From an uncultured Bacteroidota bacterium (GTDB lineage: Bacteria; Bacteroidota; Bacteroidia; Flavobacteriales; Flavobacteriaceae): a stretch of 64,000 nt of DNA. The stretch covers positions 1 to 64,000 of the forward strand of contig CACJRP010000005.1 of the NCBI GenBank assembly GCA_902595825.1, given 5' to 3'. Below the pieces are notes generated by a model. It saw only the letters and a program-made list of their open reading frames with translations, was not told the DNA's origin and made no database searches. This document shows positions 1-64,000 of the stretch, piece by piece (the stretch's first letter is position 1; each line of letters opens with the position of its first letter). The position numbers and the translations under genes were made by a program.

Positions 1-672
1 AAATTTGATGTTCTCTGGAAACTAATTCTTAGGGAAATTGATGATTTAATTATTGGCTCTTTGGGTATAGTTTCATTAATATCTTTTTTTGTTGGTGGTG
101 TTGTAGCAATTCAAACGGCTATTAACATGGAGAATCCGCTTCTCCCTCGTTATTTAGTAGGTTTTGCAACCAGACAAACTATGATTTTAGAATTTGCCCC
201 AACATTTATTTCTATAATTATGGCTGGCAAAGTTGGGTCTTTTATTACCTCATCTATTGGTACAATGAGAGTCACAGAACAAATTGATGCTTTAGAGGTT
301 ATGGGTGTAAATACATACAATTATCTAATCTTTCCCAAGATAGTAGCAATGACTATCTATCCGTTTATAATAGTAATTTCAATGTTTTTAGGAATATTTG
401 GTGGTTATTTTGCTTGTGTTACTGGAGGGTTTACAACCCATACTGATTTCATTGATGGTCTACAGCTCGACTTTGTACCATTTCATCTTAATTATGCCTT
501 TATAAAGACATTTTTATTTGCAATGATTTTAGCTACTATTCCCTCCTATCACGGATTTTTTATGAAGGGTGGCGCTTTAGAAGTTGGTAAGGCAAGTACG
601 ACCTCATTTGTATGGACAAGTGTTGCCATAATTATAATGAACTCTTTTGTTACAAACTTATTATTAACATAA
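1..672 (+). CDS. mlaE: MlaE-family ABC transporter permease (5' truncated)
   Basis: Permease of a Mla-type ABC system that moves phospholipids between outer and inner membranes. The frame is open from base 1, so about 25 N-terminal residues lie outside the window; 223 residues are visible. Diagnostic features are several long hydrophobic segments and the family motif EQIDALEVMGV (bases about 280-312) before a cytoplasmic loop. The stop codon overlaps the start of the ATPase gene by one base (TAATG), so the two are translationally coupled. The first in-window start-like codon (TTG at 61) is internal, because the upstream codons continue a plausible MlaE sequence. The family assignment is firm; lipid specificity is inferred from the family. 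Confidence 0.93.
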   Translation, partial: KFDVLWKLILREIDDLIIGSLGIVSLISFFVGGVVAIQTAINMENPLLPRYLVGFATRQTMILEFAPTFISIIMAGKVGSFITSSIGTMRVTEQIDALEVMGVNTYNYLIFPKIVAMTIYPFIIVISMFLGIFGGYFACVTGGFTTHTDFIDGLQLDFVPFHLNYAFIKTFLFAMILATIPSYHGFFMKGGALEVGKASTTSFVWTSVAIIIMNSFVTNLLLT

Positions 673-1439
673 TGATAGAAGTTACAAAACTCAATAAAAA
701 ATTTGATGATACATACGTTTTAAAAGAAGTAAGCACCTATTTTGAAAAAGGAAAAACTAATTTAATAATAGGTCAAAGTGGATCTGGAAAAACTGTTTTT
801 TTAAAATGCATTTTAGGACTTTTTAGCCCCGAAAGTGGAGAGATAGTTTATGATAAAACTCCCCTTTCTAAAATGACATCAAAGGAAAGAACGATGCTTC
901 GTCAGGATATGGGTATGGTTTTTCAGGGTAGTGCTCTTTTTGACTCTATGACCGTCGAGGAGAATATCATTTTCCCAATGAAAATGTTTACAAACACCCA
1001 TATTGACGAAATACGTGACAGGGCTAACATTGTAATTAAAAGAGTAAATCTAATTAACGCAAACAACAAATTCCCATCAGAGATTTCTGGTGGCATGAAG
1101 AAAAGAGTTGCAATTGCGAGAGCTATAATAATGTACCCTAACTACCTTTTTTGTGATGAACCTAATTCAGGTTTAGATCCAAATACTGCAATTTTAATTG
1201 ATAATTTAATACAGGAAATTACTAAAGAATACCAAATAACAACCATAATTAATACACATGACATGAATTCGGTTATGGAAATAGGTGAAAAAATCATTTT
1301 TCTTGAAAGCGGAGAAAAAAAGTGGGAAGGAACAAATAAAGAGATATTTAATACCGATAATAAATCCATTTCTAATTTTGTTTACTCTTCGGAGCTCTTT
1401 AAGAAAGTAAGAAAGATTTATGTTAGAGAAAATAAATAA
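672..1439 (+). CDS. mlaF: MlaF-type ABC transporter ATP-binding protein
   Basis: ATPase subunit that powers the neighbouring MlaE permease at the inner membrane. The 255-residue product has Walker A GQSGSGKT at residues 34-41, the signature ISGGMKKR, whose SGGMKKR variant is typical of Mla/MCE ATPases, and Walker B FCDEPNSGLDP. The frame opens further upstream, but the ATG at 672 overlaps the mlaE stop and begins right at the nucleotide-binding fold, so it is preferred. No MCE-domain substrate-binding gene follows; the next gene is convergent, so any MlaD homologue must lie elsewhere. Confidence 0.93.
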   Translation: MIEVTKLNKKFDDTYVLKEVSTYFEKGKTNLIIGQSGSGKTVFLKCILGLFSPESGEIVYDKTPLSKMTSKERTMLRQDMGMVFQGSALFDSMTVEENIIFPMKMFTNTHIDEIRDRANIVIKRVNLINANNKFPSEISGGMKKRVAIARAIIMYPNYLFCDEPNSGLDPNTAILIDNLIQEITKEYQITTIINTHDMNSVMEIGEKIIFLESGEKKWEGTNKEIFNTDNKSISNFVYSSELFKKVRKIYVRENK

Positions 1440-1441
1440 TT

Positions 1442-2527
1442 TTATTTCAAACTATTTCCGAATTTTTTAATTAAAATTTTTTTTAACTTTTCAATTGACC
1501 CAATTTTACTTCTTGGGATTACTACCAACATTTCATTATTATTTACGATTATATGGTCTTCTAGGCTGTCAAGTATTATTAATTTTTTTTCGTCAGAAAA
1601 CATAATATTACCAGACGAAGAATTTAGATATTTGTCTTCAAACCCAATACTGATATTTTTTTTAAGATTTTTTTTCGATAAGCTTTCAAATAATGATTCC
1701 CATGTCCCAAGGTCGCTCCACTCAAAATTGGATTTAATAACATAAGTGTTTTGGGCTTTCTCTAGAATAGAGTAGTCTATTGATAAGCCTTTAATTTTTG
1801 GAAAAATATTTTGAAAAAAATAAATTTCCTCAGAGGAGTCAAAATTTTCCAAATTTGACTTAAATGTCTTAATTAAGTCTGGCTCGAAAATATTAAATGC
1901 ATTTAAAATTGTTTCGGTAGACCAAACAAAAATACCACAATTCCAAAAATACTTATTAGATTTAAAAAACCTTTCAGCCAACTTCTTGCTTGGTTTTTCA
2001 GTAAATCTTAAAGCTTTTTGAAATGATTCTCTTGTGTTTTTCACCTTAATATATCCATAATTGGTGGATGGAAACTTTGTATTTACCCCAAAAGTTACTA
2101 ATTGATCACTTTTAGAAACAGAAAACGCATGTTCTACATTTTTGTAAAATTCATTTAACTTTTTAATATAATGGTCACTTGGTAGCACAATAACCTTAGA
2201 CTTTTTGTTGATTCGATTAATTTTTAAAGAGGCATATAAAATTGAAGGAGCAGTATTTCGCTTTAATGGTTCACAAATCAAATTTTTCGATTTTATCCCA
2301 GGAATTTGGTTTAATACCAAGTTTTTATATTTATTATTCGTTGAAATAATAATATTTTCTGTTTTGATAATTTTATTAATTCTAATGAATGTCTCTTGGA
2401 TGAGTGTTTTTCCTGAACCTGTCAAATCAATAAATTGTTTCGGTAAAGTTTCTTTGCTTGCAGGCCAAAAACGTGAACCTGAACCCCCAGCCAAAATAAG
2501 AGCATAAAAATTATTATTTTTTCTCAT
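1442..2527 (-). CDS. manC: Mannose-1-phosphate guanylyltransferase
   Basis: Makes GDP-mannose from mannose-1-phosphate and GTP for surface polysaccharide and glycoprotein sugars. The 361 residues match the short, single-domain form without the C-terminal isomerase domain of bifunctional ManC. The nucleotidyltransferase signature is at residues 12-29 (LAGGSGSRFWPASKETLPKQ), followed later by the TEKP motif. The start overlaps the end of the upstream SprT-like gene by 14 bases, which indicates cotranscription. The 3' end lies two bases from the convergent mlaF, leaving no room for a conventional terminator. Strict mannose specificity is inferred from the family. Confidence 0.9.
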   Translation of the reverse strand: MRKNNNFYALILAGGSGSRFWPASKETLPKQFIDLTGSGKTLIQETFIRINKIIKTENIIISTNNKYKNLVLNQIPGIKSKNLICEPLKRNTAPSILYASLKINRINKKSKVIVLPSDHYIKKLNEFYKNVEHAFSVSKSDQLVTFGVNTKFPSTNYGYIKVKNTRESFQKALRFTEKPSKKLAERFFKSNKYFWNCGIFVWSTETILNAFNIFEPDLIKTFKSNLENFDSSEEIYFFQNIFPKIKGLSIDYSILEKAQNTYVIKSNFEWSDLGTWESLFESLSKKNLKKNISIGFEDKYLNSSSGNIMFSDEKKLIILDSLEDHIIVNNNEMLVVIPRSKIGSIEKLKKILIKKFGNSLK

Positions 2528-3116
2528 TATTATAATCTAATACCAAAGTGTTTGGTTGGAAAAGATAAAGTTTTCCGTTAGAAATTTTTTCACAAACATA
2601 TCTCTTTCTTTTTTTACTGACTTTCCTAAAAATATCTTTTTTTCTATGCAAAAAAAATTGGCCAATTTCTAGTTTATCTATAATAAAATAATCATTTAAA
2701 GTATCAAATTTATTAAGGGATATTGAAAGTTCTATATCTAAATCAGTACATGATTTTGGATTTTTTAGGTATATTTTAAAAGCATCAAGTATCGACAACG
2801 GGAAAATTGACTCAAACAGGAAAGGTTTAGATATTTCTTTAAATTTTTTTTTCCACTCAATACCATGTGGTCTAATTTTACCTCCGAAAGTTTGAAAAAC
2901 TAATTGATGTGCAATTTCGTGTAGTAGAGTTATTAAAAATCTAAATTTATTTGAATCCTGATTTAAAGTAATCTTTTTAAGTCCATTGCTATATACCCTA
3001 AAATCACCTCTTTTTGTTTTTCTCTCTGGTACAGTAATTATATTTAATTTGTGTTTATTTATTAAATATCTAACGTTTTCTATGGAATTGACTGGCACAA
3101 AAGAAATTAAGTTCAT
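2514..3116 (-). CDS. SprT-like zinc metalloprotein
   Basis: 200-residue cytoplasmic protein with the metalloprotease motif HEIAH at residues 66-70 followed by a conserved helix, as in the SprT-like family. The C-terminal third is basic and has only one or two cysteines, so the zinc ribbon of longer SprT proteins is not evident. It sits between pdhC and manC on the same strand and overlaps manC by 14 bases. Function is not established: the active-site motif predicts a zinc-dependent peptidase, but no substrate can be read from the sequence. Confidence 0.8.
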   Translation of the reverse strand: MNLISFVPVNSIENVRYLINKHKLNIITVPERKTKRGDFRVYSNGLKKITLNQDSNKFRFLITLLHEIAHQLVFQTFGGKIRPHGIEWKKKFKEISKPFLFESIFPLSILDAFKIYLKNPKSCTDLDIELSISLNKFDTLNDYFIIDKLEIGQFFLHRKKDIFRKVSKKRKRYVCEKISNGKLYLFQPNTLVLDYNNEKK

Positions 3117-3151
3117 AATACAAAAAGATCAATTATACAGATAATCAAAAT

Positions 3152-4771
3152 TCACAAAAGTATTTTTATTGGGTTTTCAACAAGGTCTTTTAGTGTCTGT
3201 AAGAATTTTGAACCAGATGCACCATCTATGGTCCTGTGGTCGCAGGCTAGAGTTAATTTCATTGTGTTTGAAATTACAATCTTATCTTTTTTTACAACTG
3301 GTTTTTGTATTATACTCCCAACCGATAAAATAGCAGAGTTGGGTTGGTTTATAATTGATGTGAAAGACTCAATACCGAACATACCTAGATTGGAAATGGT
3401 AAATGTACTCCCTTCAATTTCATTTTGTAGCAATTTTTTTTCTTGAGCCCTACTCGCAAAATCCTTAACTTTTAATCCAATTTCATTTAAATTTAAGTTA
3501 TCGGCAAATTTTAAAACGGGAACAACTAATCCGTCTTCTACTGCTACAGCGACCCCGATATTAACATGTTTATGCTGAATTGTTTCATTTTCACTCCATT
3601 GGCTATTTACCGCAGGATGAACATTTAGAGAAAGAGCAGTAGCTTTAATTATTAAATCATTATATGAAATTTTTGTTTCTGTCTGCGAGTTGTATTGCTC
3701 TCGAAATGAAATAAGGTTGTCAACATTATATTCAACATTTAAATAGTAATGCGGAGCAGAAAATTTTGAATCTGATAGCCTTTTAGCGATTGTTTTGCGT
3801 ATTTGAGAGTTCTGAATCTGAATACTGGATTCTTTTTTCAATTTATCATTAGGCTGTTGAGGAGGCGTATAATTCTCGATATCTCTTTTAATAATTCTTC
3901 CCCCATCGCCTGTACCAACTAGATCATTTAGCAAAATTCCCTTTTCAGATGCCATTTTTTTTGCCAAGGGAGAAACAAAAATTCTATCAGATTGAGAGTT
4001 TGCAGATTTAATTTTAGATTCATTTATATTAGAAACAACATTTAAATCATTACTGTTTTTTGAAGAAATATTTTCTTGTTGGGGTATTTCATTCTTAATT
4101 TCATTTTCTTCAATTTTATCTTTTTGACCAATAGAGTTTAAGGCTTTTTCAACATCAACATTTTCGTCACCAATTATTGCTAGAACTTCGTCAATTAGGG
4201 CAGATTTTCCTTCTTCAATACCGATATGAATTAAAGTTCCATTATAAAAAGACTCAAATTCCATTGTTGCTTTGTCGGTTTCAATTTCAGCTATAATGTC
4301 ACCTTCTTTAACTTTGTCACCAACTTTTTTAAGCCATGATGACACTGTTCCCTCTTCCATTGTATCGCTTAGGCGGGGCATTTTAACAACTTCAAAGTTG
4401 TTTTGATTTTTTTCCTCTAAAGTTGTATCCTTTTCTTCAATTTTCTCTTCTTCAAATTTTTTATCGTGAGAATTTGTGTTATTTTTTTTTGGCTTTGAGT
4501 CATGTTTATCAACGTAGGCTGTAATGTCTTCATCTTTATGTCCAATAATAGCAAGCATAGAGTCTACAGGAACTGTTTTACCGGCTTCTACACCAATATA
4601 AAGCAACTCACCAGAATAAAAAGACTCAAACTCCATTGTAGCTTTATCAGTTTCAATTTCTGCTAAAATATCACCTTCATTAATTTGGTCTCCTACTTTC
4701 TTTAACCATGATGAAACTGTTCCTTCCTCCATGGTATCGCTGAGTCTGGGCATATTTATAATCTCGGCCAT
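3152..4771 (-). CDS. pdhC: Pyruvate dehydrogenase E2, dihydrolipoamide acetyltransferase
   Basis: Core of the pyruvate dehydrogenase complex; transfers the acetyl group from lipoyl-lysine to CoA. The 539 residues show two tandem lipoyl domains, each with ETDKATMEFESF carrying the lipoylated Lys (near residues 43 and 170), charged flexible linkers, an E1/E3-binding domain around residues 265-300 (SPLAKKMASEKG, GTGDGGRI), and a catalytic domain ending with the HRTIDG active-site motif near residue 510. The two lipoyl domains share an identical stretch of about 20 residues at their starts, also visible as a DNA repeat. The start lies 4 bases after pdhA. E3 and E1-beta are not in the window. Confidence 0.96.
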   Translation of the reverse strand: MAEIINMPRLSDTMEEGTVSSWLKKVGDQINEGDILAEIETDKATMEFESFYSGELLYIGVEAGKTVPVDSMLAIIGHKDEDITAYVDKHDSKPKKNNTNSHDKKFEEEKIEEKDTTLEEKNQNNFEVVKMPRLSDTMEEGTVSSWLKKVGDKVKEGDIIAEIETDKATMEFESFYNGTLIHIGIEEGKSALIDEVLAIIGDENVDVEKALNSIGQKDKIEENEIKNEIPQQENISSKNSNDLNVVSNINESKIKSANSQSDRIFVSPLAKKMASEKGILLNDLVGTGDGGRIIKRDIENYTPPQQPNDKLKKESSIQIQNSQIRKTIAKRLSDSKFSAPHYYLNVEYNVDNLISFREQYNSQTETKISYNDLIIKATALSLNVHPAVNSQWSENETIQHKHVNIGVAVAVEDGLVVPVLKFADNLNLNEIGLKVKDFASRAQEKKLLQNEIEGSTFTISNLGMFGIESFTSIINQPNSAILSVGSIIQKPVVKKDKIVISNTMKLTLACDHRTIDGASGSKFLQTLKDLVENPIKILL

Positions 4772-4774
4772 GAT

Positions 4775-5776
4775 TTATTTTAATTTGTGATTTAAAAAAG
4801 GATAATTTGGTTCCTCATAAACAGCATCATACATTATGGAAACATCTGGGTAAGGTGATTCTTCAGCAAATTTTTCACACTCCAAAATTTGATTTCTAAC
4901 TCTTTCCTCAATGGAAGAGATTTCTTTGTTATTTAGATATTTTTTATCGACAATTATTTTTTTTACCTGTGTGATTGGGTCTATTTTTTTATATTCTTCT
5001 ACTTCAGATTTTGTCCTGTATTTTTGTGCATCTGACATAGAATGACCTCTATATCTATAAGTTTTCATTTCAATGAAAGAGGGACCTTCCCCTTTACGAG
5101 CATTTGAAATTGCTTTATCAAGGGCCTTAGCTACTATAACCGGGTTCATTCCATCAACAGGTTCACAGGGCATATTGTATCCTAACCCTAATTTCCAAAT
5201 TTCTTCATGATTAGCTGTTCTAGCAACTGAAGTTCCCATCGCATACCCATTGTTTTCAACAATAAAAACAACGGGCAATTTCCATAAAGCTGCCAAATTC
5301 AATGTTTCATGTAGAGACCCCTGCCTCACGGCACCATCACCCATAAAACAAAGAGTTACGCAATCTCTTTCATGATATTTGTCTCCAAATGCCATTCCTG
5401 CTCCAAGGGGTATTTGACCTCCAACTATTCCGTGGCCACCATGAAATCGAAACTCTTTTGAAAAAATATGCATAGATCCTCCCAAACCTGATGAAGTTCC
5501 TGTTGCCTTTCCGTAAAGTTCAGCCATAACTCTCTTCGGATCTACCCCCATACCTATTGGTTGAACATGGTTTCGGTAGGCTGTAATAATTCTATCCTTC
5601 CCAATTTCCATAGCATGGAGTGCACCAGCTAAAATTGCTTCTTGACCATTATATAGATGAAGAAACCCTCTAACTTTTTGCTGAATATAGACGGCTGCCA
5701 ACTTGTCTTCAAACTTTCTCCAGAAAAGCATATTTTCGAACCAGTTAATGTATGTATCCTTTGTTATTTTTTTCAT
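4775..5776 (-). CDS. pdhA: Pyruvate dehydrogenase E1 component, alpha subunit
   Basis: Thiamine-diphosphate-dependent decarboxylase subunit of the pyruvate dehydrogenase complex. The 333-residue length is typical. The ThDP motif runs from GDGAVRQGS to VENNGYAMGT (about residues 165-200). It also has the alpha-subunit motif RYRGHSMSD and the early segment GQEAI. The beta subunit is not adjacent, as is usual in flavobacteria. The gene is followed 4 bases later by pdhC, forming a short operon. A Bacteroidota-type promoter candidate lies immediately upstream (5811-5843), so the pair can be transcribed independently of porV. Confidence 0.96.
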   Translation of the reverse strand: MKKITKDTYINWFENMLFWRKFEDKLAAVYIQQKVRGFLHLYNGQEAILAGALHAMEIGKDRIITAYRNHVQPIGMGVDPKRVMAELYGKATGTSSGLGGSMHIFSKEFRFHGGHGIVGGQIPLGAGMAFGDKYHERDCVTLCFMGDGAVRQGSLHETLNLAALWKLPVVFIVENNGYAMGTSVARTANHEEIWKLGLGYNMPCEPVDGMNPVIVAKALDKAISNARKGEGPSFIEMKTYRYRGHSMSDAQKYRTKSEVEEYKKIDPITQVKKIIVDKKYLNNKEISSIEERVRNQILECEKFAEESPYPDVSIMYDAVYEEPNYPFLNHKLK

Positions 5777-5810
5777 TTTAAAAAAAAATATGTATTATTA
5801 AAATTGACCT

Positions 5811-5843
5811 CAAAAATACCATTTTTTAAACAAAAATTATCAA
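5811..5843 (-). promoter_or_regulatory. Candidate Bacteroidota promoter for pdhA-pdhC
   Basis: On the minus strand, TTG (5843-5841) is followed after 22 bases by TATTTTTG (5818-5811), matching the Bacteroidota consensus TTG / TAnnTTTG. The pdhA ATG at 5776 would sit about 30 bases past the predicted start of transcription. The spacing is slightly longer than ideal and such motifs also arise by chance in AT-rich DNA. Confidence 0.45.
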
Positions 5844-5864
5844 GTTATCGATTGTAAAAACCAA

Positions 5865-7049
5865 TTACTTATTACTGATTTCTTCCTTGGTTTCCTCAAT
5901 TTCAATATTTTGAGTGCTCAATGGTAATGTTATAGAAAAACGTAGAGTATTTTCTAGAGGATTTCGAATTTTTGAGGTTGAGAATAAGTATGAAATATCA
6001 ATTTTAGCAAAATCGATACTAAAACCTGCACCTAGCGTTAAAAATCTCCTTGAACCCTTTTCCAAACTTTCATTAAAATACCCTGTCCTTAATGCAAATG
6101 ATTTTTGAAATTCATACTCTATTCCAAAAGCCCATGTTACTTCTTTCAACTCTTCACTAAACCCCCCTGGGGCATCTGTAAATGATTCAAAAATCCCTTT
6201 TATAAAACTTATATCAGGCTGTTGATAACCTATAAAAGTCTCGTCTTTGTAAGTTGCTACTGGAGAAGGAACTAAAAGCTTGTTAAGTTCTAAGTTAAAA
6301 CTTAAAATATTAACTTCATCCATAATTATGTCCAAACTAGAACCAACTTTTATATTTGTCGGAATAAAGTTTTTTTGACCACCTTCATCGTATTTTAATC
6401 TAGGACCAATGTTTGATACATTAAATCCATGTCTAAATCTGGCAACCCTTTTTTTGAATTTAAAAGTTTTTCCAATGTAAAAACCAGAAATATCGATCCC
6501 AATAGAACTTGCAGGGGTTGGATCGGCGTCACTTGATAATTTTAAATCCGATCTTATGTATCTAGCTGCAACTGCCATTGAAAAAGATTGGTTTAGTTTC
6601 AAACCATAAGATGCGTCAAGAGTTAGTTCATTTGGTCTTTCAATTCCCTGTTGAACGATGGTGTTACCTATCAAATCGTTGAATTGGATATCTCCCAAAC
6701 TAAAATATTTTAAACTGAATCCCCACGCACTTCTATCATTCTTTTTAAGAGAATATGTGATATTAGCTAAAAAAATATCATTAACTAACTTACTTAAATA
6801 GGGAGTATAACTTAGTCCAATTTCTTTTCCTTTTTCAGAGAATACGTATTTGGATGGATTCCATTGCTGCGAAAAAACATCTGGAGATGTAGCTACACCT
6901 AGTTCCCCCATACCTGCTGATCTAGCGTCGGGTGAAATCAGTAAAAAGGGAACACCTGTAGTAATTACTCTACTATTATTTTGGGGATAAAGATTGATTT
7001 TTATTAAAGAAAAAATAAAAACTACACAAAATTTTTTGGTGAATGACAA
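5865..7049 (-). CDS. porV: Type IX secretion system outer membrane protein PorV
   Basis: Outer-membrane beta-barrel of the FadL-like type that shuttles T9SS cargo to the attachment complex. The 394 residues begin with a short hydrophobic signal (residues about 5-22). The PorV hallmark segment follows: TTGVPFLLISPDARSAGMGE, then QQWNPSKY. The rest alternates in barrel style and ends in an acidic tail. The start is TTG at 7049: an in-frame TAA lies directly upstream and no ATG precedes the mature protein. The sortase gene porU, next to porV in Flavobacterium johnsoniae as I recall, is absent here; the divergent neighbour is gldJ. The family call is firm. Confidence 0.92.
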   Translation of the reverse strand: MSFTKKFCVVFIFSLIKINLYPQNNSRVITTGVPFLLISPDARSAGMGELGVATSPDVFSQQWNPSKYVFSEKGKEIGLSYTPYLSKLVNDIFLANITYSLKKNDRSAWGFSLKYFSLGDIQFNDLIGNTIVQQGIERPNELTLDASYGLKLNQSFSMAVAARYIRSDLKLSSDADPTPASSIGIDISGFYIGKTFKFKKRVARFRHGFNVSNIGPRLKYDEGGQKNFIPTNIKVGSSLDIIMDEVNILSFNLELNKLLVPSPVATYKDETFIGYQQPDISFIKGIFESFTDAPGGFSEELKEVTWAFGIEYEFQKSFALRTGYFNESLEKGSRRFLTLGAGFSIDFAKIDISYLFSTSKIRNPLENTLRFSITLPLSTQNIEIEETKEEISNK

Positions 7050-7154
7050 TTATTAATGTTTTTTTAATATAACGTATTAGAATAGAAAATCTTATAAAAT
7101 CGTTTGTTCTTATCCATTATAACAATAATATTTGTCAAATTTTTTCGTTATAAG

Positions 7155-7186
7155 TTGCAAAAGGAAAAAAAACTTAAATAATTTTG
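7155..7186 (+). promoter_or_regulatory. Candidate Bacteroidota promoter for gldJ
   Basis: TTG at 7155-7157 and TAATTTTG at 7179-7186, spaced 21 bases, match the Bacteroidota -33/-7 consensus. Transcription would begin near 7192, after the in-frame ATG at 7188. This supports translation of gldJ from the ATG at 7227. Confidence 0.55.
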
Positions 7187-7226
7187 CATGAATAAGTTGT
7201 ATATTGCGAAAAATAAGAATTTCAGA

Positions 7227-8927
7227 ATGAAAAAATTTTCTAATTCAAAAATATTAGAAATTCGATTTTTAGTTCTAACTATTTCTATACTCATTTTATC
7301 ATGTGGCAAAAATAATGCTTCTAGAGCTACTGGTTGGGATATTAATTCCAAGAAAGGAGGTTTTCAATATAATATTGATTATGAAGACCAAGAAACAGGT
7401 CCAGGGCTTGTATTTATAGAAGGTGGAACATTTACGAAGGGCCAAGTTCAAGATGATGTTTTACATGATTGGAATAATACACCAACTAGACAGCATGTTA
7501 TGTCGTTCTATATTGACGAAACCGAGGTAACTAATATTATGTATTTAGAATATCTTGATTGGCTAAAAATGGTTTTTCCTCAAGACAATCCTCAATATAA
7601 ACAAATTTATGAAGGTGCCCTCCCAGACACATTAGTTTGGAGAAATCAACTTGGATATGTAGAAGAGTTAACAACAAATTATTTGAGACACCCTGCTTAT
7701 GCTGAATATCCAGTGGTAGGAGTAAATTGGTTACAAGCAGTCCAATTCGCTGAGTGGAGAACGGATAGAGTAAATGAATTTATTTTAGAAAGAGAAGCGT
7801 ATATAGAAAAAGATGTTCGTTATGGTGTTAATCAAGTTGAAGGAGGTCAAGTAGATGCAAACAGTACCTTTAACACGAGGGCATATCAAAAAAATCCTTC
7901 TGCGACTTATGGTGGGAAAATTGACAGTATTGCCGGTAAAAAAGGGAAAATTAAAGACACAATTAGTGTATATGCAGGCGTAGATAAAGGATTACTTTTA
8001 CCATCATATAGACTTCCAACCGAGACAGAATGGGAATATGCTGCGTTGGCATTGGTTGGAGATAGAGCATATAATGCTTACCGAGGCAAAAAGAAGTATC
8101 CTTGGAGTGGTGAATACACTAGGTCTAGCGACAGAAGAACTGAAGGAGATCAACTTGCAAACTTTAAACTGGGTGAAGGTGATTATGGCGGAATTGCCGG
8201 TTGGTCTGATGATGGTGCTGACATCACAATACAAGTAAAAGCATATCCACCAAATGATTTTGGTGTATATGATATGGCAGGTAATGTTGCAGAATGGGTC
8301 TCTGATGTTTATAGACCTATTGTTGATGACGAAGCAAATGATTTTAATTATTACAGAGGTAATGTTTATTTAAAAGAAATTATAGGACCCGACGGAAAGG
8401 CTGAAATAATTCAACCTGACCAATTAGTTTACGATACTCTTCCTAATGGAAAAGTTCTTCTGAAAAGAATTCCTGGTCAACTGAAACAAGTTCCTATTGA
8501 CGAAGAGGAAACATTTTTGAGACAAAATTTTACCGAAAGTGATAATAGAAATTTTAGGGACGGTGACATTGAATCAACTCGTCAATTTGCTGGTCAACTT
8601 GGTTCTGACGAAGGTCCAGGTGATGGAAGACCAGAATCGACTAAAATGTATGATGCACCAACTCACCCTAAAGTAACGAAAGATCAAGACGGTAATATTA
8701 TAAGGTCAAAAGATAAATCAATTAAAAGAACTTCGCTGATAACTGATGAAGTAAGAGTATACAAAGGTGGATCATGGAAGGATCGTGCATACTGGCTTGA
8801 CCCTGCGCAAAGAAGATATTTACCTCAATATATAGCTACTGACTATATTGGATTTAGATGTGCAATGACTAGGCTTGGGTCTAAAAGCAAAAAAAAGAAA
8901 TCAGCTCGACATAAAAGAAGAGGATAA
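7227..8927 (+). CDS. gldJ: Gliding motility lipoprotein GldJ
   Basis: Outer-membrane-associated lipoprotein required in Flavobacterium for gliding and for T9SS function. The 566 residues start with a lipoprotein signal whose lipobox ends ILSC, followed by the GldJ-typical ATGWDINSKKGGFQYN. The body is a formylglycine-generating-enzyme (SUMF1) fold: FIEGGTF, DETEVTN, VVGVNWLQAVQFAEW, RLPTETEWEYAA, DMAGNVAEWVSD and the terminal KGGSWKDRAYW...GFRC. A long insertion precedes the last part. The C-terminus is a very basic tail (SKSKKKKSARHKRRG); in F. johnsoniae the extreme C-terminus of GldJ matters for motility rather than secretion. The ATG at 7227 is preferred over 7188 because the promoter candidate overlaps the latter. 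Confidence 0.94.
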   Translation: MKKFSNSKILEIRFLVLTISILILSCGKNNASRATGWDINSKKGGFQYNIDYEDQETGPGLVFIEGGTFTKGQVQDDVLHDWNNTPTRQHVMSFYIDETEVTNIMYLEYLDWLKMVFPQDNPQYKQIYEGALPDTLVWRNQLGYVEELTTNYLRHPAYAEYPVVGVNWLQAVQFAEWRTDRVNEFILEREAYIEKDVRYGVNQVEGGQVDANSTFNTRAYQKNPSATYGGKIDSIAGKKGKIKDTISVYAGVDKGLLLPSYRLPTETEWEYAALALVGDRAYNAYRGKKKYPWSGEYTRSSDRRTEGDQLANFKLGEGDYGGIAGWSDDGADITIQVKAYPPNDFGVYDMAGNVAEWVSDVYRPIVDDEANDFNYYRGNVYLKEIIGPDGKAEIIQPDQLVYDTLPNGKVLLKRIPGQLKQVPIDEEETFLRQNFTESDNRNFRDGDIESTRQFAGQLGSDEGPGDGRPESTKMYDAPTHPKVTKDQDGNIIRSKDKSIKRTSLITDEVRVYKGGSWKDRAYWLDPAQRRYLPQYIATDYIGFRCAMTRLGSKSKKKKSARHKRRG

Positions 8928-8953
8928 TTTAAATATTAAACCGTTTTTATGTT

Positions 8954-10240
8954 ATGAAAATAGATGACATATATTCTCTATTTTCGAGAAGCTCTGGGAT
9001 ATCGACCGACACTAGAACTATTAAAAGTAAAAACCTTTTCTTTTGTTTAAAGGGAAAAAACTTCAATGGAAACTTATTTATTGACCAAGCTATTAGTCTA
9101 GGAGCATCATTTGTAATATACGATGAAGAAAAACTTAACCATAAATCAAAAAGGGCTTTCAAAGTAAAAAATGCTTTAGAAACTTTACAAGCCTTGGCTA
9201 AACATCACAGATCAAAATTTAATATTCCGGTTATTGGTTTAACCGGTTCAAATGGAAAAACAACATCGAAAGAGCTAATCAATAGTGTCTTATCGCAAAA
9301 ATTTAATGTAACATATACTGCAAATAATTTCAATAATCATATTGGTGTTCCTTTAACTATTTTAAAAATAAACACAAAAACAGATATAGCAATAATCGAA
9401 ATGGGTGCAAATCAGTTAGGTGAAATTGATTTATTATGCAATATAGCAGATCCTACTATTGGTTATATAACAAATTTTGGAAAAGCCCACCTTGAAGGTT
9501 TTGGAGGCCTAAAGGGCGTTATAAAGGGCAAAAGTGAATTGTATGAGTATATAAGAAAAAGCAAAGGAGTTATTTTAGTCAACAACGATGACAGAATTCA
9601 AAGAGAAAAATCAAAAGGAATTAATACTTTTTCATTTGGTAAATCCAAAAAATCGAATTGTTTAATTTATAATACTACTTCCAATAAAGGTTTATGTGAG
9701 GCAAGGTTGAATGACAAAAAGATTCTAACAAATCTACATGGAGAATACAATTTTGAGAATATCAACGCATCTATAGCTGTGGGTATTCATTTTGGTCTAA
9801 GTTTTGAACAAATTGAGAACGGAATTAAATATTATGTCCCAAAAAATAACCGTTCAGAAATGTTAAAGACAAAAAGTAACCTACTTTTTATTGATTCATA
9901 CAACGCTAATCCGACCAGCATGAAAGTTTCAATCCAATCCTTTATGAAATTTAAAGAAGTTGAAAAAATCTTAATCCTTGGAGATATGCATGAAATTGGC
10001 AAAACTTCCTTGAATGAACATGAAAGAATATTAAATTCTGTTAAAAATAATAAAGACTTGAAAATTTTTCTTGTAGGAAAAATATTTAATCAACTTAAAT
10101 TTAACTCTGATAGAATCCATTTTTTTAAAGAAATTGATGAACTAATTGAATATTTTAAAAAAAATCTGGTTACAGGTCACACCATCTTTCTTAAAGGATC
10201 AAGAAAAATTAATTTAGAAAAGTTGATTCCCATACTTTAA
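8954..10240 (+). CDS. murF: UDP-N-acetylmuramoyl-tripeptide--D-alanyl-D-alanine ligase
   Basis: Cytoplasmic ATP-dependent ligase that adds D-Ala-D-Ala to the UDP-muramyl tripeptide, the last soluble step of peptidoglycan precursor synthesis. The 428 residues contain the early Mur motif STDTRTI, the P-loop GLTGSNGKTTSKE (about residues 94-106), EMGANQLGEID, NFGKAHLEGFGG and, in the C-terminal domain, DSYNANPTSM and LGDMHEIG. Its position directly after gldJ is conserved in flavobacteria. It starts at ATG 26 bases after gldJ and is probably cotranscribed. Confidence 0.95.
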   Translation: MKIDDIYSLFSRSSGISTDTRTIKSKNLFFCLKGKNFNGNLFIDQAISLGASFVIYDEEKLNHKSKRAFKVKNALETLQALAKHHRSKFNIPVIGLTGSNGKTTSKELINSVLSQKFNVTYTANNFNNHIGVPLTILKINTKTDIAIIEMGANQLGEIDLLCNIADPTIGYITNFGKAHLEGFGGLKGVIKGKSELYEYIRKSKGVILVNNDDRIQREKSKGINTFSFGKSKKSNCLIYNTTSNKGLCEARLNDKKILTNLHGEYNFENINASIAVGIHFGLSFEQIENGIKYYVPKNNRSEMLKTKSNLLFIDSYNANPTSMKVSIQSFMKFKEVEKILILGDMHEIGKTSLNEHERILNSVKNNKDLKIFLVGKIFNQLKFNSDRIHFFKEIDELIEYFKKNLVTGHTIFLKGSRKINLEKLIPIL

Positions 10241-10372
10241 CTAAAGTATAAATTCATAAAGGATTACTGCAGTTAAAATTCCTTCTAAATAGGCAATAAG
10301 AGCTATGTCGTATGTGGTTAAATTAAATTTTTCCATAACTATTTTCATTATTTTCTTGTGCCAGTTTAACAT
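10241..10372 (-). CDS. Small putative membrane protein (43 aa)
   Basis: Short ORF from ATG at 10372 to TAG at 10241, filling the gap between murF and the lipid kinase gene exactly. The 43 residues have a basic, amphipathic N-terminus (MLNWHKKIMKIVMEKFN) and one hydrophobic stretch (IALIAYLEGILTAVILYEF), compatible with a single membrane-spanning helix. Its 3' end abuts the murF stop. I do not recognise the family. Support is the tight fit in an otherwise unexplained interval and the sensible topology; it could still be a chance ORF. Confidence 0.5.
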   Translation of the reverse strand: MLNWHKKIMKIVMEKFNLTTYDIALIAYLEGILTAVILYEFIL

Positions 10373-10405
10373 TTTAAAATTAAAATTTTAGATTTTAATT
10401 TTAAA
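10373..10405. repeat. AT-only inverted repeat between the lipid kinase gene and the small ORF
   Basis: Near-perfect inverted repeat: arms TTTAAAATTAAAAT (10373-10386) and ATTTTAATTTTAAA (10392-10405) around a 5-base loop. On the minus strand it follows the stop of the lipid kinase gene and directly precedes the small ORF start. With no G or C in the stem it would be a weak terminator at best; a processing or regulatory role is possible. Confidence 0.5.
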
Positions 10406-10410
10406 GTTAA

Positions 10411-11292
10411 TTAATTAGGAGTAATAAGTTGGAGTGTTTTTTTAATCGATTTAATTTTATAAACACCACGATTTACATTCAAACTCTCACCATCTATTTG
10501 AATATTTTTAATGGGCTTCTGTAGAGTTATGTTTAAATTTTCAATTTTTTTATAATTACTTTCTCCAGGAGAAAAATTTAAACCAAAAATAATTTTGAAT
10601 ATGTTTATAATATTTTTAAAGTAAGAGATATTTTCAACAATTAACATATCTAACATACCATCATCGGTTTTTGCCTGTGGAGTAACTGTGAAATTATAGC
10701 CTTGTTGATTTGTATTTGACACAATTAAAATTAATGCAGAACTAGTGATTCTTTCACCGTTAGTATCAATAATAAATTGTTTTTCTTTTATACTGAAAAT
10801 TGTTTTTATAAATGCTAAGAAATAACCGACTAATCCTTTATATTTAATTTTGTGGTAATTTTTAATAAAATCGGCACCTATCCCAAAAGCAACGTTTCCT
10901 AAAAAAACAGATTCATTTACTTTTCCTATATCTACATAGGTATAATTATGTCTTAAAATTAAGTCTAGTGATTTGGAAATATCTAGAGGAATATTAAAAT
11001 GCCTTGCAATCCCGTTCCCAGACCCTATTGGGACTATTGCAATTTTAAATTCTTTCTCTTTAATCTCATTTAGAATTTCGTTTATAGTACCATCTCCTCC
11101 ACATGCGACAATCAAATCTGTTTTGTTAAGAACGGCTTCTCTGGCTAATGTTTTCGTTTCTCCTTTAAAACTTGACTGACTAATTTTGACCTGATACTTG
11201 TTTTCATCAAATTTGATTCTAACTTGCTCTTTAATTCTCTTAGCAATTTTTGAGTTTGAAATTTTGATAATAAAGTGAATTTTTAATCTCAT
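10411..11292 (-). CDS. Diacylglycerol/lipid kinase (DagK/YegS family)
   Basis: Soluble or membrane-associated kinase that phosphorylates a lipid hydroxyl, typically diacylglycerol, with ATP. The 293 residues show the diagnostic nucleotide loop CGGDGTINEI (around residue 65), VPIGSGNGIARHF, and DIGKVN / FGIGADF in the second domain, then AKTDDGMLD. It begins directly at the stop of the LTA-synthase-like gene (ATG at 11292, upstream stop at 11293), so the two are cotranscribed. That pairing suggests it recycles diacylglycerol released by the neighbouring transferase, which is an inference. Confidence 0.88.
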   Translation of the reverse strand: MRLKIHFIIKISNSKIAKRIKEQVRIKFDENKYQVKISQSSFKGETKTLAREAVLNKTDLIVACGGDGTINEILNEIKEKEFKIAIVPIGSGNGIARHFNIPLDISKSLDLILRHNYTYVDIGKVNESVFLGNVAFGIGADFIKNYHKIKYKGLVGYFLAFIKTIFSIKEKQFIIDTNGERITSSALILIVSNTNQQGYNFTVTPQAKTDDGMLDMLIVENISYFKNIINIFKIIFGLNFSPGESNYKKIENLNITLQKPIKNIQIDGESLNVNRGVYKIKSIKKTLQLITPN

Positions 11293-13233
11293 CTACTTCA
11301 GATTATAATACATCTTATTATCACTGATTCTATTAAAATAATCTTGTAGAAATAAACCTGTTTTTTTTTCTAATCTCAGCATGTTCTGATTTTTATTTTG
11401 AATTAGATTTTCCTCGAGATTCAAATCAGATAAATTGTAAAACCCAATTGCTTTATTACCATCATAAATACAAATGAAGTTTTCATCCATCGATAAATAT
11501 GCACCTCCTCCAAAATAATTAATTGTAAATGCAGATTCATTTTTGGAAGACAATAGACTTCTTCCCCAACTCCTAAATGGCTTTTTATATCCTATAAGTT
11601 CGGCCACAGTTGGATATATATCTAGATGGCTGGCTAACCTGTCATCAACCCCTTTAAAGTCACCGTTTTTTTTATAAATAAGTAACGGCGTAGCAAATCT
11701 ATTTACAGTACTTTGATAGTATTCAAAATAAGACTGGTTTGTGTGATCGGAGGTGAAAATAAAAATAGTATTTTCAAACCAACTAGATTTTTCAATACTT
11801 TTAAAGAACTGTCTTATTGAATAATCAGTGTATCCAACACATTTGTGAATAGGAAGATATCCGTTGTCAAATATACCCTTAAATTTATCCGGAATTACAT
11901 AGGGCTCGTGAGAAGACAAGGTGAAAATAGTTGCCAAAAAAGGTTCGTTTTTATCATCTAAAATAGATTTTGAAAATTGTAGGAAAGGTTCATCCCAAAT
12001 TCCCCAAAAACCGTCGTATTCTTCATCATTATTAAATTCATCTCGTCCATAATAACTATCATATCCTAAGGTATTTGCAAAACCCTGAAATCCCATCGAA
12101 CCATTTTCTGCTCCATGCAAAAACGAGGTATTGTAACCTAAAGCATTGGAAATACTTACCAATGACTCTAATTTCTGTCTAGAATAATATGAAGAAGTAT
12201 ATGCTATTTCAAATGATGGAACACCTGCAAGAACTGAAGGCATAGCGTGAATTGACTTTCTACTTGTCGCAAATGCATTTGGGAATATTAAACTATGCTT
12301 GGATAACGAATCTAAAAATGGAGTAAAACTTTTAAAGTTTTTTATATTTCTATTTTTATTTAATTCTCCCCAATACTCTCTTCCCATACTTTCAATAATA
12401 AAAATGACTATATTAGGCTTTTTGACAACTTGTATTTCTTTATAATTTTTAATTGGTTTTAGTTGATTTGTTATTTCGGAATCATTAAATCGAGAAATCT
12501 TTTTAAAAGAGTTTTTACCCCATGTTCGAATTATTGTAAAAGTTGTATTCAATACTACATCCGAATGAACGGGTCTCGACAAATTGTCCATTGAATCTAT
12601 AAGTGTAATTGGTCTTGTACTTTTTTTAAAATCTCCTCCTCTAGCCATCATTACAATTAAGGCAGATGAAATAAGAATCCCAAAAATTGAACTGAGGTAA
12701 TAAATTTTATTGTTTTCAATTTTTTCTTCCTTTACTTTGACCAATTTATATAAACCAATCCAAATAAATAAAAAAAGAAAAAAAAGTAAGACTAGGTTTA
12801 AGTACTGAAATAAAAAATGAAAAATTAATTTCAGTTTGTTGTTTTCTTTAGAAATTGATTCTAAGAAATTTCCCATCATCCTATTTAAATTGAATCTATA
12901 ATATGCAAAATCAATAAAGTTTAGAATTAAAAAAAAACTGTTGGATATGAAGTATAGCAAAGTAGAAAAAAATTGGCGCTTCTTGAACCTTAAAAATGAT
13001 AAGGGAAGGACAGAAAAAAAAATGAAAAATAAATTCGAGTACGCTATTGCAGAGCAATCAAATCTTAAACCTAAAATACTTAGGGATAAAAAATTTTCTA
13101 AGTCTGAAACTTGAACTATATCGTTATTAAAAATAACAAATAAAACTCTTAAAAAAACATAAGCTATGTGGGCAAGAAGTATCCTATATATTAGTACGGA
13201 ATATTCTTTTAACCTCAAATCATTATATATCAT
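11293..13233 (-). CDS. LTA-synthase-like membrane sulfatase/phosphotransferase
   Basis: 646-residue inner-membrane protein with about five hydrophobic helices in the first 210 residues and a large extracytoplasmic alkaline-phosphatase-superfamily domain. Metal-site motifs are visible: PNIVIFIIESMGREYW, a likely nucleophile region FATSRKSIHAMPS, TLSSHEPYVIP, and FIFTSDHTNQ. Family members transfer glycerol-phosphate or phosphoethanolamine from phospholipids to glycans or lipoteichoic acid. A Gram-negative bacterium should not make LTA, so a periplasmic glycan or LPS substrate is more likely. Coupled to the downstream lipid kinase gene. The exact substrate is unknown. Confidence 0.87.
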   Translation of the reverse strand: MIYNDLRLKEYSVLIYRILLAHIAYVFLRVLFVIFNNDIVQVSDLENFLSLSILGLRFDCSAIAYSNLFFIFFSVLPLSFLRFKKRQFFSTLLYFISNSFFLILNFIDFAYYRFNLNRMMGNFLESISKENNKLKLIFHFLFQYLNLVLLFFLFLFIWIGLYKLVKVKEEKIENNKIYYLSSIFGILISSALIVMMARGGDFKKSTRPITLIDSMDNLSRPVHSDVVLNTTFTIIRTWGKNSFKKISRFNDSEITNQLKPIKNYKEIQVVKKPNIVIFIIESMGREYWGELNKNRNIKNFKSFTPFLDSLSKHSLIFPNAFATSRKSIHAMPSVLAGVPSFEIAYTSSYYSRQKLESLVSISNALGYNTSFLHGAENGSMGFQGFANTLGYDSYYGRDEFNNDEEYDGFWGIWDEPFLQFSKSILDDKNEPFLATIFTLSSHEPYVIPDKFKGIFDNGYLPIHKCVGYTDYSIRQFFKSIEKSSWFENTIFIFTSDHTNQSYFEYYQSTVNRFATPLLIYKKNGDFKGVDDRLASHLDIYPTVAELIGYKKPFRSWGRSLLSSKNESAFTINYFGGGAYLSMDENFICIYDGNKAIGFYNLSDLNLEENLIQNKNQNMLRLEKKTGLFLQDYFNRISDNKMYYNLK

Positions 13234-13274
13234 TAAATAAATTTAATAAGAGATGTATAAATTATAATCTCTAA

Positions 13275-14735
13275 TTAAATATTATTTAAGAATGAACCCA
13301 GGGAATCTTTAAATTCAATGCCTTCTAATGATCTATTTTTTGATAATTTTTTACTGGCTGACAAACCCCACAGAATAATTTCTTTATAGAAAGGAAAATC
13401 GTCCAAATTAATGTCTGAGCAATACTTTTCAATTAATTTTGTTAAAGGTTCTATCGATTCGAGAGTATCTTTATATTCCTTATCTGTAAAATCATCTCCT
13501 AAAAAAATATCATTTTTACTAAACCATAATAAAATTTCGTCATATGGTGTTGATTCTTCTTCTTTTTGTAACTTTTTGATTTCTGGGAAAACATCATTAA
13601 AAGTCTTTAAAATAGCGTTATTTATCAAAGTAAAAGATATTTGATCTGCACCCTCTAATTCTCCCTCATAAACTAATTCTATCTTGCCATTAATTGACGA
13701 AATTGTTCCTAAAAAGTCAGTGAGTCTAACTGATGTTGATTTTTCTCCATTAATAATTAACCTTCTTCTCGCAGTACTTATTAAATTTTCATATGCTGAG
13801 ATACTTAGCCTGGCGCTAACTCCACTTTTTAAATCTACAAACTCACTTTTTTTTGCTTCAAAACCAATTTGCTCTATCAAATCTTTGGCTATTTCAGGTA
13901 TATATATTTTTTCTAAGGACTCTCCATTAATATTTGATTCCTGCTCCGTTATCCTCTTTGCTATTTTAATATTGAGGGGGTAATGGGTTAAAATCTGTGA
14001 CCCAATTCTATCTTTTAAAGGTGTTACTATACTTCCCCTATTAGTATAATCCTCTGGATTAGCCGTAAATATAAATTGAATGTCAATGGGTAATCTGATT
14101 TTGAACCCCCTGATCTGTATTTCTTTTTCTTCTAAAATGGAAAAAAGTGAAACTTGAATTCTAGCTTGAAGATCTGGTAATTCGTTAAGTACAAAAATTG
14201 ATCTATGAGCCCTCGGAATCATACCGAAATGAATAGACCTTTCATCAGAATAAGATAGCTTCAAATTTGCTGCCTTTATAGGGTCAATGTCTCCAATTAA
14301 GTCAGATACAGTGACATCAGGGGTTGCAAGTTTTTCAAAAAATCTTTCACTCCTGTGAATCCAATCAATTGGGGTATCACCCCCTTTTTCACTTATTATT
14401 TTTTTACCTACATAAGAAATTGGATTTAGAGGATCTTCATTAATTTCACTTCCATTTATTATCGGTACCCACTCATCAAGCAAAAAAATCAATTGACGAG
14501 CTAATTTGGTTTTTGCCTGGCCTCTAAGACCAAGAAGATTAATATTGTGTCCAGATAGTATCGCTCTTTCTAAATCTGGGATTACTGTGTTTTCATATCC
14601 ATGTATAAACTCAAAAGTTGGAGTTCCAGACTTTAATTTATTTTCTAAATTCCTAGCAAGTTCTTTTTTAACGGTTTCAGGTTTATAATCTGTTTTTTTT
14701 AATTCCGATAACTTTTTTATTGGAGGCTTAATCAT
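13275..14735 (-). CDS. MoxR/Mg-chelatase-type AAA+ ATPase
   Basis: 486-residue AAA+ ATPase of the magnesium-chelatase ChlI/MoxR kind that works with a VWA-domain partner. The P-loop is the non-standard GLRGQAKT instead of GxxGxGKT, and Walker B is IFVLNELPDL. Further motifs are FTANPEDYTNRGSIVTPLKDR (sensor 1 and arginine-finger area) and SARLSISAYENL in the lid domain. The variant P-loop occurs, as I recall, across one widespread subfamily, so it is not evidence of inactivity. The VWA gene lies directly upstream with no gap. The client process is unknown; chlorophyll synthesis is not implied. Confidence 0.86.
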   Translation of the reverse strand: MIKPPIKKLSELKKTDYKPETVKKELARNLENKLKSGTPTFEFIHGYENTVIPDLERAILSGHNINLLGLRGQAKTKLARQLIFLLDEWVPIINGSEINEDPLNPISYVGKKIISEKGGDTPIDWIHRSERFFEKLATPDVTVSDLIGDIDPIKAANLKLSYSDERSIHFGMIPRAHRSIFVLNELPDLQARIQVSLFSILEEKEIQIRGFKIRLPIDIQFIFTANPEDYTNRGSIVTPLKDRIGSQILTHYPLNIKIAKRITEQESNINGESLEKIYIPEIAKDLIEQIGFEAKKSEFVDLKSGVSARLSISAYENLISTARRRLIINGEKSTSVRLTDFLGTISSINGKIELVYEGELEGADQISFTLINNAILKTFNDVFPEIKKLQKEEESTPYDEILLWFSKNDIFLGDDFTDKEYKDTLESIEPLTKLIEKYCSDINLDDFPFYKEIILWGLSASKKLSKNRSLEGIEFKDSLGSFLNNI

Positions 14736-15851
14736 TTATATTCTTTTTTTTCTGTTAGTTTCATAATCTTCAAAAATCATTCCGCCAAGATTATCAAGGC
14801 CAGCATAAAGTGCTTTACCTCCGTTAATTTTAGTGAATTCTTTTACAAAGTGTTGTAAATATGGGTCTTGAGCAATCATAAACGTAGTTATTGGAACTTT
14901 TAACCTATGAGCAATTTTAGCCATTACATAACACTTATTGACAATTTTTGGGTCAAGTCCAACACTATTTTTATAATATGAACCATCTTTAAAGGAAAGA
15001 CAGCTGGGCTTACCATCGGTTATCATTAAAATTTGTTTGTTATTGTTTTTTTTTCTTCTTAGAATTTCTAAGGCAAGTTCCAACCCAGCCACCGTATTTG
15101 TATGGTATGGACCTACTTTTAAATATGGGAGTTCTTTAATGGGTATTGGTCTAGCATCATTTCCAAAAACTATAATGTCCAGAGTGTCTTTTGGATACCT
15201 AGTTGTAATTAACTCTGAAAGGGCCATGGCAACATTTTTAGCAGGAGTAATTCTGTCCTCACCATATAATATCATACTATGACTGATGTCAATCATCAAA
15301 ACTGTACTCATTTGTGAATTGTGTTGCCCATCATAAACGACCAAATCATTTTCTACTAAATTTAGTTCGGAACTTCCTGTTCTAGAGTACATGTTTTTCA
15401 AACTTTCAGTAACTGCAATGTCTTCAATTGAATCTCCAAAATTATAATCTCTAAGTTCCGTCATGTCATGGTTTTTTGTTCCACTTAGATTTGTTTTATG
15501 ATTCCCAGATTTTGATTTTTTTATCTTACCAAAAATTTTATCCATAGCGTATTTCCTTAAAACTTTTTCCATCTTAGAGGAAATTTTTAGGAGGTCATTC
15601 GATCCGCTAGGATTTATTTCTTGAGTAACATATCCCTTTGACAGAAGATCATTTACAAAATCGTCAATGGTATAGTTTTCATCTGTGAGTTTGTACTCTT
15701 TGTCTAGCTCTCTAAGCCACTCAATAGCCTCATCAAAATCACCAGATGTATAGACTATTAACTCCTTAAAAATACTAAATAGTTTTTCAAAAGGACTTAC
15801 TTCTTCCTCTATAAACTTCGAAAAGTTCCAACCTGATAATTGAAAATCCAT
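14736..15851 (-). CDS. VWA-domain protein, partner of the AAA+ ATPase
   Basis: 371-residue cytoplasmic protein with a C-terminal von Willebrand factor A domain. The metal-ion-dependent adhesion site is complete: DISHS (about residue 193), a Thr/Ser-bearing middle loop (HTNTVAG) and ITDGKPSC. The N-terminal half is helical and charged with no recognisable domain. Its stop abuts the start of the AAA+ gene, the usual arrangement for MoxR-VWA or ChlI-ChlD pairs in which the VWA protein recruits the substrate. There is no signal peptide or membrane helix, so it acts in the cytoplasm. Confidence 0.86.
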   Translation of the reverse strand: MDFQLSGWNFSKFIEEEVSPFEKLFSIFKELIVYTSGDFDEAIEWLRELDKEYKLTDENYTIDDFVNDLLSKGYVTQEINPSGSNDLLKISSKMEKVLRKYAMDKIFGKIKKSKSGNHKTNLSGTKNHDMTELRDYNFGDSIEDIAVTESLKNMYSRTGSSELNLVENDLVVYDGQHNSQMSTVLMIDISHSMILYGEDRITPAKNVAMALSELITTRYPKDTLDIIVFGNDARPIPIKELPYLKVGPYHTNTVAGLELALEILRRKKNNNKQILMITDGKPSCLSFKDGSYYKNSVGLDPKIVNKCYVMAKIAHRLKVPITTFMIAQDPYLQHFVKEFTKINGGKALYAGLDNLGGMIFEDYETNRKKRI

Positions 15852-15995
15852 ACCAAAATTTTTCTAAACTTAATAAAAAACCATAACCACTTTACTGAAT
15901 TTTTATAAGAAAAATTTATTATCCAAAAATAGATTTAGCAATTATTAATTATGACGCATTTGATATTCAATTATTAAAAATTAATTCTTTAAATA

Positions 15996-16025
15996 TTGAA
16001 ATAAGGTATTGATGTTCTAAATTTG
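15996..16025 (+). promoter_or_regulatory. Candidate Bacteroidota promoter for acnB
   Basis: TTG at 15996-15998, a 19-base spacer, then TAAATTTG at 16018-16025: a full match to the Bacteroidota consensus at optimal spacing. The predicted transcription start (about 16031) rules out the TTG at 16023 as the aconitase start and supports the ATG at 16056. Confidence 0.6.
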
Positions 16026-16055
16026 TGTTTAATTAAATGGCAACGTGCTAATCGT

Positions 16056-18854
16056 ATGAGTCTATATACTGACTATTTAAAAGAAATTGAAAATAGAAAA
16101 AATCAAGGTTTAAGTCCCAAGCCGATTGATGATGCTTCTCTGCTCAATGAAATCATAGCTAATATAAAAGACAAGGGAAACAAACATAGGACTGCTTCAG
16201 TAGATTTTTTTATTTACAATGTATTACCTGGGACAACAGGTGCTGCTAGTGTAAAAGCAGATTTTCTAAAGAAGATTATTCTGGGACAGGAAATTGTGGG
16301 GGAGATTTCGCCAAAATTTGCATTTGAACTATTAGGCCATATGAAAGGAGGGCCTTCCATTAGGGTTTTACTTGATATTGCTCTTGAATCAACTGATGCT
16401 AACGCTAGAATGGCATGCGAAGTATTAAAAACACAAGTTTTTCTCTATGAAGCTGATATGGAACGGTTAGTTAATGCTCATAAAAAAGGAAATAAAATTG
16501 CATTAGAATTACTTGAAAGTTATGCTAAAGCAGAATTTTTTACTAAAATGCCAGAACTTCCTGAAAAAATTGAGCTAGTAACATTTGTGGCTGGAATTGG
16601 TGATATCTCTACAGATTTACTTTCTCCTGGTAGTGATGCACATTCAAGATCTGATAGAGAATTGCATGGACAGTGTATGTTTGATCATAACAAAGAGCAA
16701 CAAAAAGCACTTTTAGAACTAAAAGAAAAATATCCAAATCATAGGGTAATGCTTATTGCAGAGAAAGGGACAATGGGTGTTGGTTCTTCAAGAATGTCAG
16801 GAGTAAACAATGTAGCTCTGTGGATAGGGAAAAAAGCTAGTCCTTACATACCGTTTATTAATATCGCTCCAGTAATTGCAGGAACCAACGGGGTTTCTCC
16901 AATTTTTTTAACAACGGTTGGTGTCACAGGTGGAATAGGTTTAGACTTAAAAAATTGGGAAAAAACTTATGATAAAAATGGGCAACTTGTTTTAGACGAT
17001 AATAATGAACCTGTATTAAAACAAACATTTTCTGTCGACACTGGAACTTTACTTACCATTAATACAAAAACTAAAAAATTATACAAAGAGGGTAAAGAAG
17101 TAATGGATATTTCTTCTGCATTTACTCCCCAAAAAATCGAGTTCATGAGAGCCGGCGGTTCCTACGCAGTAGTTTTTGGTAAAAAGCTTCAAACATTTGC
17201 TGCAAAGACTCTAAATTCAAATATTAATAATATTTATGCACCATCAAAAGAAATATTTAATGAGGGTGTAGGACTTACTGCTGTAGAAAAAATTTTTAAT
17301 AAAAATTCTGTTGGAACTTCAAGAAACATTCTTCATGCTGGATCGTATGTTCGAGTAAAAGTAAACATTGTTGGATCTCAAGATACAACTGGTTTAATGA
17401 CATCCCAGGAACTTGAAATGATGGCTGCAACACTAATTTCTCCTGTCCTTGATGCAGGTTATCAATCTGGATGCCATACTGCATCCGTTTGGGATTTAAA
17501 GTCTCAAGAAAACATACCCAGGTTGATGAAATTTATGAGTGACTTTGGTCTTATAACAGGGCGGGATCCACAAAACAAATATCATCCCTTAACTGATGTG
17601 ATTCATAAAGTATTAAATGACATTACTATTGACGATTGGGCTATTATCATTGGTGGTGATTCACATACCAGAATGTCAAAAGGCGTTGCTTTTGGAGCTG
17701 ATTCTGGAACTGTAGCACTTGCTCTCGCAACGGGTGAGGCATCAATGCCAATTCCTGAGTCAGTAAAAGTAACTTTCAAAGGTAAAATGCATGAACACAT
17801 GGATTTTCGAGATGTAGTCCACGCTACACAATCACAAATGCTTAAAAAATTTGGTGGAGAAAATGTATTTCAAGGGAGAATAATAGAAGTTCACATAGGT
17901 ACTTTACCGTCAGACCAAGCTTTCACATTTACTGACTGGACGGCCGAAATGAAAGCTAAAGCATCCATTTGTATATCCGAGGACGATACTTTAATTGAAT
18001 CTTTGAAAATTGCTAAGGCTAGAATACAAACAATGATTGATAAAGGAATGGATAACAGCAAAAAAGTTCTTCACGGGCTAGTTGACAATGCAAATAAGAG
18101 AATAGAAGAAATTAAATCTGGTGAAAAACCTGCTCTAACTCCCGATGAAAATGCTAATTATTATGCAGAATTTGTTGTGGATTTAAACATCATTGATGAA
18201 CCGATGATAGCCGATCCAGATGTCCACAACGAAGATGTCTCTAAGCGTTATACCCATGACACTATTCGTGAACTTTCTTTTTATCAAGGAAAAAAACCTG
18301 TTGATTTAGGATTTGTTGGTTCATGTATGGTACATAAAGGAGATATTAAAATTGTTTCTAAAATGTTGAAAAACCTAGAAGAATTTCAAGGGGAAGTAAA
18401 ATTTAAAGCACCATTGGTAGTCACAGCCCCTACATATAATATTATTGACGAATTAAAAGAGGAAGGTGATTGGGAAATTCTTCAAAAGTATTCTGGTTTT
18501 GAATTTAACGATGATGCTCCCAAAAATACGGCCAGAACAGAGTACGAAAATATTTTATACCTTGAGCGCCCAGGTTGTAATCTTTGTATGGGTAATCAAG
18601 AAAAAGCTGAAAAAGGTGACACAGTTATGGCAACATCTACAAGATTGTTTCAAGGTAGAGTGGTTAAAGATTCAGACCGTAAAAAAGGAGAATCTTTGCT
18701 TAGCTCTACTCCTGTGGTTGTTCTTTCAGCTATACTTGGTAGGACACCAACCTTTGAAGAATACAAGACTGCTGTTAGAGGAATAAAACTAACCCAATTT
18801 GCGCCTCCTGTAAATAAATTGACCTCGAAACCTGGACATTTATTGTCTTACTAG
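16056..18854 (+). CDS. acnB: Bifunctional aconitate hydratase 2 / 2-methylisocitrate dehydratase
   Basis: TCA-cycle aconitase of the AcnB class, interconverting citrate and isocitrate with a 4Fe-4S cluster; AcnB also accepts 2-methyl-cis-aconitate. The 932-residue length fits AcnB rather than AcnA. The order is the B-type one: N-terminal HEAT-like domain, a swivel domain with GTMGVGSSRMSG, then catalytic domains with GCHTASVWDL, IIIGGDSHTRMSKGVAFGAD, and the cluster-ligand motif ERPGCNLCMGNQ near the C-terminus. The frame extends to a TTG at 16023, but promoter placement favours ATG 16056. It appears monocistronic. Confidence 0.96.
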   Translation: MSLYTDYLKEIENRKNQGLSPKPIDDASLLNEIIANIKDKGNKHRTASVDFFIYNVLPGTTGAASVKADFLKKIILGQEIVGEISPKFAFELLGHMKGGPSIRVLLDIALESTDANARMACEVLKTQVFLYEADMERLVNAHKKGNKIALELLESYAKAEFFTKMPELPEKIELVTFVAGIGDISTDLLSPGSDAHSRSDRELHGQCMFDHNKEQQKALLELKEKYPNHRVMLIAEKGTMGVGSSRMSGVNNVALWIGKKASPYIPFINIAPVIAGTNGVSPIFLTTVGVTGGIGLDLKNWEKTYDKNGQLVLDDNNEPVLKQTFSVDTGTLLTINTKTKKLYKEGKEVMDISSAFTPQKIEFMRAGGSYAVVFGKKLQTFAAKTLNSNINNIYAPSKEIFNEGVGLTAVEKIFNKNSVGTSRNILHAGSYVRVKVNIVGSQDTTGLMTSQELEMMAATLISPVLDAGYQSGCHTASVWDLKSQENIPRLMKFMSDFGLITGRDPQNKYHPLTDVIHKVLNDITIDDWAIIIGGDSHTRMSKGVAFGADSGTVALALATGEASMPIPESVKVTFKGKMHEHMDFRDVVHATQSQMLKKFGGENVFQGRIIEVHIGTLPSDQAFTFTDWTAEMKAKASICISEDDTLIESLKIAKARIQTMIDKGMDNSKKVLHGLVDNANKRIEEIKSGEKPALTPDENANYYAEFVVDLNIIDEPMIADPDVHNEDVSKRYTHDTIRELSFYQGKKPVDLGFVGSCMVHKGDIKIVSKMLKNLEEFQGEVKFKAPLVVTAPTYNIIDELKEEGDWEILQKYSGFEFNDDAPKNTARTEYENILYLERPGCNLCMGNQEKAEKGDTVMATSTRLFQGRVVKDSDRKKGESLLSSTPVVVLSAILGRTPTFEEYKTAVRGIKLTQFAPPVNKLTSKPGHLLSY

Positions 18855-18873
18855 CATTTGATTTAAATAGGGT

Positions 18874-18996
18874 TTACTTCTGACATTCGGCGCAATCTTC
18901 AATATTTTTAATCTCTTTTGGAATTAAATAAGTTTTATTTACTTGTCTAAAGTTATTATTAGAAAGATTATTTAAATGATGATGTTTTAGTAACAT
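18874..18996 (-). CDS. Possible 40-aa peptide with C-terminal CxxC
   Basis: Short ORF in the otherwise empty 279-base gap after acnB, from ATG 18996 to TAA 18874, with an in-frame stop just before the ATG. It encodes a polar peptide with three consecutive His near the N-terminus and ends IEDCAECQK, a CxxC pair that could bind metal. No family recognised. A chance ORF or the remnant of a longer redox protein is equally possible. Apart from this ORF I see nothing in the interval. Confidence 0.28.
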   Translation of the reverse strand: MLLKHHHLNNLSNNNFRQVNKTYLIPKEIKNIEDCAECQK

Positions 18997-19132
18997 TCAA
19001 TTCAAAATTATTAAACAATTTAATGATAAATAACTAACATATGGAAGGTTTTTAAAAAATAGATTTGATTATAATCTTAGAATTAAAAATTATTTTTTAA
19101 TGGTATTTATCTATTCAAAAAGTTATTAAAAA

Positions 19133-19876
19133 TTGAAAAAACATTTATACAATCCAATACGAGATTTAATTAAAATGATTAAAGAACATATATTTGGACT
19201 AAATACTTTTTTTAAATTTAAAAAACTTAAAGAAACAAGGCTAAAAGTTTATCAAAGTAATAAAAGTCTTTTACTTGTTGGTAGTGGGAAATCAGCTTTA
19301 GAATACAAAAATCACGATTTAAGAAATACTCATATCCTTACTGTGAATAATTCTATAAAGGCATTTGGTGACATAATTGTCGATTATTATATGTGTGCTA
19401 CTGATTTTCCACAGAAGGAAATCCCCAGCAAATCAAAATTTAAAAAAAGGATTTCGAAGTACGAATATCGCTATCAAACATTGGCTTTTGCTAAGTATAA
19501 AAAATTCCCTTTTAGACCATTGATTGGTAAAACTATTTTTTTAGATTGTTTGAACTGGGCTTTTACTAAAGGCTATAAAAAAATTTATCTGTTAGGTTTT
19601 GACCATGATTATAATCCAAATAGAGTTAAAAAATGGGATGGGAAATACATTACAAATAAAGAGAAATTAGAAAAGGTTTTCAATGGAAAAAATGACGAAC
19701 CTGATACTTTTTACGGCCACGGAACACCAGACCCCTTAAGATTAGGAGAAGAAAATCTTCAAAATTATTTTTATTTGATTGAATCACATGCAAAATTCTA
19801 TGGATCTGAAATTCTAAATTTATCTATTGAAAAAAGAGGTCTTTCAACATTCAAAAAAGTTAAAAAAATAAATTAG
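19133..19876 (+). CDS. Orphan carbohydrate-type protein (DUF115/sialyltransferase-like fold suspected)
   Basis: 247 residues, no signal peptide. The pattern resembles DUF115 or GT42-type sugar transferases: a Rossmann-like start LLLVGSGKSALEY, then THILTVNNSIKAF, a central KGYKKIYLLGFDHDYN and a C-terminal FYGHGTPDPLRLGEENL. I do not recognise the exact family, so the function stays unassigned; a role in surface glycan assembly is an inference. The start is TTG at 19133; the next ATG (19175) would remove 14 basic residues. It stands alone with 279- and 134-base gaps on either side, unlike its tightly packed neighbours, which suggests an accessory insertion. Confidence 0.6.
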   Translation: MKKHLYNPIRDLIKMIKEHIFGLNTFFKFKKLKETRLKVYQSNKSLLLVGSGKSALEYKNHDLRNTHILTVNNSIKAFGDIIVDYYMCATDFPQKEIPSKSKFKKRISKYEYRYQTLAFAKYKKFPFRPLIGKTIFLDCLNWAFTKGYKKIYLLGFDHDYNPNRVKKWDGKYITNKEKLEKVFNGKNDEPDTFYGHGTPDPLRLGEENLQNYFYLIESHAKFYGSEILNLSIEKRGLSTFKKVKKIN

Positions 19877-20009
19877 TTACTAACTTATTTAAGTAGTTCA
19901 TTATCAATTACTTATATTTCGATTAGGAATAAGAGATGATTTATCCAACTTTTTAGAATTTTCAATAAAAAAAAGAGACGTTAGGTGTGACCAACAATAA
20001 AAATCTGCT

Positions 20010-21035
20010 TTAAATAGTTTTAGTTATTAAATCTTGATCGAGTTTCATCTTAATAAAATCTATAGCAATTTGATCAATTAATTTTCCGGAATCATTTTCA
20101 AAATTAATCTTGATTCTTTTTGGATAATTTAACCAACTTTTAATTTCATCTAATTGTTTTAAAGAAAACCTTTTAAGAACCTTAACCCCCATACTATCTA
20201 AGGAAACTGCATTATAAATCTGTTCAATATGACCCTTCATTGGAATTACTAGTAGGGGTTTGTTCAAGAACAATGACTCAGCAGTCGTTGTAAATCCAGC
20301 ACTCGCAATAACTCCATCTGCACCTGATAATAATTCTAAAAAAACATCTTCATGAATTGGATATAAATGAGAAGAACCAATTGACTTTTTATGTGATATG
20401 TTTCGTGAAAAAATATGCCATTGCCTGTGTGGAAGCTTATTTGTAATCTCAAGAATGGACTTCTCATTATAGGCTGGTAAATAAACTACAATACCCTTTC
20501 CTTCGGATGTGATTAATTTTTTGACTTTCGATCTAATGATAGGATGATAAATTTTTTTACTGAATTTTTGATAATGTAACCCATACCCTATTTTAACCGG
20601 TGCAAAAAATTTAAGAAAACGAATTGTAGATTTGAATTTTTTTTTGGGCTTTGGGATACCTTTTTTCAAAAGAGAAAGTTGGTTACTTATTCCGAAACAG
20701 GGAACTCTTTTTAATTTACAAGACCACGCAGAGATAGGTTCAAAATCATTGATTACTAAGTCGTAATCTTTAACTCTTAAATTGATAATATCCCTGAAAA
20801 ATAAAAGTAAATTATTCTTAAAAAGCGTTTTTATCCAATCTATTCCTCCTTTTTTATTATAGAATAATGTTAATCCTTTAAGGTTTTTTTTAATTGGGTA
20901 ACCCAAATCTAATTTAGGTTTTGGTCCACTGATAATCACGTCAAACTTAAAACGACGACTCATAAATGGAATAAGTTCCTTAGCTCTAGAAATATGTCCA
21001 TTACCAGTAGATTGTATGGCGTAAAGCACCTTCAT
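20010..21035 (-). CDS. MurG-like glycosyltransferase of unknown substrate
   Basis: 341-residue GT-B-type glycosyltransferase. The N-terminal glycine loop STGNGHISRAKELIP and the C-terminal nucleotide-sugar site ASAGFTTTAESLFLNKPLLV followed by GHIEQIYNA resemble MurG and related UDP-sugar transferases. There is no signal peptide or obvious membrane helix, so it probably acts at the cytoplasmic face. The start overlaps the stop of the LpxH-like gene by one base, so the two form an operon. Donor and acceptor are unknown; the LpxH-like partner hints at envelope glycolipids. Confidence 0.83.
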   Translation of the reverse strand: MKVLYAIQSTGNGHISRAKELIPFMSRRFKFDVIISGPKPKLDLGYPIKKNLKGLTLFYNKKGGIDWIKTLFKNNLLLFFRDIINLRVKDYDLVINDFEPISAWSCKLKRVPCFGISNQLSLLKKGIPKPKKKFKSTIRFLKFFAPVKIGYGLHYQKFSKKIYHPIIRSKVKKLITSEGKGIVVYLPAYNEKSILEITNKLPHRQWHIFSRNISHKKSIGSSHLYPIHEDVFLELLSGADGVIASAGFTTTAESLFLNKPLLVIPMKGHIEQIYNAVSLDSMGVKVLKRFSLKQLDEIKSWLNYPKRIKINFENDSGKLIDQIAIDFIKMKLDQDLITKTI

Positions 21036-21862
21036 TATTTCTTTATCATATTAAATTCATTCATCATTTCATTATATAATTCTTTATATGACTTTTCTTG
21101 ATCTGTTGATACGAATTTTTTAAATTTTGATGAATCATGATAATAAATTGACCATTTAGAATTGTTATACTCCAATGCTGTTAAGTTCTCTATCCAATCT
21201 CCTGAATTCAAATACGTGACTTTACTATTTCCTATTTTGTATTTTTCGATTTTGGGATGGTGGATGTGTCCACATACCACATATTTAAAATTATTTGATG
21301 AAGCAATTTCAACAACAATACTTTCAAATCGATTAATATATTTTATAGCACCTTTTACACTGTTTTTGATTTTTTTTGAAAAAGACATTTTATTGCGTCC
21401 TATTTTTTCAAAAATAAAATTGATAAAACTATTTATTAAGATGAGAAGGTCATAACCAACCCCGCCAAGTTTGGCAATCCATTTAGAATATTGCATAGTT
21501 ACATCAAAAACATCTCCATGGAAAAACCAAGTTTTCTTACCGTCGAGGGTTAAAATTACCTTATTTACAATGACAAATTTTCCCATTTTGAAACCTTTAA
21601 ATTTCCGGAGCATTTCGTCGTGATTTCCAGTAACATAATAGATTTCCTTTCCTTCAGAAATCCACTTGAGTACATGTTTGATTATTTTCATGTGAGATTT
21701 CGGCCAATATCTCTTACTGAACTGCCATATGTCAATAATATCTCCATTTAAAACAACGATTTTAGGATCTATAGATTTCAAATAGATAAGTAATTCTTTT
21801 GCATTACATCCGTAGGTTCCTAAATGAACATCTGAAACAACTACAAGCTCGACTTGTCTCAA
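21035..21862 (-). CDS. LpxH-like metallophosphoesterase (UDP-2,3-diacylglucosamine diphosphatase family)
   Basis: 275-residue calcineurin-like phosphoesterase. All metal motifs are present: SDVHLG, NGDIIDIW, TGNHDEM, FHGD and CGHIHHP. The order and the DIWQFSKRYWP segment match the LpxH/YbbF-like branch that cleaves UDP-diacylglucosamine to lipid X in lipid A synthesis; whether this copy does so or serves another lipid is uncertain. The start is TTG at 21862; the frame is open upstream to 21911 but has no ATG. Coupled to the glycosyltransferase downstream. Confidence 0.85.
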   Translation of the reverse strand: MRQVELVVVSDVHLGTYGCNAKELLIYLKSIDPKIVVLNGDIIDIWQFSKRYWPKSHMKIIKHVLKWISEGKEIYYVTGNHDEMLRKFKGFKMGKFVIVNKVILTLDGKKTWFFHGDVFDVTMQYSKWIAKLGGVGYDLLILINSFINFIFEKIGRNKMSFSKKIKNSVKGAIKYINRFESIVVEIASSNNFKYVVCGHIHHPKIEKYKIGNSKVTYLNSGDWIENLTALEYNNSKWSIYYHDSSKFKKFVSTDQEKSYKELYNEMMNEFNMIKK

Positions 21863-21946
21863 ATTTATAATTTTAAATTCAAAGTAATTAAATAATGATA
21901 TAAAATAGATTTACCATAAGTTAAAATTGGATTAAGTTTATGTAAA

Positions 21947-22180
21947 GTGAGTAAAATTAATAATAGATATCAAAGATTGACAACTGACCAGAAGTTGAAA
22001 TTTCTACAATTATCAATGCATTATGTTATACCAAAATTGCGAAGTAGTGTTGTGAAAAACGAAGAACAAGATGTGCCATTATGGTTGGAAGATGCAGAGA
22101 TTGAAATTATCAGCAGAGATAAAGAAACTGATGATTGGAAAAGTGAACTTGTGCCAATTCCAACACGTGCAGAAGCATAA
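21947..22180 (+). CDS. Orphan 77-aa hypothetical protein beside tRNA-Val
   Basis: Small ORF with a GTG start (the only start before a Met at residue 24). It is charged and soluble: an N-terminal basic helix (MSKINNRYQRLTTDQKLKF) and an acidic second half rich in Glu/Asp (LWLEDAEIEIISRDKETDDW). It uses more G-ending codons than its neighbours. It lies 61 bases from the 3' end of tRNA-Val, the side on which integrating elements leave cargo, and just before a short direct repeat. Family not recognised; it may be a remnant of a mobile element. Confidence 0.5.
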   Translation: MSKINNRYQRLTTDQKLKFLQLSMHYVIPKLRSSVVKNEEQDVPLWLEDAEIEIISRDKETDDWKSELVPIPTRAEA

Positions 22181-22181
22181 A

Positions 22182-22201
22182 AGTTCGCATATAGTTCGCA
22201 T
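22182..22201. repeat. Direct repeat AGTTCGCAT x2
   Basis: AGTTCGCAT at 22182-22190 recurs at 22193-22201, an 11-base period, in the gap between the orphan 77-aa gene and tRNA-Val. It is GC-richer than the surroundings. It could be a protein-binding site or a scar; its length is too short to call an attachment site. Confidence 0.4.
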
Positions 22202-22205
22202 TGGC

Positions 22206-22234
22206 AAAAAAAAAAGAGGTCGAAACCTTTCTTA
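22206..22234 (-). terminator. Putative intrinsic terminator of tRNA-Val
   Basis: On the minus strand, downstream of the tRNA, the transcript would form an imperfect hairpin (AAGAAAGGT, loop TTCG-type, ACCTCTTT with one bulge) followed by a run of about ten U. Position and U-tract fit a rho-independent terminator. Confidence 0.5.
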
Positions 22235-22241
22235 AGTGTTG

Positions 22242-22316
22242 TGGGTCATATTGGATTCGAACCAATGACTTCTACCCTGTCAAGGTAACACTCTGAACCA
22301 ACTGAGTTAATGACCC
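22242..22316 (-). tRNA. tRNA-Val (anticodon GAC)
   Basis: A 75-nt cloverleaf on the minus strand: acceptor GGGTCAT/ATGACCC with discriminator A; D stem ACTC/GAGT; anticodon stem TTACC/GGTAG with loop TTGACAG, anticodon GAC; T stem ATTGG/CCAAT with loop ATTCGAA. CCA is not encoded. Anticodon GAC reads GUC, hence valine. Confidence 0.93.
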
Positions 22317-22364
22317 AAATAAGGCATAATATACAAATCTTTAATCTATTGATTCAATAAAAAT

Positions 22365-22372
22365 TAAATTTG
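22365..22372 (+). promoter_or_regulatory. Candidate -7 element for ald
   Basis: TAAATTTG at 22365-22372 matches TAnnTTTG and would give a leader of about 60 bases to the ald ATG at 22441. A second match, TAGATTTG at 22419-22426, would give a leader of only about 8 bases. Neither has a TTG at ideal spacing, so which one is used cannot be decided by eye. Confidence 0.35.
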
Positions 22373-22440
22373 ATAATTAGATAGAATTAATTTTTACAAA
22401 TTATAATGTTTATTTAATTAGATTTGTCAAAAAAGTTGTC

Positions 22441-23547
22441 ATGATTATAGGAACTCCTAAGGAAATCAAAAACCACGAATCTCGAGTTGGTTTAAATACC
22501 GCGAGTGTTGGGTCTTTAGTTGATAACGGCCATAAAGTTTATATTGAAAAAAATGCTGGTATTAAGAGTGGTTTTTCTGACAACGATTATAAAAAAGCGG
22601 GAGCAGAAATTTTATCTACAGCAAAAGAAATTTATTCTAAATCCGAACTCATAGTAAAAGTTAAGGAACCTCAAAAAGAAGAATTTAGTTTAATCCAAAA
22701 GAATCAAACTTTATTTACATACTTTCATTTTTCATCCTCAAAAAGTCTAACTGAAGCTATGATGAAGTCTAAGGCAACTTGCATTGCGTATGAAACAGTT
22801 GAGACAAGTGACAAGAAATTACCTCTTTTAACACCAATGTCTGAAGTGGCAGGTAGAATGGCTGTTCAACAGGGGGCTAAATACTTAGAGAAACCACAGT
22901 TGGGAAAAGGAAAATTGATTGGCGGAGTTCCAGGTGTAGCTCCAGCCAAGGTAATAATTATTGGAGCTGGAATTGTCGGAACCGAGGCAGCAAAAATGGC
23001 GGCAGGCTTGGGAGCACAAGTAATTTTATTTGATATAAACCTAGAAAGACTAAGATATTTAAGTGAGGTTCTTCCCAAAAATGTAATTCCTTTATATTCT
23101 TCAAGAGAAGCAATCATTAATCACTTATCAACTTGCGACGTAATTATTGGTTCAGTTCTAGTACCTGGTGCAAAAGCCCCAAAAATTATCACTAAGAATA
23201 TGCTTGATAAAATGGAATCAGGTACTGTGCTTGTAGATGTGGCAGTTGACCAAGGTGGATGTTTTGAAACTTGCAGAGAAACAACACATCAAGAACCCGT
23301 TTATTTAATAGACGGGAAAGTTCATTATTGTGTAACTAATATTCCAGGTGCAGTCCCTATGACCTCAACAAACGCTCTAAATAATGCTACTTTAAGCTAC
23401 ATTCAATTAATAGCTGATTTAGGTTGGGAAAAAGCTTGCAAAAAAAATCAAGCATTAAATAAGGGACTTAATATGCATGACGGTAAAATTGTATACAAAG
23501 CTGTAGCTGAGACCTTTGGTTACAAGTACTTTGAAAATAATTTTTAA
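22441..23547 (+). CDS. ald: Alanine dehydrogenase
   Basis: NAD-dependent enzyme interconverting L-alanine with pyruvate and ammonia. The 368-residue length is typical. It begins MIIGTPKEIKNHESRVGL, the substrate-site start of the AlaDH/PNT family, has the Rossmann loop IIGAGIVGTEAAKMAAGLGA near residue 178, and the C-terminal IPGAVPMTSTNALNNATL. There is no transhydrogenase membrane domain. The next gene, a flavin oxidase, starts 9 bases downstream, so the two are probably cotranscribed. Confidence 0.95.
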   Translation: MIIGTPKEIKNHESRVGLNTASVGSLVDNGHKVYIEKNAGIKSGFSDNDYKKAGAEILSTAKEIYSKSELIVKVKEPQKEEFSLIQKNQTLFTYFHFSSSKSLTEAMMKSKATCIAYETVETSDKKLPLLTPMSEVAGRMAVQQGAKYLEKPQLGKGKLIGGVPGVAPAKVIIIGAGIVGTEAAKMAAGLGAQVILFDINLERLRYLSEVLPKNVIPLYSSREAIINHLSTCDVIIGSVLVPGAKAPKIITKNMLDKMESGTVLVDVAVDQGGCFETCRETTHQEPVYLIDGKVHYCVTNIPGAVPMTSTNALNNATLSYIQLIADLGWEKACKKNQALNKGLNMHDGKIVYKAVAETFGYKYFENNF

Positions 23548-23556
23548 ACAAAGCTT

Positions 23557-24936
23557 GTGGTTGACAAACTAAAAAAAATAGTAGGAGAAGATCGTATTTT
23601 ATCTGATGGTAACGAAAAATTAAGATTTGATCATATATGGAAAACAGATATCCCTACAAATGCTATAGCAGTAGTGTTCCCAAAAGACACTAATGAACTT
23701 TCCTCAATTATGAAGGTATGTTTTGAAAACAATCAAAAGGTTTTAGTACAAGGAGGATTAACAAATTTAGTAGGGTCAACTAAAACCTTTAAGGATGAAA
23801 TAATTGTCTCCCTAGACCGAATGAATAAAATTATAGAAATTGATGAAAAAAGTAGAACAATAACTCTTCAGTCTGGGGTAATCGTTGAGGATGCTATAAA
23901 TGCTGTTAATGAAAAGGACCTTCTTTTACCACTAAATTTTGGAGCAAAAGGGTCTGCTCAAATCGGAGGAGTTGTATCAACTAACGCTGGGGGACTGAGA
24001 GTATTGAAATATGGAATGACAAGAGGATTAGTTTTAGGCTTGGAAGCTGTATTATCTAATGGAGAAGTTATTTCATCAATGAAAAAAGTAATAAAAGATA
24101 ATTCTGGATATGACCTAAAACAACTTTTCATAGGTTCAGAAGGGACCCTTGGTATTGTTACTAAGGTAATTCTTAAATTAGAAGAGAAACCTGAATCAAG
24201 ATGTTCTGCACTAGTAGCCTTAAAAGGTTATGACAAAGTTATCTACCTTTTAAAATTTATCGAGAAAGGTTTATCTGGAACATTGACGGGTTTTGAATTG
24301 ATGTGGAATGAGACATATGTAACAATGCAAGATTCCTCTGAAAACTACTCATCTCTTCTACCAGGCACATACCCATTTTATGTATTTATTGAATCATTGG
24401 GTTCTAACTTAAGTAGTGATTTTGATAAATTATCTGAACTTATCTCTGGAGCGGCTGAACAAAACTTGATTGAAGATGCATTACTTGCACAAAATGAAAG
24501 AGAACAAAAAATTATTTGGGATATGCGTGAAGACGTTTCTGTGTTAGCAAAAAAATCTAGGTTTGACCAACATTTTGACATTAGCTTACCGATCCCTATA
24601 ATTGACAGGGAAGTTCAAATCGCTACAAAAAAACTTAAACAACTATCATTTGTTGAATATGTTTTTACTTTTGGTCATGTAGCTGACGGAAATATTCACT
24701 TTATTATTGGAAAAAATGATAACTCCATAGAAAACACAGAAAAAATTAATGATATAATCTATTCCAATCTTAAAGAGAATGGAGGTTCTGTTTCTGCAGA
24801 GCACGGTATTGGACTCGATAAGAAAAAATATTTGTACACATCAAGATCTGCTGAAGAAATCAAATTGATGAAAACTTTAAAAGAGATATTAGATCCGAAA
24901 AACATACTCAACCCCGGTAGAGTAATTCCAGATTAA
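23557..24936 (+). CDS. FAD-linked oxidase, GlcD / D-2-hydroxyacid dehydrogenase family
   Basis: 459-residue cytosolic flavoprotein of the GlcD-type family, which oxidises D-lactate, glycolate or D-2-hydroxyglutarate. The FAD-binding domain covers about residues 35-215, with VQGGLTNLVGS and QIGGVVSTNAGG; the C-terminal domain carries the metal/substrate motifs FGHVADGNIHF and SAEHGIGLDKK. The start is GTG, 9 bases after ald. No GlcE or iron-sulfur GlcF partner is adjacent, favouring a single-subunit 2-hydroxyacid dehydrogenase. Its 3' end overlaps the convergent lipoprotein gene by four bases. Substrate is not decidable. Confidence 0.87.
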   Translation: MVDKLKKIVGEDRILSDGNEKLRFDHIWKTDIPTNAIAVVFPKDTNELSSIMKVCFENNQKVLVQGGLTNLVGSTKTFKDEIIVSLDRMNKIIEIDEKSRTITLQSGVIVEDAINAVNEKDLLLPLNFGAKGSAQIGGVVSTNAGGLRVLKYGMTRGLVLGLEAVLSNGEVISSMKKVIKDNSGYDLKQLFIGSEGTLGIVTKVILKLEEKPESRCSALVALKGYDKVIYLLKFIEKGLSGTLTGFELMWNETYVTMQDSSENYSSLLPGTYPFYVFIESLGSNLSSDFDKLSELISGAAEQNLIEDALLAQNEREQKIIWDMREDVSVLAKKSRFDQHFDISLPIPIIDREVQIATKKLKQLSFVEYVFTFGHVADGNIHFIIGKNDNSIENTEKINDIIYSNLKENGGSVSAEHGIGLDKKKYLYTSRSAEEIKLMKTLKEILDPKNILNPGRVIPD

Positions 24937-26186
24937 TTGTTAGAGTTTAATTTTATCGTCATATTCCTTAGACTCAAAATATACGGATATCTAGAGTGTC
25001 TTACATAATAATTTGGAATACTTAATTTATCTAGAGGATCAGAGCCTGCCGTAGTTTCGGTTACATCTAAATATTTGTCTCCGTCATCATCGTTATCAGC
25101 ATTATTACCAATACCGTCACCATCTGTATCAATTTGTTCTGCTGGATCTAATGGAAAGGCATCTATGAGATTAGCAACTCCATCACCGTCTGTATCCTCT
25201 GTAGGTGAAGAAGTTATAGATGACACAGGCATTTGTGTATTTAACGCGGAAGGATCTATTGGATATGGAATTTCTTTAATTTCTTTCTCAAATTCATTTC
25301 TTTCAATATTTAAATTAAATGTTGACAATGAGGGCAAATCAATCTTGGCTCTTTTAAATATATTATCTGTCATGCTAGAAGCAACCCACATTGTAATTCC
25401 ATTATATTTTATCAAAAATCTTCTTGTACCAGGATAAATACTTGAAATATTTATTTTTGTATCCGAAGAGGTTGCTGATTGAGGGTCAACATAGACAGCG
25501 TCCGAGGGTGAACTAATGGAAGTCCCTGTAATTGAAGACTCGGTTATATATAAAACAGGTACTTTCTCAATTTTGTATTCAAATTCTAGTGTTAAACCAT
25601 TAGATGGAAAGTTTTCAAAATTTTTATCCGCAGAAACTGTATGTTCAGAAGTATAAGGAATTGTAATCCATGATTCATATGTGTTCCCAGATGAATCTAC
25701 AGGATACTGAAAATCTGAACTAACAGAACTTGTCCCAGTAACGTTCCAGCTGGTGGCTTCTAGACCTCTAAAATCTAAATCATCTTTATAAAAAATATCT
25801 ATAAAGTCCTTGAAGTATCTTTTATCAGTATCGTCAGAATTAAAGACTTCAAGTCCTACATCAAATTTTCCAAATTTGTCGTAAGTGACCGTTTCAGTAA
25901 TTTCACTTACAGAATCATTAGTTTTTCCCCCAGGAAAACTCCAAGCCAAACTATCTATATTACTTGCAGATGCGATAAATGTAACATTAAAAGAAGGAGA
26001 ACCGGTATTTGTATTAGCACCAAGTGTTCTAGTTGATGAGATAAATGAGGCACTAATTTTTCCAGTATTTTCCCAGTGATCATTGGTTGAAGTTTCATTC
26101 TGCTCTGGCTCATATGGTGGTGGTACACACCCATGAAAGAGAAAAGTACATATTAAAATAAATAATTTGTATTCTATATTGAACAT
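24933..26186 (-). CDS. Putative surface lipoprotein with PKD-like domain and thrombospondin type 3 repeats
   Basis: 417 residues. The N-terminal hydrophobic signal ends FHGC, a weak lipobox, followed by a Pro-rich spacer (PPPYEPEQ). Residues about 60-125 look like a PKD domain (VTFIASASNIDSLAWSFPGG, then VGLEVFNSD). The middle is beta-rich, lectin-like. Near the C-terminus are calcium-binding thrombospondin type 3 repeats: DTDGDGVANLIDAFPLDP, DTDGDGIGNNADNDDDGD and DVTETTAGSDP. No T9SS C-terminal domain is apparent. It is probably exported and surface-exposed; ligand unknown. The gene stands alone and overlaps the oxidase gene tail-to-tail by four bases. Confidence 0.75.
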   Translation of the reverse strand: MFNIEYKLFILICTFLFHGCVPPPYEPEQNETSTNDHWENTGKISASFISSTRTLGANTNTGSPSFNVTFIASASNIDSLAWSFPGGKTNDSVSEITETVTYDKFGKFDVGLEVFNSDDTDKRYFKDFIDIFYKDDLDFRGLEATSWNVTGTSSVSSDFQYPVDSSGNTYESWITIPYTSEHTVSADKNFENFPSNGLTLEFEYKIEKVPVLYITESSITGTSISSPSDAVYVDPQSATSSDTKINISSIYPGTRRFLIKYNGITMWVASSMTDNIFKRAKIDLPSLSTFNLNIERNEFEKEIKEIPYPIDPSALNTQMPVSSITSSPTEDTDGDGVANLIDAFPLDPAEQIDTDGDGIGNNADNDDDGDKYLDVTETTAGSDPLDKLSIPNYYVRHSRYPYILSLRNMTIKLNSNN

Positions 26187-26386
26187 ATTAGGTTTAAAAT
26201 TAGATCATCCAGGTAATGAATAACTTGTATAAAATATTTTTGCATATACCAACAATCAATAACTTAAATATATTTTTTATAAAAATACAAATTTTAAAAT
26301 GTTATGTTTAAAACTAATATTCAAGAATTAATTGTTTAGTATCAAATATTTAAATAAATTTCAACCAATATAAATTAAGTTAGTAA

Positions 26387-26575
26387 TTGAATCAATTCGT
26401 CAGAAAATATAAAGGCTTAATCCTTTTAGTTTTCCTAGGATCATTAATAAGTCTGATAGATAATATAGTCCTAAAAGGGTTTTTTAAGGGGGAAGATTTA
26501 TTAAAACACCTTCTTTATATATTAGCACTCATAGCTGCTTTATTTTTTGTGATTTATATTCTAATCAAAGATTAA
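26387..26575 (+). CDS. Small two-helix membrane protein (62 aa)
   Basis: TTG-initiated ORF with no internal Met. It has a basic N-terminus (RKYKG), a first hydrophobic helix (LILLVFLGSLISLIDNIVL), a short charged loop (FFKGEDLLKH) and a second helix (LLYILALIAALFFVIYILI). It precedes the O-methyltransferase gene by 32 bases on the same strand, so they may be cotranscribed. I do not recognise the family. The AT-rich 200 bases upstream hold no other gene that I can see. Confidence 0.55.
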   Translation: MNQFVRKYKGLILLVFLGSLISLIDNIVLKGFFKGEDLLKHLLYILALIAALFFVIYILIKD

Positions 26576-26607
26576 AAATTTATTGAATTAATTTAAAACT
26601 GGCATTT

Positions 26608-27249
26608 ATGAGCTTTATATGCGAAAAATTACTCAATTATTGCATAACCAACAGCAGTAGAGAGTCTGAGATATTAAGAGAATTAAATAGACAAACTCAT
26701 ATTAGAACACTAAATCCACGCATGATTTGTGGAAAACACCAAGGTAGATTTCTAAGTATGATCTCCAAAATAATTAAACCCAAAAAAATCTTAGAAATTG
26801 GAACTTTTACTGGCTATTCTACTCTTTGCTTGGCAGAAGGATTAGAAAAAGAGGGGGAAATTGACACAATTGACAATAATTATGAACTGAAAAAAATTCA
26901 AAATTACTTTTTTAATCTTTCCAAACTTCAAGACAAAATTAATCAATTCACTTGTGACGCAATCGAAATTCTACCCAAATTAAAAGATAAGTATGACCTT
27001 ATTTTTTTGGACGCTGACAAAAAAAATTACTTGAATTATTTAAAACTTATTGTTCCACTACTTAGTAAAAAAGGGGTACTTATTTCTGACAATGTTCTGT
27101 GGAGTGGGAAAGTTATTAGCGTGAACGAAAATAATGATTCAGAAACCGAAATTTTAAAAAAATTTAATCACAAATTATCTAATCATAAAAATTTGGAAAC
27201 AGTTTTGTTACCAATTAGAGACGGGATAAGTTTAAGTATGAAAATTTAA
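26608..27249 (+). CDS. SAM-dependent O-methyltransferase (caffeoyl-CoA OMT / COMT-like)
   Basis: 213-residue class I methyltransferase. Motif I is ILEIGTFTGYSTLCLAEGL (residues about 62-80). The metal-binding acidic motif is DLIFLDADKKNYLNYLKL, and LISDNVLWSGKV is the conserved post-motif of the bacterial catechol/caffeoyl-CoA OMT group. Members methylate vicinal hydroxyls with Mg2+; the natural substrate in flavobacteria is unknown. Its 3' end overlaps the convergent tatA by four bases. Confidence 0.88.
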   Translation: MSFICEKLLNYCITNSSRESEILRELNRQTHIRTLNPRMICGKHQGRFLSMISKIIKPKKILEIGTFTGYSTLCLAEGLEKEGEIDTIDNNYELKKIQNYFFNLSKLQDKINQFTCDAIEILPKLKDKYDLIFLDADKKNYLNYLKLIVPLLSKKGVLISDNVLWSGKVISVNENNDSETEILKKFNHKLSNHKNLETVLLPIRDGISLSMKI

Positions 27250-27515
27250 TTTTTCCTTTTTACTGATCCAGTTAAATCGTCAAAATCATTTTTGGCCTCA
27301 TCAATTTCTGACTTAATCTGTTCTTTAATTTCACTAACTGGATTATCTTCAGTTGTTTTCTGAATTTCACTTTTTATTTCATTTGTTGCTTGTTTTACTT
27401 GCACTATTCCTTTTGCAAGTGTTCTAGCAAATGAAGGAATCTTGTCTGCTCCAAAAACAAGTAGAATTACAAAGAATATAAAAAATATTTCAGCTCCGCT
27501 TATGAATAATAACAT
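27246..27515 (-). CDS. tatA: Twin-arginine translocase subunit TatA/TatE
   Basis: 89-residue Sec-independent translocase pore subunit. It has an N-terminal membrane helix (IFFIFFVILLVFGADKIP), the family-typical FGxxKIP hinge, an amphipathic helix (SFARTLAKGIVQVKQATNEI) and a charged tail. No tatC is in the window. It lies 21 bases downstream of the M1 peptidase stop direction-wise convergent with the O-methyltransferase and is divergent from nothing; cotranscription with neighbours is unlikely to be informative. The identification is by motif and length. Confidence 0.88.
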   Translation of the reverse strand: MLLFISGAEIFFIFFVILLVFGADKIPSFARTLAKGIVQVKQATNEIKSEIQKTTEDNPVSEIKEQIKSEIDEAKNDFDDLTGSVKRKN

Positions 27516-27536
27516 TAGTGAAAAATTAGTTTAAAG

Positions 27537-29780
27537 TTAGCCTTTTATTTTTTCTTTAAATTTATCAAAATCTGAGATAGTATTTTTCTCTGGCCAAGAG
27601 TTGTTATTTAAATTAATATCCGCAGTTTCAGCATCTGGATCTAATTCAACACCTATTAATTTTTTATCGCTAGTTATGAGTCTTTTTACAATAGAATCAT
27701 TTTTTCTCCATATTTGAACAGGATACTTGATTCTTTCTTTAGTACCATCTTCGTAAGTGTAATCAACAATGATTGGCATAACTAGGCCTCCTGGTTTTTC
27801 AAATTGAATTTCATAAAAGTATTTAGGCAATTTTTTATCATCACCTAAAGCCACATCCAAACCATCAAAACTAGATGTTAAATCTGATTCCATTTCAGAA
27901 CTTTTTAAAAGGTCATTTGGATTTTTATCCATGAAAACAGTTGGGTTTAAATCATTGGCTGTCATACCATACTTAGATAAAATACTATCGATTTCCTTTG
28001 ATGGTTTTTCGGAAACTATATAATTATCTACTGATTTAACACCAATGTCAACTACATCTGTAGAATAAAACCACCCTCTCCAAAACCAATCCAAATCTAC
28101 AGCTGAGGCGTCTTCCATAGTTCTGAAAAAATCCTCTGGTGTAGGATGTTTAAATTTCCATCTTTTAGCGTAGGTCTTAAATGAAAAATCAAATAGTTCT
28201 GGTCCCATGATTGTTTCTCTTAAAATATTTAGTGCAGTTGCAGGTTTTGAATAAGCGTTGGGACCTAGTTGAAAAACATTCTCTGGATTTGACATAATTG
28301 GAGATAAAAAGTCTTGATCACCAGACATATATCTAATAATTTTTGAGGGTTCTCCTCTTCTGGAAGGATAATCTTGCTCAAATTCTTGTTCAGCTAAATA
28401 TTGAACAAACGAATCTAGTCCCTCATCCATCCATCCCCATTGTCTTTCGTCTGAATTCACAATCATAGGAAAAAAGTTATGTCCAACCTCGTGTATAATT
28501 ACACTTATCATTGCATATTTCGTTCTATCTGAATAAGAACCGTCTTCGTTTGGTCTTCCATAATTCCAACAAATCATTGGATATTCCATACCCTGGTTTT
28601 TGGAATGTACAGAAACAGCTTTTGGATAGGGATAATCAAAAGTATATTTTGAATAAACTTTTAAGGTGTGAGCTACAACCTTAGTAGAATATTCCTCCCA
28701 TAGAGGATTGCCCTCTTTGGGATACAAAGAGGAAGCAATTATATTTTTACCTCCTATTTTTACAGCCATCATATCCCAAATAAATTTTCTTGAGGAAGCG
28801 AAAGCAAAATCTCTTACATTTTTTGCTAGGAAATGCCATGTGTTTTTTCCATCTGATTTTTTCTTCTCTTTCTCTATAACCTCTTCCTCTGAAATAATTA
28901 CAACTGGTCTGTCGAACGAATTCGCAGCCTTTTTATATCTCTGTAACTCAGATTTAGATAAAACATCTTTAGGGTTTTGCAGCTCACCTGTTGCTTCCAT
29001 TATATGATCGTCTGGAACAGTAATTTTTACATCATAATCTCCAAAGTTAAGAGCAAACTCTCCATTACCCCAAAACTGATAGTTTTGCCAACCTTCAACA
29101 TCATTGTATACAGCTAATCTTGGGAAAAACTGGGCTATAACATAGGCTCTATTGTCATCCTCACTAAAATATTCATAACCAGATCTATCCCTTGCAGGAA
29201 CATGGTCATTAATTTTATACCACCATTTAATTGAGAAATTAAATACTTGTCCACTCTTTATTGGATTTGGTAAATCCACTCTCATCATTGTTTTATTAAT
29301 GGTAAACCTCAAAGGCCTTCCATTCTCATCACTTACCTTTTGAATATTAAAACCACCAACAAATTTTTCAGATGTAAATTCTTCAACAAATGAGTCAATA
29401 GAGGACATTTTTGGAATTCCTGAGGAGGTTTTCATGTCTTCCATGTTATATTCTGATCTTATATTCTGATCTAATTGAATCCATAAATAGGACAGTTCAT
29501 CAGGTGAATTGTTTTTATAGTTTATTTTTTCGTTACCATAAAGTTTTGAGTTTTCATCGTCTAAAATAATATCCATTGTATAATCAACTTTTTGTTGATA
29601 GTAATCTTTCCCTGGAGAACCTGACGCCGTTCTATACCTGTTGGGTGTTGAAAATTCTTCGTATAGTTGTTTAAACTTGTTGCTGTTTTTGTGTCCAGAT
29701 GGCACCTTTACTTCTTGAGATGCGAGAAATGATGAAGTAAAAATGAAAAAAAAGCTTAAAATGCTATTTTTTTTTGTCAT
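27537..29780 (-). CDS. Exported M1-family metallopeptidase
   Basis: 747-residue zinc aminopeptidase-like protein. The signal peptide covers about residues 1-22 (FFFIFTSSFLASQ). The M1 exopeptidase motif is GMEYPM, and the zinc site is HEVGHNFF followed 18 residues later by the third ligand Glu in GWMDEG, the exact HExxH-18-E spacing. The C-terminal part is the beta-rich/helical region of Bacteroidota M1 paralogues. ATG 29780 is chosen over 29822 because it starts directly at the signal peptide. It ends a minus-strand run with DUF6702 and two regulatory-like genes. No T9SS sorting domain is evident, so it is probably periplasmic. Confidence 0.9.
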   Translation of the reverse strand: MTKKNSILSFFFIFTSSFLASQEVKVPSGHKNSNKFKQLYEEFSTPNRYRTASGSPGKDYYQQKVDYTMDIILDDENSKLYGNEKINYKNNSPDELSYLWIQLDQNIRSEYNMEDMKTSSGIPKMSSIDSFVEEFTSEKFVGGFNIQKVSDENGRPLRFTINKTMMRVDLPNPIKSGQVFNFSIKWWYKINDHVPARDRSGYEYFSEDDNRAYVIAQFFPRLAVYNDVEGWQNYQFWGNGEFALNFGDYDVKITVPDDHIMEATGELQNPKDVLSKSELQRYKKAANSFDRPVVIISEEEVIEKEKKKSDGKNTWHFLAKNVRDFAFASSRKFIWDMMAVKIGGKNIIASSLYPKEGNPLWEEYSTKVVAHTLKVYSKYTFDYPYPKAVSVHSKNQGMEYPMICWNYGRPNEDGSYSDRTKYAMISVIIHEVGHNFFPMIVNSDERQWGWMDEGLDSFVQYLAEQEFEQDYPSRRGEPSKIIRYMSGDQDFLSPIMSNPENVFQLGPNAYSKPATALNILRETIMGPELFDFSFKTYAKRWKFKHPTPEDFFRTMEDASAVDLDWFWRGWFYSTDVVDIGVKSVDNYIVSEKPSKEIDSILSKYGMTANDLNPTVFMDKNPNDLLKSSEMESDLTSSFDGLDVALGDDKKLPKYFYEIQFEKPGGLVMPIIVDYTYEDGTKERIKYPVQIWRKNDSIVKRLITSDKKLIGVELDPDAETADINLNNNSWPEKNTISDFDKFKEKIKG

Positions 29781-29811
29781 GAGATATAATTTGACCGTAA
29801 ATATATCAATT

Positions 29812-30321
29812 TCATTTTTCAAATGAATATTGAAGAGTTTTATTTAAGAAGGTTAATAAAAAACTTTTCTTTAAGTTTTTAAATTTCAAATGAACTATGT
29901 TTTTTTGGCTTTCAATAAAATTGACTAAAAAACTATTAAATATTTCAATATTAAATATTTCAGAGTTCGAAAATTTTGTTTCATAGAAAACAACCAATAA
30001 GTCATCTCTCAATTCATATCCCAAGTATTTTACTTCCTGCATTTTTTTGTTAATTGATATTTTGAAATTTTTATGAATAAAATCTTTAAGAATTAAATTA
30101 GTTTTTTCACTATATCTTTTTTCAAAAGCTAAGGTTGTATTTGGATTTTGAAATTTTATTAGATTTTCTACATCATCCACAAAAAATTGTGATGTGATTT
30201 GAATTTCACTTTTATCCAAGATAAAATCAACACTTGTTGTGCTTACATAAAACTCATGGCTTGAATAATCTTTTATACCTAGTTGGACAATAAATAAAAT
30301 AATAAAATTAGTCAGACTCAT
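29812..30321 (-). CDS. DUF6702-family exported protein
   Basis: 169 residues with an N-terminal signal helix (FIILFIVQLGI) and the DUF6702-like opening HEFYVSTTSVDF...EIQITSQFFVDDVENLI, typical of the small Bacteroidota proteins encoded beside M1 peptidases. Function unknown. The start overlaps the end of the regulatory-like gene upstream by 14 bases, and the M1 peptidase gene follows 31 bases downstream, so these genes likely form a unit. It is probably periplasmic. Confidence 0.75.
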   Translation of the reverse strand: MSLTNFIILFIVQLGIKDYSSHEFYVSTTSVDFILDKSEIQITSQFFVDDVENLIKFQNPNTTLAFEKRYSEKTNLILKDFIHKNFKISINKKMQEVKYLGYELRDDLLVVFYETKFSNSEIFNIEIFNSFLVNFIESQKNIVHLKFKNLKKSFLLTFLNKTLQYSFEK

Positions 30322-31048
30322 TATTATAAATTTTGATGTAAGTATCTAGTTCTTGAATCACTTTTTGATGTAAATCTTGATTAAAATAATGGATAATATC
30401 AGAATTTTCTGAACATCCAAGAATAAAATCATAGACTTGATTATCTCCAATATTATAATTCTCAATGAAAAAAATCAATCCATAAAATTTAATAATGGAA
30501 AAGATTGAAACAAACTTAGATTCTAAAGATCTTCTTTTTTTTAGCCTTTTATAATAACCGGAAATATGTTTATAAACTGCCTCCACATCAATCTGCATGG
30601 AAGTGCCTAACCCTAATAGTAATTGTGTAGCATTTCGTATTTTCTCCTGCCTTACACCTTTAAATCCAGGAATCCCAAAATCATCAAAATTTTGCTTTTC
30701 TTCTAAACCTGATTCCAATAAATCAAATTTTAAGTTGCCTGTTAGAGGATTGTTTGTAACAATTACCTCATCCAGCTCATTGACAAAACCCTTTAGATAA
30801 ATTGTTATTTCTTTAGATGAAAAAATATTTTCTGTAATAATCAACTCATATTTTTCATATTGTATAGAACTAAATACTAATTTCTCTCCAATTGAAACTG
30901 ATATTTCGAATAATCCATTTATATCGGTTACCTCAGCGTTTCCTCTTGATGTATTAATTACATGAATATTGCTTATAGGTGTTTCAGAATCAAAAACATA
31001 TCCTGTTAACAACTTATATTTTTGCGCCCTAATGAGAGTTGTGGCCAA
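30308..31048 (-). CDS. Carboxypeptidase-regulatory-like domain protein, copy 2 (start uncertain)
   Basis: About 246 residues. The N-terminal half is a CarboxypepD_reg-like beta-sandwich (LLTGYVFDSETPISNIHVIN, TDINGLFEISV, VFSSIQYE, LDEVIVT); the C-terminal half is helical and unassigned. It is paralogous to the gene upstream. The frame has no ATG: TTG 31048 cuts into the hydrophobic signal, while ATT 31057 would yield a better one (FFLATTLIRAQ). A run of ten T on the coding strand (31047-31056) sits at this point; one base fewer would join the frame to codons further upstream. Likely exported. Confidence 0.75.
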   Translation of the reverse strand: MATTLIRAQKYKLLTGYVFDSETPISNIHVINTSRGNAEVTDINGLFEISVSIGEKLVFSSIQYEKYELIITENIFSSKEITIYLKGFVNELDEVIVTNNPLTGNLKFDLLESGLEEKQNFDDFGIPGFKGVRQEKIRNATQLLLGLGTSMQIDVEAVYKHISGYYKRLKKRRSLESKFVSIFSIIKFYGLIFFIENYNIGDNQVYDFILGCSENSDIIHYFNQDLHQKVIQELDTYIKIYNNESD

Positions 31049-31076
31049 AAAAAAAATATAATTGGTTTATGCTTTA

Positions 31077-31805
31077 TCAAAGAGAGGAATTTTTAAATTT
31101 CTTAGACTCATTAAATAAATACTCTATCAATTCAAACTCTTTGTTTTTTTTGAGTAAACTCTTGATTGCTGGTTTTTTATCCATTAATTCAAGAAAAGTA
31201 GTTATTTCAAAATTTTTTAACCCTAAGTCAATCGTAAAAAAATTTTTATCAAAAACCAGAGGTAAAGCTTTTGATGGAGTAAGTTTTATTTCCTCCTCCA
31301 TTTTGCTATCTCTTATCACTTTCGCTAATAGCTTCGCTACATTTACAATATTAATGCCTCTGTATAGCTGGTTTTGTCGAATAATTTCATTTTCAACTGA
31401 GGTTGATTTATCATCAACGTAATAAACTTTTTTAAATTCCTCTTCTTTAAGATCAAGAAACTTGTCTGTATTCTCCGGACTAATAACAACTTCATCTAAA
31501 AAATTTACCCTCTCATTTACCTCAACAACCAATCTATTTTTTTTCATTATTCCCTCTGTTATTCTTACGGTTCTTATTTTAAACTCAACTGATGAAAAAA
31601 TAATTTCATCTCCGACTCCAGCCAGAATTTCAAACTCACCATTGGTATCGGTAATTGTATTATTTTGATTAGAGTTATTAATAACATTGGCTGCAATTAC
31701 GTTACTATTTCTATACATTAACTTACCCTTTAGAATGACCCTTTTTTCTTGAGAAAAGGTTATAAATGAAAAACCTAAAAGAATGGAGATTACGTATTTA
31801 TTCAT
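31077..31805 (-). CDS. Carboxypeptidase-regulatory-like domain protein, copy 1
   Basis: 242 residues with a signal peptide (MNKYVISILLGFSFITFSQ) and an N-terminal CarboxypepD_reg-like domain: ILKGKLMYRNSNVIAANVIN, TDTNGEFEILAGVGDEIIFS and LDEVVISPEN. A helical C-terminal half carries no recognised domain. The second ATG (31805) is chosen over 31823 because it begins a standard signal peptide. The domain is the same as that found at the N-terminus of TonB-dependent receptors, but no barrel follows. Lies between tRNA-Gly and its paralogue on the same strand. Confidence 0.8.
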   Translation of the reverse strand: MNKYVISILLGFSFITFSQEKRVILKGKLMYRNSNVIAANVINNSNQNNTITDTNGEFEILAGVGDEIIFSSVEFKIRTVRITEGIMKKNRLVVEVNERVNFLDEVVISPENTDKFLDLKEEEFKKVYYVDDKSTSVENEIIRQNQLYRGINIVNVAKLLAKVIRDSKMEEEIKLTPSKALPLVFDKNFFTIDLGLKNFEITTFLELMDKKPAIKSLLKKNKEFELIEYLFNESKKFKNSSL

Positions 31806-31839
31806 TTTTTTTCGATTTTTCATTTAGTTTTTGATGTAG

Positions 31840-31912
31840 AGCGGAAGACCGGGTTCGAACCGGCGACAATCAGCTTGGAAGGCTGATGCTCTACCAACTG
31901 AGCTACTTCCGC
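31840..31912 (-). tRNA. tRNA-Gly (anticodon TCC)
   Basis: A 73-nt cloverleaf on the minus strand: acceptor GCGGAAG/CTTCCGC with discriminator T; D-arm GCTC/GAGC; anticodon stem TCAGC/GCTGA, loop CTTCCAA, anticodon TCC; T stem CCGGT-type with loop TTCGAAC. CCA is not encoded. It sits 15 bases after the GNAT gene on the same strand. Confidence 0.95.
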
Positions 31913-31927
31913 TTTATATTAAATATA

Positions 31928-32359
31928 CTAAATATCAATATGTTTTATAAAATGAAACCCAAGAATTTTAAAACCGTTGTTGTAGTAAAATTTGTGAGAT
32001 AAAGTATTTTGTAAGTAAGTATTTAATTCCAGACACTCAAAACCTTTATTATAAACATGTTCTTCGACAAAGGAAATAAGTTTTGACCCAATACCAAACC
32101 TTCTGTGTTCAGGAAGAATATAAACATGATCTAACTCACATGATCTTCCAGAATACAATCTCATTTGAAACCATAATCCGACAACTCCTATTAATTTAGT
32201 TCTGTTAAAAACACCAATGCATTCATAATTTTGGGAAAACATTTCCTTTTGTCTTTCAGCTAAAATATTTTTTGGTATTTTATTTTCATTAAGTTTATCA
32301 ACCAAAAAAATAATTTCATTTACATTTTTTTTGGAAAGTATCTTGAATTTATAATCCAT
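31928..32359 (-). CDS. GNAT-family N-acetyltransferase
   Basis: 143-residue acetyltransferase with the acetyl-CoA loop in DHVYILPEHRRFGIGSKLIS (motif A, RRFGIG) and a C-terminal FYYNNGFKILGFHF typical of motif B. It has no membrane segment and no second domain. Substrate unknown. It is divergent from the DD-carboxypeptidase gene with an 18-base gap, so their promoters must overlap or lie within the coding regions. tRNA-Gly follows on the same strand. Confidence 0.83.
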   Translation of the reverse strand: MDYKFKILSKKNVNEIIFLVDKLNENKIPKNILAERQKEMFSQNYECIGVFNRTKLIGVVGLWFQMRLYSGRSCELDHVYILPEHRRFGIGSKLISFVEEHVYNKGFECLELNTYLQNTLSHKFYYNNGFKILGFHFIKHIDI

Positions 32360-32377
32360 AATTTATTATTTTAATTT

Positions 32378-33109
32378 ATGATCAAAAACCATCTTAAAAA
32401 TTACATCATAAACTTAATTTTATTTTTTTTTATATCATCAATTATCTTTTCACAAAATGAAGTTACAAAAGGTGAGTTTTTCCTATTAGGAAAAATTGAT
32501 TTGAATGGAACTCTTAACTCAGGTCTATTGCCAGAAGCTTATCTAAAATTTAAGCAAATGCAAAATGACGCAAAAAAAGAAGGTGTTGAAATTGAAATTG
32601 TATCTGGCTATAGGAGTTACCAAAAACAAAAAAATATTTGGAACAATAAATACAATCAAAATTTTAAACAAGGGATTTTTGGTACTAAAAATATAAATAG
32701 AATCATTCAATATTCAACGCTTCCGGGAACATCAAGGCATCATTGGGGTACTGACATAGATGTTATAGATAAAAGATTTACTCCAAAAGGAGATTTGCTA
32801 ATGGAGAAAAACTATTCTGAAAATGGCGTTTATAGTCAACTGTACCGTTGGATGAAGAAAAATTCTAAAAAATACGGTTTTTACCTAGTCTATGACGATT
32901 CACCTAAGAGGAAAGGGTTTAAGTTTGAGCCGTGGCATTACAGCTATAAACCTTTATCTGTGATGTTTTTAAAACGTTATATTGAAAGTAATATTATTTT
33001 TAAAATTACTCAGGATTCATCTTTACTTGGAAGAAAGTTTATTAATAATTCTTTTTTAGAGAGCTATCTGAAAGAAAATTTATTAGAAATAAGTAAAGAT
33101 TTAAAATAA
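32378..33109 (+). CDS. M15-family D-alanyl-D-alanine carboxypeptidase
   Basis: 243-residue exported zinc carboxypeptidase of the VanY/DacB M15B kind acting on peptidoglycan stem peptides. The N-terminal hydrophobic signal covers residues about 8-25. The active-site motifs are SGYRSYQKQKNIW, SRHHWGTDIDV (His and Asp ligands) and EPWHYSYKP (catalytic Glu and third His). The downstream arsenosugar-type operon starts 43 bases later, so read-through is possible, but function links it to cell-wall turnover instead. Confidence 0.9.
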   Translation: MIKNHLKNYIINLILFFFISSIIFSQNEVTKGEFFLLGKIDLNGTLNSGLLPEAYLKFKQMQNDAKKEGVEIEIVSGYRSYQKQKNIWNNKYNQNFKQGIFGTKNINRIIQYSTLPGTSRHHWGTDIDVIDKRFTPKGDLLMEKNYSENGVYSQLYRWMKKNSKKYGFYLVYDDSPKRKGFKFEPWHYSYKPLSVMFLKRYIESNIIFKITQDSSLLGRKFINNSFLESYLKENLLEISKDLK

Positions 33110-33152
33110 ATAAATAAATAGTTAATTTAATATAAAGATTAAATAGTTTAAA

Positions 33153-33488
33153 ATGAAAAATGAATATTATAATTCGGAGGATTTAAAAAAATTTAAAAAT
33201 ATAACAGATTGGAACAAAGAACTTGGTGATAAATTTTTTAATTACTATGAAAGTGTTTTTGCTGAAGGAAAATTGTCTTCAAGAGAGAAGTCTTTAATTG
33301 CGTTAGCTGTATCCCATGTTGTTCATTGTCCTTATTGCGTACATGCATATACACAAGATGGACTTGAAAAAGGAATTGAAAAAGAAGAGATGATGGAAGC
33401 AGTTCATGTTGGTGCAGCAATCAAAAGTGGAGCAGTTTTAGTTCACGGAGTTCAAATGATGAATCGATACAATAAATTAAGCATGTAA
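33153..33488 (+). CDS. Arsenosugar-associated AhpD/carboxymuconolactone-decarboxylase-like protein
   Basis: 111-residue AhpD-fold protein with the redox/proton-relay motif CPYCVHAY (CxxC then His). It is the small peroxidase-like partner that accompanies ArsS radical SAM genes in many genomes. It stands first in the run of nine genes, 7 bases before arsS. Expected role: thiol redox or handling of reactive arsenic species, which is inferred from family context. Length agrees with the stand-alone single-domain form. Confidence 0.88.
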   Translation: MKNEYYNSEDLKKFKNITDWNKELGDKFFNYYESVFAEGKLSSREKSLIALAVSHVVHCPYCVHAYTQDGLEKGIEKEEMMEAVHVGAAIKSGAVLVHGVQMMNRYNKLSM

Positions 33489-33495
33489 ATGATTA

Positions 33496-34539
33496 ATGGA
33501 CCAAATAAAATCTAAAACTATGGGTGTCTCTAAACAATTAGAGGTTCTAAAAAATGGTGTTTTTTCAAATGGAAAACTCCCACTTTTTAAGGACAAACTT
33601 AAAGAGGTTAATATACCAGATATTAAAAAAGGACAGTTAAAAATTCTTCAATTAAATATTGGGTATATGTGCAATCAGACATGTTCTCATTGCCATGTTG
33701 ATGCTGGACCGAGCAGAAAAGAAATGATGTCTATAGAAGTTTTAAATAGGTGTTTAAATCTAATGATAGAAAATAAAATTGAAACCGTAGATATTACAGG
33801 TGGGGCTCCAGAAATGCATCCAAACTTTAGTTGGTTTGTCCGAAGTATTAGAGAGAAAACCAAAGTAGATGAAATTATAGTTCGTTCTAACTTGACTATA
33901 ATTTTAGCAAATAAAAAATTTTTTGATCTACCAAATTTTTTTGCCGATAATAGAATTCATATTATTTCATCCCTCCCTTTTTATAACAAGGAAAAAACCG
34001 ATAATCAAAGAGGAAAAGGAGTTTTTGATAAATCCATTTCAGCGCTAAAAAAATTAAATAAAGTAGGATATGGAAAAGCCAACTCTAACTTGAAATTAGA
34101 TTTGGTTTATAATCCTTCAGGAGCATTTTTACCTCCAGATCAAAGTTTGTTGGAGATAAAATTTAAAGAAAAACTATATACTGATTTTAAAATAGAATTT
34201 AATAATCTATTTACGATAACAAATCTTCCAATAAGTAGATTTTTGGACTATTTAATAGCTTCTGAAAATTATGAAGAATATATGGAAACTCTTGTTAATC
34301 GTTTTAATCCAAATGCCACAAAGGAACTTATGTGTAAAAATACAATTTCGGTTAGTTGGGAAGGGAATATTTACGATTGTGATTTTAATCAAATGTTAGA
34401 TCTTAAAATAAATTCAAAAAATAGTACAATTTTCAATTGTAAAATCGAAGGATTAGTCGACAAAAAAGTTGAGGTTTCTCAGCATTGTTATGGATGTACC
34501 GCTGGAGCAGGGAGTAGTTGTCAAGGAACCATAGCTTAA
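33496..34539 (+). CDS. arsS: Arsenosugar biosynthesis radical SAM protein ArsS
   Basis: 347-residue radical SAM enzyme. The 4Fe-4S motif is CNQTCSHCHVDAGP (Cx3Cx2C, near residue 57). The C-terminal Cys-rich part has CKNTISVSWEGNIYDCDF and the family-defining CYGCTAGAGSSCQG. Characterised ArsS uses SAM to add a 5'-deoxyadenosyl group to dimethylarsenite, making the nucleoside precursor of arsenosugars. Some family members carry selenocysteine in this C-terminal motif; here it reads as Cys. Followed 7 bases later by the TIGR04282-type transferase. Subfamily call by motif and context. Confidence 0.9.
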   Translation: MDQIKSKTMGVSKQLEVLKNGVFSNGKLPLFKDKLKEVNIPDIKKGQLKILQLNIGYMCNQTCSHCHVDAGPSRKEMMSIEVLNRCLNLMIENKIETVDITGGAPEMHPNFSWFVRSIREKTKVDEIIVRSNLTIILANKKFFDLPNFFADNRIHIISSLPFYNKEKTDNQRGKGVFDKSISALKKLNKVGYGKANSNLKLDLVYNPSGAFLPPDQSLLEIKFKEKLYTDFKIEFNNLFTITNLPISRFLDYLIASENYEEYMETLVNRFNPNATKELMCKNTISVSWEGNIYDCDFNQMLDLKINSKNSTIFNCKIEGLVDKKVEVSQHCYGCTAGAGSSCQGTIA

Positions 34540-34546
34540 AGTAATT

Positions 34547-35149
34547 ATGAAAAAAAATCCTTTAGTATTGGTGTTCTGCAAAAACCAAATAATAGGCAAG
34601 GTAAAATCAAGATTGGCTTTAAAAATCGGTAAACAAAAAGCCCTTTTCGTCTATTCCAATCTTGTAAATAAAACTGCTTCTATAGTTAACAGTTTGTCTT
34701 CAGATGTACATGTATATTATTCAGATTATATTGAAGAAAATGATGATTTTAAATCTCCAAAAATTAAAAAATTTATTCAAAAAGGAAATAATTTGGGAGA
34801 TAGATTGATAAATGCATTAAGTATAAGCTTTAAAAATTTTTCGCCAGTAATTATAATTGGTTCTGATCTGTGGGAATTGGAGATTAGTGATATAGAAGAC
34901 GCTTTTAGAATTCTAAAAAATAAGAATGTTGTCATTGGCCCCTCAACTGATGGAGGATATTATTTAATTGGAATGAATTATTTAGATACTAAGATTTTTG
35001 AAAATAAGAATTGGGGAGAGGAAAGCGTTTTAAACGACACCATAAGGGATATTGATGATAAAACAAATATTCATTTACTAGATGAAAAAACTGATATAGA
35101 TACTTATGATGACTTGTATCAGTTCCCAGATCTAAAAATTAAATTATGA
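34547..35149 (+). CDS. TIGR04282-type (DUF2064) arsenosugar-associated transferase
   Basis: 200-residue GT-A-like transferase of the rSAM-associated transferase 1 family. Typical motifs: the N-terminal GKVKSRLA, a central IIIGSDLWELEI (normally GTDCPEL-like, here lacking Cys-Pro) and PSTDGGYYLIGM. It resembles nucleotidyltransferases such as CofC/MobA. Its stop overlaps the next start by four bases (ATGA-type). The reaction is unproven; the position after arsS suggests a step from the arsenic-containing ribose towards glycosylated arsenosugar. Confidence 0.86.
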   Translation: MKKNPLVLVFCKNQIIGKVKSRLALKIGKQKALFVYSNLVNKTASIVNSLSSDVHVYYSDYIEENDDFKSPKIKKFIQKGNNLGDRLINALSISFKNFSPVIIIGSDLWELEISDIEDAFRILKNKNVVIGPSTDGGYYLIGMNYLDTKIFENKNWGEESVLNDTIRDIDDKTNIHLLDEKTDIDTYDDLYQFPDLKIKL

Positions 35150-35964
35150 ATTCAAAGGAGAAGATAGAAGAGTCAATAGAACATATTTTACAAAATAAAA
35201 TAAAAAAATGTGACCTTGGGGTTGTTATTGGTACGGGCCTAGGAGGTCTTGTTAACTCAGTAAATATTATTACTGAGATCCCATACTCATCAATTCCTCA
35301 TTTCCCAATTTCAAAAATGGAAATGCAAAATTCAAGAATTATTTTCGGTAAGATAAACTCAAGAGAAATCTTAATTTTTGATGGAAGATTTCATAAATAC
35401 GAGGATTTAAACTACTTCCAAATTACTTACCCTATTTATATCATGAGTCAACTTGGCGTTAATAAATTAATAATTACAAATGCTGCAGGAGGAATAGATT
35501 TAAAATTAAAAAAAGGACAACTCATGATAATCAAAGATCATATAAATCTACAAGGTGGATCTCCACTAGCAGAAAAAGAAAATTTTGGGATGGGTGAAAG
35601 ATTTGTTGATATGAGCAGACCCTATTCAAAAGATTTAATTGAAAAAGTGGTTTATATATCAAACCAATCTAAAATTAAAATCGATTTAGGAGTCTATGCA
35701 TGCGTTCTGGGACCACAACTAGAAACATCGGCAGAATATAAATATCTTAGAATAATTGGAGCGGATGCAGTTGGAATGTCGACCGTACCAGAAATAATTG
35801 TCGCTAATCAGCTTGGAATAGAGTGCCTGGCTATTTCAGTAATTACTGATTTGTGTGATCCAGATAATCTTGAGCAAATAAATATTAAAGAAATAATTGA
35901 GATGGGTAAAAAGGGAGAAAAACGACTTTTAAAAATTTTATTTGAACTAGTAAAAGATATATAA
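35146..35964 (+). CDS. Purine nucleoside phosphorylase, arsenosugar-operon copy
   Basis: 272-residue trimeric-type PNP cleaving purine nucleosides with phosphate. Motifs: VVIGTGLGGLVN (phosphate loop), ITNAAGGID, LGPQLETSAEYK and GADAVGMSTVPEI (purine/Met site), AISVITDLCDP. It overlaps the transferase gene by four bases and is followed two bases later by DUF547, so it belongs to the operon. A phosphorolytic enzyme here could split the adenine from the ArsS product, dimethylarsinoyl-deoxyadenosine, rather than serve general salvage. That role is inferred. Confidence 0.92.
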   Translation: MNSKEKIEESIEHILQNKIKKCDLGVVIGTGLGGLVNSVNIITEIPYSSIPHFPISKMEMQNSRIIFGKINSREILIFDGRFHKYEDLNYFQITYPIYIMSQLGVNKLIITNAAGGIDLKLKKGQLMIIKDHINLQGGSPLAEKENFGMGERFVDMSRPYSKDLIEKVVYISNQSKIKIDLGVYACVLGPQLETSAEYKYLRIIGADAVGMSTVPEIIVANQLGIECLAISVITDLCDPDNLEQINIKEIIEMGKKGEKRLLKILFELVKDI

Positions 35965-35965
35965 A

Positions 35966-36685
35966 GTGAATTGCAGAGGTGTATTATTTTTCGTACTATT
36001 TTTTTTTGCATCTAATAGTTTAATCTCACAGAAAAATATACATGATACCTGGGATTCTGAATTAAAAAAATATGTAGATGATGAGGGAAATGTGAACTAT
36101 CGTGTATGGAAAAAAAATTCAAAACTATTAGAAACGTATTTGATAAATTTAGAAAATAATCCTCCAATTAAGCAGTGGACTAAAAATGATTCATTAGCTT
36201 ATTTTATCAACGCATATAATGCTGTTACCGTAAAATTAATTTTGGATAATTATCCATTAAAAAGCATAAAAGATTTAATTATTCCTTGGTGGTTAAAAAG
36301 ATTTAAGCTTAAAAATGAAAAAGTAACACTTAATTTTATTGAACATAAAGTTCTTAGAAAGATGGATGAACCAAGAATTCACTTTGCAATCAATTGTGCA
36401 TCAAGGTCATGTCCTAAACTTCAAAATGCTGCCTATTACTCTCATAGACTAGAAAACCAATTAGAAAATGCAACAACTGAATTTATAAATGATCAAACAA
36501 AGAATAAAATAAGTATAAACCGTTTGATGCTGTCAAAAATCTTTTCTTGGTTTAAGGATGATTTTGGAAATAAGTTTCAATTGCTGAAATTTGTAAACAA
36601 ATATTCTACGACAAAAATTTTGGAAAATGCAAGAATAGAATATTTAAATTATGATTGGGATTTAAATGAAAAATTATTGAAATGA
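35966..36685 (+). CDS. DUF547-domain exported protein
   Basis: 239 residues with a GTG start, a hydrophobic signal (LFFVLFFFASNSLISQ) and a DUF547 domain: DEGNVNYRVWK, YFINAYNAVTVKLILDNYP, and HFAINCASRSCPKLQN with its conserved Cys pair. DUF547 has no settled function; the conserved Cys and Asn resemble a thiol-dependent hydrolase or transglutaminase-like fold. It lies between the phosphorylase and the MerT-like gene, overlapping the latter by four bases. Often found beside ArsS-type genes in Bacteroidota, as I recall. Confidence 0.85.
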   Translation: MNCRGVLFFVLFFFASNSLISQKNIHDTWDSELKKYVDDEGNVNYRVWKKNSKLLETYLINLENNPPIKQWTKNDSLAYFINAYNAVTVKLILDNYPLKSIKDLIIPWWLKRFKLKNEKVTLNFIEHKVLRKMDEPRIHFAINCASRSCPKLQNAAYYSHRLENQLENATTEFINDQTKNKISINRLMLSKIFSWFKDDFGNKFQLLKFVNKYSTTKILENARIEYLNYDWDLNEKLLK

Positions 36686-37095
36686 ATTTTATAAAAAGTA
36701 TTTTTAAGTATGGTATAGCGTCAGCATTCGCAGGAATTGTATGCTGCGTAGCTCCAATGATTTTATTCCAACTTGGTTTAATCGGAGGTATTTATGCTAT
36801 TTCCTTTGCTGATTTTTTTTATAAAACTGACGGATCACTTGGTTTGTTTGGTTGGATAATAAGAATTATAGGGTTACTAATTGTTTGTTATGGTATATAT
36901 AGATTTAACATTAAAGAAGATTGTTCTTTAAATTCAGACAATCAAAAAAGAATTAATAAATTATTATTTTCTGTTTTATTAATAACCTTTTCTCTATCGC
37001 TTTTTCTATCTCTTGAAAAACTATCTTCAATTTACTTTGACGAATATATTGTACCTGCTCAAAAAAAGGAATATCAAGAAAAACTAACTGAGTGA
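36682..37095 (+). CDS. MerT-like small membrane transporter in the arsenosugar operon
   Basis: 137 residues with three hydrophobic segments. The first (GIASAFAGIVCCVAPMILFQLG) carries the vicinal Cys pair CC followed by Pro, as in mercuric transporter MerT. A third helix (LLFSVLLITFSLSLFLSL) precedes a charged tail; a further Cys lies in a cytoplasmic loop (KEDCSLNS). No merP or merA neighbour exists. It overlaps the genes on both sides by four bases. A role moving an arsenic species or another thiophilic metal is inferred from the CC motif and context. Confidence 0.72.
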   Translation: MNFIKSIFKYGIASAFAGIVCCVAPMILFQLGLIGGIYAISFADFFYKTDGSLGLFGWIIRIIGLLIVCYGIYRFNIKEDCSLNSDNQKRINKLLFSVLLITFSLSLFLSLEKLSSIYFDEYIVPAQKKEYQEKLTE

Positions 37096-37793
37096 AAATA
37101 TCAGTTGTTATTCCTGCATTTAATGAGGAGAAAAGTATACCTTACGTTTTGAATGATATCCCGAATTTTGTTAATCTAATTATAGTTTGTGATAATTCAT
37201 CAACCGATAAAACATCTGAAATAGCAAAAAATATGGGTGCTAAAGTAGTTTTTGAAGAGAAAAAAGGCTACGGTAATGCCTGTTTAAAGGCAATTTCATA
37301 TTTAAGAAATCTCAAAGATAAACCTGAAATTGTTGTTTTTATCGATGGAGATTATTCCGACGATCCTAAACAAATGAAAAAAATTGTTGACCCAATATAT
37401 TATGAAGGATATGACCTTGTGTTAGGAGCCAGGACGAAAAGCTTAAGAGATAAAAATTCAATGACAGCACATCAAATTTTTGGTAATTGGTTGGCCTGCT
37501 TTTTAATGAGGATTTTTTTTAATTCTAGGTTCAAAGACCTTGGCCCATTTAGAGCTATTACCTGGGATAAATTGATGCAACTTGATATGCGAGATAAATC
37601 TTTTGGATGGACAATTGAGATGCAAATTAAAGCTTTGATTAAAAATTACAAGTACAAGGAGATAGGTGTTAAATACAAAAAAAGAATAGGAAAATCCAAG
37701 ATATCAGGAACATTAGTAGGATCTATTTTAGCAGGAAAAAAGATTCTATATCTTATTTTTAAATATTATTTGAGAAAAAAAATTGGATTATGA
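37092..37793 (+). CDS. GT2 glycosyltransferase, DPM-synthase-like
   Basis: 233-residue family 2 glycosyltransferase without long membrane helices except a hydrophobic C-terminal stretch. The GT-A site is VVIPAFNEEKSIPYVL, then CDNSSTDKT and the DxD motif FIDGDYSDDP. LGARTKS and FKDLGPFRAI are typical of polyprenyl-phosphate-type transferases. GTG start, overlapping the MerT-like stop by four bases, and itself overlapping the next GT2 by four. Likely makes a lipid-linked or nucleoside-linked sugar; donor and acceptor unknown. Confidence 0.85.
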   Translation: MKISVVIPAFNEEKSIPYVLNDIPNFVNLIIVCDNSSTDKTSEIAKNMGAKVVFEEKKGYGNACLKAISYLRNLKDKPEIVVFIDGDYSDDPKQMKKIVDPIYYEGYDLVLGARTKSLRDKNSMTAHQIFGNWLACFLMRIFFNSRFKDLGPFRAITWDKLMQLDMRDKSFGWTIEMQIKALIKNYKYKEIGVKYKKRIGKSKISGTLVGSILAGKKILYLIFKYYLRKKIGL

Positions 37794-39292
37794 TAGCAAT
37801 AAATATTTTAACAATTTTCTTTATAATTATTTATTCAGTTTGCTCTGTATCAATATTTTTTTTTAGTCTTATACAACTTGACTTATTTTTAAATTACAAA
37901 AAGAGCAAAACTAAAGAAAAGAACATAATTTTAAAAAATTTTAAAAACCTTCCATTCGTAACAGTCCAACTACCAATTTACAATGAACAAAATGTTATAA
38001 AAAGATTGTTAGATGCGGTAGTTAAAATAGATTATCCAAGTGATAAAATTGAAATACAGGTTTTAGACGATTCAGATGATTATTCAACAATTTATGTCAA
38101 AAATTTAATTTCAAAATTAAAAAGGAAAACTAATCTTAAAATAAACCATATAATTAGAAAAAAAAGAGAAGGATATAAAGCTGGAGCCTTGAAGTATGGT
38201 CTCAAACTTGCAAAAGGTAATTATATTGCAATTTTTGATGCAGATTTCATCCCAAAAAGCGATTGGCTAAAAAAAACAATTTGTGGATTCAAAGATCCAA
38301 AAATTGGAGCTGTTCAAACTAAATGGAATCATATAAACAAAGATTTTTCACTATTAACGAAAATTCAGGCTTTTGCACTTGATATTCACTTCACCTTGGA
38401 GCAAGTAGGAAGAAGTTTTAATAGTTGTTTTTTGAATTTCAACGGTACCGCAGGGATTTGGAGAAAAGAAGCAATTTTAACGTCTGGGAATTGGAAAGAT
38501 GATACATTAACTGAAGATCTTGATTTAAGCTATAGAGCGCAATTAAAAGGTTGGAGAATAAGATATATGGAATCAATTAATGCTCCAGCCGAAATTCCTT
38601 TTTTAATTAATGCAATTAAATCTCAACAATTTAGATGGAATAAAGGAGGTGCTGAAAATTTTAAAAAGCATTTTACGAATATTTTGAAAAATAATGATTT
38701 AAAATTTTCGACTAAACTGCATTGTATTTTTCATCTATTTAGCAGTAGTCTTTTTCTAAGTATCTTTTTATTATCATTTCTAAGTGTTCCTCTCTCCCTT
38801 GTATCAAACCTAACCAACAAGTTCAATTGGTTCTTTAATTTCTCTTCACTTTTTGTTATTAGCACATTTATTTTTTTTTATGTATACTGGGAACTTTATA
38901 AATTAATAAACAAAGAAAAAGTCAATTCGTTTTTCGAATACACAAAAATTTTTATTTCCTTTTATTCAATTTCAGGAGCTTTTGCTTTTCAAAATTCAGT
39001 AGCAGTTTTGCAAGGATTTATAGGAAAAAAATCCCAATTTGTAAGAACACCTAAATTTAATTTGACTTCTAGAGAAACCAACTTGAGAGGAAAAAAATAT
39101 GTAAATGAAACTAGATCAGATTATCATATAACCGAAGGTTTTCTAGCTCTTTATTTTTTAATAAGTATTATTACCACAGTTTTGTTTGCAAATAGGAACT
39201 TTGGATTTTTGCCTTTTCATTTATTTCTATTTTTTGGATATACCTACATTTTTGTTTGTTCATTAAGAAAATTTCGTAGTGGAGTTAAATAA
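37790..39292 (+). CDS. Processive-type GT2 membrane glycosyltransferase (cellulose-synthase-like)
   Basis: 500 residues. One N-terminal helix (ILTIFFIIIYSVCSVSIFFF) is followed by a cytoplasmic GT2 domain with QLPIYNEQNVIKRLL, VLDDSDD, FDADFIPK, the acceptor TEDLDLSYRA and the processivity-type QQFRWNKGG (QxxRW), then several C-terminal helices. Architecture matches ceramide glucosyltransferase/cellulose-synthase-like enzymes. No PilZ domain. It overlaps the preceding and following genes. A lipid or polymer product is expected; its role in an arsenosugar operon is unexplained. Confidence 0.85.
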   Translation: MIAINILTIFFIIIYSVCSVSIFFFSLIQLDLFLNYKKSKTKEKNIILKNFKNLPFVTVQLPIYNEQNVIKRLLDAVVKIDYPSDKIEIQVLDDSDDYSTIYVKNLISKLKRKTNLKINHIIRKKREGYKAGALKYGLKLAKGNYIAIFDADFIPKSDWLKKTICGFKDPKIGAVQTKWNHINKDFSLLTKIQAFALDIHFTLEQVGRSFNSCFLNFNGTAGIWRKEAILTSGNWKDDTLTEDLDLSYRAQLKGWRIRYMESINAPAEIPFLINAIKSQQFRWNKGGAENFKKHFTNILKNNDLKFSTKLHCIFHLFSSSLFLSIFLLSFLSVPLSLVSNLTNKFNWFFNFSSLFVISTFIFFYVYWELYKLINKEKVNSFFEYTKIFISFYSISGAFAFQNSVAVLQGFIGKKSQFVRTPKFNLTSRETNLRGKKYVNETRSDYHITEGFLALYFLISIITTVLFANRNFGFLPFHLFLFFGYTYIFVCSLRKFRSGVK

Positions 39293-40607
39293 AATATTCT
39301 ATTTTTCATTACTACTTTTGACATATTATTTTAGTGGATATATTTTTGAAAGACATGAAACGGTAATTATTTTTTTTCTTTTTTTCTCATGTTTTGCAAT
39401 TACTTTTTTAGTGTCAAAAAAATTGTCAATAAACGAAATCCTTTTTTTTGGTATTTCTTTCAGACTGGTTTTATTTTTTGCCTATCCCTGGCTGTCTGAG
39501 GATTTTTACAGATTTATTTGGGATGGATTTCTAATTGGTGAGAATATTAACCCATATCAATATACACCATACGAATTGATGAACTATGGGGGGATTATAG
39601 AAACAAAAAATATTTTTGAAGAATTATATTTTAAAATGAGTACTTTAAATAGTTTGAACTATAGTCCTTACCCACCAATAAATCAGTTTTTATTTTTCTT
39701 ATCCACTTCGTTTAAAAAAGACATTTTCTTCAGTTTAATTTTTATGAGGTCATTAATAATTCTATCTGATATACTAAACTTTTTTGTAGGACGTGGAATA
39801 TTAAAAAAATTAAAATTAAAAGAAGAAAAGATTTTATGGTATTTTTTAAACCCGCTTGTAATTATTGAGCTAACCGGGAATTTACATTTTGAAGGATTCA
39901 TGTTGACCTTTTTTGGTTTTGGAATCCTTTTATTTTTGGAAAACAAAAAGCTATTTGCACTTTTCCCTCTTGCTTTTTCTGTTGGCACAAAATTAATAAC
40001 ACTAATTATTATTCCTTTTATTTTAAATCAAAAGAAAATAAATGAAAATTTGAAAATGATGATTCCTTTCTCTGTATTACTGTTTTTTATTTTCTTTTTC
40101 CCAATTGGGAATCATAATCTACCAAACTTTTATAATACTATTAAATTGTGGTTTTCTACTCTTGAATTCAATGGAAGTGTATACTATATAATTAGATATC
40201 TTGGTTATAAAATAAAGGGATACAACATTATAAAAAGTGTTGGTTTGGTTACCCCATTAATTACTACCATAACTGTACTTTACCTAATATTTAACAAAAA
40301 AAAAGAAACAAAGGTAACCCTAGAGGATATGTTCTTACTACTTACCTTTTTCTACTTGATATCGATGGTTGTACACCCATGGTATATTATTACAATTTTA
40401 TATTTGGGTCTTTTTACGAAGTACAATTTTCAAATTATATGGAGCGCTTTAATTTTTTTGACCTATTCTGCTTATCAAAATTCTAAAGTCGATGAAAATT
40501 TTTATTTAATAGGATTAGAATATATTATTGTCTTTGGATTTTTTATTTATGAATTTTTTGGACGAGAAAGAATTAAAACATTTTTAAAAAAGAAATTTCT
40601 TTTGTAG
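39279..40607 (+). CDS. Multi-pass membrane glycosyltransferase (GT-C-like)
   Basis: 442 residues, about ten hydrophobic segments. It has an early luminal-loop region with the acidic SEDFYRFIWDG, as in polyprenol-phosphate mannosyltransferases (GT-C), and a later VVHPWYIITILYLG, a pattern shared with Bacteroidota mannosyltransferase-like proteins. GTG start overlaps the GT2 gene by 14 bases, ending the operon. Its 3' end overlaps the convergent pseudouridine-synthase-like gene by 35 bases. It probably transfers a sugar from a lipid carrier outside the membrane; substrate unknown. Confidence 0.75.
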   Translation: MELNKIFYFSLLLLTYYFSGYIFERHETVIIFFLFFSCFAITFLVSKKLSINEILFFGISFRLVLFFAYPWLSEDFYRFIWDGFLIGENINPYQYTPYELMNYGGIIETKNIFEELYFKMSTLNSLNYSPYPPINQFLFFLSTSFKKDIFFSLIFMRSLIILSDILNFFVGRGILKKLKLKEEKILWYFLNPLVIIELTGNLHFEGFMLTFFGFGILLFLENKKLFALFPLAFSVGTKLITLIIIPFILNQKKINENLKMMIPFSVLLFFIFFFPIGNHNLPNFYNTIKLWFSTLEFNGSVYYIIRYLGYKIKGYNIIKSVGLVTPLITTITVLYLIFNKKKETKVTLEDMFLLLTFFYLISMVVHPWYIITILYLGLFTKYNFQIIWSALIFLTYSAYQNSKVDENFYLIGLEYIIVFGFFIYEFFGRERIKTFLKKKFLL

Positions 40608-41289
40608 TTAAAATTCTCCATTTACCACGTTCTAATTTTTTTTTATTAAAATTTAAAATGGAAACAACATCGTATTTAATTACATTGTAGTTAAATTTTT
40701 TAAAAAAATTTAAGATGTAGTTCCCCTGAATTAGTGAAGTTTCAATTCCAATTATATTTTTGGGTTTGTTAACAACATAATCAATTTTTCTAACCATTAT
40801 TTTTTTTGATACTCCCCCAGAAATATATTTTTTGATTTTATTCATATCAATAGATGATATTTCATTTTTCAAATTCACTTGGTAGATGATTTTTATTTTA
40901 AGGGGGTTTTTTTTTAATTTCTCAATAAGTTGAAGGTCGTTAGAAAAAAACACTAAACCAAGATTTGATCTTCCTAATGAAAATAAAGTTTTTAATTTAT
41001 TAGAATTTTTAATTGAAATCAGGTCCGTACATAATCTATGTTGACTTTTTTCGTTTGTAGTAGCTAAATAACCTTTTGGTTTATTGAGAATTATATAAAT
41101 ATTTTTTTGTCCAGTAACTTCTTGACCATTAAAATAAACCTTATCACCACTTTTTATTTTATATCCTAATTGGTTAATTATTTTATTATTAACCTTCACC
41201 TCTCCCATTGAAATATACATGTCCGCCTCTCTTCTTGAACACAAACCGGAATTAGAAATAAACTTATTTAATCTTATTAATTCTTTCAC
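40573..41289 (-). CDS. RsuA/RluB-family protein lacking the catalytic aspartate
   Basis: 238 residues: an N-terminal S4 RNA-binding domain (RLNKFISNSGLCSRREADMY) and a pseudouridine synthase fold (YIILNKPKGYLATT). Where RsuA/RluB enzymes have GRLDxxTxGLLLLTND, this protein reads GRSNLGLVFFSND: three residues are missing and the catalytic Asp is not there. The codons (GGA AGA TCA AAT CTT GGT) are clear, with no frameshift. It is therefore probably an inactive RNA-binding relative. GTG start; 5 bases after the kinase gene. The mevalonate genes lie upstream on the same strand. Confidence 0.85.
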   Translation of the reverse strand: MKELIRLNKFISNSGLCSRREADMYISMGEVKVNNKIINQLGYKIKSGDKVYFNGQEVTGQKNIYIILNKPKGYLATTNEKSQHRLCTDLISIKNSNKLKTLFSLGRSNLGLVFFSNDLQLIEKLKKNPLKIKIIYQVNLKNEISSIDMNKIKKYISGGVSKKIMVRKIDYVVNKPKNIIGIETSLIQGNYILNFFKKFNYNVIKYDVVSILNFNKKKLERGKWRILTTKEISFLKMF

Positions 41290-41294
41290 AAAAT

Positions 41295-42218
41295 TTAAAA
41301 TTTATAAATGACTTCTTTTTTATGATCTTTTAGGATTTTAAAAGTTTTTTTTAAGTCAAGAGTAAGCCCCAACAAAAAACCTCCTCCTCCTGATCCACAC
41401 AACTTAAAAATGTAATCGTTTGTTCTTAAACCTTCCATCCACAATTTTATAAAATTTTTTGGAATCATTGGTTGAAAATTATTTAGAGTAATTCTGGAAA
41501 GAATTTTTGTACTATGAAAAAGCGAATTAAAATTTCCACTTATAAATTCATTAATGCAAATTTTTGTGTACTTGATGAATTGATTCTTCATCATAAGATT
41601 AAAGTTTTCATCTTCCATTTTTTTATGAAATAAGGAAACCATTGATGATGTATCAGAAGAATTTCCTGAATCCAATATGAAGATACCACCATAGCCCAAT
41701 TTTTTTTCTTTTGGCATTTTTTTAATCTGAATCTCATTTTGAGATTTAATTAAAACTGGTAATCCTAAGTAGCAATTTAAGGGATCTATTCCTGATGACT
41801 CTCCGTGAAAATAGGATTCCATTTCGGAAAAAATATTTTTGAGTTTTTGTAATTGATTTTTTGTTAATTTTTGATTGGGATATATTTTTTTTTTTGCGTA
41901 TCGATCATAAAATGCCGCCACTAGTGCTCCACTACTTCCCAATCCATAACCTTGCGGAATATTGCTTTTAAAAAAAAGACTATTAGTTACATCTTTATTT
42001 ATTTTTAACCAATCAAAACCTGGAAGATTTTTTTCTTTTATTTTTATATATTCAATGTATTCTAAAATTTTTTTTTGGGAATCTTTATCTTCATTTGCAG
42101 CCTTCAAGTTTAATCTTCCTTCATATAAAGGGTATGGTATTGCAAATCCAATTGAATTTAGTACAATACTGTATTCTCCAAATAGTAAAATTTTAGAACT
42201 AAAAATTGAACTATTCAT
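41295..42218 (-). CDS. GHMP kinase, mevalonate-kinase-like
   Basis: 307-residue GHMP-superfamily kinase. Key motifs: KILLFGEYSIVL at the N-terminus, the ATP loop PQGYGLGSSGALVAA, and GSGGGGFLLGL near the C-terminus. Gene order with diphosphomevalonate decarboxylase (4-base overlap) makes it the mevalonate or phosphomevalonate kinase of the isoprenoid pathway, acting in the cytoplasm. Which of the two phosphorylation steps it performs cannot be decided from the sequence. No second kinase gene is nearby. Confidence 0.87.
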   Translation of the reverse strand: MNSSIFSSKILLFGEYSIVLNSIGFAIPYPLYEGRLNLKAANEDKDSQKKILEYIEYIKIKEKNLPGFDWLKINKDVTNSLFFKSNIPQGYGLGSSGALVAAFYDRYAKKKIYPNQKLTKNQLQKLKNIFSEMESYFHGESSGIDPLNCYLGLPVLIKSQNEIQIKKMPKEKKLGYGGIFILDSGNSSDTSSMVSLFHKKMEDENFNLMMKNQFIKYTKICINEFISGNFNSLFHSTKILSRITLNNFQPMIPKNFIKLWMEGLRTNDYIFKLCGSGGGGFLLGLTLDLKKTFKILKDHKKEVIYKF

Positions 42219-43300
42219 ATTAATTTAAAATCCAGTAATTTAGTTCCCAACCCAACGTTGTCATTTATAAAAAGATGGTTTTGACAATAATACACCAATT
42301 TTTGTTTAATAAATCTTATTACTTCCTGTTTATATTTTTCTGGATACAGAAGATGCACATTTGGACCTGCGTCGAGTGTAAAACAGATTGGAACATTTTC
42401 TTTTTCTCTAAAATTTTTTAATAATTCTATTACTTCTAAAGTCTTAGATTTAATTAAAACCGTTGGTGGCTGGGATGACATCATTAGCGAGTGTAAAGTC
42501 ATTGCTTCCTCCTCAACCACTTTAATAAAAACTTGTAAATCTCCCATGGAAATTGCATCAAGTATTATTTTTAAATTATTCTTCGCTTGATTTTTTCTAT
42601 CATTTATAAATGGGTGCTTGGTCATCTTTTTATGACCATCTGAGCTACTTGAAATCTTAATTCTATCATCAATAATTAAAACTGTGTTTTGATAATTTTT
42701 AAAAATTTGATGAATTTTGTGCCTATAATTAACAGCAAAATAATTTGAAGAGCCAGAATGAAATTCATTTTCTCCCCAAATCATCAAAGGGCCAGAAACA
42801 CTTCTAGATCCACTCCCTGAACCTAACCTAGCTATAAAAGACACCTTATTAAAAAAAAATTGTTCTGTCATTCTTTCACTGTATCTCTTTTCAATACTAA
42901 CAATACAAAATGCCAAGGAACAAAATGCTGACGCGGAAGAGGCAATTCCGCTACTGTGAGGAAAGGTATTTTTTGAATTTATTTTTAAGAATAAATTTTC
43001 TAAATATGGACAAAAAGGGGAAATTCTCTCAAAAAATTCTTCAATTTTATTCTCAAAGGTTTTTTTTATTTTTCCATCATATAAAAAGTCAAATCTGCCC
43101 TGTCCTTCTAATCTTGGAGAATATTCTAGAGAAGTTTTAGTTTTACAATTTGATAGTGTGAAACTTAATGAGGGGTTTATAGGGAATTGTAGACCATATT
43201 TACCCCAGTACTTAATTAGAGCAATATTTGAAGGAGACTCACAAACAACTCTACCTTCTTTAGGTATGAAATTTTTTGAAATAAAAATCGATTCGTCCAT
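42215..43300 (-). CDS. mvaD: Diphosphomevalonate decarboxylase
   Basis: GHMP-superfamily enzyme converting mevalonate diphosphate to isopentenyl diphosphate. The 361 residues contain SNIALIKYWGKYG near the N-terminus, the nucleotide loop FPHSSGIASSASAFCS, ARLGSGSGSRSVSGP and the C-terminal CFTLDAGPNVHLLY, all diagnostic of MvaD. It overlaps the mevalonate kinase-like gene by four bases. A promoter candidate ends only a few bases before its ATG, which would make the transcript nearly leaderless. Confidence 0.95.
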   Translation of the reverse strand: MDESIFISKNFIPKEGRVVCESPSNIALIKYWGKYGLQFPINPSLSFTLSNCKTKTSLEYSPRLEGQGRFDFLYDGKIKKTFENKIEEFFERISPFCPYLENLFLKINSKNTFPHSSGIASSASAFCSLAFCIVSIEKRYSERMTEQFFFNKVSFIARLGSGSGSRSVSGPLMIWGENEFHSGSSNYFAVNYRHKIHQIFKNYQNTVLIIDDRIKISSSSDGHKKMTKHPFINDRKNQAKNNLKIILDAISMGDLQVFIKVVEEEAMTLHSLMMSSQPPTVLIKSKTLEVIELLKNFREKENVPICFTLDAGPNVHLLYPEKYKQEVIRFIKQKLVYYCQNHLFINDNVGLGTKLLDFKLI

Positions 43301-43307
43301 TACAACA

Positions 43308-43341
43308 CAAAATTAGAGGTTAGATAATTGAAATTTTACAA
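43308..43341 (-). promoter_or_regulatory. Candidate promoter for mvaD operon
   Basis: On the minus strand TTG (43341-43339), 23 bases, then TAATTTTG (43315-43308). The mvaD ATG at 43300 falls at or within two bases of the predicted transcription start. The spacing is longer than ideal. Confidence 0.35.
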
Positions 43342-44103
43342 ATAATTTAAAATATTTTTCAATTTGTCTGGGTAATCGGTAATTATTCCATCTACTCCAA
43401 TTGAAATCAATTTTTTCATTTCATTTTCATCATTAACGGTATACGGATATAGTTTGTAACCCATGCCTTTAATTAAATTTACATTTTTTTTGTTCAAAAA
43501 TTTATAATCTGAATTTATTGACAGAGCATTAACTTTATCGGCAAATTTTAAAGCTAATAATGGGTTTCCATCTATTAAAACACCGATAGGTATTTTTTCG
43601 GACTTAGATCTAAGAATAATAAGTTCATCCCAGTCAAAACTTGAAACTAAAATATTTTTCTCATTTAACAAGTCTTTATTAAAATATTTGTTTAAGATTT
43701 CGATTGTTGGAATTGCAGTTCCTTTTCCTTTGAGTTCTATATTTAAAAGTAAGTCACCAAGTTGTAGAGATAAAATTTCTTCTAAGGTTGGAATAAGGTA
43801 TTTATTTTCAATTTGAAAAGATTTTATTGTGCTAAGATCTAAATCTTCAATACATAAATTAACATCAAGTATTTTATTTAAACTATCGTCGTGAAAAACA
43901 ACAATTTCCCCGGATTTACATCTAAATACGTCGATTTCTACACCATTAGCCCCCAAATCAATTGCATGTTTAACAGATGGAATAGTGTTTTCTGCGACGT
44001 GTCCTTTTGCTCCACGGTGGCCAATAATAAGTGGTCTTCTTTTTTTTATACATGAATATAAAATAAGGCAAATAAAAATAAAAAATTTAGCTTTTGAAAA
44101 CAT
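43336..44103 (-). CDS. Glycerophosphodiester phosphodiesterase, lipoprotein
   Basis: 255 residues of the GDPD TIM-barrel family that hydrolyses glycerophosphodiesters to glycerol-3-phosphate and an alcohol. The N-terminal helix ends LILYSC, a lipobox, suggesting an outer-membrane or periplasmic lipoprotein. Motifs: IIGHRGAKGHVAENT (catalytic His), GANGVEIDVFRCKSGEIVVFHDD, LNIELKG, YTVNDENEM. It probably retrieves phosphate or glycerol from phospholipid headgroups. It lies between mvaD and the Fe-S genes with gaps of about 35 bases on both sides. Confidence 0.9.
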   Translation of the reverse strand: MFSKAKFFIFICLILYSCIKKRRPLIIGHRGAKGHVAENTIPSVKHAIDLGANGVEIDVFRCKSGEIVVFHDDSLNKILDVNLCIEDLDLSTIKSFQIENKYLIPTLEEILSLQLGDLLLNIELKGKGTAIPTIEILNKYFNKDLLNEKNILVSSFDWDELIILRSKSEKIPIGVLIDGNPLLALKFADKVNALSINSDYKFLNKKNVNLIKGMGYKLYPYTVNDENEMKKLISIGVDGIITDYPDKLKNILNYL

Positions 44104-44138
44104 CCTTTAATAAACGATAATGAATATGCTAAATAAAA

Positions 44139-44375
44139 TTAGCTCTCATCTACATTAACAACTTTTTCAATCTGTGGAGCGTGTTTTTTAATTGTCATCT
44201 CAACACCCGTTTTAAGTGTCATCTGATTAACTGAGCATCCAGCACAGTTTCCGTGAAGTTTTACTTTTACAATCTTTTCATCAAGAATTTCAACCAAAGA
44301 AATATCACCGCCGTCTGCTGCAAGAAAAGGTCTTATTTCGTTTAAGGCATGGATTATTTTATTTCTTAGCTCCAT
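44139..44375 (-). CDS. NifU-like C-terminal domain protein (Nfu) for Fe-S assembly
   Basis: 78-residue stand-alone Nfu domain that carries a transient Fe-S cluster to apoproteins. It has FLAADGGDISLVEI and the cluster-binding CxxC in GNCAGCSVNQMTLK. It begins one base after the Mrp stop, so the two Fe-S carriers are cotranscribed. The short length, without an A-type or NifU N-terminal domain, is typical of flavobacterial Nfu. Recipient proteins are unknown; AcnB and ArsS are among the clients that would need clusters. Confidence 0.9.
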   Translation of the reverse strand: MELRNKIIHALNEIRPFLAADGGDISLVEILDEKIVKVKLHGNCAGCSVNQMTLKTGVEMTIKKHAPQIEKVVNVDES

Positions 44376-44376
44376 T

Positions 44377-45465
44377 TTATTTTTTTTTTAATGCTGAACA
44401 CCCAGCCATTGAGGTAATTTTAACTATTTTAGTTGGAGGCAAGTGATCATTACGCTCTACAACACTTAAAACAACATTTTTAGCTATTTTTTCAAAAGAT
44501 TTTGATATAACCGAATTATCTTGTAAAGACGCAGGGTGGCCAAAATCAGAGGCTTCTCTAATACTTTTGAAAAGTGGCACCAACCCCAAAAAAGGAACAT
44601 CGTTAACATCTGCTAAATTTTTAACCCCGTCTTTCCCGAATATGAAATACTTTTTATCTGGCATGTCTTCAGGTACAAAGTAAGCCATATTTTCAATTAA
44701 ACCTAAAACCGGAACATCAATATTTTTTTGTTTAAACATCGAAATACCCCTTTTAGCGTCCGAAAGTGCAACTTTTTGCGGAGTTGAAACGACTATTGCA
44801 CCATTTAATGGAATTGATTGTACGATACTTAAATGGATATCCCCGGTTCCAGGTGGCAGGTCGATCAATAAAAAATCAAGTTCTCCCCAATTGGTTTCAA
44901 AAATCATTTGATGTAATGCTTTAGATGCCATTGGACCTCTCCAAATAACTGCTTGATTGGGTTGAGTAAAGAATCCAATAGAAAGAATTTTAACTCCGTA
45001 ATTTTCTATTGGTTTTATCATAGATCGATTATCGATTTTAACTGAAGTTGGTCGAAGAGATTCAACATCAAACATTGTAGGAATGGAGGGACCGTATATA
45101 TCTGAATCCAAAATACCAACTTTAAATCCCATTTTTGACAATGTTGTTGCCAAATTGGATGTTATTGTTGATTTTCCAACTCCACCTTTTCCTGAGGATA
45201 TCGCAATAACATTGTCAATTCCAACTAATTTATTTTTATTATCATTAGCTGTTATTTCCTTTTTCACCACATTGAAATTGACAACAATTTTTTGATTTTT
45301 TTCAAAAGAGTTAATAATGCTCTTTTCTAACTTTTTTTTTGCGTGCAATGATGGATTGTTAATATTGAGATCTATAATAATTTCATCACCAAAAATATTA
45401 ATATTCCTAATCTGAGAGGTTGATACAATTTTTTCCAGGATATTTATTACTTTTTTTTTATTCAT
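44377..45465 (-). CDS. Mrp/NBP35-family Fe-S cluster carrier ATPase
   Basis: 362-residue cytosolic P-loop NTPase (ApbC/Mrp). It has an N-terminal MIP18-like domain (residues 1-85), the deviant Walker A GKGGVGKST near residue 100, SDIYGPSIPTMF, and LLIDLPPGTGDIHL. The usual CxxC between domains is not obvious; a C-terminal Cys sits in AGCSALKKK. ATG 45465 is chosen over the TTG one codon upstream. It overlaps the alkyltransferase-like gene and precedes Nfu, a conserved Fe-S maintenance pair. Confidence 0.93.
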   Translation of the reverse strand: MNKKKVINILEKIVSTSQIRNINIFGDEIIIDLNINNPSLHAKKKLEKSIINSFEKNQKIVVNFNVVKKEITANDNKNKLVGIDNVIAISSGKGGVGKSTITSNLATTLSKMGFKVGILDSDIYGPSIPTMFDVESLRPTSVKIDNRSMIKPIENYGVKILSIGFFTQPNQAVIWRGPMASKALHQMIFETNWGELDFLLIDLPPGTGDIHLSIVQSIPLNGAIVVSTPQKVALSDAKRGISMFKQKNIDVPVLGLIENMAYFVPEDMPDKKYFIFGKDGVKNLADVNDVPFLGLVPLFKSIREASDFGHPASLQDNSVISKSFEKIAKNVVLSVVERNDHLPPTKIVKITSMAGCSALKKK

Positions 45466-45808
45466 CAATGAGTTTTAAATTAGATTTATTACTATTTTCT
45501 AAATCTTTAGGTTCCCAAAAAACTTTCTCAAAATTAACTACTTTGTCATTTTCAATATTTATACCTTCATTTTCCAATAATTGTTTCATTAAATCAGTTC
45601 CATAAAAATGGTGTTTCCCCGAAAGTAAGCCAATCCTATTTACGACTCTATGTGCAGGAACGTTAGATTTTTGATGAGAAGCATTCATCGCCCAACCAAC
45701 CATTCTAGAGCTGTTTGGGGAACCAATATGTCTTGCTATTGCACCATATGTTGTAACTCTTCCAAAAGGAATTTTTCTAACCACATTATATACTTTTTCG
45801 AAAAACAT
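45458..45808 (-). CDS. Alkyltransferase-like protein (ATL, MGMT family)
   Basis: 116-residue MGMT C-terminal-type domain. The DNA-binding part is PFGRVTTYGAIARHIG (helix-turn-helix). The active site that reads PCHRV in true methyltransferases is PAHRV here, so the methyl-accepting Cys is Ala. This marks it as an ATL, which binds O6-alkylguanine and directs repair by other pathways. The start follows directly on the trmB stop and the end overlaps mrp by eight bases. Confidence 0.9.
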   Translation of the reverse strand: MFFEKVYNVVRKIPFGRVTTYGAIARHIGSPNSSRMVGWAMNASHQKSNVPAHRVVNRIGLLSGKHHFYGTDLMKQLLENEGINIENDKVVNFEKVFWEPKDLENSNKSNLKLIDE

Positions 45809-46483
45809 TTATCTAAAGGTAAAAGATAAAAATTTAATTTTTTTAGACTTCTTCAAAAACATTTTTTCATAATATGTTTGCACTTGCCTTGAAATTTCAG
45901 GTGAAGATTCATTATTGTAAATATCGTGGTGAGCATATTTGATTTTTAAATTTTTACCCTCAAGAATTCCTAAGCTATAACCGAACATAAAATCGCTATC
46001 TGTTTTTAAATGTATGACTCCATTTAATTTCAAAATTGAATTATAAATTTTTAAAAATTTTGAATTTGTTAATCTATGCTTAGTTCTATTAAATTTTAAC
46101 TGTGGATCTGGAAAAGTAATTAATATTTGGTCAACCTCAGAATCCTCAAAAAATTTTTCTAAATACTCAATTTTAGTTCTCAAAAAAAAAACATTTTCTA
46201 ATTTACTCTCCTGTGATAACTTTGCTCCGTGCCAAAAGCGGGCACCTTTTATATCAATCCCTACAAAGTTCTTATCTGGGTTTGTTTTAGCTAAAAAGGT
46301 TGAGTATTCTCCTTTTCCACATCCTAATTCTAAATATATAGGGTTGTTATTATTAAAAATACTCTTTCGCCATTTTCCTTTTAAAAAGTGATCTTCTTTT
46401 ATAATTTCTTTAATGTGTGGCTGAATTACATTTTTAAATGTGTTGTTTTCTTGAAACTTTTTGAGTTTATTCTTACTTCCCAT
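45809..46483 (-). CDS. trmB: tRNA (guanine(46)-N7)-methyltransferase
   Basis: 224-residue SAM-dependent tRNA methyltransferase forming m7G46 in the variable loop. Motifs: LELGCGKGEYST (SAM site), FVGIDIKGARFW, and the catalytic-region ILITFPDPQLKFNRTKHRL. It has no extra domain. It is 12 bases after the histidine kinase stop and directly before the ATL gene, so these genes share a minus-strand unit. The assignment is by motif and length. Confidence 0.94.
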   Translation of the reverse strand: MGSKNKLKKFQENNTFKNVIQPHIKEIIKEDHFLKGKWRKSIFNNNNPIYLELGCGKGEYSTFLAKTNPDKNFVGIDIKGARFWHGAKLSQESKLENVFFLRTKIEYLEKFFEDSEVDQILITFPDPQLKFNRTKHRLTNSKFLKIYNSILKLNGVIHLKTDSDFMFGYSLGILEGKNLKIKYAHHDIYNNESSPEISRQVQTYYEKMFLKKSKKIKFLSFTFR

Positions 46484-46494
46484 CTATAAATAAT

Positions 46495-47541
46495 TCAATT
46501 GCTTTTTGTTAATGTAAATGAAAATTCAGATCCCACATTCAAGGAGCTTTCAACGTAAACTAATTCATTGTGAGCCTCTACTATGTGTTTTACTATTGCT
46601 AGTCCCAAACCAGACCCCCCTTCTTGCCTATTTCTAGTTTTGTCGACTCTGTAAAATCTTTCAAAAATCCTTGGGAGATCCTCTTCCGATATACCTTTAC
46701 CATTATCAATAACCCTTACAAGAACTTTTTCCTTACTTAAGTTTTTTATTACTATTTCCGTCGTACCATTTTCAACTCCATAATTTAAAGAGTTTACGAT
46801 CAAGTTTGACATAACTTGAGTTATTCTAAAATTATCAGCATTTACAAAAAGTGATTTATAATTACCAAATTCGTAAATGATATCTATACCTTTTTTTTTC
46901 ATTTTAATTTCGAAGGAATCAACTATATCTCTGATCAATTTACAAAGGTCAAATTTTTCAATCTTTAAATTTGTCACCCCAGTTTCAAACTCAGTAATTA
47001 AATCAATATCTTTTATTATATAGCCAAGTCTGTCTGTGGCGTTAGAGGCTTTTTCAAGATATTTTTGGATAGTTTTCTTATCCTTTACTTTTCCTTCTAA
47101 TAGTGTAAGGATGTATCCTTGGACAGTAAAAAAAGGAGTTTTTAGTTCGTGGGCGAGATTTCCGATGAATTCCTTCCTATAATTTTCTTTATCCTTTAAA
47201 AGTTGAACTTCCAACTTACTATCCTTGGCAAATTTTTGAATACTATTTGTCATTATTTCGATATCTTTTTGCAAAGAATCTTCGGCAATTACCAGTCCTT
47301 TAGGTAAAAGATCTTCGTAAATTGATTTAACTTTTAAATATATAAATTTTTCAACCCGTATATGAATAATAAAAAAGCAACACAAGAAAAGTAAAAGAAC
47401 CAGTGGTAAAATAAAATGGTATGCATCTAAAATAATTCTTAAAGAACCAGAATATAAATAGATTGATATGCTAACTATTAACATAAAAACAGTAATAACA
47501 AATAAAGACAGTTTTACTGCTATGTTATATTTTTTTAACAT
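46495..47541 (-). CDS. Sensor histidine kinase, PhoR-like
   Basis: 348 residues: two N-terminal membrane helices (LSLFVITVFMLIVSISIYLY and FILPLVLLLFLCCFFIIHI) with a very short periplasmic loop, a linker, the phosphoacceptor H-box HELKTPFFTVQGY, the N-box MSNLIVNSLNYG, and G-boxes DNGKGISEED and GSGLGLAIVKH. The lack of a large sensor domain fits the flavobacterial PhoR-like type. ATG 47541 is used because the TTG two codons upstream is less likely. Coupled to the response regulator upstream; the signal is unknown. Confidence 0.9.
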   Translation of the reverse strand: MLKKYNIAVKLSLFVITVFMLIVSISIYLYSGSLRIILDAYHFILPLVLLLFLCCFFIIHIRVEKFIYLKVKSIYEDLLPKGLVIAEDSLQKDIEIMTNSIQKFAKDSKLEVQLLKDKENYRKEFIGNLAHELKTPFFTVQGYILTLLEGKVKDKKTIQKYLEKASNATDRLGYIIKDIDLITEFETGVTNLKIEKFDLCKLIRDIVDSFEIKMKKKGIDIIYEFGNYKSLFVNADNFRITQVMSNLIVNSLNYGVENGTTEIVIKNLSKEKVLVRVIDNGKGISEEDLPRIFERFYRVDKTRNRQEGGSGLGLAIVKHIVEAHNELVYVESSLNVGSEFSFTLTKSN

Positions 47542-47548
47542 CTTCAAT

Positions 47549-48232
47549 TTATTGTTTTATAATAAATTGATAACCAACACCTTTAACTGTTTTAAAATAG
47601 TTTTCTCCTATTTTTTCTCTTAACTTTCTAATATGAACATCTATAGTTCTGTCTCCTACAATTACATCAGAACCCCAAACAGACTCCATTATTTTTTCTC
47701 TTTTAAAAACTTTATTTGGTTTGCTAGCTAAAAAAAATAACAGTTCAAATTCCTTTCTTGGTAAATTAGTAGTTTTGTTAGATATTTTAACATTATACTT
47801 TTCGCTGTCTATAACGAGATTGTCAAAAGATAAAACTGGACCAAGGTCGTTTTTAAAACGTCTTAAAAGTGCCTTCACTTTAGAGTTGAGTATCCTAGGC
47901 TTAATTGGCTTTGTGATATAATCGTCAGCTCCAGATTCAAATGCTGCAACCTGAGAATAATCTTCACCTCTAGCGCTCAAGAACACAATAATTGAATTAT
48001 TAAATTTTTTGTCCATGCGTAGACGTTCACATGCTTCAATACCATCCATTATTGGCATCATCAAGTCTAAAATAACTAAATGAGGAACATACTGATCAGC
48101 CAATTTTAAACATTCTTTTCCGTTTTTGGCACAAAAAACTCTATAACCCTCATTTTCTAAATTAAATTTGAGGAGTTCAATTATATCTGGTTCATCATCG
48201 GCAATTAATATTTTTATCTGATTTTTTTTCAT
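47549..48232 (-). CDS. Response regulator, OmpR/PhoB family
   Basis: 227 residues: a receiver domain with acidic pocket DDEPD, phospho-acceptor Asp in LVILDLMMPIMDG (residue about 56), FLSARGED and KPIKP, followed by a winged-helix DNA-binding domain (ESVWGSDVIVGDRTIDVHIR, VKGVGYQF). It pairs with the histidine kinase one base downstream. Phosphate-type control is suggested only by family resemblance; targets cannot be read from the window. Confidence 0.92.
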   Translation of the reverse strand: MKKNQIKILIADDEPDIIELLKFNLENEGYRVFCAKNGKECLKLADQYVPHLVILDLMMPIMDGIEACERLRMDKKFNNSIIVFLSARGEDYSQVAAFESGADDYITKPIKPRILNSKVKALLRRFKNDLGPVLSFDNLVIDSEKYNVKISNKTTNLPRKEFELLFFLASKPNKVFKREKIMESVWGSDVIVGDRTIDVHIRKLREKIGENYFKTVKGVGYQFIIKQ

Positions 48233-48312
48233 TTGTTTAACAATAAAATTAATATAAATTATGAATTGTAATTATTAAGTTTAAGGTTTATAATCATGTC
48301 ATATTCACTTTG

Positions 48313-49296
48313 ATGAAAGTAAATAAAAACATTTTTAAAATTAAAACGCCCCAAGAATTCAATGACTTTGCAATGACAACTTTTGTTTATCAGTACAAAC
48401 ATAATGTGATTTACAAAAGATATTGCGATTTAATTGATATAAATTTGAGCACTGTTCGTTATTTTGAGGAAATCCCATTTTTACCAATTATTTTTTTTAA
48501 AAAAAATAAAGTAAAGTCATTTAAGGGTAAATCAAAATTATTTTTTAATTCTAGTGGAACAACTTCCAATAATCTATCAACTCACCATATAAATTCAATT
48601 TACAATTACAAAGAGAGTTTTTGTAGGTGTTTTGAAGGGTTCTATGGTCCACTAAGTGATTTAACGATACTTGCTCTTCTTCCGTCTTACTTGAAACAGA
48701 AAAATTCATCACTGATTTTTATGATGAATGAATTGATAAATAAAACAAGAAAAAAAGAAAGTGGTTTTTATTTATATGATTATGAAAAGTTATCTAAAAC
48801 AATTGATTTCTTAGAAAAAAATAAGAGAAAAACTATTTTAATTGGAATAGTTCCATCTCTGTTTAGTTTTGGTGAATTATTTCCGAAAAAACTAAATCAT
48901 ACAATTATTATGGAAACAGGAGGCATGAAGAATCTTACAGAAGATCTAACACGTGAAAAAATTCATCAAAAACTTAAAGGCTTTTTTGGAGTAAATTCCA
49001 TTCACAGTGAATATGGTATGACGGAGTTACTTTCTCAGGGATATTCTTTTAAAAATGGAGTTTTCAAAAATCCTCCATGGATGAAAACATTTACTTATGA
49101 ATTGAACAGTCCCTTTGAAAGATGTAAAATAGGTAGGGTCGGTAGACTAAATATAATTGATTTAGCAAACCAAGATTCATGTTCATTTATATCAACGGAC
49201 GACATTGGAAGAAGTTTTAATGATTATTCATATGAAGTTCTAGGAAGAATAGAAAGCGCGGACACAAGAGGGTGTAATTTTCTATTTAATCAATAA
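48313..49296 (+). CDS. LuxE-like acyl-protein synthetase / acyltransferase-like protein
   Basis: 327-residue adenylate-forming-superfamily relative resembling LuxE (acyl-protein synthetase). It shows EEIPFLPIIFFKKNKVKS, the Ser/Thr/Gly-rich nucleotide loop LFFNSSGTTSNNLSTHH, IMETGGMKN and HSEYGMTELLSQGYS. Bioluminescence is not implied; no luxCD genes are present. It may activate a fatty acid for surface lipid or exopolysaccharide. ATG 48313 is chosen over the TTG one codon earlier. The 3' end overlaps tyrS by 11 bases. Confidence 0.8.
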   Translation: MKVNKNIFKIKTPQEFNDFAMTTFVYQYKHNVIYKRYCDLIDINLSTVRYFEEIPFLPIIFFKKNKVKSFKGKSKLFFNSSGTTSNNLSTHHINSIYNYKESFCRCFEGFYGPLSDLTILALLPSYLKQKNSSLIFMMNELINKTRKKESGFYLYDYEKLSKTIDFLEKNKRKTILIGIVPSLFSFGELFPKKLNHTIIMETGGMKNLTEDLTREKIHQKLKGFFGVNSIHSEYGMTELLSQGYSFKNGVFKNPPWMKTFTYELNSPFERCKIGRVGRLNIIDLANQDSCSFISTDDIGRSFNDYSYEVLGRIESADTRGCNFLFNQ

Positions 49297-50584
49297 AATC
49301 AATAATTAAGTATTTTTTCTTTCCTCTTTGAACGAGGACTACCCCTTCAATTATCAAATCACTGACATCAAGAATTTTATTTTCGTCCACCCTAGACTTA
49401 TTGATATATACTGATTTTTCTTTCAATGCCCTCCTTGCTTCACTTAAAGAATTTAAAATAGAACCTTTCATCGAAAGCACATCAACTACGCTTAACCCTT
49501 TCTTTAAAGAAGACTTTTTAATTTTAACTTTCGGAACTCCGTCAAAAATCTCATAAAACGTCTCTTTGTCTAAAGATGATAAATCTTTTTTGGTTGATTT
49601 TCCAAATAAAATTTTAGAGGCAGTTTTTGCGTTGTCCAAATCTTTTTTAGAATGAACCATTAAAGTAGCTTCTTCCGCAATTTTTTTCTGAAGTTTACGC
49701 TCATGAGGATTTTCAAAGTGTTTTTTTATTAGTTCTAGAATCTCATTCTGATCTAAAAGAGTGAAAATTTTAATATATTTTTCTGCATCTTCATCTGACA
49801 AGTTTAACCAATATTGATAAAACTTATAAGGGGAAGTTTTTGCCTTATCTAGCCATATGTTGCCCTCTTCAGTTTTTCCAAATTTACTCCCATCTGATTT
49901 TGTCATTAACGGACAGGTTATTGAATAAACTTTTTTTGATAATTTTTTTCTAATTAATTCAATCCCAGTAGTTATATTACCCCATTGGTCACTACCACCC
50001 ATTTGAATAGTACATCCTTTTCTTCTAAATAACTCTAAAAAATCATACCCTTGAATTAACTGATAAGTAAACTCTGTAAATGACATACCCTCAGAAGATT
50101 CTTCATTAATTCTTTTTTTAACTGATTCTTTAGACATCATATAATTCACCGTTATATGCTTTCCGACTTCTCTTGAGAAATCTATTAAACTAATCTCCTT
50201 AATCCAATCAAAATTGTTAATCATCTCTGCAGATTTTATTCGTTTTTTTGAAAAATCTAGAAATTTTAAAAATTGTTTTTTCAGTCCCAAAGAATTCTCT
50301 TCTAATTTTTTTTGATCTAATAATTTTCTCTCACTAGACTTGCCTGATGGGTCTCCAATCATTCCTGTAGCTCCTCCAATTAGTGCAATTGGTTTGTGAC
50401 CATAACGTTGAAAATGAATTAAAATCATAATCTGAACTAGATTGCCTATATGCATTGAATCAGAGGTAGGGTCAAATCCTATGTATCCAATCCGAGATGA
50501 TTTATTCAAGTGTTCGTCTACTTCAGGAGTTGTTTGGTGTAACATGCCCCTCCACTCCAATTCCTCCAAAAAACTATTTGCCAT
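49286..50584 (-). CDS. tyrS: Tyrosyl-tRNA synthetase
   Basis: Class I aminoacyl-tRNA synthetase charging tRNA-Tyr. The 432 residues show YIGFDPTSDSMHIGN (HIGH-type motif), IGGATGMIGDPSGKS, QMGGSDQWGNI for tyrosine recognition, and the KFGKTEEG form of KMSKS. An S4 domain covers the last 65 residues (LSEARRALKEKSVYINKSRV). A -7-like element (TATATTTG, minus strand 50609-50602) lies 18 bases before the ATG. Convergent with the LuxE-like gene, 11-base overlap. Confidence 0.97.
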   Translation of the reverse strand: MANSFLEELEWRGMLHQTTPEVDEHLNKSSRIGYIGFDPTSDSMHIGNLVQIMILIHFQRYGHKPIALIGGATGMIGDPSGKSSERKLLDQKKLEENSLGLKKQFLKFLDFSKKRIKSAEMINNFDWIKEISLIDFSREVGKHITVNYMMSKESVKKRINEESSEGMSFTEFTYQLIQGYDFLELFRRKGCTIQMGGSDQWGNITTGIELIRKKLSKKVYSITCPLMTKSDGSKFGKTEEGNIWLDKAKTSPYKFYQYWLNLSDEDAEKYIKIFTLLDQNEILELIKKHFENPHERKLQKKIAEEATLMVHSKKDLDNAKTASKILFGKSTKKDLSSLDKETFYEIFDGVPKVKIKKSSLKKGLSVVDVLSMKGSILNSLSEARRALKEKSVYINKSRVDENKILDVSDLIIEGVVLVQRGKKKYLIIDFID

Positions 50585-50601
50585 TAAGTAAAAGTTATTG
50601 A

Positions 50602-50609
50602 CAAATATA
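50602..50609 (-). promoter_or_regulatory. Candidate -7 element for tyrS
   Basis: TATATTTG on the minus strand fits TAnnTTTG and lies 18 bases before the tyrS ATG. No TTG at suitable -33 spacing is present, so support is partial. Confidence 0.3.
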
Positions 50610-50661
50610 AATTTCTACAGGGAACTGCGAAAGACATTATCAAAAAAGAGTAATTTTAGTT

Positions 50662-51615
50662 ATGATTTTAATTACTGGAGCAACAGGTTTCGTAGGAAGA
50701 AATTTAATTCTGTCCTTATCTAAAAAAAGTGATAATCTAATTGGTCAATTTAGGAGAGAAGAAAAACTTGAGGAAACTAAAAATTTTTTTATTTCTAATA
50801 AAAAAGAAGAAATCTTTAATAAAATTATTTGGAGAAAGGCTGACATAACAAATTTTTCTGAGGTGCAAAGTCTATTCGATAAAGTTGTTGAAGTTTATCA
50901 TTGTGCAGCTTACGTATCAATGGCACTATATAAAAGCAATTATTTAAATTTGGTAAATATTACAGGGACCACCTATATAGTCAATAATTGTATTAGTAAA
51001 AAAATTAAAAAACTTTGTTTTATTAGTTCAATAGCCGCCATTGGTGAAGGTTCAAATGGGGAAATTACCGAAGAAACTGATTGGAATCCAGAAGTTGAAA
51101 AAACACCTTATTCATATTCTAAATATGGTTCAGAAATGGAGGTTTGGAGGGCATCTCAAGAAGGTGTTCCTGTTGTGATTGTAAATCCAGGAATAATAAT
51201 TGGAAATAATTCTCAGATTCAAAAAATAATTAGAACCAAATTCAATTTTTATACATCAGGTATAACGGGTTTTGTTACAGTTGAGGATGTAGTTGAGGCA
51301 ACAATTAGATTAATGGGAGAAAAAATTAAAAATGAGAGATTTATTTTGGTTTCTGAAAATATATCCTTCAAAAATTTTGTAAACCATATTTCGACAAAAA
51401 ATAAGAACTACTCAATCAACATACCTAAAGCAATTTTATATTTAATTTGGCTTATTGAAAGTTTTTTCAGTCATTTAAGGTTAAGAAATAAGTTTTTAAC
51501 AAGGGCTCTAATAAAAAGTCTCTACAGCAAAAATCATTATAACGGTAACAAAATTTGCAAATATTTACAAAACTTCAATTATTCAGCAATATATTCCTAT
51601 TTAGATAGATATTGA
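50662..51615 (+). CDS. NAD-dependent epimerase/dehydratase (extended SDR)
   Basis: 317-residue extended short-chain dehydrogenase. The NAD site is ITGATGFVGRNLIL, then CFISSIAAIG with the catalytic Ser region, and the active-site YxxxK in PYSYSKYGSE. GIIIGNNSQ and the later FVTVEDVVEATIRLM are typical of the dihydroflavonol-reductase-like branch. Substrate unknown. It is divergent from tyrS and ends 12 bases before DUF4296, with which it is convergent. Confidence 0.88.
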   Translation: MILITGATGFVGRNLILSLSKKSDNLIGQFRREEKLEETKNFFISNKKEEIFNKIIWRKADITNFSEVQSLFDKVVEVYHCAAYVSMALYKSNYLNLVNITGTTYIVNNCISKKIKKLCFISSIAAIGEGSNGEITEETDWNPEVEKTPYSYSKYGSEMEVWRASQEGVPVVIVNPGIIIGNNSQIQKIIRTKFNFYTSGITGFVTVEDVVEATIRLMGEKIKNERFILVSENISFKNFVNHISTKNKNYSINIPKAILYLIWLIESFFSHLRLRNKFLTRALIKSLYSKNHYNGNKICKYLQNFNYSAIYSYLDRY

Positions 51616-51626
51616 TATTTTTATTT

Positions 51627-51968
51627 TCATCTCTTTTTTAAATACTTTAAACTATCAATTTTTTTTTCTAAAGAGTCTTGAACTCTTCTGTAAATTAGTG
51701 CCAAAAGTTTTGGCCTTTTAGAATAATATTTTTTATTTAATTCCCAATTTAAACTGTCAATACTATACTTCTGCAAAATAAAAAAATCCTCTGGGGAAAT
51801 AATCAGTTGATTTTTCTCATAGTTTAAATTATTGATTGATTTAATTATAGATAAATCTAATAACATATTTACCATCTTATCTTGTGAAATAATATTTTCT
51901 GTTTTTATGGTATGACAAGAGTTAAAGAGAATTAACTCAAATAGAAAATAAACAAAAATTTTTTTCAT
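51627..51968 (-). CDS. DUF4296 lipoprotein
   Basis: 113 residues. The signal ends LILFNSC (lipobox), and the rest is a DUF4296 helical domain (DKMVNMLLDLSIIKSIN, YSIDSLNWELNKKYYSKRP). It is a small Bacteroidota-specific lipoprotein of unknown function, regularly encoded after dihydroorotase. Start overlaps the pyrC stop by four bases (ATGA). No catalytic residues can be identified. Confidence 0.82.
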   Translation of the reverse strand: MKKIFVYFLFELILFNSCHTIKTENIISQDKMVNMLLDLSIIKSINNLNYEKNQLIISPEDFFILQKYSIDSLNWELNKKYYSKRPKLLALIYRRVQDSLEKKIDSLKYLKKR

Positions 51969-53302
51969 CTTATATATTCGAGACTTTTTGCCGGTCCACT
52001 TTCAATAATTTTACCCTCGTTATACAATAACTTTCCATTTACCCAGGTTTTTAAAATTGATGAATTAAAGATATATCCTTCGAAAGGAGACCATCCACAT
52101 TTATACATAATATTATTTTTTGTAACTCTTGTTTTGCCTTCTAAATCAACCAAAACCATATCAGCGTAATAATTTTTTTTCAAAAAACCTCTTTTTTTAA
52201 TTTTAAATATTTTTGCAGGATTATGAGAGGCCTTCTCGACAAATTTTTCTAAAGTAATCTTACCTTGATTTACAGAATCTAGCATTGCAAGTAGTCCGTG
52301 CTGAACTAACGGTCCACCGGAGGGGGACTCTGAATATGGAAGTTTTTTTTCTTGTAAAGTGTGTGGTGCATGATCTGTAGCGTAAACATCAATTTTATCC
52401 TCATTTAAGGCGTTCCATAAAGCATTTCTGTCTGCATCAGTTTTTATTGCGGGATTCCATTTTATTCTATATTTTTTACTTTCATAATCTCTATCAGAAA
52501 ACCAAAGATGATGCGTGCAAACTTCAGAAGTTATTTGCTTTTCCTCAAGAGGTTTCTTTGAGAACAAATTTGTTTCCTTTCCGGTAGATAGGTGAAAAAC
52601 GTGAAGTCTTGCTCCGGTTTCAATAGCAAGCTTTATAGCTTCTGAAGATGATTTAAAACACGCCTCAGTGCTTCTTATTTTTGGATGAAATTTAAAAGGT
52701 ATATGTTTACCATACATCGCAAAATAGTGATTTAGATTTTTTGTTATAATTGATTCATCCTCACAATGAACAGATATTACTAATTTTGAATTTTTGAAAA
52801 TTTGTTTAAGAACCTGCTTTTTATTTACAAGCATATTACCTGTTGAAGATCCTAGAAACAATTTTAAACCGGCTACCTTATTTTCATCTATTTTTTTAAT
52901 TTCATTCAAATTTGAATTGGTTCCCCCAAACATAAATCCATAATTAGCGACTGAATTTCTACTAGCAATATTAAGTTTTTCCTCTATCTTTTTCATTGTC
53001 GTTGTCTGGGGGATTGTGTTAGGCATCTCAATAAAAGATGTAATGCCACCAGCAACTGCAGCTCTTGATTCTGAGTATATGTCACCTTTATGTGTTAATC
53101 CCGGTTCCCTAAAGTGAACCTGGTCATCAATAAGCCCTGGTATAAGATATTTATTGTTCCCTTCAACTACACTGTCTCCTTGTAATAATGGAATAGAGGA
53201 AGCAATTAATGATATTTTTTCTTTTATAATTCTAATATCTCCTTTCAATATTTTTCCTTCGTTCACAATATTTACATTTTTAATTAGAGTAGATTTTATC
53301 AT
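51965..53302 (-). CDS. pyrC: Dihydroorotase (class I)
   Basis: Zinc enzyme of pyrimidine synthesis that cyclises carbamoyl aspartate. The 445-residue length suits the class I type. Motifs: PGLIDDQVHFREPGLTHKG, GGITSFIEMPNT, SVHCEDES, EVCTHHLWFSD and YATDHAPHT. The first metal motif is normally HxH(L/F)R; here the first His is Gln (DQVH). I recall this replacement in other flavobacterial dihydroorotases, so it may still be active. It overlaps both neighbours by four bases in an operon with the DPM-type synthase gene and DUF4296. Confidence 0.92.
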   Translation of the reverse strand: MIKSTLIKNVNIVNEGKILKGDIRIIKEKISLIASSIPLLQGDSVVEGNNKYLIPGLIDDQVHFREPGLTHKGDIYSESRAAVAGGITSFIEMPNTIPQTTTMKKIEEKLNIASRNSVANYGFMFGGTNSNLNEIKKIDENKVAGLKLFLGSSTGNMLVNKKQVLKQIFKNSKLVISVHCEDESIITKNLNHYFAMYGKHIPFKFHPKIRSTEACFKSSSEAIKLAIETGARLHVFHLSTGKETNLFSKKPLEEKQITSEVCTHHLWFSDRDYESKKYRIKWNPAIKTDADRNALWNALNEDKIDVYATDHAPHTLQEKKLPYSESPSGGPLVQHGLLAMLDSVNQGKITLEKFVEKASHNPAKIFKIKKRGFLKKNYYADMVLVDLEGKTRVTKNNIMYKCGWSPFEGYIFNSSILKTWVNGKLLYNEGKIIESGPAKSLEYIR

Positions 53303-54015
53303 ATTTTAAACAAACTTTTAATTTTGATAATTATAACTCCAAATATCGCCTCTGATATTATAGAACTATTCATTTTAGATTCACCATGAGTCCGATTTTT
53401 AAATGTTATTGGAATTTCTTTGAAATTGTATCCTAGATTCCAAAGTTTAAATTTCATTTCTATTTGAAAAGCATATCCAACAAACATTATTTTATCTAAA
53501 TTTAGTGATAATAAAGAAGACCGATTGTAACCAACAAATCCTGCAGTTGGATCCTTAACTGGTAATCCTGTAATTAATTTTACATACCAAGAGGCTCCAA
53601 TTGAAAGTATAATCCTGTTTAGCGGCCAATTGAGTACCCTTATACCATTTATATATCTTGATCCAATTACGTAATCATAAAAGTCAAGTTCTTTGATAAT
53701 GTTAATTAGCTTTTCAGGAGGATGAGACAAGTCCGCGTCCATCTGAATTATTTTTTTATATTTTTTTTTTAATGCCCACTTAAAGCCTTCAATGTAAGCT
53801 TTACCTAATCCCTGTTTTTTTTCTCTGTTAATAAGGTATATACGGTTTTTGAATTTTTTTTTGTTTTCAAGTACAACATCTTTTGTACCGTCGGGTGAAT
53901 TATCATCTATAATTAAAACATCAACAAAAATTTTAATAGCAAAAATACTTTTCAATAAAGGATTTATGTTTTCCCTTTCATTAAAAGTAGGTATTACTAA
54001 TAATGTGTTTGACAT
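53299..54015 (-). CDS. Polyprenol-phosphate mannose synthase-like GT2
   Basis: 238-residue glycosyltransferase that loads a hexose, usually mannose, onto polyprenyl phosphate. GT-A motifs: VIPTFNERENINPLL, LIIDDNSPDGTKD, IQMDADLSHPPEKL, VIGSRYING and the C-terminal amphipathic part. It overlaps pyrC by four bases, a pairing common in flavobacteria. ATG 54015 is chosen; a GTG one codon upstream is the alternative. It could feed GT-C enzymes such as the one ending at 40607, but that is speculative. Confidence 0.9.
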   Translation of the reverse strand: MSNTLLVIPTFNERENINPLLKSIFAIKIFVDVLIIDDNSPDGTKDVVLENKKKFKNRIYLINREKKQGLGKAYIEGFKWALKKKYKKIIQMDADLSHPPEKLINIIKELDFYDYVIGSRYINGIRVLNWPLNRIILSIGASWYVKLITGLPVKDPTAGFVGYNRSSLLSLNLDKIMFVGYAFQIEMKFKLWNLGYNFKEIPITFKNRTHGESKMNSSIISEAIFGVIIIKIKSLFKI

Positions 54016-54095
54016 CACATATAAAATTTTATAAATATAATGGTTTAGGTTATTTGTTTAAATCAGAAAATTAATTTAATTATTTTTTAATTTAG

Positions 54096-54752
54096 ATGAT
54101 GGACTGGATTATTCTTGATAAGCTTCATCACGATTGGATTTCAATTTTAATATTTTCCAATTTGTTTTTGTTAAGCTACACCAAATGGAGATACGATAGA
54201 AAATTCTTGTCATTTTTTAAATCAATTGACCCATCAGTTTACTTTAACAATTATGGGAATAATTTTTTTTTTAGCAAATTGTTCGGAGTTAATATCCTTA
54301 TTTTTTCTATTGCTACCATTTCTCTTTTTTTAATTTTTATCCTCTACTCCCTTAGTTTAACAAATATGATTTTATTTGAATTTTTGATTTTGTTTTCATT
54401 TTTGCTCTCGATTGGACTGATAAGTTACTTTTCATATACATTTTTAGGAAGCTTGTTAGGAGCTAAAAAAGAAATTTTAGTATACAACTTTAGTAATTTA
54501 AGGCTTCTTTTCAGAATTTCAGTACTTATTTTTATAATTGAATTCTTTCATTATTTTTATTTTTTTGATTCTTTTCTGTTTCTTAGAATAACCTTCTTTT
54601 GTGCTTTGATGTTTTACTATTTTTACAGTATAGTTGTCATTTACAATTTTTTAAAGAGTCTAAAGAGAGGAAAGTTTTATTTTATTTTGTATCTTTGCAC
54701 TCTTAAAATTACCCCTTGGGTTTTTATTTATTGGTTTATAAAATATATTTAG
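54096..54752 (+). CDS. DUF4271 integral membrane protein
   Basis: 218 residues with about five to six membrane helices. It resembles the Bacteroidota DUF4271 family, always placed before uroporphyrinogen-III synthase; here hemD starts immediately after its stop. No catalytic motif is visible. The N-terminal region WIILDKLHHDWISILIFSN and the pattern of aromatic-rich helices support the family call. Function unknown. Confidence 0.8.
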   Translation: MMDWIILDKLHHDWISILIFSNLFLLSYTKWRYDRKFLSFFKSIDPSVYFNNYGNNFFFSKLFGVNILIFSIATISLFLIFILYSLSLTNMILFEFLILFSFLLSIGLISYFSYTFLGSLLGAKKEILVYNFSNLRLLFRISVLIFIIEFFHYFYFFDSFLFLRITFFCALMFYYFYSIVVIYNFLKSLKRGKFYFILYLCTLKITPWVFIYWFIKYI

Positions 54753-55496
54753 ATGAACAAAATCAAAACCATATTAGTCTCTCAACCCAAACCTAACAGT
54801 GAAAAGTCTCCTTACAACAGATTAAAAGAAAAACATAATTTAAAGATTGATTTTAGACCTTTTATACATGTAGAGGGATTAAATGGTAGGGATGTTAGAA
54901 AGCAAAAAATTGACTTTAATGTTTTTAATTCAATTATCTTTACTAGCAGAAACTCTGTTGATCATTTTTTTAGACTATCCGAAGAAATGCGTTTCAAAGT
55001 TCCAGACTCTACCAAGTATTTTTGCCAATCAGAAGCGGTTGCATACTATTTACAAAAATATGTTGTTTATAGAAAAAGAAAAATTTATGTTGGTGAAAAA
55101 AATCTTATGGATCTTGAACCGATGTTCAACAAGTTTAAAACTGATAAATTTTTATTGCCTTCTTCTGATATTTTAAATCCAGACACTGTTGAATTTTTAA
55201 ATAATATTAATATTAATTGGAAACGAGCTCAACTCTTTAAAACTGTGACTAGTGATTTATCTGATCTTAGAGATGTTTACTATGACATATTAGTGTTTTT
55301 TAGTCCCTCAGGTATAGAATCATTATTCAAAAATTTTCCTGATTTTAAACAGAATAACACTAAAATCGCAGTTTTTGGAAATACTACCGTTGAAGCTGCC
55401 GACAACGCAAACTTGAGAATTGATATTAAGGCACCAACTAAAGAATCTCCTTCAATGACAATGGCGATTGAAAAATACATACAAAAACTAAACTAG
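54753..55496 (+). CDS. hemD: Uroporphyrinogen-III synthase
   Basis: 247-residue HemD that cyclises hydroxymethylbilane to uroporphyrinogen III in haem biosynthesis. Weakly conserved as usual, but shows VSQPKP, IIFTSRNSVDHFF, the second-lobe LVFFSPSGIESLF, and AVFGNTTVEAA. It directly follows DUF4271 with no gap. Other haem genes are not in the window. Confidence 0.88.
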   Translation: MNKIKTILVSQPKPNSEKSPYNRLKEKHNLKIDFRPFIHVEGLNGRDVRKQKIDFNVFNSIIFTSRNSVDHFFRLSEEMRFKVPDSTKYFCQSEAVAYYLQKYVVYRKRKIYVGEKNLMDLEPMFNKFKTDKFLLPSSDILNPDTVEFLNNININWKRAQLFKTVTSDLSDLRDVYYDILVFFSPSGIESLFKNFPDFKQNNTKIAVFGNTTVEAADNANLRIDIKAPTKESPSMTMAIEKYIQKLN

Positions 55497-55583
55497 TCGC
55501 AAAATTTTTAAAATTGGAATGACCAAATTTTTTTAAAGTTAAAATTCCTATTTTGCAATTAAATTAAGATAGATTTCCATTAA

Positions 55584-56027
55584 ATGGATTCAATAGATAT
55601 CAAGATTATTAATTTTTTAAGAAAAAATGCAAAAATCCCGATAGCAGAATTGTCAGAACAAATCGGAATTTCAGGTGCAGCTATTCATAAAAGAATTAAA
55701 AAACTTGAAAACAAAAACATTTTTGTTGGCTCCCAAATTAACATTGACCCAAAAAAAGTAGGCTTCACCACTCTTGCATTTGTTGGAATATATTTAGAAA
55801 AAGCAATTGATGTAAATTTTGCTATAGATAAATTAAATGCAATTGAGGAAATAACAGAGTGTCACTACACTACAGGAGATTGGAGTATACTGATTAAAAT
55901 ATATTGTAAAGATAATCAACACTTGATGAAACTTTTGAATGAGAGAATTCAAGCAATAAAAGGGGTTTCAAGAACAGAAACTTTTATTTCACTCGATCAA
56001 CAGATTTCAAGACAAATAAAAATTTAA
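55584..56027 (+). CDS. Lrp/AsnC-family transcriptional regulator
   Basis: 147-residue Lrp-type regulator: an N-terminal helix-turn-helix (PIAELSEQIGISGAAIHKRI) and a C-terminal RAM/AsnC ligand-binding domain (FVGIYLEKAIDVNFAIDKL, TGDWSILIKI). It is probably an octamer-forming amino-acid-responsive factor. It ends with a four-base tail-to-tail overlap with leuS, which makes leucine-linked control tempting but not shown. Confidence 0.9.
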   Translation: MDSIDIKIINFLRKNAKIPIAELSEQIGISGAAIHKRIKKLENKNIFVGSQINIDPKKVGFTTLAFVGIYLEKAIDVNFAIDKLNAIEEITECHYTTGDWSILIKIYCKDNQHLMKLLNERIQAIKGVSRTETFISLDQQISRQIKI

Positions 56028-58711
56028 AAAACAATATTTATTATTTTCTTTTTTATAATTATAATCTTTTTAATTGAATTATCCGTTAGGTATTTTTTTG
56101 TTTGATCATCTAATAAAATTTCTTTCTCAATTTCTTTTTCGTTTAAGTCCAAATTGAACTTTTTATTAAATCTCCTCTTTCCGTTAAATGAAATGGGATA
56201 ATCATATGAACTTTCTACTAGATATCTTTCATCGTGTTCCGGAAAGGGTTCAGCAGATATTGATTTTTTATTTCCCATTAATTCCCACAACTCTTCAGAT
56301 AAATGTGGAGCGAAAGGTGAAATTAAAATTAATAGTGGTTCTAATATTTTTTTTGATTTACAGTTTTGTGATTTCAGTTCATTAACACATATCATTAATG
56401 AACTTATACAAGTATTGAATGAAAATTTATCAATATCATTAGCAACCTTTTTTACGGTTTTGTGATAAATTTTTAAAACTTCATCGCTTGGTTGATCATC
56501 GCTAACATAAAATTCTTCATTTCTATGAAATAAATTCCAAAACTTATTTAAAAAAGAAAAGACTCCTGAAATTCCAGCTGTGTTCCATGGCTTAGACTGT
56601 TCTATGGGCCCAAGAAACATCTCATACATTCTTAAAGTATCAGCTCCATACCTTTTACAAATATCATCTGGACTGATTACATTGTATCTAGATTTTGACA
56701 TTTTTTCAATGTCTCTTGAAACATAAAATGATTCGCCTTTTATAAAATTTACATCGTTAAATTCAGGATTTTTTTGTTTTAATCTCTCAATATTTAATCT
56801 ATTTTTTTCATCGACGAAGGATACATCAACATGAATTTTTTGTGTCTTTTCGTCCTTGATCATGTCAAATGAAATGAAATCATTAGTGTTTTTGATTCTA
56901 TGGGCAAAAGCACTATTTCCTAAAATCATTCCTTGATTGACAAGCTTTTTAAATGGTTCTGTAGTACTAACATAATCTAAGTCAAATAGAACTTTATGCC
57001 AAAACCTTGCGTATAACAAATGAAGAACGGCGTGTTCTGCACCTCCAATGTACAGATCGACTGGCATCCAATATTTAATGAGATCTTTATTTGCAAATTC
57101 ATTATTATTATCAGGGTCAATAAATCTTAGAAAATACCAACATGATCCAGCCCATTGTGGCATTGTATTAGTCTCTCTCAAATAATTTTTACCATTAATT
57201 GAAATGTTAACCCAATCATTATTCCTTGCCAACGGTGACAAACCATCATTTGTTGGTAAATAGCTTTCAACTTCTGGTAATTCAAGAGGTAAATCACCAA
57301 ATTCAAGGGCTTTCTTTTTATTTCCATCGTAAATTATTGGAATTGGTTCACCCCAATATCTTTGGCGTGTAAAAATCCAATCTCTTAATTTATAATTGGT
57401 CGTTTTGGTTCCCTTATTTTTACTTTCTAACTCTTCAATTACAATAGATTTGAATTTTATATTATCAATGCCGTTATATTTTCCACAATTAATTAAAGAC
57501 CCATTTCCAGTGTAACACTCATCTTTATTGCCACCATCAATTACTTTAATTATTTTAAGATCAAATTTTTTTGCAAACTCATTATCTCTTTCATCATGTG
57601 CAGGCACTGCCATTATAGCACCAGTACCGTATGAAAAAAGAACATAATCGGAAATCCATACAGGGATTTTTTCATTTGAAATAGGATTTAAAGCAAAAGA
57701 TCCAGTGAAAACACCTGTTTTATTTTTTTCATTTTCTTGCCTCTCTAAATCACTTTTTTTTGAAGCCTGTTCTACATATTCACTTATTGATTTTCTATAT
57801 TCATCTGTAGTAATTTGATTTATCAAAGGATGTTCAGGTGCCAATACTAAATATGTTGCACCAAAAATTGTATCTGGCCTAGTTGTAAATACCTCAATAA
57901 AATTATTATCTATATAAAACTTTATTTCAGCTCCCACAGACTTTCCAATCCAGTTTTTTTGAGATAATTTTATAGGCTCAGGCCAGTCTAATTCAGATAA
58001 ATCATCAAGTAATCTATCTGCATAATCTGTTATTCTCATGACCCATTGTTTCATTGGCCTTTTAATGACAGGGAACCCCCCTCTTTCACTTAAACCACCA
58101 ACAACCTCTTCATTTGCAAGCACAGTTCCCAGTTCCTCACACCAATTAACGTCAATTGTATCAACATACGCTAATCTTCTAGAATCTATAAAAGACTCTA
58201 TTTCTTTTTCATTGAGGTTTTTTGGGATTTTTAATTTTTCTATGGGCTGAGCTTTTTTAAGCCTATGATCATAATAACTGTTGAATAATTTTAAAAAAAT
58301 CCATTGAGTCCAACGATAATAACCAATATCGCTTGTTTTAATTTCTCTATCCCAATCAAATGATAAACCTAATTTATCCAATTGATCTTTAAATCTGGCA
58401 ACATTTTCTTCTGTAGTTTTTTTAGGGTGCTGTCCTGTTTTGACCGCATATTGCTCAGCAGGTAACCCAAATGAGTCAAAACCCATAGGATGAAGAACAT
58501 TAAAACCTTTACTTCTTTTAAATCTAGAGACTATGTCAGATGCTATATAACCTAAAGGATGACCAACATGAAGCCCAGAACCCGATGGGTACGGAAACAT
58601 ATCTAACACGTAATATTTAGGTTTTACTGAATTATTATCAGCTTTAAAAGTTTTATTCTCAAGCCAATACTTCTGCCATTTCTTTTCAATTTTAAAAAAG
58701 TCGTATTTCAA
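56024..58711 (-). CDS. leuS: Leucyl-tRNA synthetase
   Basis: Class I synthetase of 895 residues charging tRNA-Leu. Motifs: HIGH-type PYPSGSGLHVGHPLG (near residue 40), the editing domain with FTTRPDTIFGATY, and EKMSKSRYNV for KMSKS. The C-terminal anticodon-binding domain and leucine-specific tail are present. The start is TTG at 58711: the frame is closed by TAA three codons upstream and MKYDFFKIEK gives the expected N-terminus. Promoter-like TATCTTTG lies 30 bases upstream on the same strand. Confidence 0.96.
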   Translation of the reverse strand: MKYDFFKIEKKWQKYWLENKTFKADNNSVKPKYYVLDMFPYPSGSGLHVGHPLGYIASDIVSRFKRSKGFNVLHPMGFDSFGLPAEQYAVKTGQHPKKTTEENVARFKDQLDKLGLSFDWDREIKTSDIGYYRWTQWIFLKLFNSYYDHRLKKAQPIEKLKIPKNLNEKEIESFIDSRRLAYVDTIDVNWCEELGTVLANEEVVGGLSERGGFPVIKRPMKQWVMRITDYADRLLDDLSELDWPEPIKLSQKNWIGKSVGAEIKFYIDNNFIEVFTTRPDTIFGATYLVLAPEHPLINQITTDEYRKSISEYVEQASKKSDLERQENEKNKTGVFTGSFALNPISNEKIPVWISDYVLFSYGTGAIMAVPAHDERDNEFAKKFDLKIIKVIDGGNKDECYTGNGSLINCGKYNGIDNIKFKSIVIEELESKNKGTKTTNYKLRDWIFTRQRYWGEPIPIIYDGNKKKALEFGDLPLELPEVESYLPTNDGLSPLARNNDWVNISINGKNYLRETNTMPQWAGSCWYFLRFIDPDNNNEFANKDLIKYWMPVDLYIGGAEHAVLHLLYARFWHKVLFDLDYVSTTEPFKKLVNQGMILGNSAFAHRIKNTNDFISFDMIKDEKTQKIHVDVSFVDEKNRLNIERLKQKNPEFNDVNFIKGESFYVSRDIEKMSKSRYNVISPDDICKRYGADTLRMYEMFLGPIEQSKPWNTAGISGVFSFLNKFWNLFHRNEEFYVSDDQPSDEVLKIYHKTVKKVANDIDKFSFNTCISSLMICVNELKSQNCKSKKILEPLLILISPFAPHLSEELWELMGNKKSISAEPFPEHDERYLVESSYDYPISFNGKRRFNKKFNLDLNEKEIEKEILLDDQTKKYLTDNSIKKIIIIKKKIINIVF

Positions 58712-58741
58712 AACAAATTACTTTTTTTAACAAAAATATAG

Positions 58742-58749
58742 CAAAGATA
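58742..58749 (-). promoter_or_regulatory. Candidate -7 element for leuS
   Basis: TATCTTTG on the minus strand (TAnnTTTG). A second match, TATTTTTG, lies at 58738-58731. Neither has a clear TTG at -33. Either would produce a short leader to the TTG start at 58711. Confidence 0.3.
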
Positions 58750-58801
58750 CTTATGAAAAAAGTTTATTAATCTTAAGAAGATTTTTTTGAATATGGTTTA
58801 C

Positions 58802-58809
58802 TAATTTTG
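58802..58809 (+). promoter_or_regulatory. Candidate -7 element for ftsX
   Basis: TAATTTTG fits TAnnTTTG. Transcription would begin near 58815, past the TTG at 58807, and supports translation of ftsX from ATG 58828. No TTG lies at ideal -33 spacing. Confidence 0.35.
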
Positions 58810-58827
58810 TTTAAATATAAATTTAAC

Positions 58828-59700
58828 ATGACCCATCAACCAGAATATCATAAATCAAGATTAATTTCTTCGTATTTTTCGGTTTCCTTAAGCATAGCTC
58901 TAGTAATTTTTATTTTGGGTGTATTGGGTATTTTACTTGTTAATTCTCAAAAAATAGAATCACATTTTAAGGAGCAAATTACATTTACTATTTATATTAA
59001 CGAGTTAACTAAACCAATTCAAATAAAACAATTACAAAAAAGTTTAAGATTAAAAAAAGAAACAAAAAAAGTGACATTTATTTCTAAGGAAAAAGCTGCT
59101 GAAATCCATGCAGAATCTATAGGAGAGGACTTTATTGAGTTTTTGGGGTATAATCCATTATTAAATTCAATAGAAGTTAGATTTTTATCTCAATATGTAT
59201 CACCTGCATTTTTAGAAAAACTGAAGTTATCCTTGGAAAATGAAAGTTATGTGAATGAAGTTTATTATGATGTTCCTCTTATTGAAATTTTAGACAAAAA
59301 TATCAAAAAAATTTCTCAGAGTTTATTGGCTACGACAATAACTTTACTTTTAATTGCGATTCTTTTAATAAACAGTTCTATTAGGATATCTATTTATTCC
59401 AAAAGATTAGTAATAAAAACGATGCAACTTGTAGGTGCAACAAAAAATTTTATTAGAAAACCATTTTTAATCAAATATTTGATGCTTGGATTTTATGGAA
59501 CATTTGTTGCTATTCTATCTCTTTCGTTGATGATTTATTTTATAGATATTAAATATCCTGAATTAGATTTAAGTAAAAATTTTTTTGAGATAATTATAGT
59601 TTTTTTGATAATTGGCATTTTAAGTTTTATAATTACTGGTATAAGTTCATTTTTGGCAACTGAACGTTTTTTGAATCTAAAAACCAATGAAGTTAATTAA
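58828..59700 (+). CDS. ftsX: Cell division permease-like protein FtsX
   Basis: 290-residue inner-membrane protein with four helices (one N-terminal, three C-terminal) and a periplasmic domain, which with FtsE signals cell-wall hydrolases at the septum. It starts THQPEYHKSRLISSYFSVSL, the flavobacterial FtsX pattern, and has the FtsX motif KTMQLVGATKNFIRKPFLIK. ATG 58828 is preferred over TTG 58807 by promoter position. ftsE is not adjacent, which is normal in Bacteroidota. Heads the ftsX-DUF3098-uppP-truB unit. Confidence 0.92.
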   Translation: MTHQPEYHKSRLISSYFSVSLSIALVIFILGVLGILLVNSQKIESHFKEQITFTIYINELTKPIQIKQLQKSLRLKKETKKVTFISKEKAAEIHAESIGEDFIEFLGYNPLLNSIEVRFLSQYVSPAFLEKLKLSLENESYVNEVYYDVPLIEILDKNIKKISQSLLATTITLLLIAILLINSSIRISIYSKRLVIKTMQLVGATKNFIRKPFLIKYLMLGFYGTFVAILSLSLMIYFIDIKYPELDLSKNFFEIIIVFLIIGILSFIITGISSFLATERFLNLKTNEVN

Positions 59701-59713
59701 CTAACAATAAATT

Positions 59714-59944
59714 ATGAATCATAAAAAGAAAATCCTTTTTAGAAGAAAAAACTATATAGTCCTTATGATTTCAATCTTATTAATCTCGTTAGGATACTTT
59801 GTAATGTCGGGAGGAGGAAGTCAAAATCCACTAATTTTCAATAACGAAATTTATAGCTTTCAAAGAATTCGTCTAGCTCCCCTACTAGTGATTTTTGGTT
59901 TTACATTAGCATTATTATCTATAATTTACAGTAAAAGAAAGTAA
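59714..59944 (+). CDS. DUF3098 membrane protein
   Basis: 76-residue two-helix membrane protein matching DUF3098: YIVLMISILLISLGYFVMSGG, a short loop beginning SQNPLIFNNEIYSFQRIRLAP, and LLVIFGFTLALLSIIY. Always found between ftsX and uppP in Bacteroidota, as I recall. Its stop overlaps the uppP start by one base (TAATG). Function unknown; linked to envelope genes by context. Confidence 0.88.
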   Translation: MNHKKKILFRRKNYIVLMISILLISLGYFVMSGGGSQNPLIFNNEIYSFQRIRLAPLLVIFGFTLALLSIIYSKRK

Positions 59945-60729
59945 TGGATTATCTTTTTTCAATGCTACTTGGAATAATTCAAGGTTTAACCGAGTTTCTA
60001 CCTATATCTTCTAGCGGACATTTACAAATTATAAATCACTTTTTTAATTTTTTAAATGAAAGTGAAGATAATTTTATGTTAACAATAATTCTTCATTTTG
60101 CAACTTGTCTAAGTACAATTATAATTTTTAAAAAAAAAATAAAACAAATCTTATTTAACGCAATAGTTTTTAAAAAAAATAGTTCTCACACTTTTTTGTA
60201 TTTTATTTTCATTTCAATGATACCTGCGATAATTGTTGGTTTTTTTTTAGACCATATAATTAAACTATTATTCTCTGGAAATATTTTTTTAATTGGTTTA
60301 ATGCTAGTTCTTAATTCAATTATACTTTTTATTGCAGATAATTTTAAAGGAGGTGAAAAAAACCTTAACACTCCCCGAGCGTTTTTGATTGGAGTTTCTC
60401 AAGCAATTGGAATTATTCCCGGGATTTCAAGAAGTGGTATAACTATTTCCACTTCAATTCTCCTTGGTATAAGAAGAACTGAAGCTTCAACTTTTTCATT
60501 TTTAATGGTAATACCATTGATTATTGGAAGCGTTATTAAAAGTATTATTGATCAAGAAAATTTTAACTTTAATATAGATTTTTCAATTTTATTTGTAGGT
60601 TTTTTTGGAGCGTTTTTTACTGGAATAATTGCCTGTAAATGGATGCTTCATATAGTTGAAAATTTTAAATTAAAATATTTTTCGTTTTATTGCATTATGA
60701 TTGGAGTTATAGCTTTAAGCTTTGGATAA
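59944..60729 (+). CDS. uppP: Undecaprenyl-diphosphatase UppP
   Basis: 261-residue multi-pass phosphatase recycling undecaprenyl diphosphate for peptidoglycan and surface glycan export. Diagnostic motifs: GLTEFLPISSSGHLQI near the N-terminus and the second active-site GIIPGISRSGITIS. Seven to eight membrane helices. It overlaps DUF3098 by one base and truB by eight. Homologues also confer bacitracin tolerance. Confidence 0.95.
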   Translation: MDYLFSMLLGIIQGLTEFLPISSSGHLQIINHFFNFLNESEDNFMLTIILHFATCLSTIIIFKKKIKQILFNAIVFKKNSSHTFLYFIFISMIPAIIVGFFLDHIIKLLFSGNIFLIGLMLVLNSIILFIADNFKGGEKNLNTPRAFLIGVSQAIGIIPGISRSGITISTSILLGIRRTEASTFSFLMVIPLIIGSVIKSIIDQENFNFNIDFSILFVGFFGAFFTGIIACKWMLHIVENFKLKYFSFYCIMIGVIALSFG

Positions 60730-61432
60730 AAATTACTACTCAAAGGATAAATTTGTTAATGGTTGTTTGCTTTTAATTGACAAACCACTTAACTGGACAT
60801 CTTTCCAGATAGTAAATAAAATAAAGTGGTTAATTAAAAAAAAATTTGATTTACAAAAAATCAAAGTTGGACATGCTGGAACACTTGATCCACTTGCTAG
60901 AGGACTAATGATAATAGCTTCTGGGAAAAAAACAAAACAAATTATAAATTATCAGAATCTTGATAAAAAATATGTTGGAACTTTTATGTTAGGTTCTACC
61001 ACAAAATCTTATGATTTAGAAACACCAATTAATAAAATTTACAATGTAGACCATATCTCTTCAAAAGAATTAAATGAAGTTAAAAAAAAATTTTCAGGTA
61101 TAATTAAACAGACTCCTCCCGTTTTTTCGGCAATTAAAAAAGATGGTAAAAGGTTGTATGAGTATGCAAGAAAAAACGAAAAAGTTTTAATACCTGAAAG
61201 AGAAATAGAAATCAGAAAATTGGAATTCGATTCAGAAAATTTCCCCGAAATAAAATTTAACGTTGAGTGTAGTAAGGGTACATACATAAGATCTCTTATA
61301 CACGATATTGGGAAATCTCTTAACTCTGGTGCTCATTTAAAATCACTATGTAGAGAAAAAATAGGTGATTATTCACTAAAAGATGCGATGAGTATTCATA
61401 ATTTTGAAAAAATTTTAAAAAGAAAACATTAA
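60722..61432 (+). CDS. truB: tRNA pseudouridine(55) synthase
   Basis: 236-residue pseudouridine synthase acting on U55 of the T-loop. The catalytic Asp is in GHAGTLDPLARGLM (residues about 52-65). Further motifs are LLIDKPLNWTS, KQTPPVFSAIKKDGKRLYEYAR and GTYIRSLIHDIG. The start is TTG at 60722, overlapping uppP by eight bases; no ATG is near the N-terminus. The C-terminal PUA domain of longer TruB is absent, as usual in Bacteroidota. Confidence 0.93.
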   Translation: MDKNYYSKDKFVNGCLLLIDKPLNWTSFQIVNKIKWLIKKKFDLQKIKVGHAGTLDPLARGLMIIASGKKTKQIINYQNLDKKYVGTFMLGSTTKSYDLETPINKIYNVDHISSKELNEVKKKFSGIIKQTPPVFSAIKKDGKRLYEYARKNEKVLIPEREIEIRKLEFDSENFPEIKFNVECSKGTYIRSLIHDIGKSLNSGAHLKSLCREKIGDYSLKDAMSIHNFEKILKRKH

Positions 61433-61455
61433 AAAACACCTTGCTATATTTTTCA

Positions 61456-61463
61456 TATTTTTG
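61456..61463 (+). promoter_or_regulatory. Candidate -7 element for pyrH
   Basis: TATTTTTG fits TAnnTTTG, 13 bases before the pyrH ATG at 61477. The nearest TTG lies only 12 bases upstream, so -33 support is lacking. Confidence 0.3.
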
Positions 61464-61476
61464 ATTAAGATTAAAC

Positions 61477-62184
61477 ATGATGTATAATCGCATTTTACTA
61501 AAGTTAAGTGGAGAAGCTCTAATGGGCACAAAAGGTTATGGTATTGATTCAAATAGGATTAATAACTATGCCTTAGAAATTAAAAATCTGCATAAAAATA
61601 AAATTCAAATTGCAATAGTTATTGGGGGGGGAAATATTTTTAGAGGTGTATCTGGGTCCAGTGAGGGAGTTGACAGAGTCCAAGCTGACTATATGGGAAT
61701 GCTTGCTACAATTATAAATGGTCTAGCTCTGCAAAGTGCACTTGAAAACATAAAAGTTCCTACAAGACTTCAAACAGCTATAAATATTGAAGCTATTGCA
61801 GAGCCTTACATTAAAAGAAGAGCGGTAAGGCATTTAGAAAAAAATAGAGTGGTAATTTTTAGTGCAGGTACTGGTAATCCTTTTTTTACAACTGATTCGG
61901 CTGCAGTTTTAAGAGCTATTGAAATTAATGCAGATGTGATTTTAAAAGGAACTAGAGTTGATGGAATTTATACCGAAGATCCTGAACTAAATGATAAAGC
62001 AATTAAATTAGACAGTCTATCCTTTGAAGATGCTCTAAGGTTGAATCTAAAAATTATGGACACTACAGCATTTACTCTAAGTAAAGAAAATAATTTGCCC
62101 ATTATTGTTTTTGACATGAATATCAAAGACAACCTAAAAAAAGTTGTTCAAGGAAAGAAAATTGGAACTAAAGTGTTTTTATAA
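61477..62184 (+). CDS. pyrH: UMP kinase
   Basis: 235-residue bacterial uridylate kinase converting UMP to UDP, an aspartokinase-fold enzyme. Motifs: [44 protein letters not shown] and [15 protein letters not shown]. Directly precedes frr (one base between stop and ATG), the conserved pyrH-frr pair. The start may be either of two adjacent ATGs at 61477 and 61480. Confidence 0.96.
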
Positions 62185-62185
62185 A

Positions 62186-62740
62186 ATGAATGAAAAATTA
62201 GAAATTATATTAAAATCTGCTGAGGATAAAATGCAATCCTCTTTATTACACCTAGAAAATGAGCTTTTAAATATTAGAGCCGGAAAAGCTAATCCTAATA
62301 TGTTAAAAAGTGTTATGGTTGACTATTATGGAAATCCAACTGCGATAGGCCAGTTGGCAAATATTAATACCCCAGATTCAAAATCTTTAATTGTACAACC
62401 CTGGGATAAAAGTATTTTACAGGAAATAGAAAAAGGAATAATTAATGCAAACCTCGGTTTTAATCCAATGAACAATGGAGACACAATTATTGTTAGTATC
62501 CCACCTCTAACGGAAGAAAGAAGAAAAGAATTAGTCAAGATTGTAAGAAACGAATCTGAAAATTCAAAAATAAGCATCAGAAATATTAGAAAAGATTCTA
62601 ACCATGAAATTAAAAAAACTGATGTCTCTGACGATGAGAAAAAAAATTACGAGATAGATATTCAAGAATTAACTGATAATTTTATATCGAAAATCGATTC
62701 CGTTTTAAAAGTGAAGGAAAAAGAAATAATGACAGTATGA
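62186..62740 (+). CDS. frr: Ribosome recycling factor
   Basis: 184-residue factor that splits post-termination ribosomes with EF-G. The three-helix-bundle signature LLNIRAGKANPNMLKSV and the middle beta-domain VDYYGNPTAIGQLANI, then IVSIPPLTEERRKELVKI, are standard. The frame opens earlier within pyrH, but ATG 62186 lies one base after the pyrH stop and gives the family length. Confidence 0.96.
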   Translation: MNEKLEIILKSAEDKMQSSLLHLENELLNIRAGKANPNMLKSVMVDYYGNPTAIGQLANINTPDSKSLIVQPWDKSILQEIEKGIINANLGFNPMNNGDTIIVSIPPLTEERRKELVKIVRNESENSKISIRNIRKDSNHEIKKTDVSDDEKKNYEIDIQELTDNFISKIDSVLKVKEKEIMTV

Positions 62741-62756
62741 AACTATCCCATTGTTA

Positions 62757-64000
62757 ATGAAAAACACAAGTAATCAGTGGGGGTTTTGGAGGACTATTTC
62801 ACAGCTAATTTTAAATAATAGATTTTTAATATTATCGGCTTTAGTTTTATTGACTGTCCTATGGATCGATCAGTGGAAACATATCAGGTTTACCTTTACT
62901 GAAGCAAATTTACTTCCAGATAAACATGAAGAAAACATACGATATAAAGATTTTCTTAAAGTTTTTGGTGAAGAAGGCAATCTATTAGTTATAGCAATAA
63001 AGGATGATGACTTTTTTTCTCAGAAAAAATTAAAAATGTGGAAAGAATTAAGAATAGAGATCACAAAATTTTCTGAAATCGATTATGTTTTGTCCTTTGA
63101 TAATTTAAAAGAAATAGTTAAAAATCAAAAATTAAAGAGATTTGAACTCAAATCAGTTTTAAAACAACAAGTGCAAGACACATTCAACACTTTGTCCTTA
63201 AAACAAAAATTATTTTTGGAGTTGCCTTTTTATGAAAATTTAATTTTAAATAAGAAAACAGGCTCAATAAGGATGGGTATATATATGGATAAAAATATTG
63301 TAAACACATCCAAAAGAAAAGATTTTATTTTAAATAAATTTATTCCTCTTGTAAAAAATTTTGAAGAGAAAAATAATGTAAAAATATATAAATCTGGTAT
63401 GCCATATATTAGAACATTAAACGCTCAAAATATACTTGATGAGATAGGACTTTTTGTTTTAACAGCATTATTTGTAACCTCTTTTATATTTTTTATGTTT
63501 TTTAAATCAATTAGAGCAACATTGATTTCTGTTTTAGTTGTTTTAATAGGTGTTTCTTGGGCTCTCGGAACATTAGGGTTTTTAGGATTTGAAATTACTG
63601 TTTTGACTGCTTTAATTCCTCCTTTAATTATTGTTATTGGAATACCAAACTGCATTTTTTTGATTAATAAATATCAGCAAGAAGTTAATGAGCATGGTGA
63701 CCAGTCAAGATCCCTTGAACAAGTTATTATAAGGATAGGAAATGCATCTTTAATGACGAATTTGACAACTGCTTGTGGTTTCTCGACGTTTATTTTGACA
63801 GAGAGCAAACTTCTAAAAGAATTTGGAATAATTGCTTCTATAAACATAATTGGGATTTATTTAATATCAATTACTACAATACCTATCCTGTACAGCTTTA
63901 TGAAAGTTCCCAATAAAAAACACCTACGGCATTTGAAAAATAAGACTATTCAAAAATTTATAAAAATATTAGAGCATATAGTAAAACATAAAAAAATTAA
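62757..64000 (+). CDS. MMPL/RND-family transporter (3' truncated)
   Basis: Open frame from ATG 62757 to the window end with 414 residues visible. An N-terminal helix (ILSALVLLTVLW) is followed by a periplasmic domain with FTEANLLPDKHEEN and then several helices: LFVLTALFVTSFIFFMFF, LISVLVVLIGVSWALG, LTALIPPLIIVIGIPNCIFL. The RND-type motif NLTTACGFSTFILTESKLL follows. Matches the MMPL/Patched-like exporters found after frr in flavobacteria. Probably an inner-membrane lipid or hydrophobic-compound exporter. The second half is outside the window. Confidence 0.9.
   Translation, partial: MKNTSNQWGFWRTISQLILNNRFLILSALVLLTVLWIDQWKHIRFTFTEANLLPDKHEENIRYKDFLKVFGEEGNLLVIAIKDDDFFSQKKLKMWKELRIEITKFSEIDYVLSFDNLKEIVKNQKLKRFELKSVLKQQVQDTFNTLSLKQKLFLELPFYENLILNKKTGSIRMGIYMDKNIVNTSKRKDFILNKFIPLVKNFEEKNNVKIYKSGMPYIRTLNAQNILDEIGLFVLTALFVTSFIFFMFFKSIRATLISVLVVLIGVSWALGTLGFLGFEITVLTALIPPLIIVIGIPNCIFLINKYQQEVNEHGDQSRSLEQVIIRIGNASLMTNLTTACGFSTFILTESKLLKEFGIIASINIIGIYLISITTIPILYSFMKVPNKKHLRHLKNKTIQKFIKILEHIVKHKKI

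Follow-up and report, generated by a model that had tools for sequence, protein, structure and literature searches.

The window analysed here, a stretch of 64,000 nucleotides from a marine flavobacterium, carries porV and gldJ side by side and in divergent orientation, flanked by the genes listed in Table 1. The products are identified as PorV (495 bits against the NF033710 equivalog cut-off of 250) and GldJ (829 bits against the TIGR03524 equivalog cut-off of 458), and no PorU profile match lies between them, in agreement with the first-pass annotation, which had described the two genes as adjacent and divergent with no porU between. That description compared the locus with Flavobacterium johnsoniae, where porU is presumably located between gldJ and porV. 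A PorU profile built in this study found no PorU remnant in the window's open frames of at least 25 residues, and our type A C-terminal domain (CTD) and lipoprotein profiles found no match in the same frames.

Table 1. Features of the porV-gldJ locus in the window
Feature	Position	Strand	Remark
Pyruvate dehydrogenase E2, conserved neighbour	3152..4771	-	TIGR01349; synteny
pdhA, directly beside porV with no cdd between	4775..5776	-	TIGR03182; synteny
porV, type A CTD shuttle and SprA partner	5865..7049	-	NF033710 equivalog; TTG start in the ORF list
Intergenic region, AT-rich, divergent	7050..7226		No PorU match; presumed place of porU in F. johnsoniae
gldJ, gliding lipoprotein	7188..8927	+	TIGR03524; ATG at 7227 most likely the true start
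murF, conserved neighbour 3' of gldJ	8954..10240	+	TIGR01143; synteny

The gldJ frame offers two starts: its first ATG (7188) is 138 bases from the porV TTG (7049), and the ATG at 7227, which is 177 bases from the same codon, opens a product (MKKFSNSK...) that reads as the start of a lipoprotein signal. A box resembling the motif TAnnTTTG is present in the sequence at 7179-7186 and favours the ATG at 7227, which is most likely the gldJ start. The gap of 177 bases given in the first-pass annotation is correct for this start.

We compared the 80 gldJ loci with the greatest similarity to that of the window, a selection that does not give a family-wide rate, and found porV beside gldJ, at most 691 bases apart and without porU, in 76 of them. 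These 76 include Maribacter, Zobellia, Robiginitalea, Muricauda/Flagellimonas, Arenibacter, Cellulophaga, Galbibacter, Leptobacterium, and Aquimarina pacifica, all assessed at the locus only. The other four loci have porU between porV and gldJ (L038; L091, Olleya; L092, Flavobacterium; L094, Altibacter), as do all 20 regions taken around PorU in genomes that encode it; the window and its PorU-encoding relatives share the same porV-(porU)-gldJ-murF neighbourhood. At one further locus, L121 (G177:C17:1000-20000, positions 4973-12909), two tandem PorU-like genes with open frames of 1300 and 1302 residues are located between gldJ and porV. The absence of cdd near pdhA, also pointed out in the first-pass annotation, was borne out for the window locus, where no cdd is found between pdhA and porV (5777-5864). 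Among the 80 loci, cdd was seen in 61 and was missing in 17 with both pdhA and porV in view (L022-L037, L040), while two loci were cut off there; it is also missing in the 1.7-Mb, PorU-encoding genome of L119.

The first-pass annotation left two outcomes for the sortase gene, moved or lost, and named an intact porU elsewhere as the sign of a simple rearrangement. No such gene turned up in the genome of the window, a 1.34-Mb assembly that is 67% complete, with either PF01364 (C25 peptidase) or the full PorU model NF033707. PF01364 was matched in none of the seven genomes of the window's genus and in 20 of the 40 genomes searched, which include these seven. With NF033707, too, none of the seven genus genomes, one of which is scored 100% complete, had a match that exceeded the cut-off; the sole weak match in the genus, in G001 (100% complete, 7% contaminated), covers the C-terminal domain only. 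Relocation of porU was ruled out on these searches of the genus, and the evidence, as far as profile matches can tell, favours loss. PorU over the NF033707 cut-off was found in 163 of 249 genomes of the family and not in the other 86. An absence peculiar to the window's genome was ruled out by these 86 genomes and by the 76 of 80 loci without porU, and judged from the same searches, the absence is a trait of the lineage, not a local rearrangement. According to the part of PMC7440613 consulted, which also compares the surroundings of gldJ, strains Aa_F7 and DN50 have already been published as lacking PorU and PorQ.

We next considered the partners of PorU in 80 genomes, namely 42 with no PorU over the cut-off (PorU-) and 38 with PorU (PorU+). 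The PorU- set consists of the seven genus genomes, 19 of those without any PorU match (49 more such genomes lie outside the set), and 16 with weak matches only; the PorU+ set was taken in list order from the 249-genome search, with G074 left out. PorQ exceeded the NF033711 cut-off in 38/38 PorU+ vs. 0/42 PorU- genomes, the genus's seven included. The N-terminal propeller of PorZ (PF21544) was matched in all 38 PorU+ genomes at 80 bits or more each and in one PorU- genome, marginally (G065, 28.5 bits with neighbours, cut-off 27, frame of 1004 residues); the seven genus genomes gave no match. On these profile data, the attachment module of PorU, PorQ, and PorZ is lost together. SprA exceeded its cut-off in all 80 genomes, including that of the window (G000), and type A CTDs (TIGR04183) are present in 38/38 PorU+ vs. 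41/42 PorU- genomes. Matches per genome range from 15 to at least 62 in the PorU+ set and from 0 to 33 in the PorU- set, with two to three in the genus. The first-pass annotation had suggested looking for CTD proteins in the rest of the genome, and TIGR04183 matches over the cut-off were indeed found at the C terminus of proteins in all seven genus genomes.

The PorQ search mostly matched three proteins in PorU+ genomes and one in PorU- genomes. A second match in G014 (L125, 2251-3480) is PorV2 (NF052325, 425 bits), and on this one identified protein PorV2 may have been lost along with PorU. In G043, which is 99% complete, SprA and a PorV/PorQ-like match are present, and no PorU, PorQ over the cut-off, PorZ, type A CTD, or coupled lipoprotein was found.

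A tree of five concatenated proteins with 95 tips, 22 of them PorU+, shows at least three switches in PorU state. One ancient loss, with a single PorU- clade, was rejected by an AU test on a thinned set of 55 of the 95 tips in which all 33 PorU- rows were constrained together (p 2e-43; 8e-5 without Aquimarina pacifica), with the caveat that long-branch attraction involving the window's clade may have distorted the tree.

Of the 16 type A matches in the genus, six are copies of a protease with about 1,280 residues, which in the window's genome is a reprolysin-like metalloprotease. A further six belong to an adhesin that reaches about 4,900 residues and is truncated by a contig end in two cases; three are small proteins, one scoring under the cut-off, and the last is a protein of 1,582 residues. 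The adhesin copy of G005 carries laminin-G and DUF285 domains. At L144 (2528-17317), a genome of about 1.8 Mb encodes an adhesin of 4930 residues with 12 DUF285 stretches, a domain whose name derives from mycoplasmas. Directly 3' of 12 of the 16 type A genes, with an overlap or a gap of a few bases, is a gene encoding an Fn3-like lipoprotein of about 230 residues, which follows all six proteases and all six adhesins; no lipoprotein gene was found behind the remaining four. Four of the 12 lipoproteins were found by profile and not by our first lipobox rule, and a Cys follows the signal there too.

In the forward direction, the 14 PorU- genomes examined have a lipoprotein gene behind 24 of 90 type A CTD genes, vs. 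2 of 68 for five PorU+ genomes (Fisher p 5e-5, uncorrected for kinship). These counts come from 90 of 129 PorU- and 70 of 95 PorU+ CTD matches examined, and exclude duplicates as well as uncoupled genes with the downstream side out of view. The pairing occurs in 13 of the 14 PorU- genomes and not in G013, and 66 of the 90 examined type A CTD genes in PorU- genomes are without a lipoprotein partner. In the reverse direction, with loci picked by their lipoprotein, a type A-like CTD is encoded upstream in 46/49 PorU- and 20/21 PorU+ cases; the exceptions are L360, L364, L372, and L349, and in the last of these no frame was found upstream. Of the PorU- places, 15 were already known through their CTD, 11 of them as profile seeds, and without these 15 the counts are 31/34 PorU- and 20/21 PorU+, together 51/55.

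Counted by genome, a full-length lipoprotein of at least 100 bits is present in 38/42 PorU- vs. 11/38 PorU+ genomes (hand count, uncorrected for kinship, at most 35 candidates scored per genome), a comparison that favours the PorU- group because the profile seeds all came from PorU- genomes. When the 14 seed-giving PorU- genomes are left out, the PorU- count is 24/28. Such a lipoprotein is absent in the PorU- genomes G013, G043, G228, and G236, three of which have type A CTDs. Restriction of the lipoprotein to PorU- genomes was considered and rejected, since 11 of the 38 PorU+ genomes carry one; for the same reason it is not a simple substitute for PorU.

The CTDs themselves also separate. When each CTD is compared with its closest counterpart from a different genome, that counterpart is coupled for 75 of 82 coupled CTDs (31 +/- 5 in shuffles) and for 14 of 134 uncoupled CTDs, and it is coupled for all 22 coupled CTDs from PorU+ genomes. 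By sequence similarity, coupled CTDs are a class of their own. Shared descent of the cargo, without any binding, could be the source of this class.

An alignment of 23 of the lipoproteins, from which two Fn3-like domains per protein were read, shows Cys, Trp, and Pro positions that never vary. In Pfam, fn3 alone matches the majority of members (21/23), a PDB search with the lipoprotein profile gave weak Fn3 matches only, and NCBIfam families match at most four of the 23. One of the latter, NF045617, is a putative periplasmic immunity lipoprotein family, with weak matches to three of the 23 (best E 1e-6), which would fit a periplasmic role. As described in the part of PMC5080379 consulted, surface lipoproteins carry an export signal (LES) of acidic residues after the Cys. 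PMC6414381 was set aside as a source on this signal, as the part consulted concerns another lipoprotein. Surface exposure of the family is not established, because an acidic start (at least two D/E at +2 to +8 after the Cys) was found in only 43 of 77 members, a set in which some lipobox calls are visibly wrong.

According to the standard model, as given in the parts of PMC10202324 and PMC12618676 consulted, PorV hands type A cargo to PorQ-PorU-PorZ. Compared with the T9SS of F. johnsoniae and Porphyromonas gingivalis, the window's lineage has type A CTD cargo along with PorV, SprA, and GldJ; of the PorV-PorU-PorQ-PorZ complex of those systems, PorU, PorQ, and PorZ were not found here, and cdd is absent at the locus. 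We tentatively propose, at somewhat under an even chance, that porU, porQ, and porZ have been lost, that the T9SS runs without its sortase module, and that a cognate lipoprotein replaces the anchoring. PorV would still pull type A cargo out of SprA, with no handover to PorU, the enzyme that otherwise cuts off the CTD and attaches the protein to A-LPS. The cargo would instead dock non-covalently on its cognate, co-translated lipoprotein and be held at the outer membrane, in parallel with the PorP/SprF-like partners proposed for type B cargo; cargo without a coupled lipoprotein would be released or stay on PorV. That cargo anchoring may differ, as stated in the first-pass annotation, is supported, though not proved, by PorQ and PorZ being absent together and by the lipoprotein coupled to cargo.

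A plain loss of a dispensable module, in which type A cargo is set free or stays on PorV while the lipoprotein serves some other purpose, for example as a periplasmic chaperone or as an inhibitor of its protease cargo, is possible, though we think it falls clearly short of probable. In the part of PMC7440613 consulted, Aa_F7 and DN50, which lack PorU and PorQ, form spreading colonies, and F. johnsoniae deletions are cited as being without effect on gliding; the members without an acidic run after the lipobox Cys and the three matches to NF045617 also agree with this reading. However, one lipoprotein family stands behind both the protease and the giant laminin-G/DUF285 adhesin, for which an inhibitor role fails, and the class formed by coupled CTDs points to the CTD as the common partner, though shared cargo descent could suffice. 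Replacement of PorU by an unrelated peptidase, with CTD cleavage and anchoring continuing as usual, would agree with the type A CTDs kept in 41/42 PorU- genomes, but seems unlikely because PorQ and PorZ of the attachment complex are missing too. That PorU is present elsewhere and was missed, because the window's assembly is 67% complete or the protein too divergent, is very improbable given that both PF01364 and NF033707 (over cut-off) scored 0/7 in the genus, where one genome is scored 100% complete, and that PorQ and PorZ were not found either.

Returning to the lipoprotein as anchor, a more general and more doubtful proposal is that a subclass of type A CTDs docks uncleaved on a dedicated, co-translated Fn3-like lipoprotein, which might have let several lineages of Flavobacteriaceae drop PorU, PorQ, and PorZ. 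The closest published case is that of Aa_F7 and DN50. In the part of PMC7440613 consulted, these strains likewise have no porU beside gldJ or elsewhere, show only weak PorQ matches, and possess the other gliding and T9SS proteins, as in the window's lineage; they are sponge isolates with genomes of 4.2 and 5.3 Mb, unlike the window's genome, and that part of the text mentions neither PorZ nor a cargo-coupled lipoprotein. Type B CTD cargo and its PorP/SprF-like shuttle, as treated in the parts of PMC12618676 and PMC9143113 consulted, similarly involve a linked outer-membrane partner that decides the final place of the cargo; that partner is a beta-barrel, whereas here a type A CTD is paired with an Fn3-like lipoprotein. 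The literature consulted, which mostly does not cover subscription papers, yielded no paper on PorZ loss in this clade and none on a pairing between type A cargo and a lipoprotein.

Type A secretion is accepted to end with PorU-catalysed attachment, yet of the Flavobacteriaceae genomes searched about one third (86/249) are without PorU over the cut-off. The lipoprotein family is a testable candidate for the surface retention of adhesins and proteases in PorU- cells, and it ties each coupled cargo to a single partner gene whose deletion is feasible in a laboratory strain. If true, this would be a further means by which Bacteroidota fix T9SS cargo at the surface.

Some type A CTD genes encode little besides the domain. 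Frames of at most 200 residues make up 23/90 type A CTD genes in PorU- genomes vs. 6/68 in PorU+ genomes. Among L148-L177 there are small CTD-only frames of about 100-150 residues (e.g., G091:C20, G184:C29, G108:C20, G056:C49, and G070:C1), several times as two in tandem about 450-500 bases apart. In the window's genome, a 153-residue type A CTD protein is encoded directly 5' of a SPOR-domain protein (L143, 687-2416; G000:C3). The same CTD/SPOR arrangement is present at L146, the domains having been scanned in L143 only.
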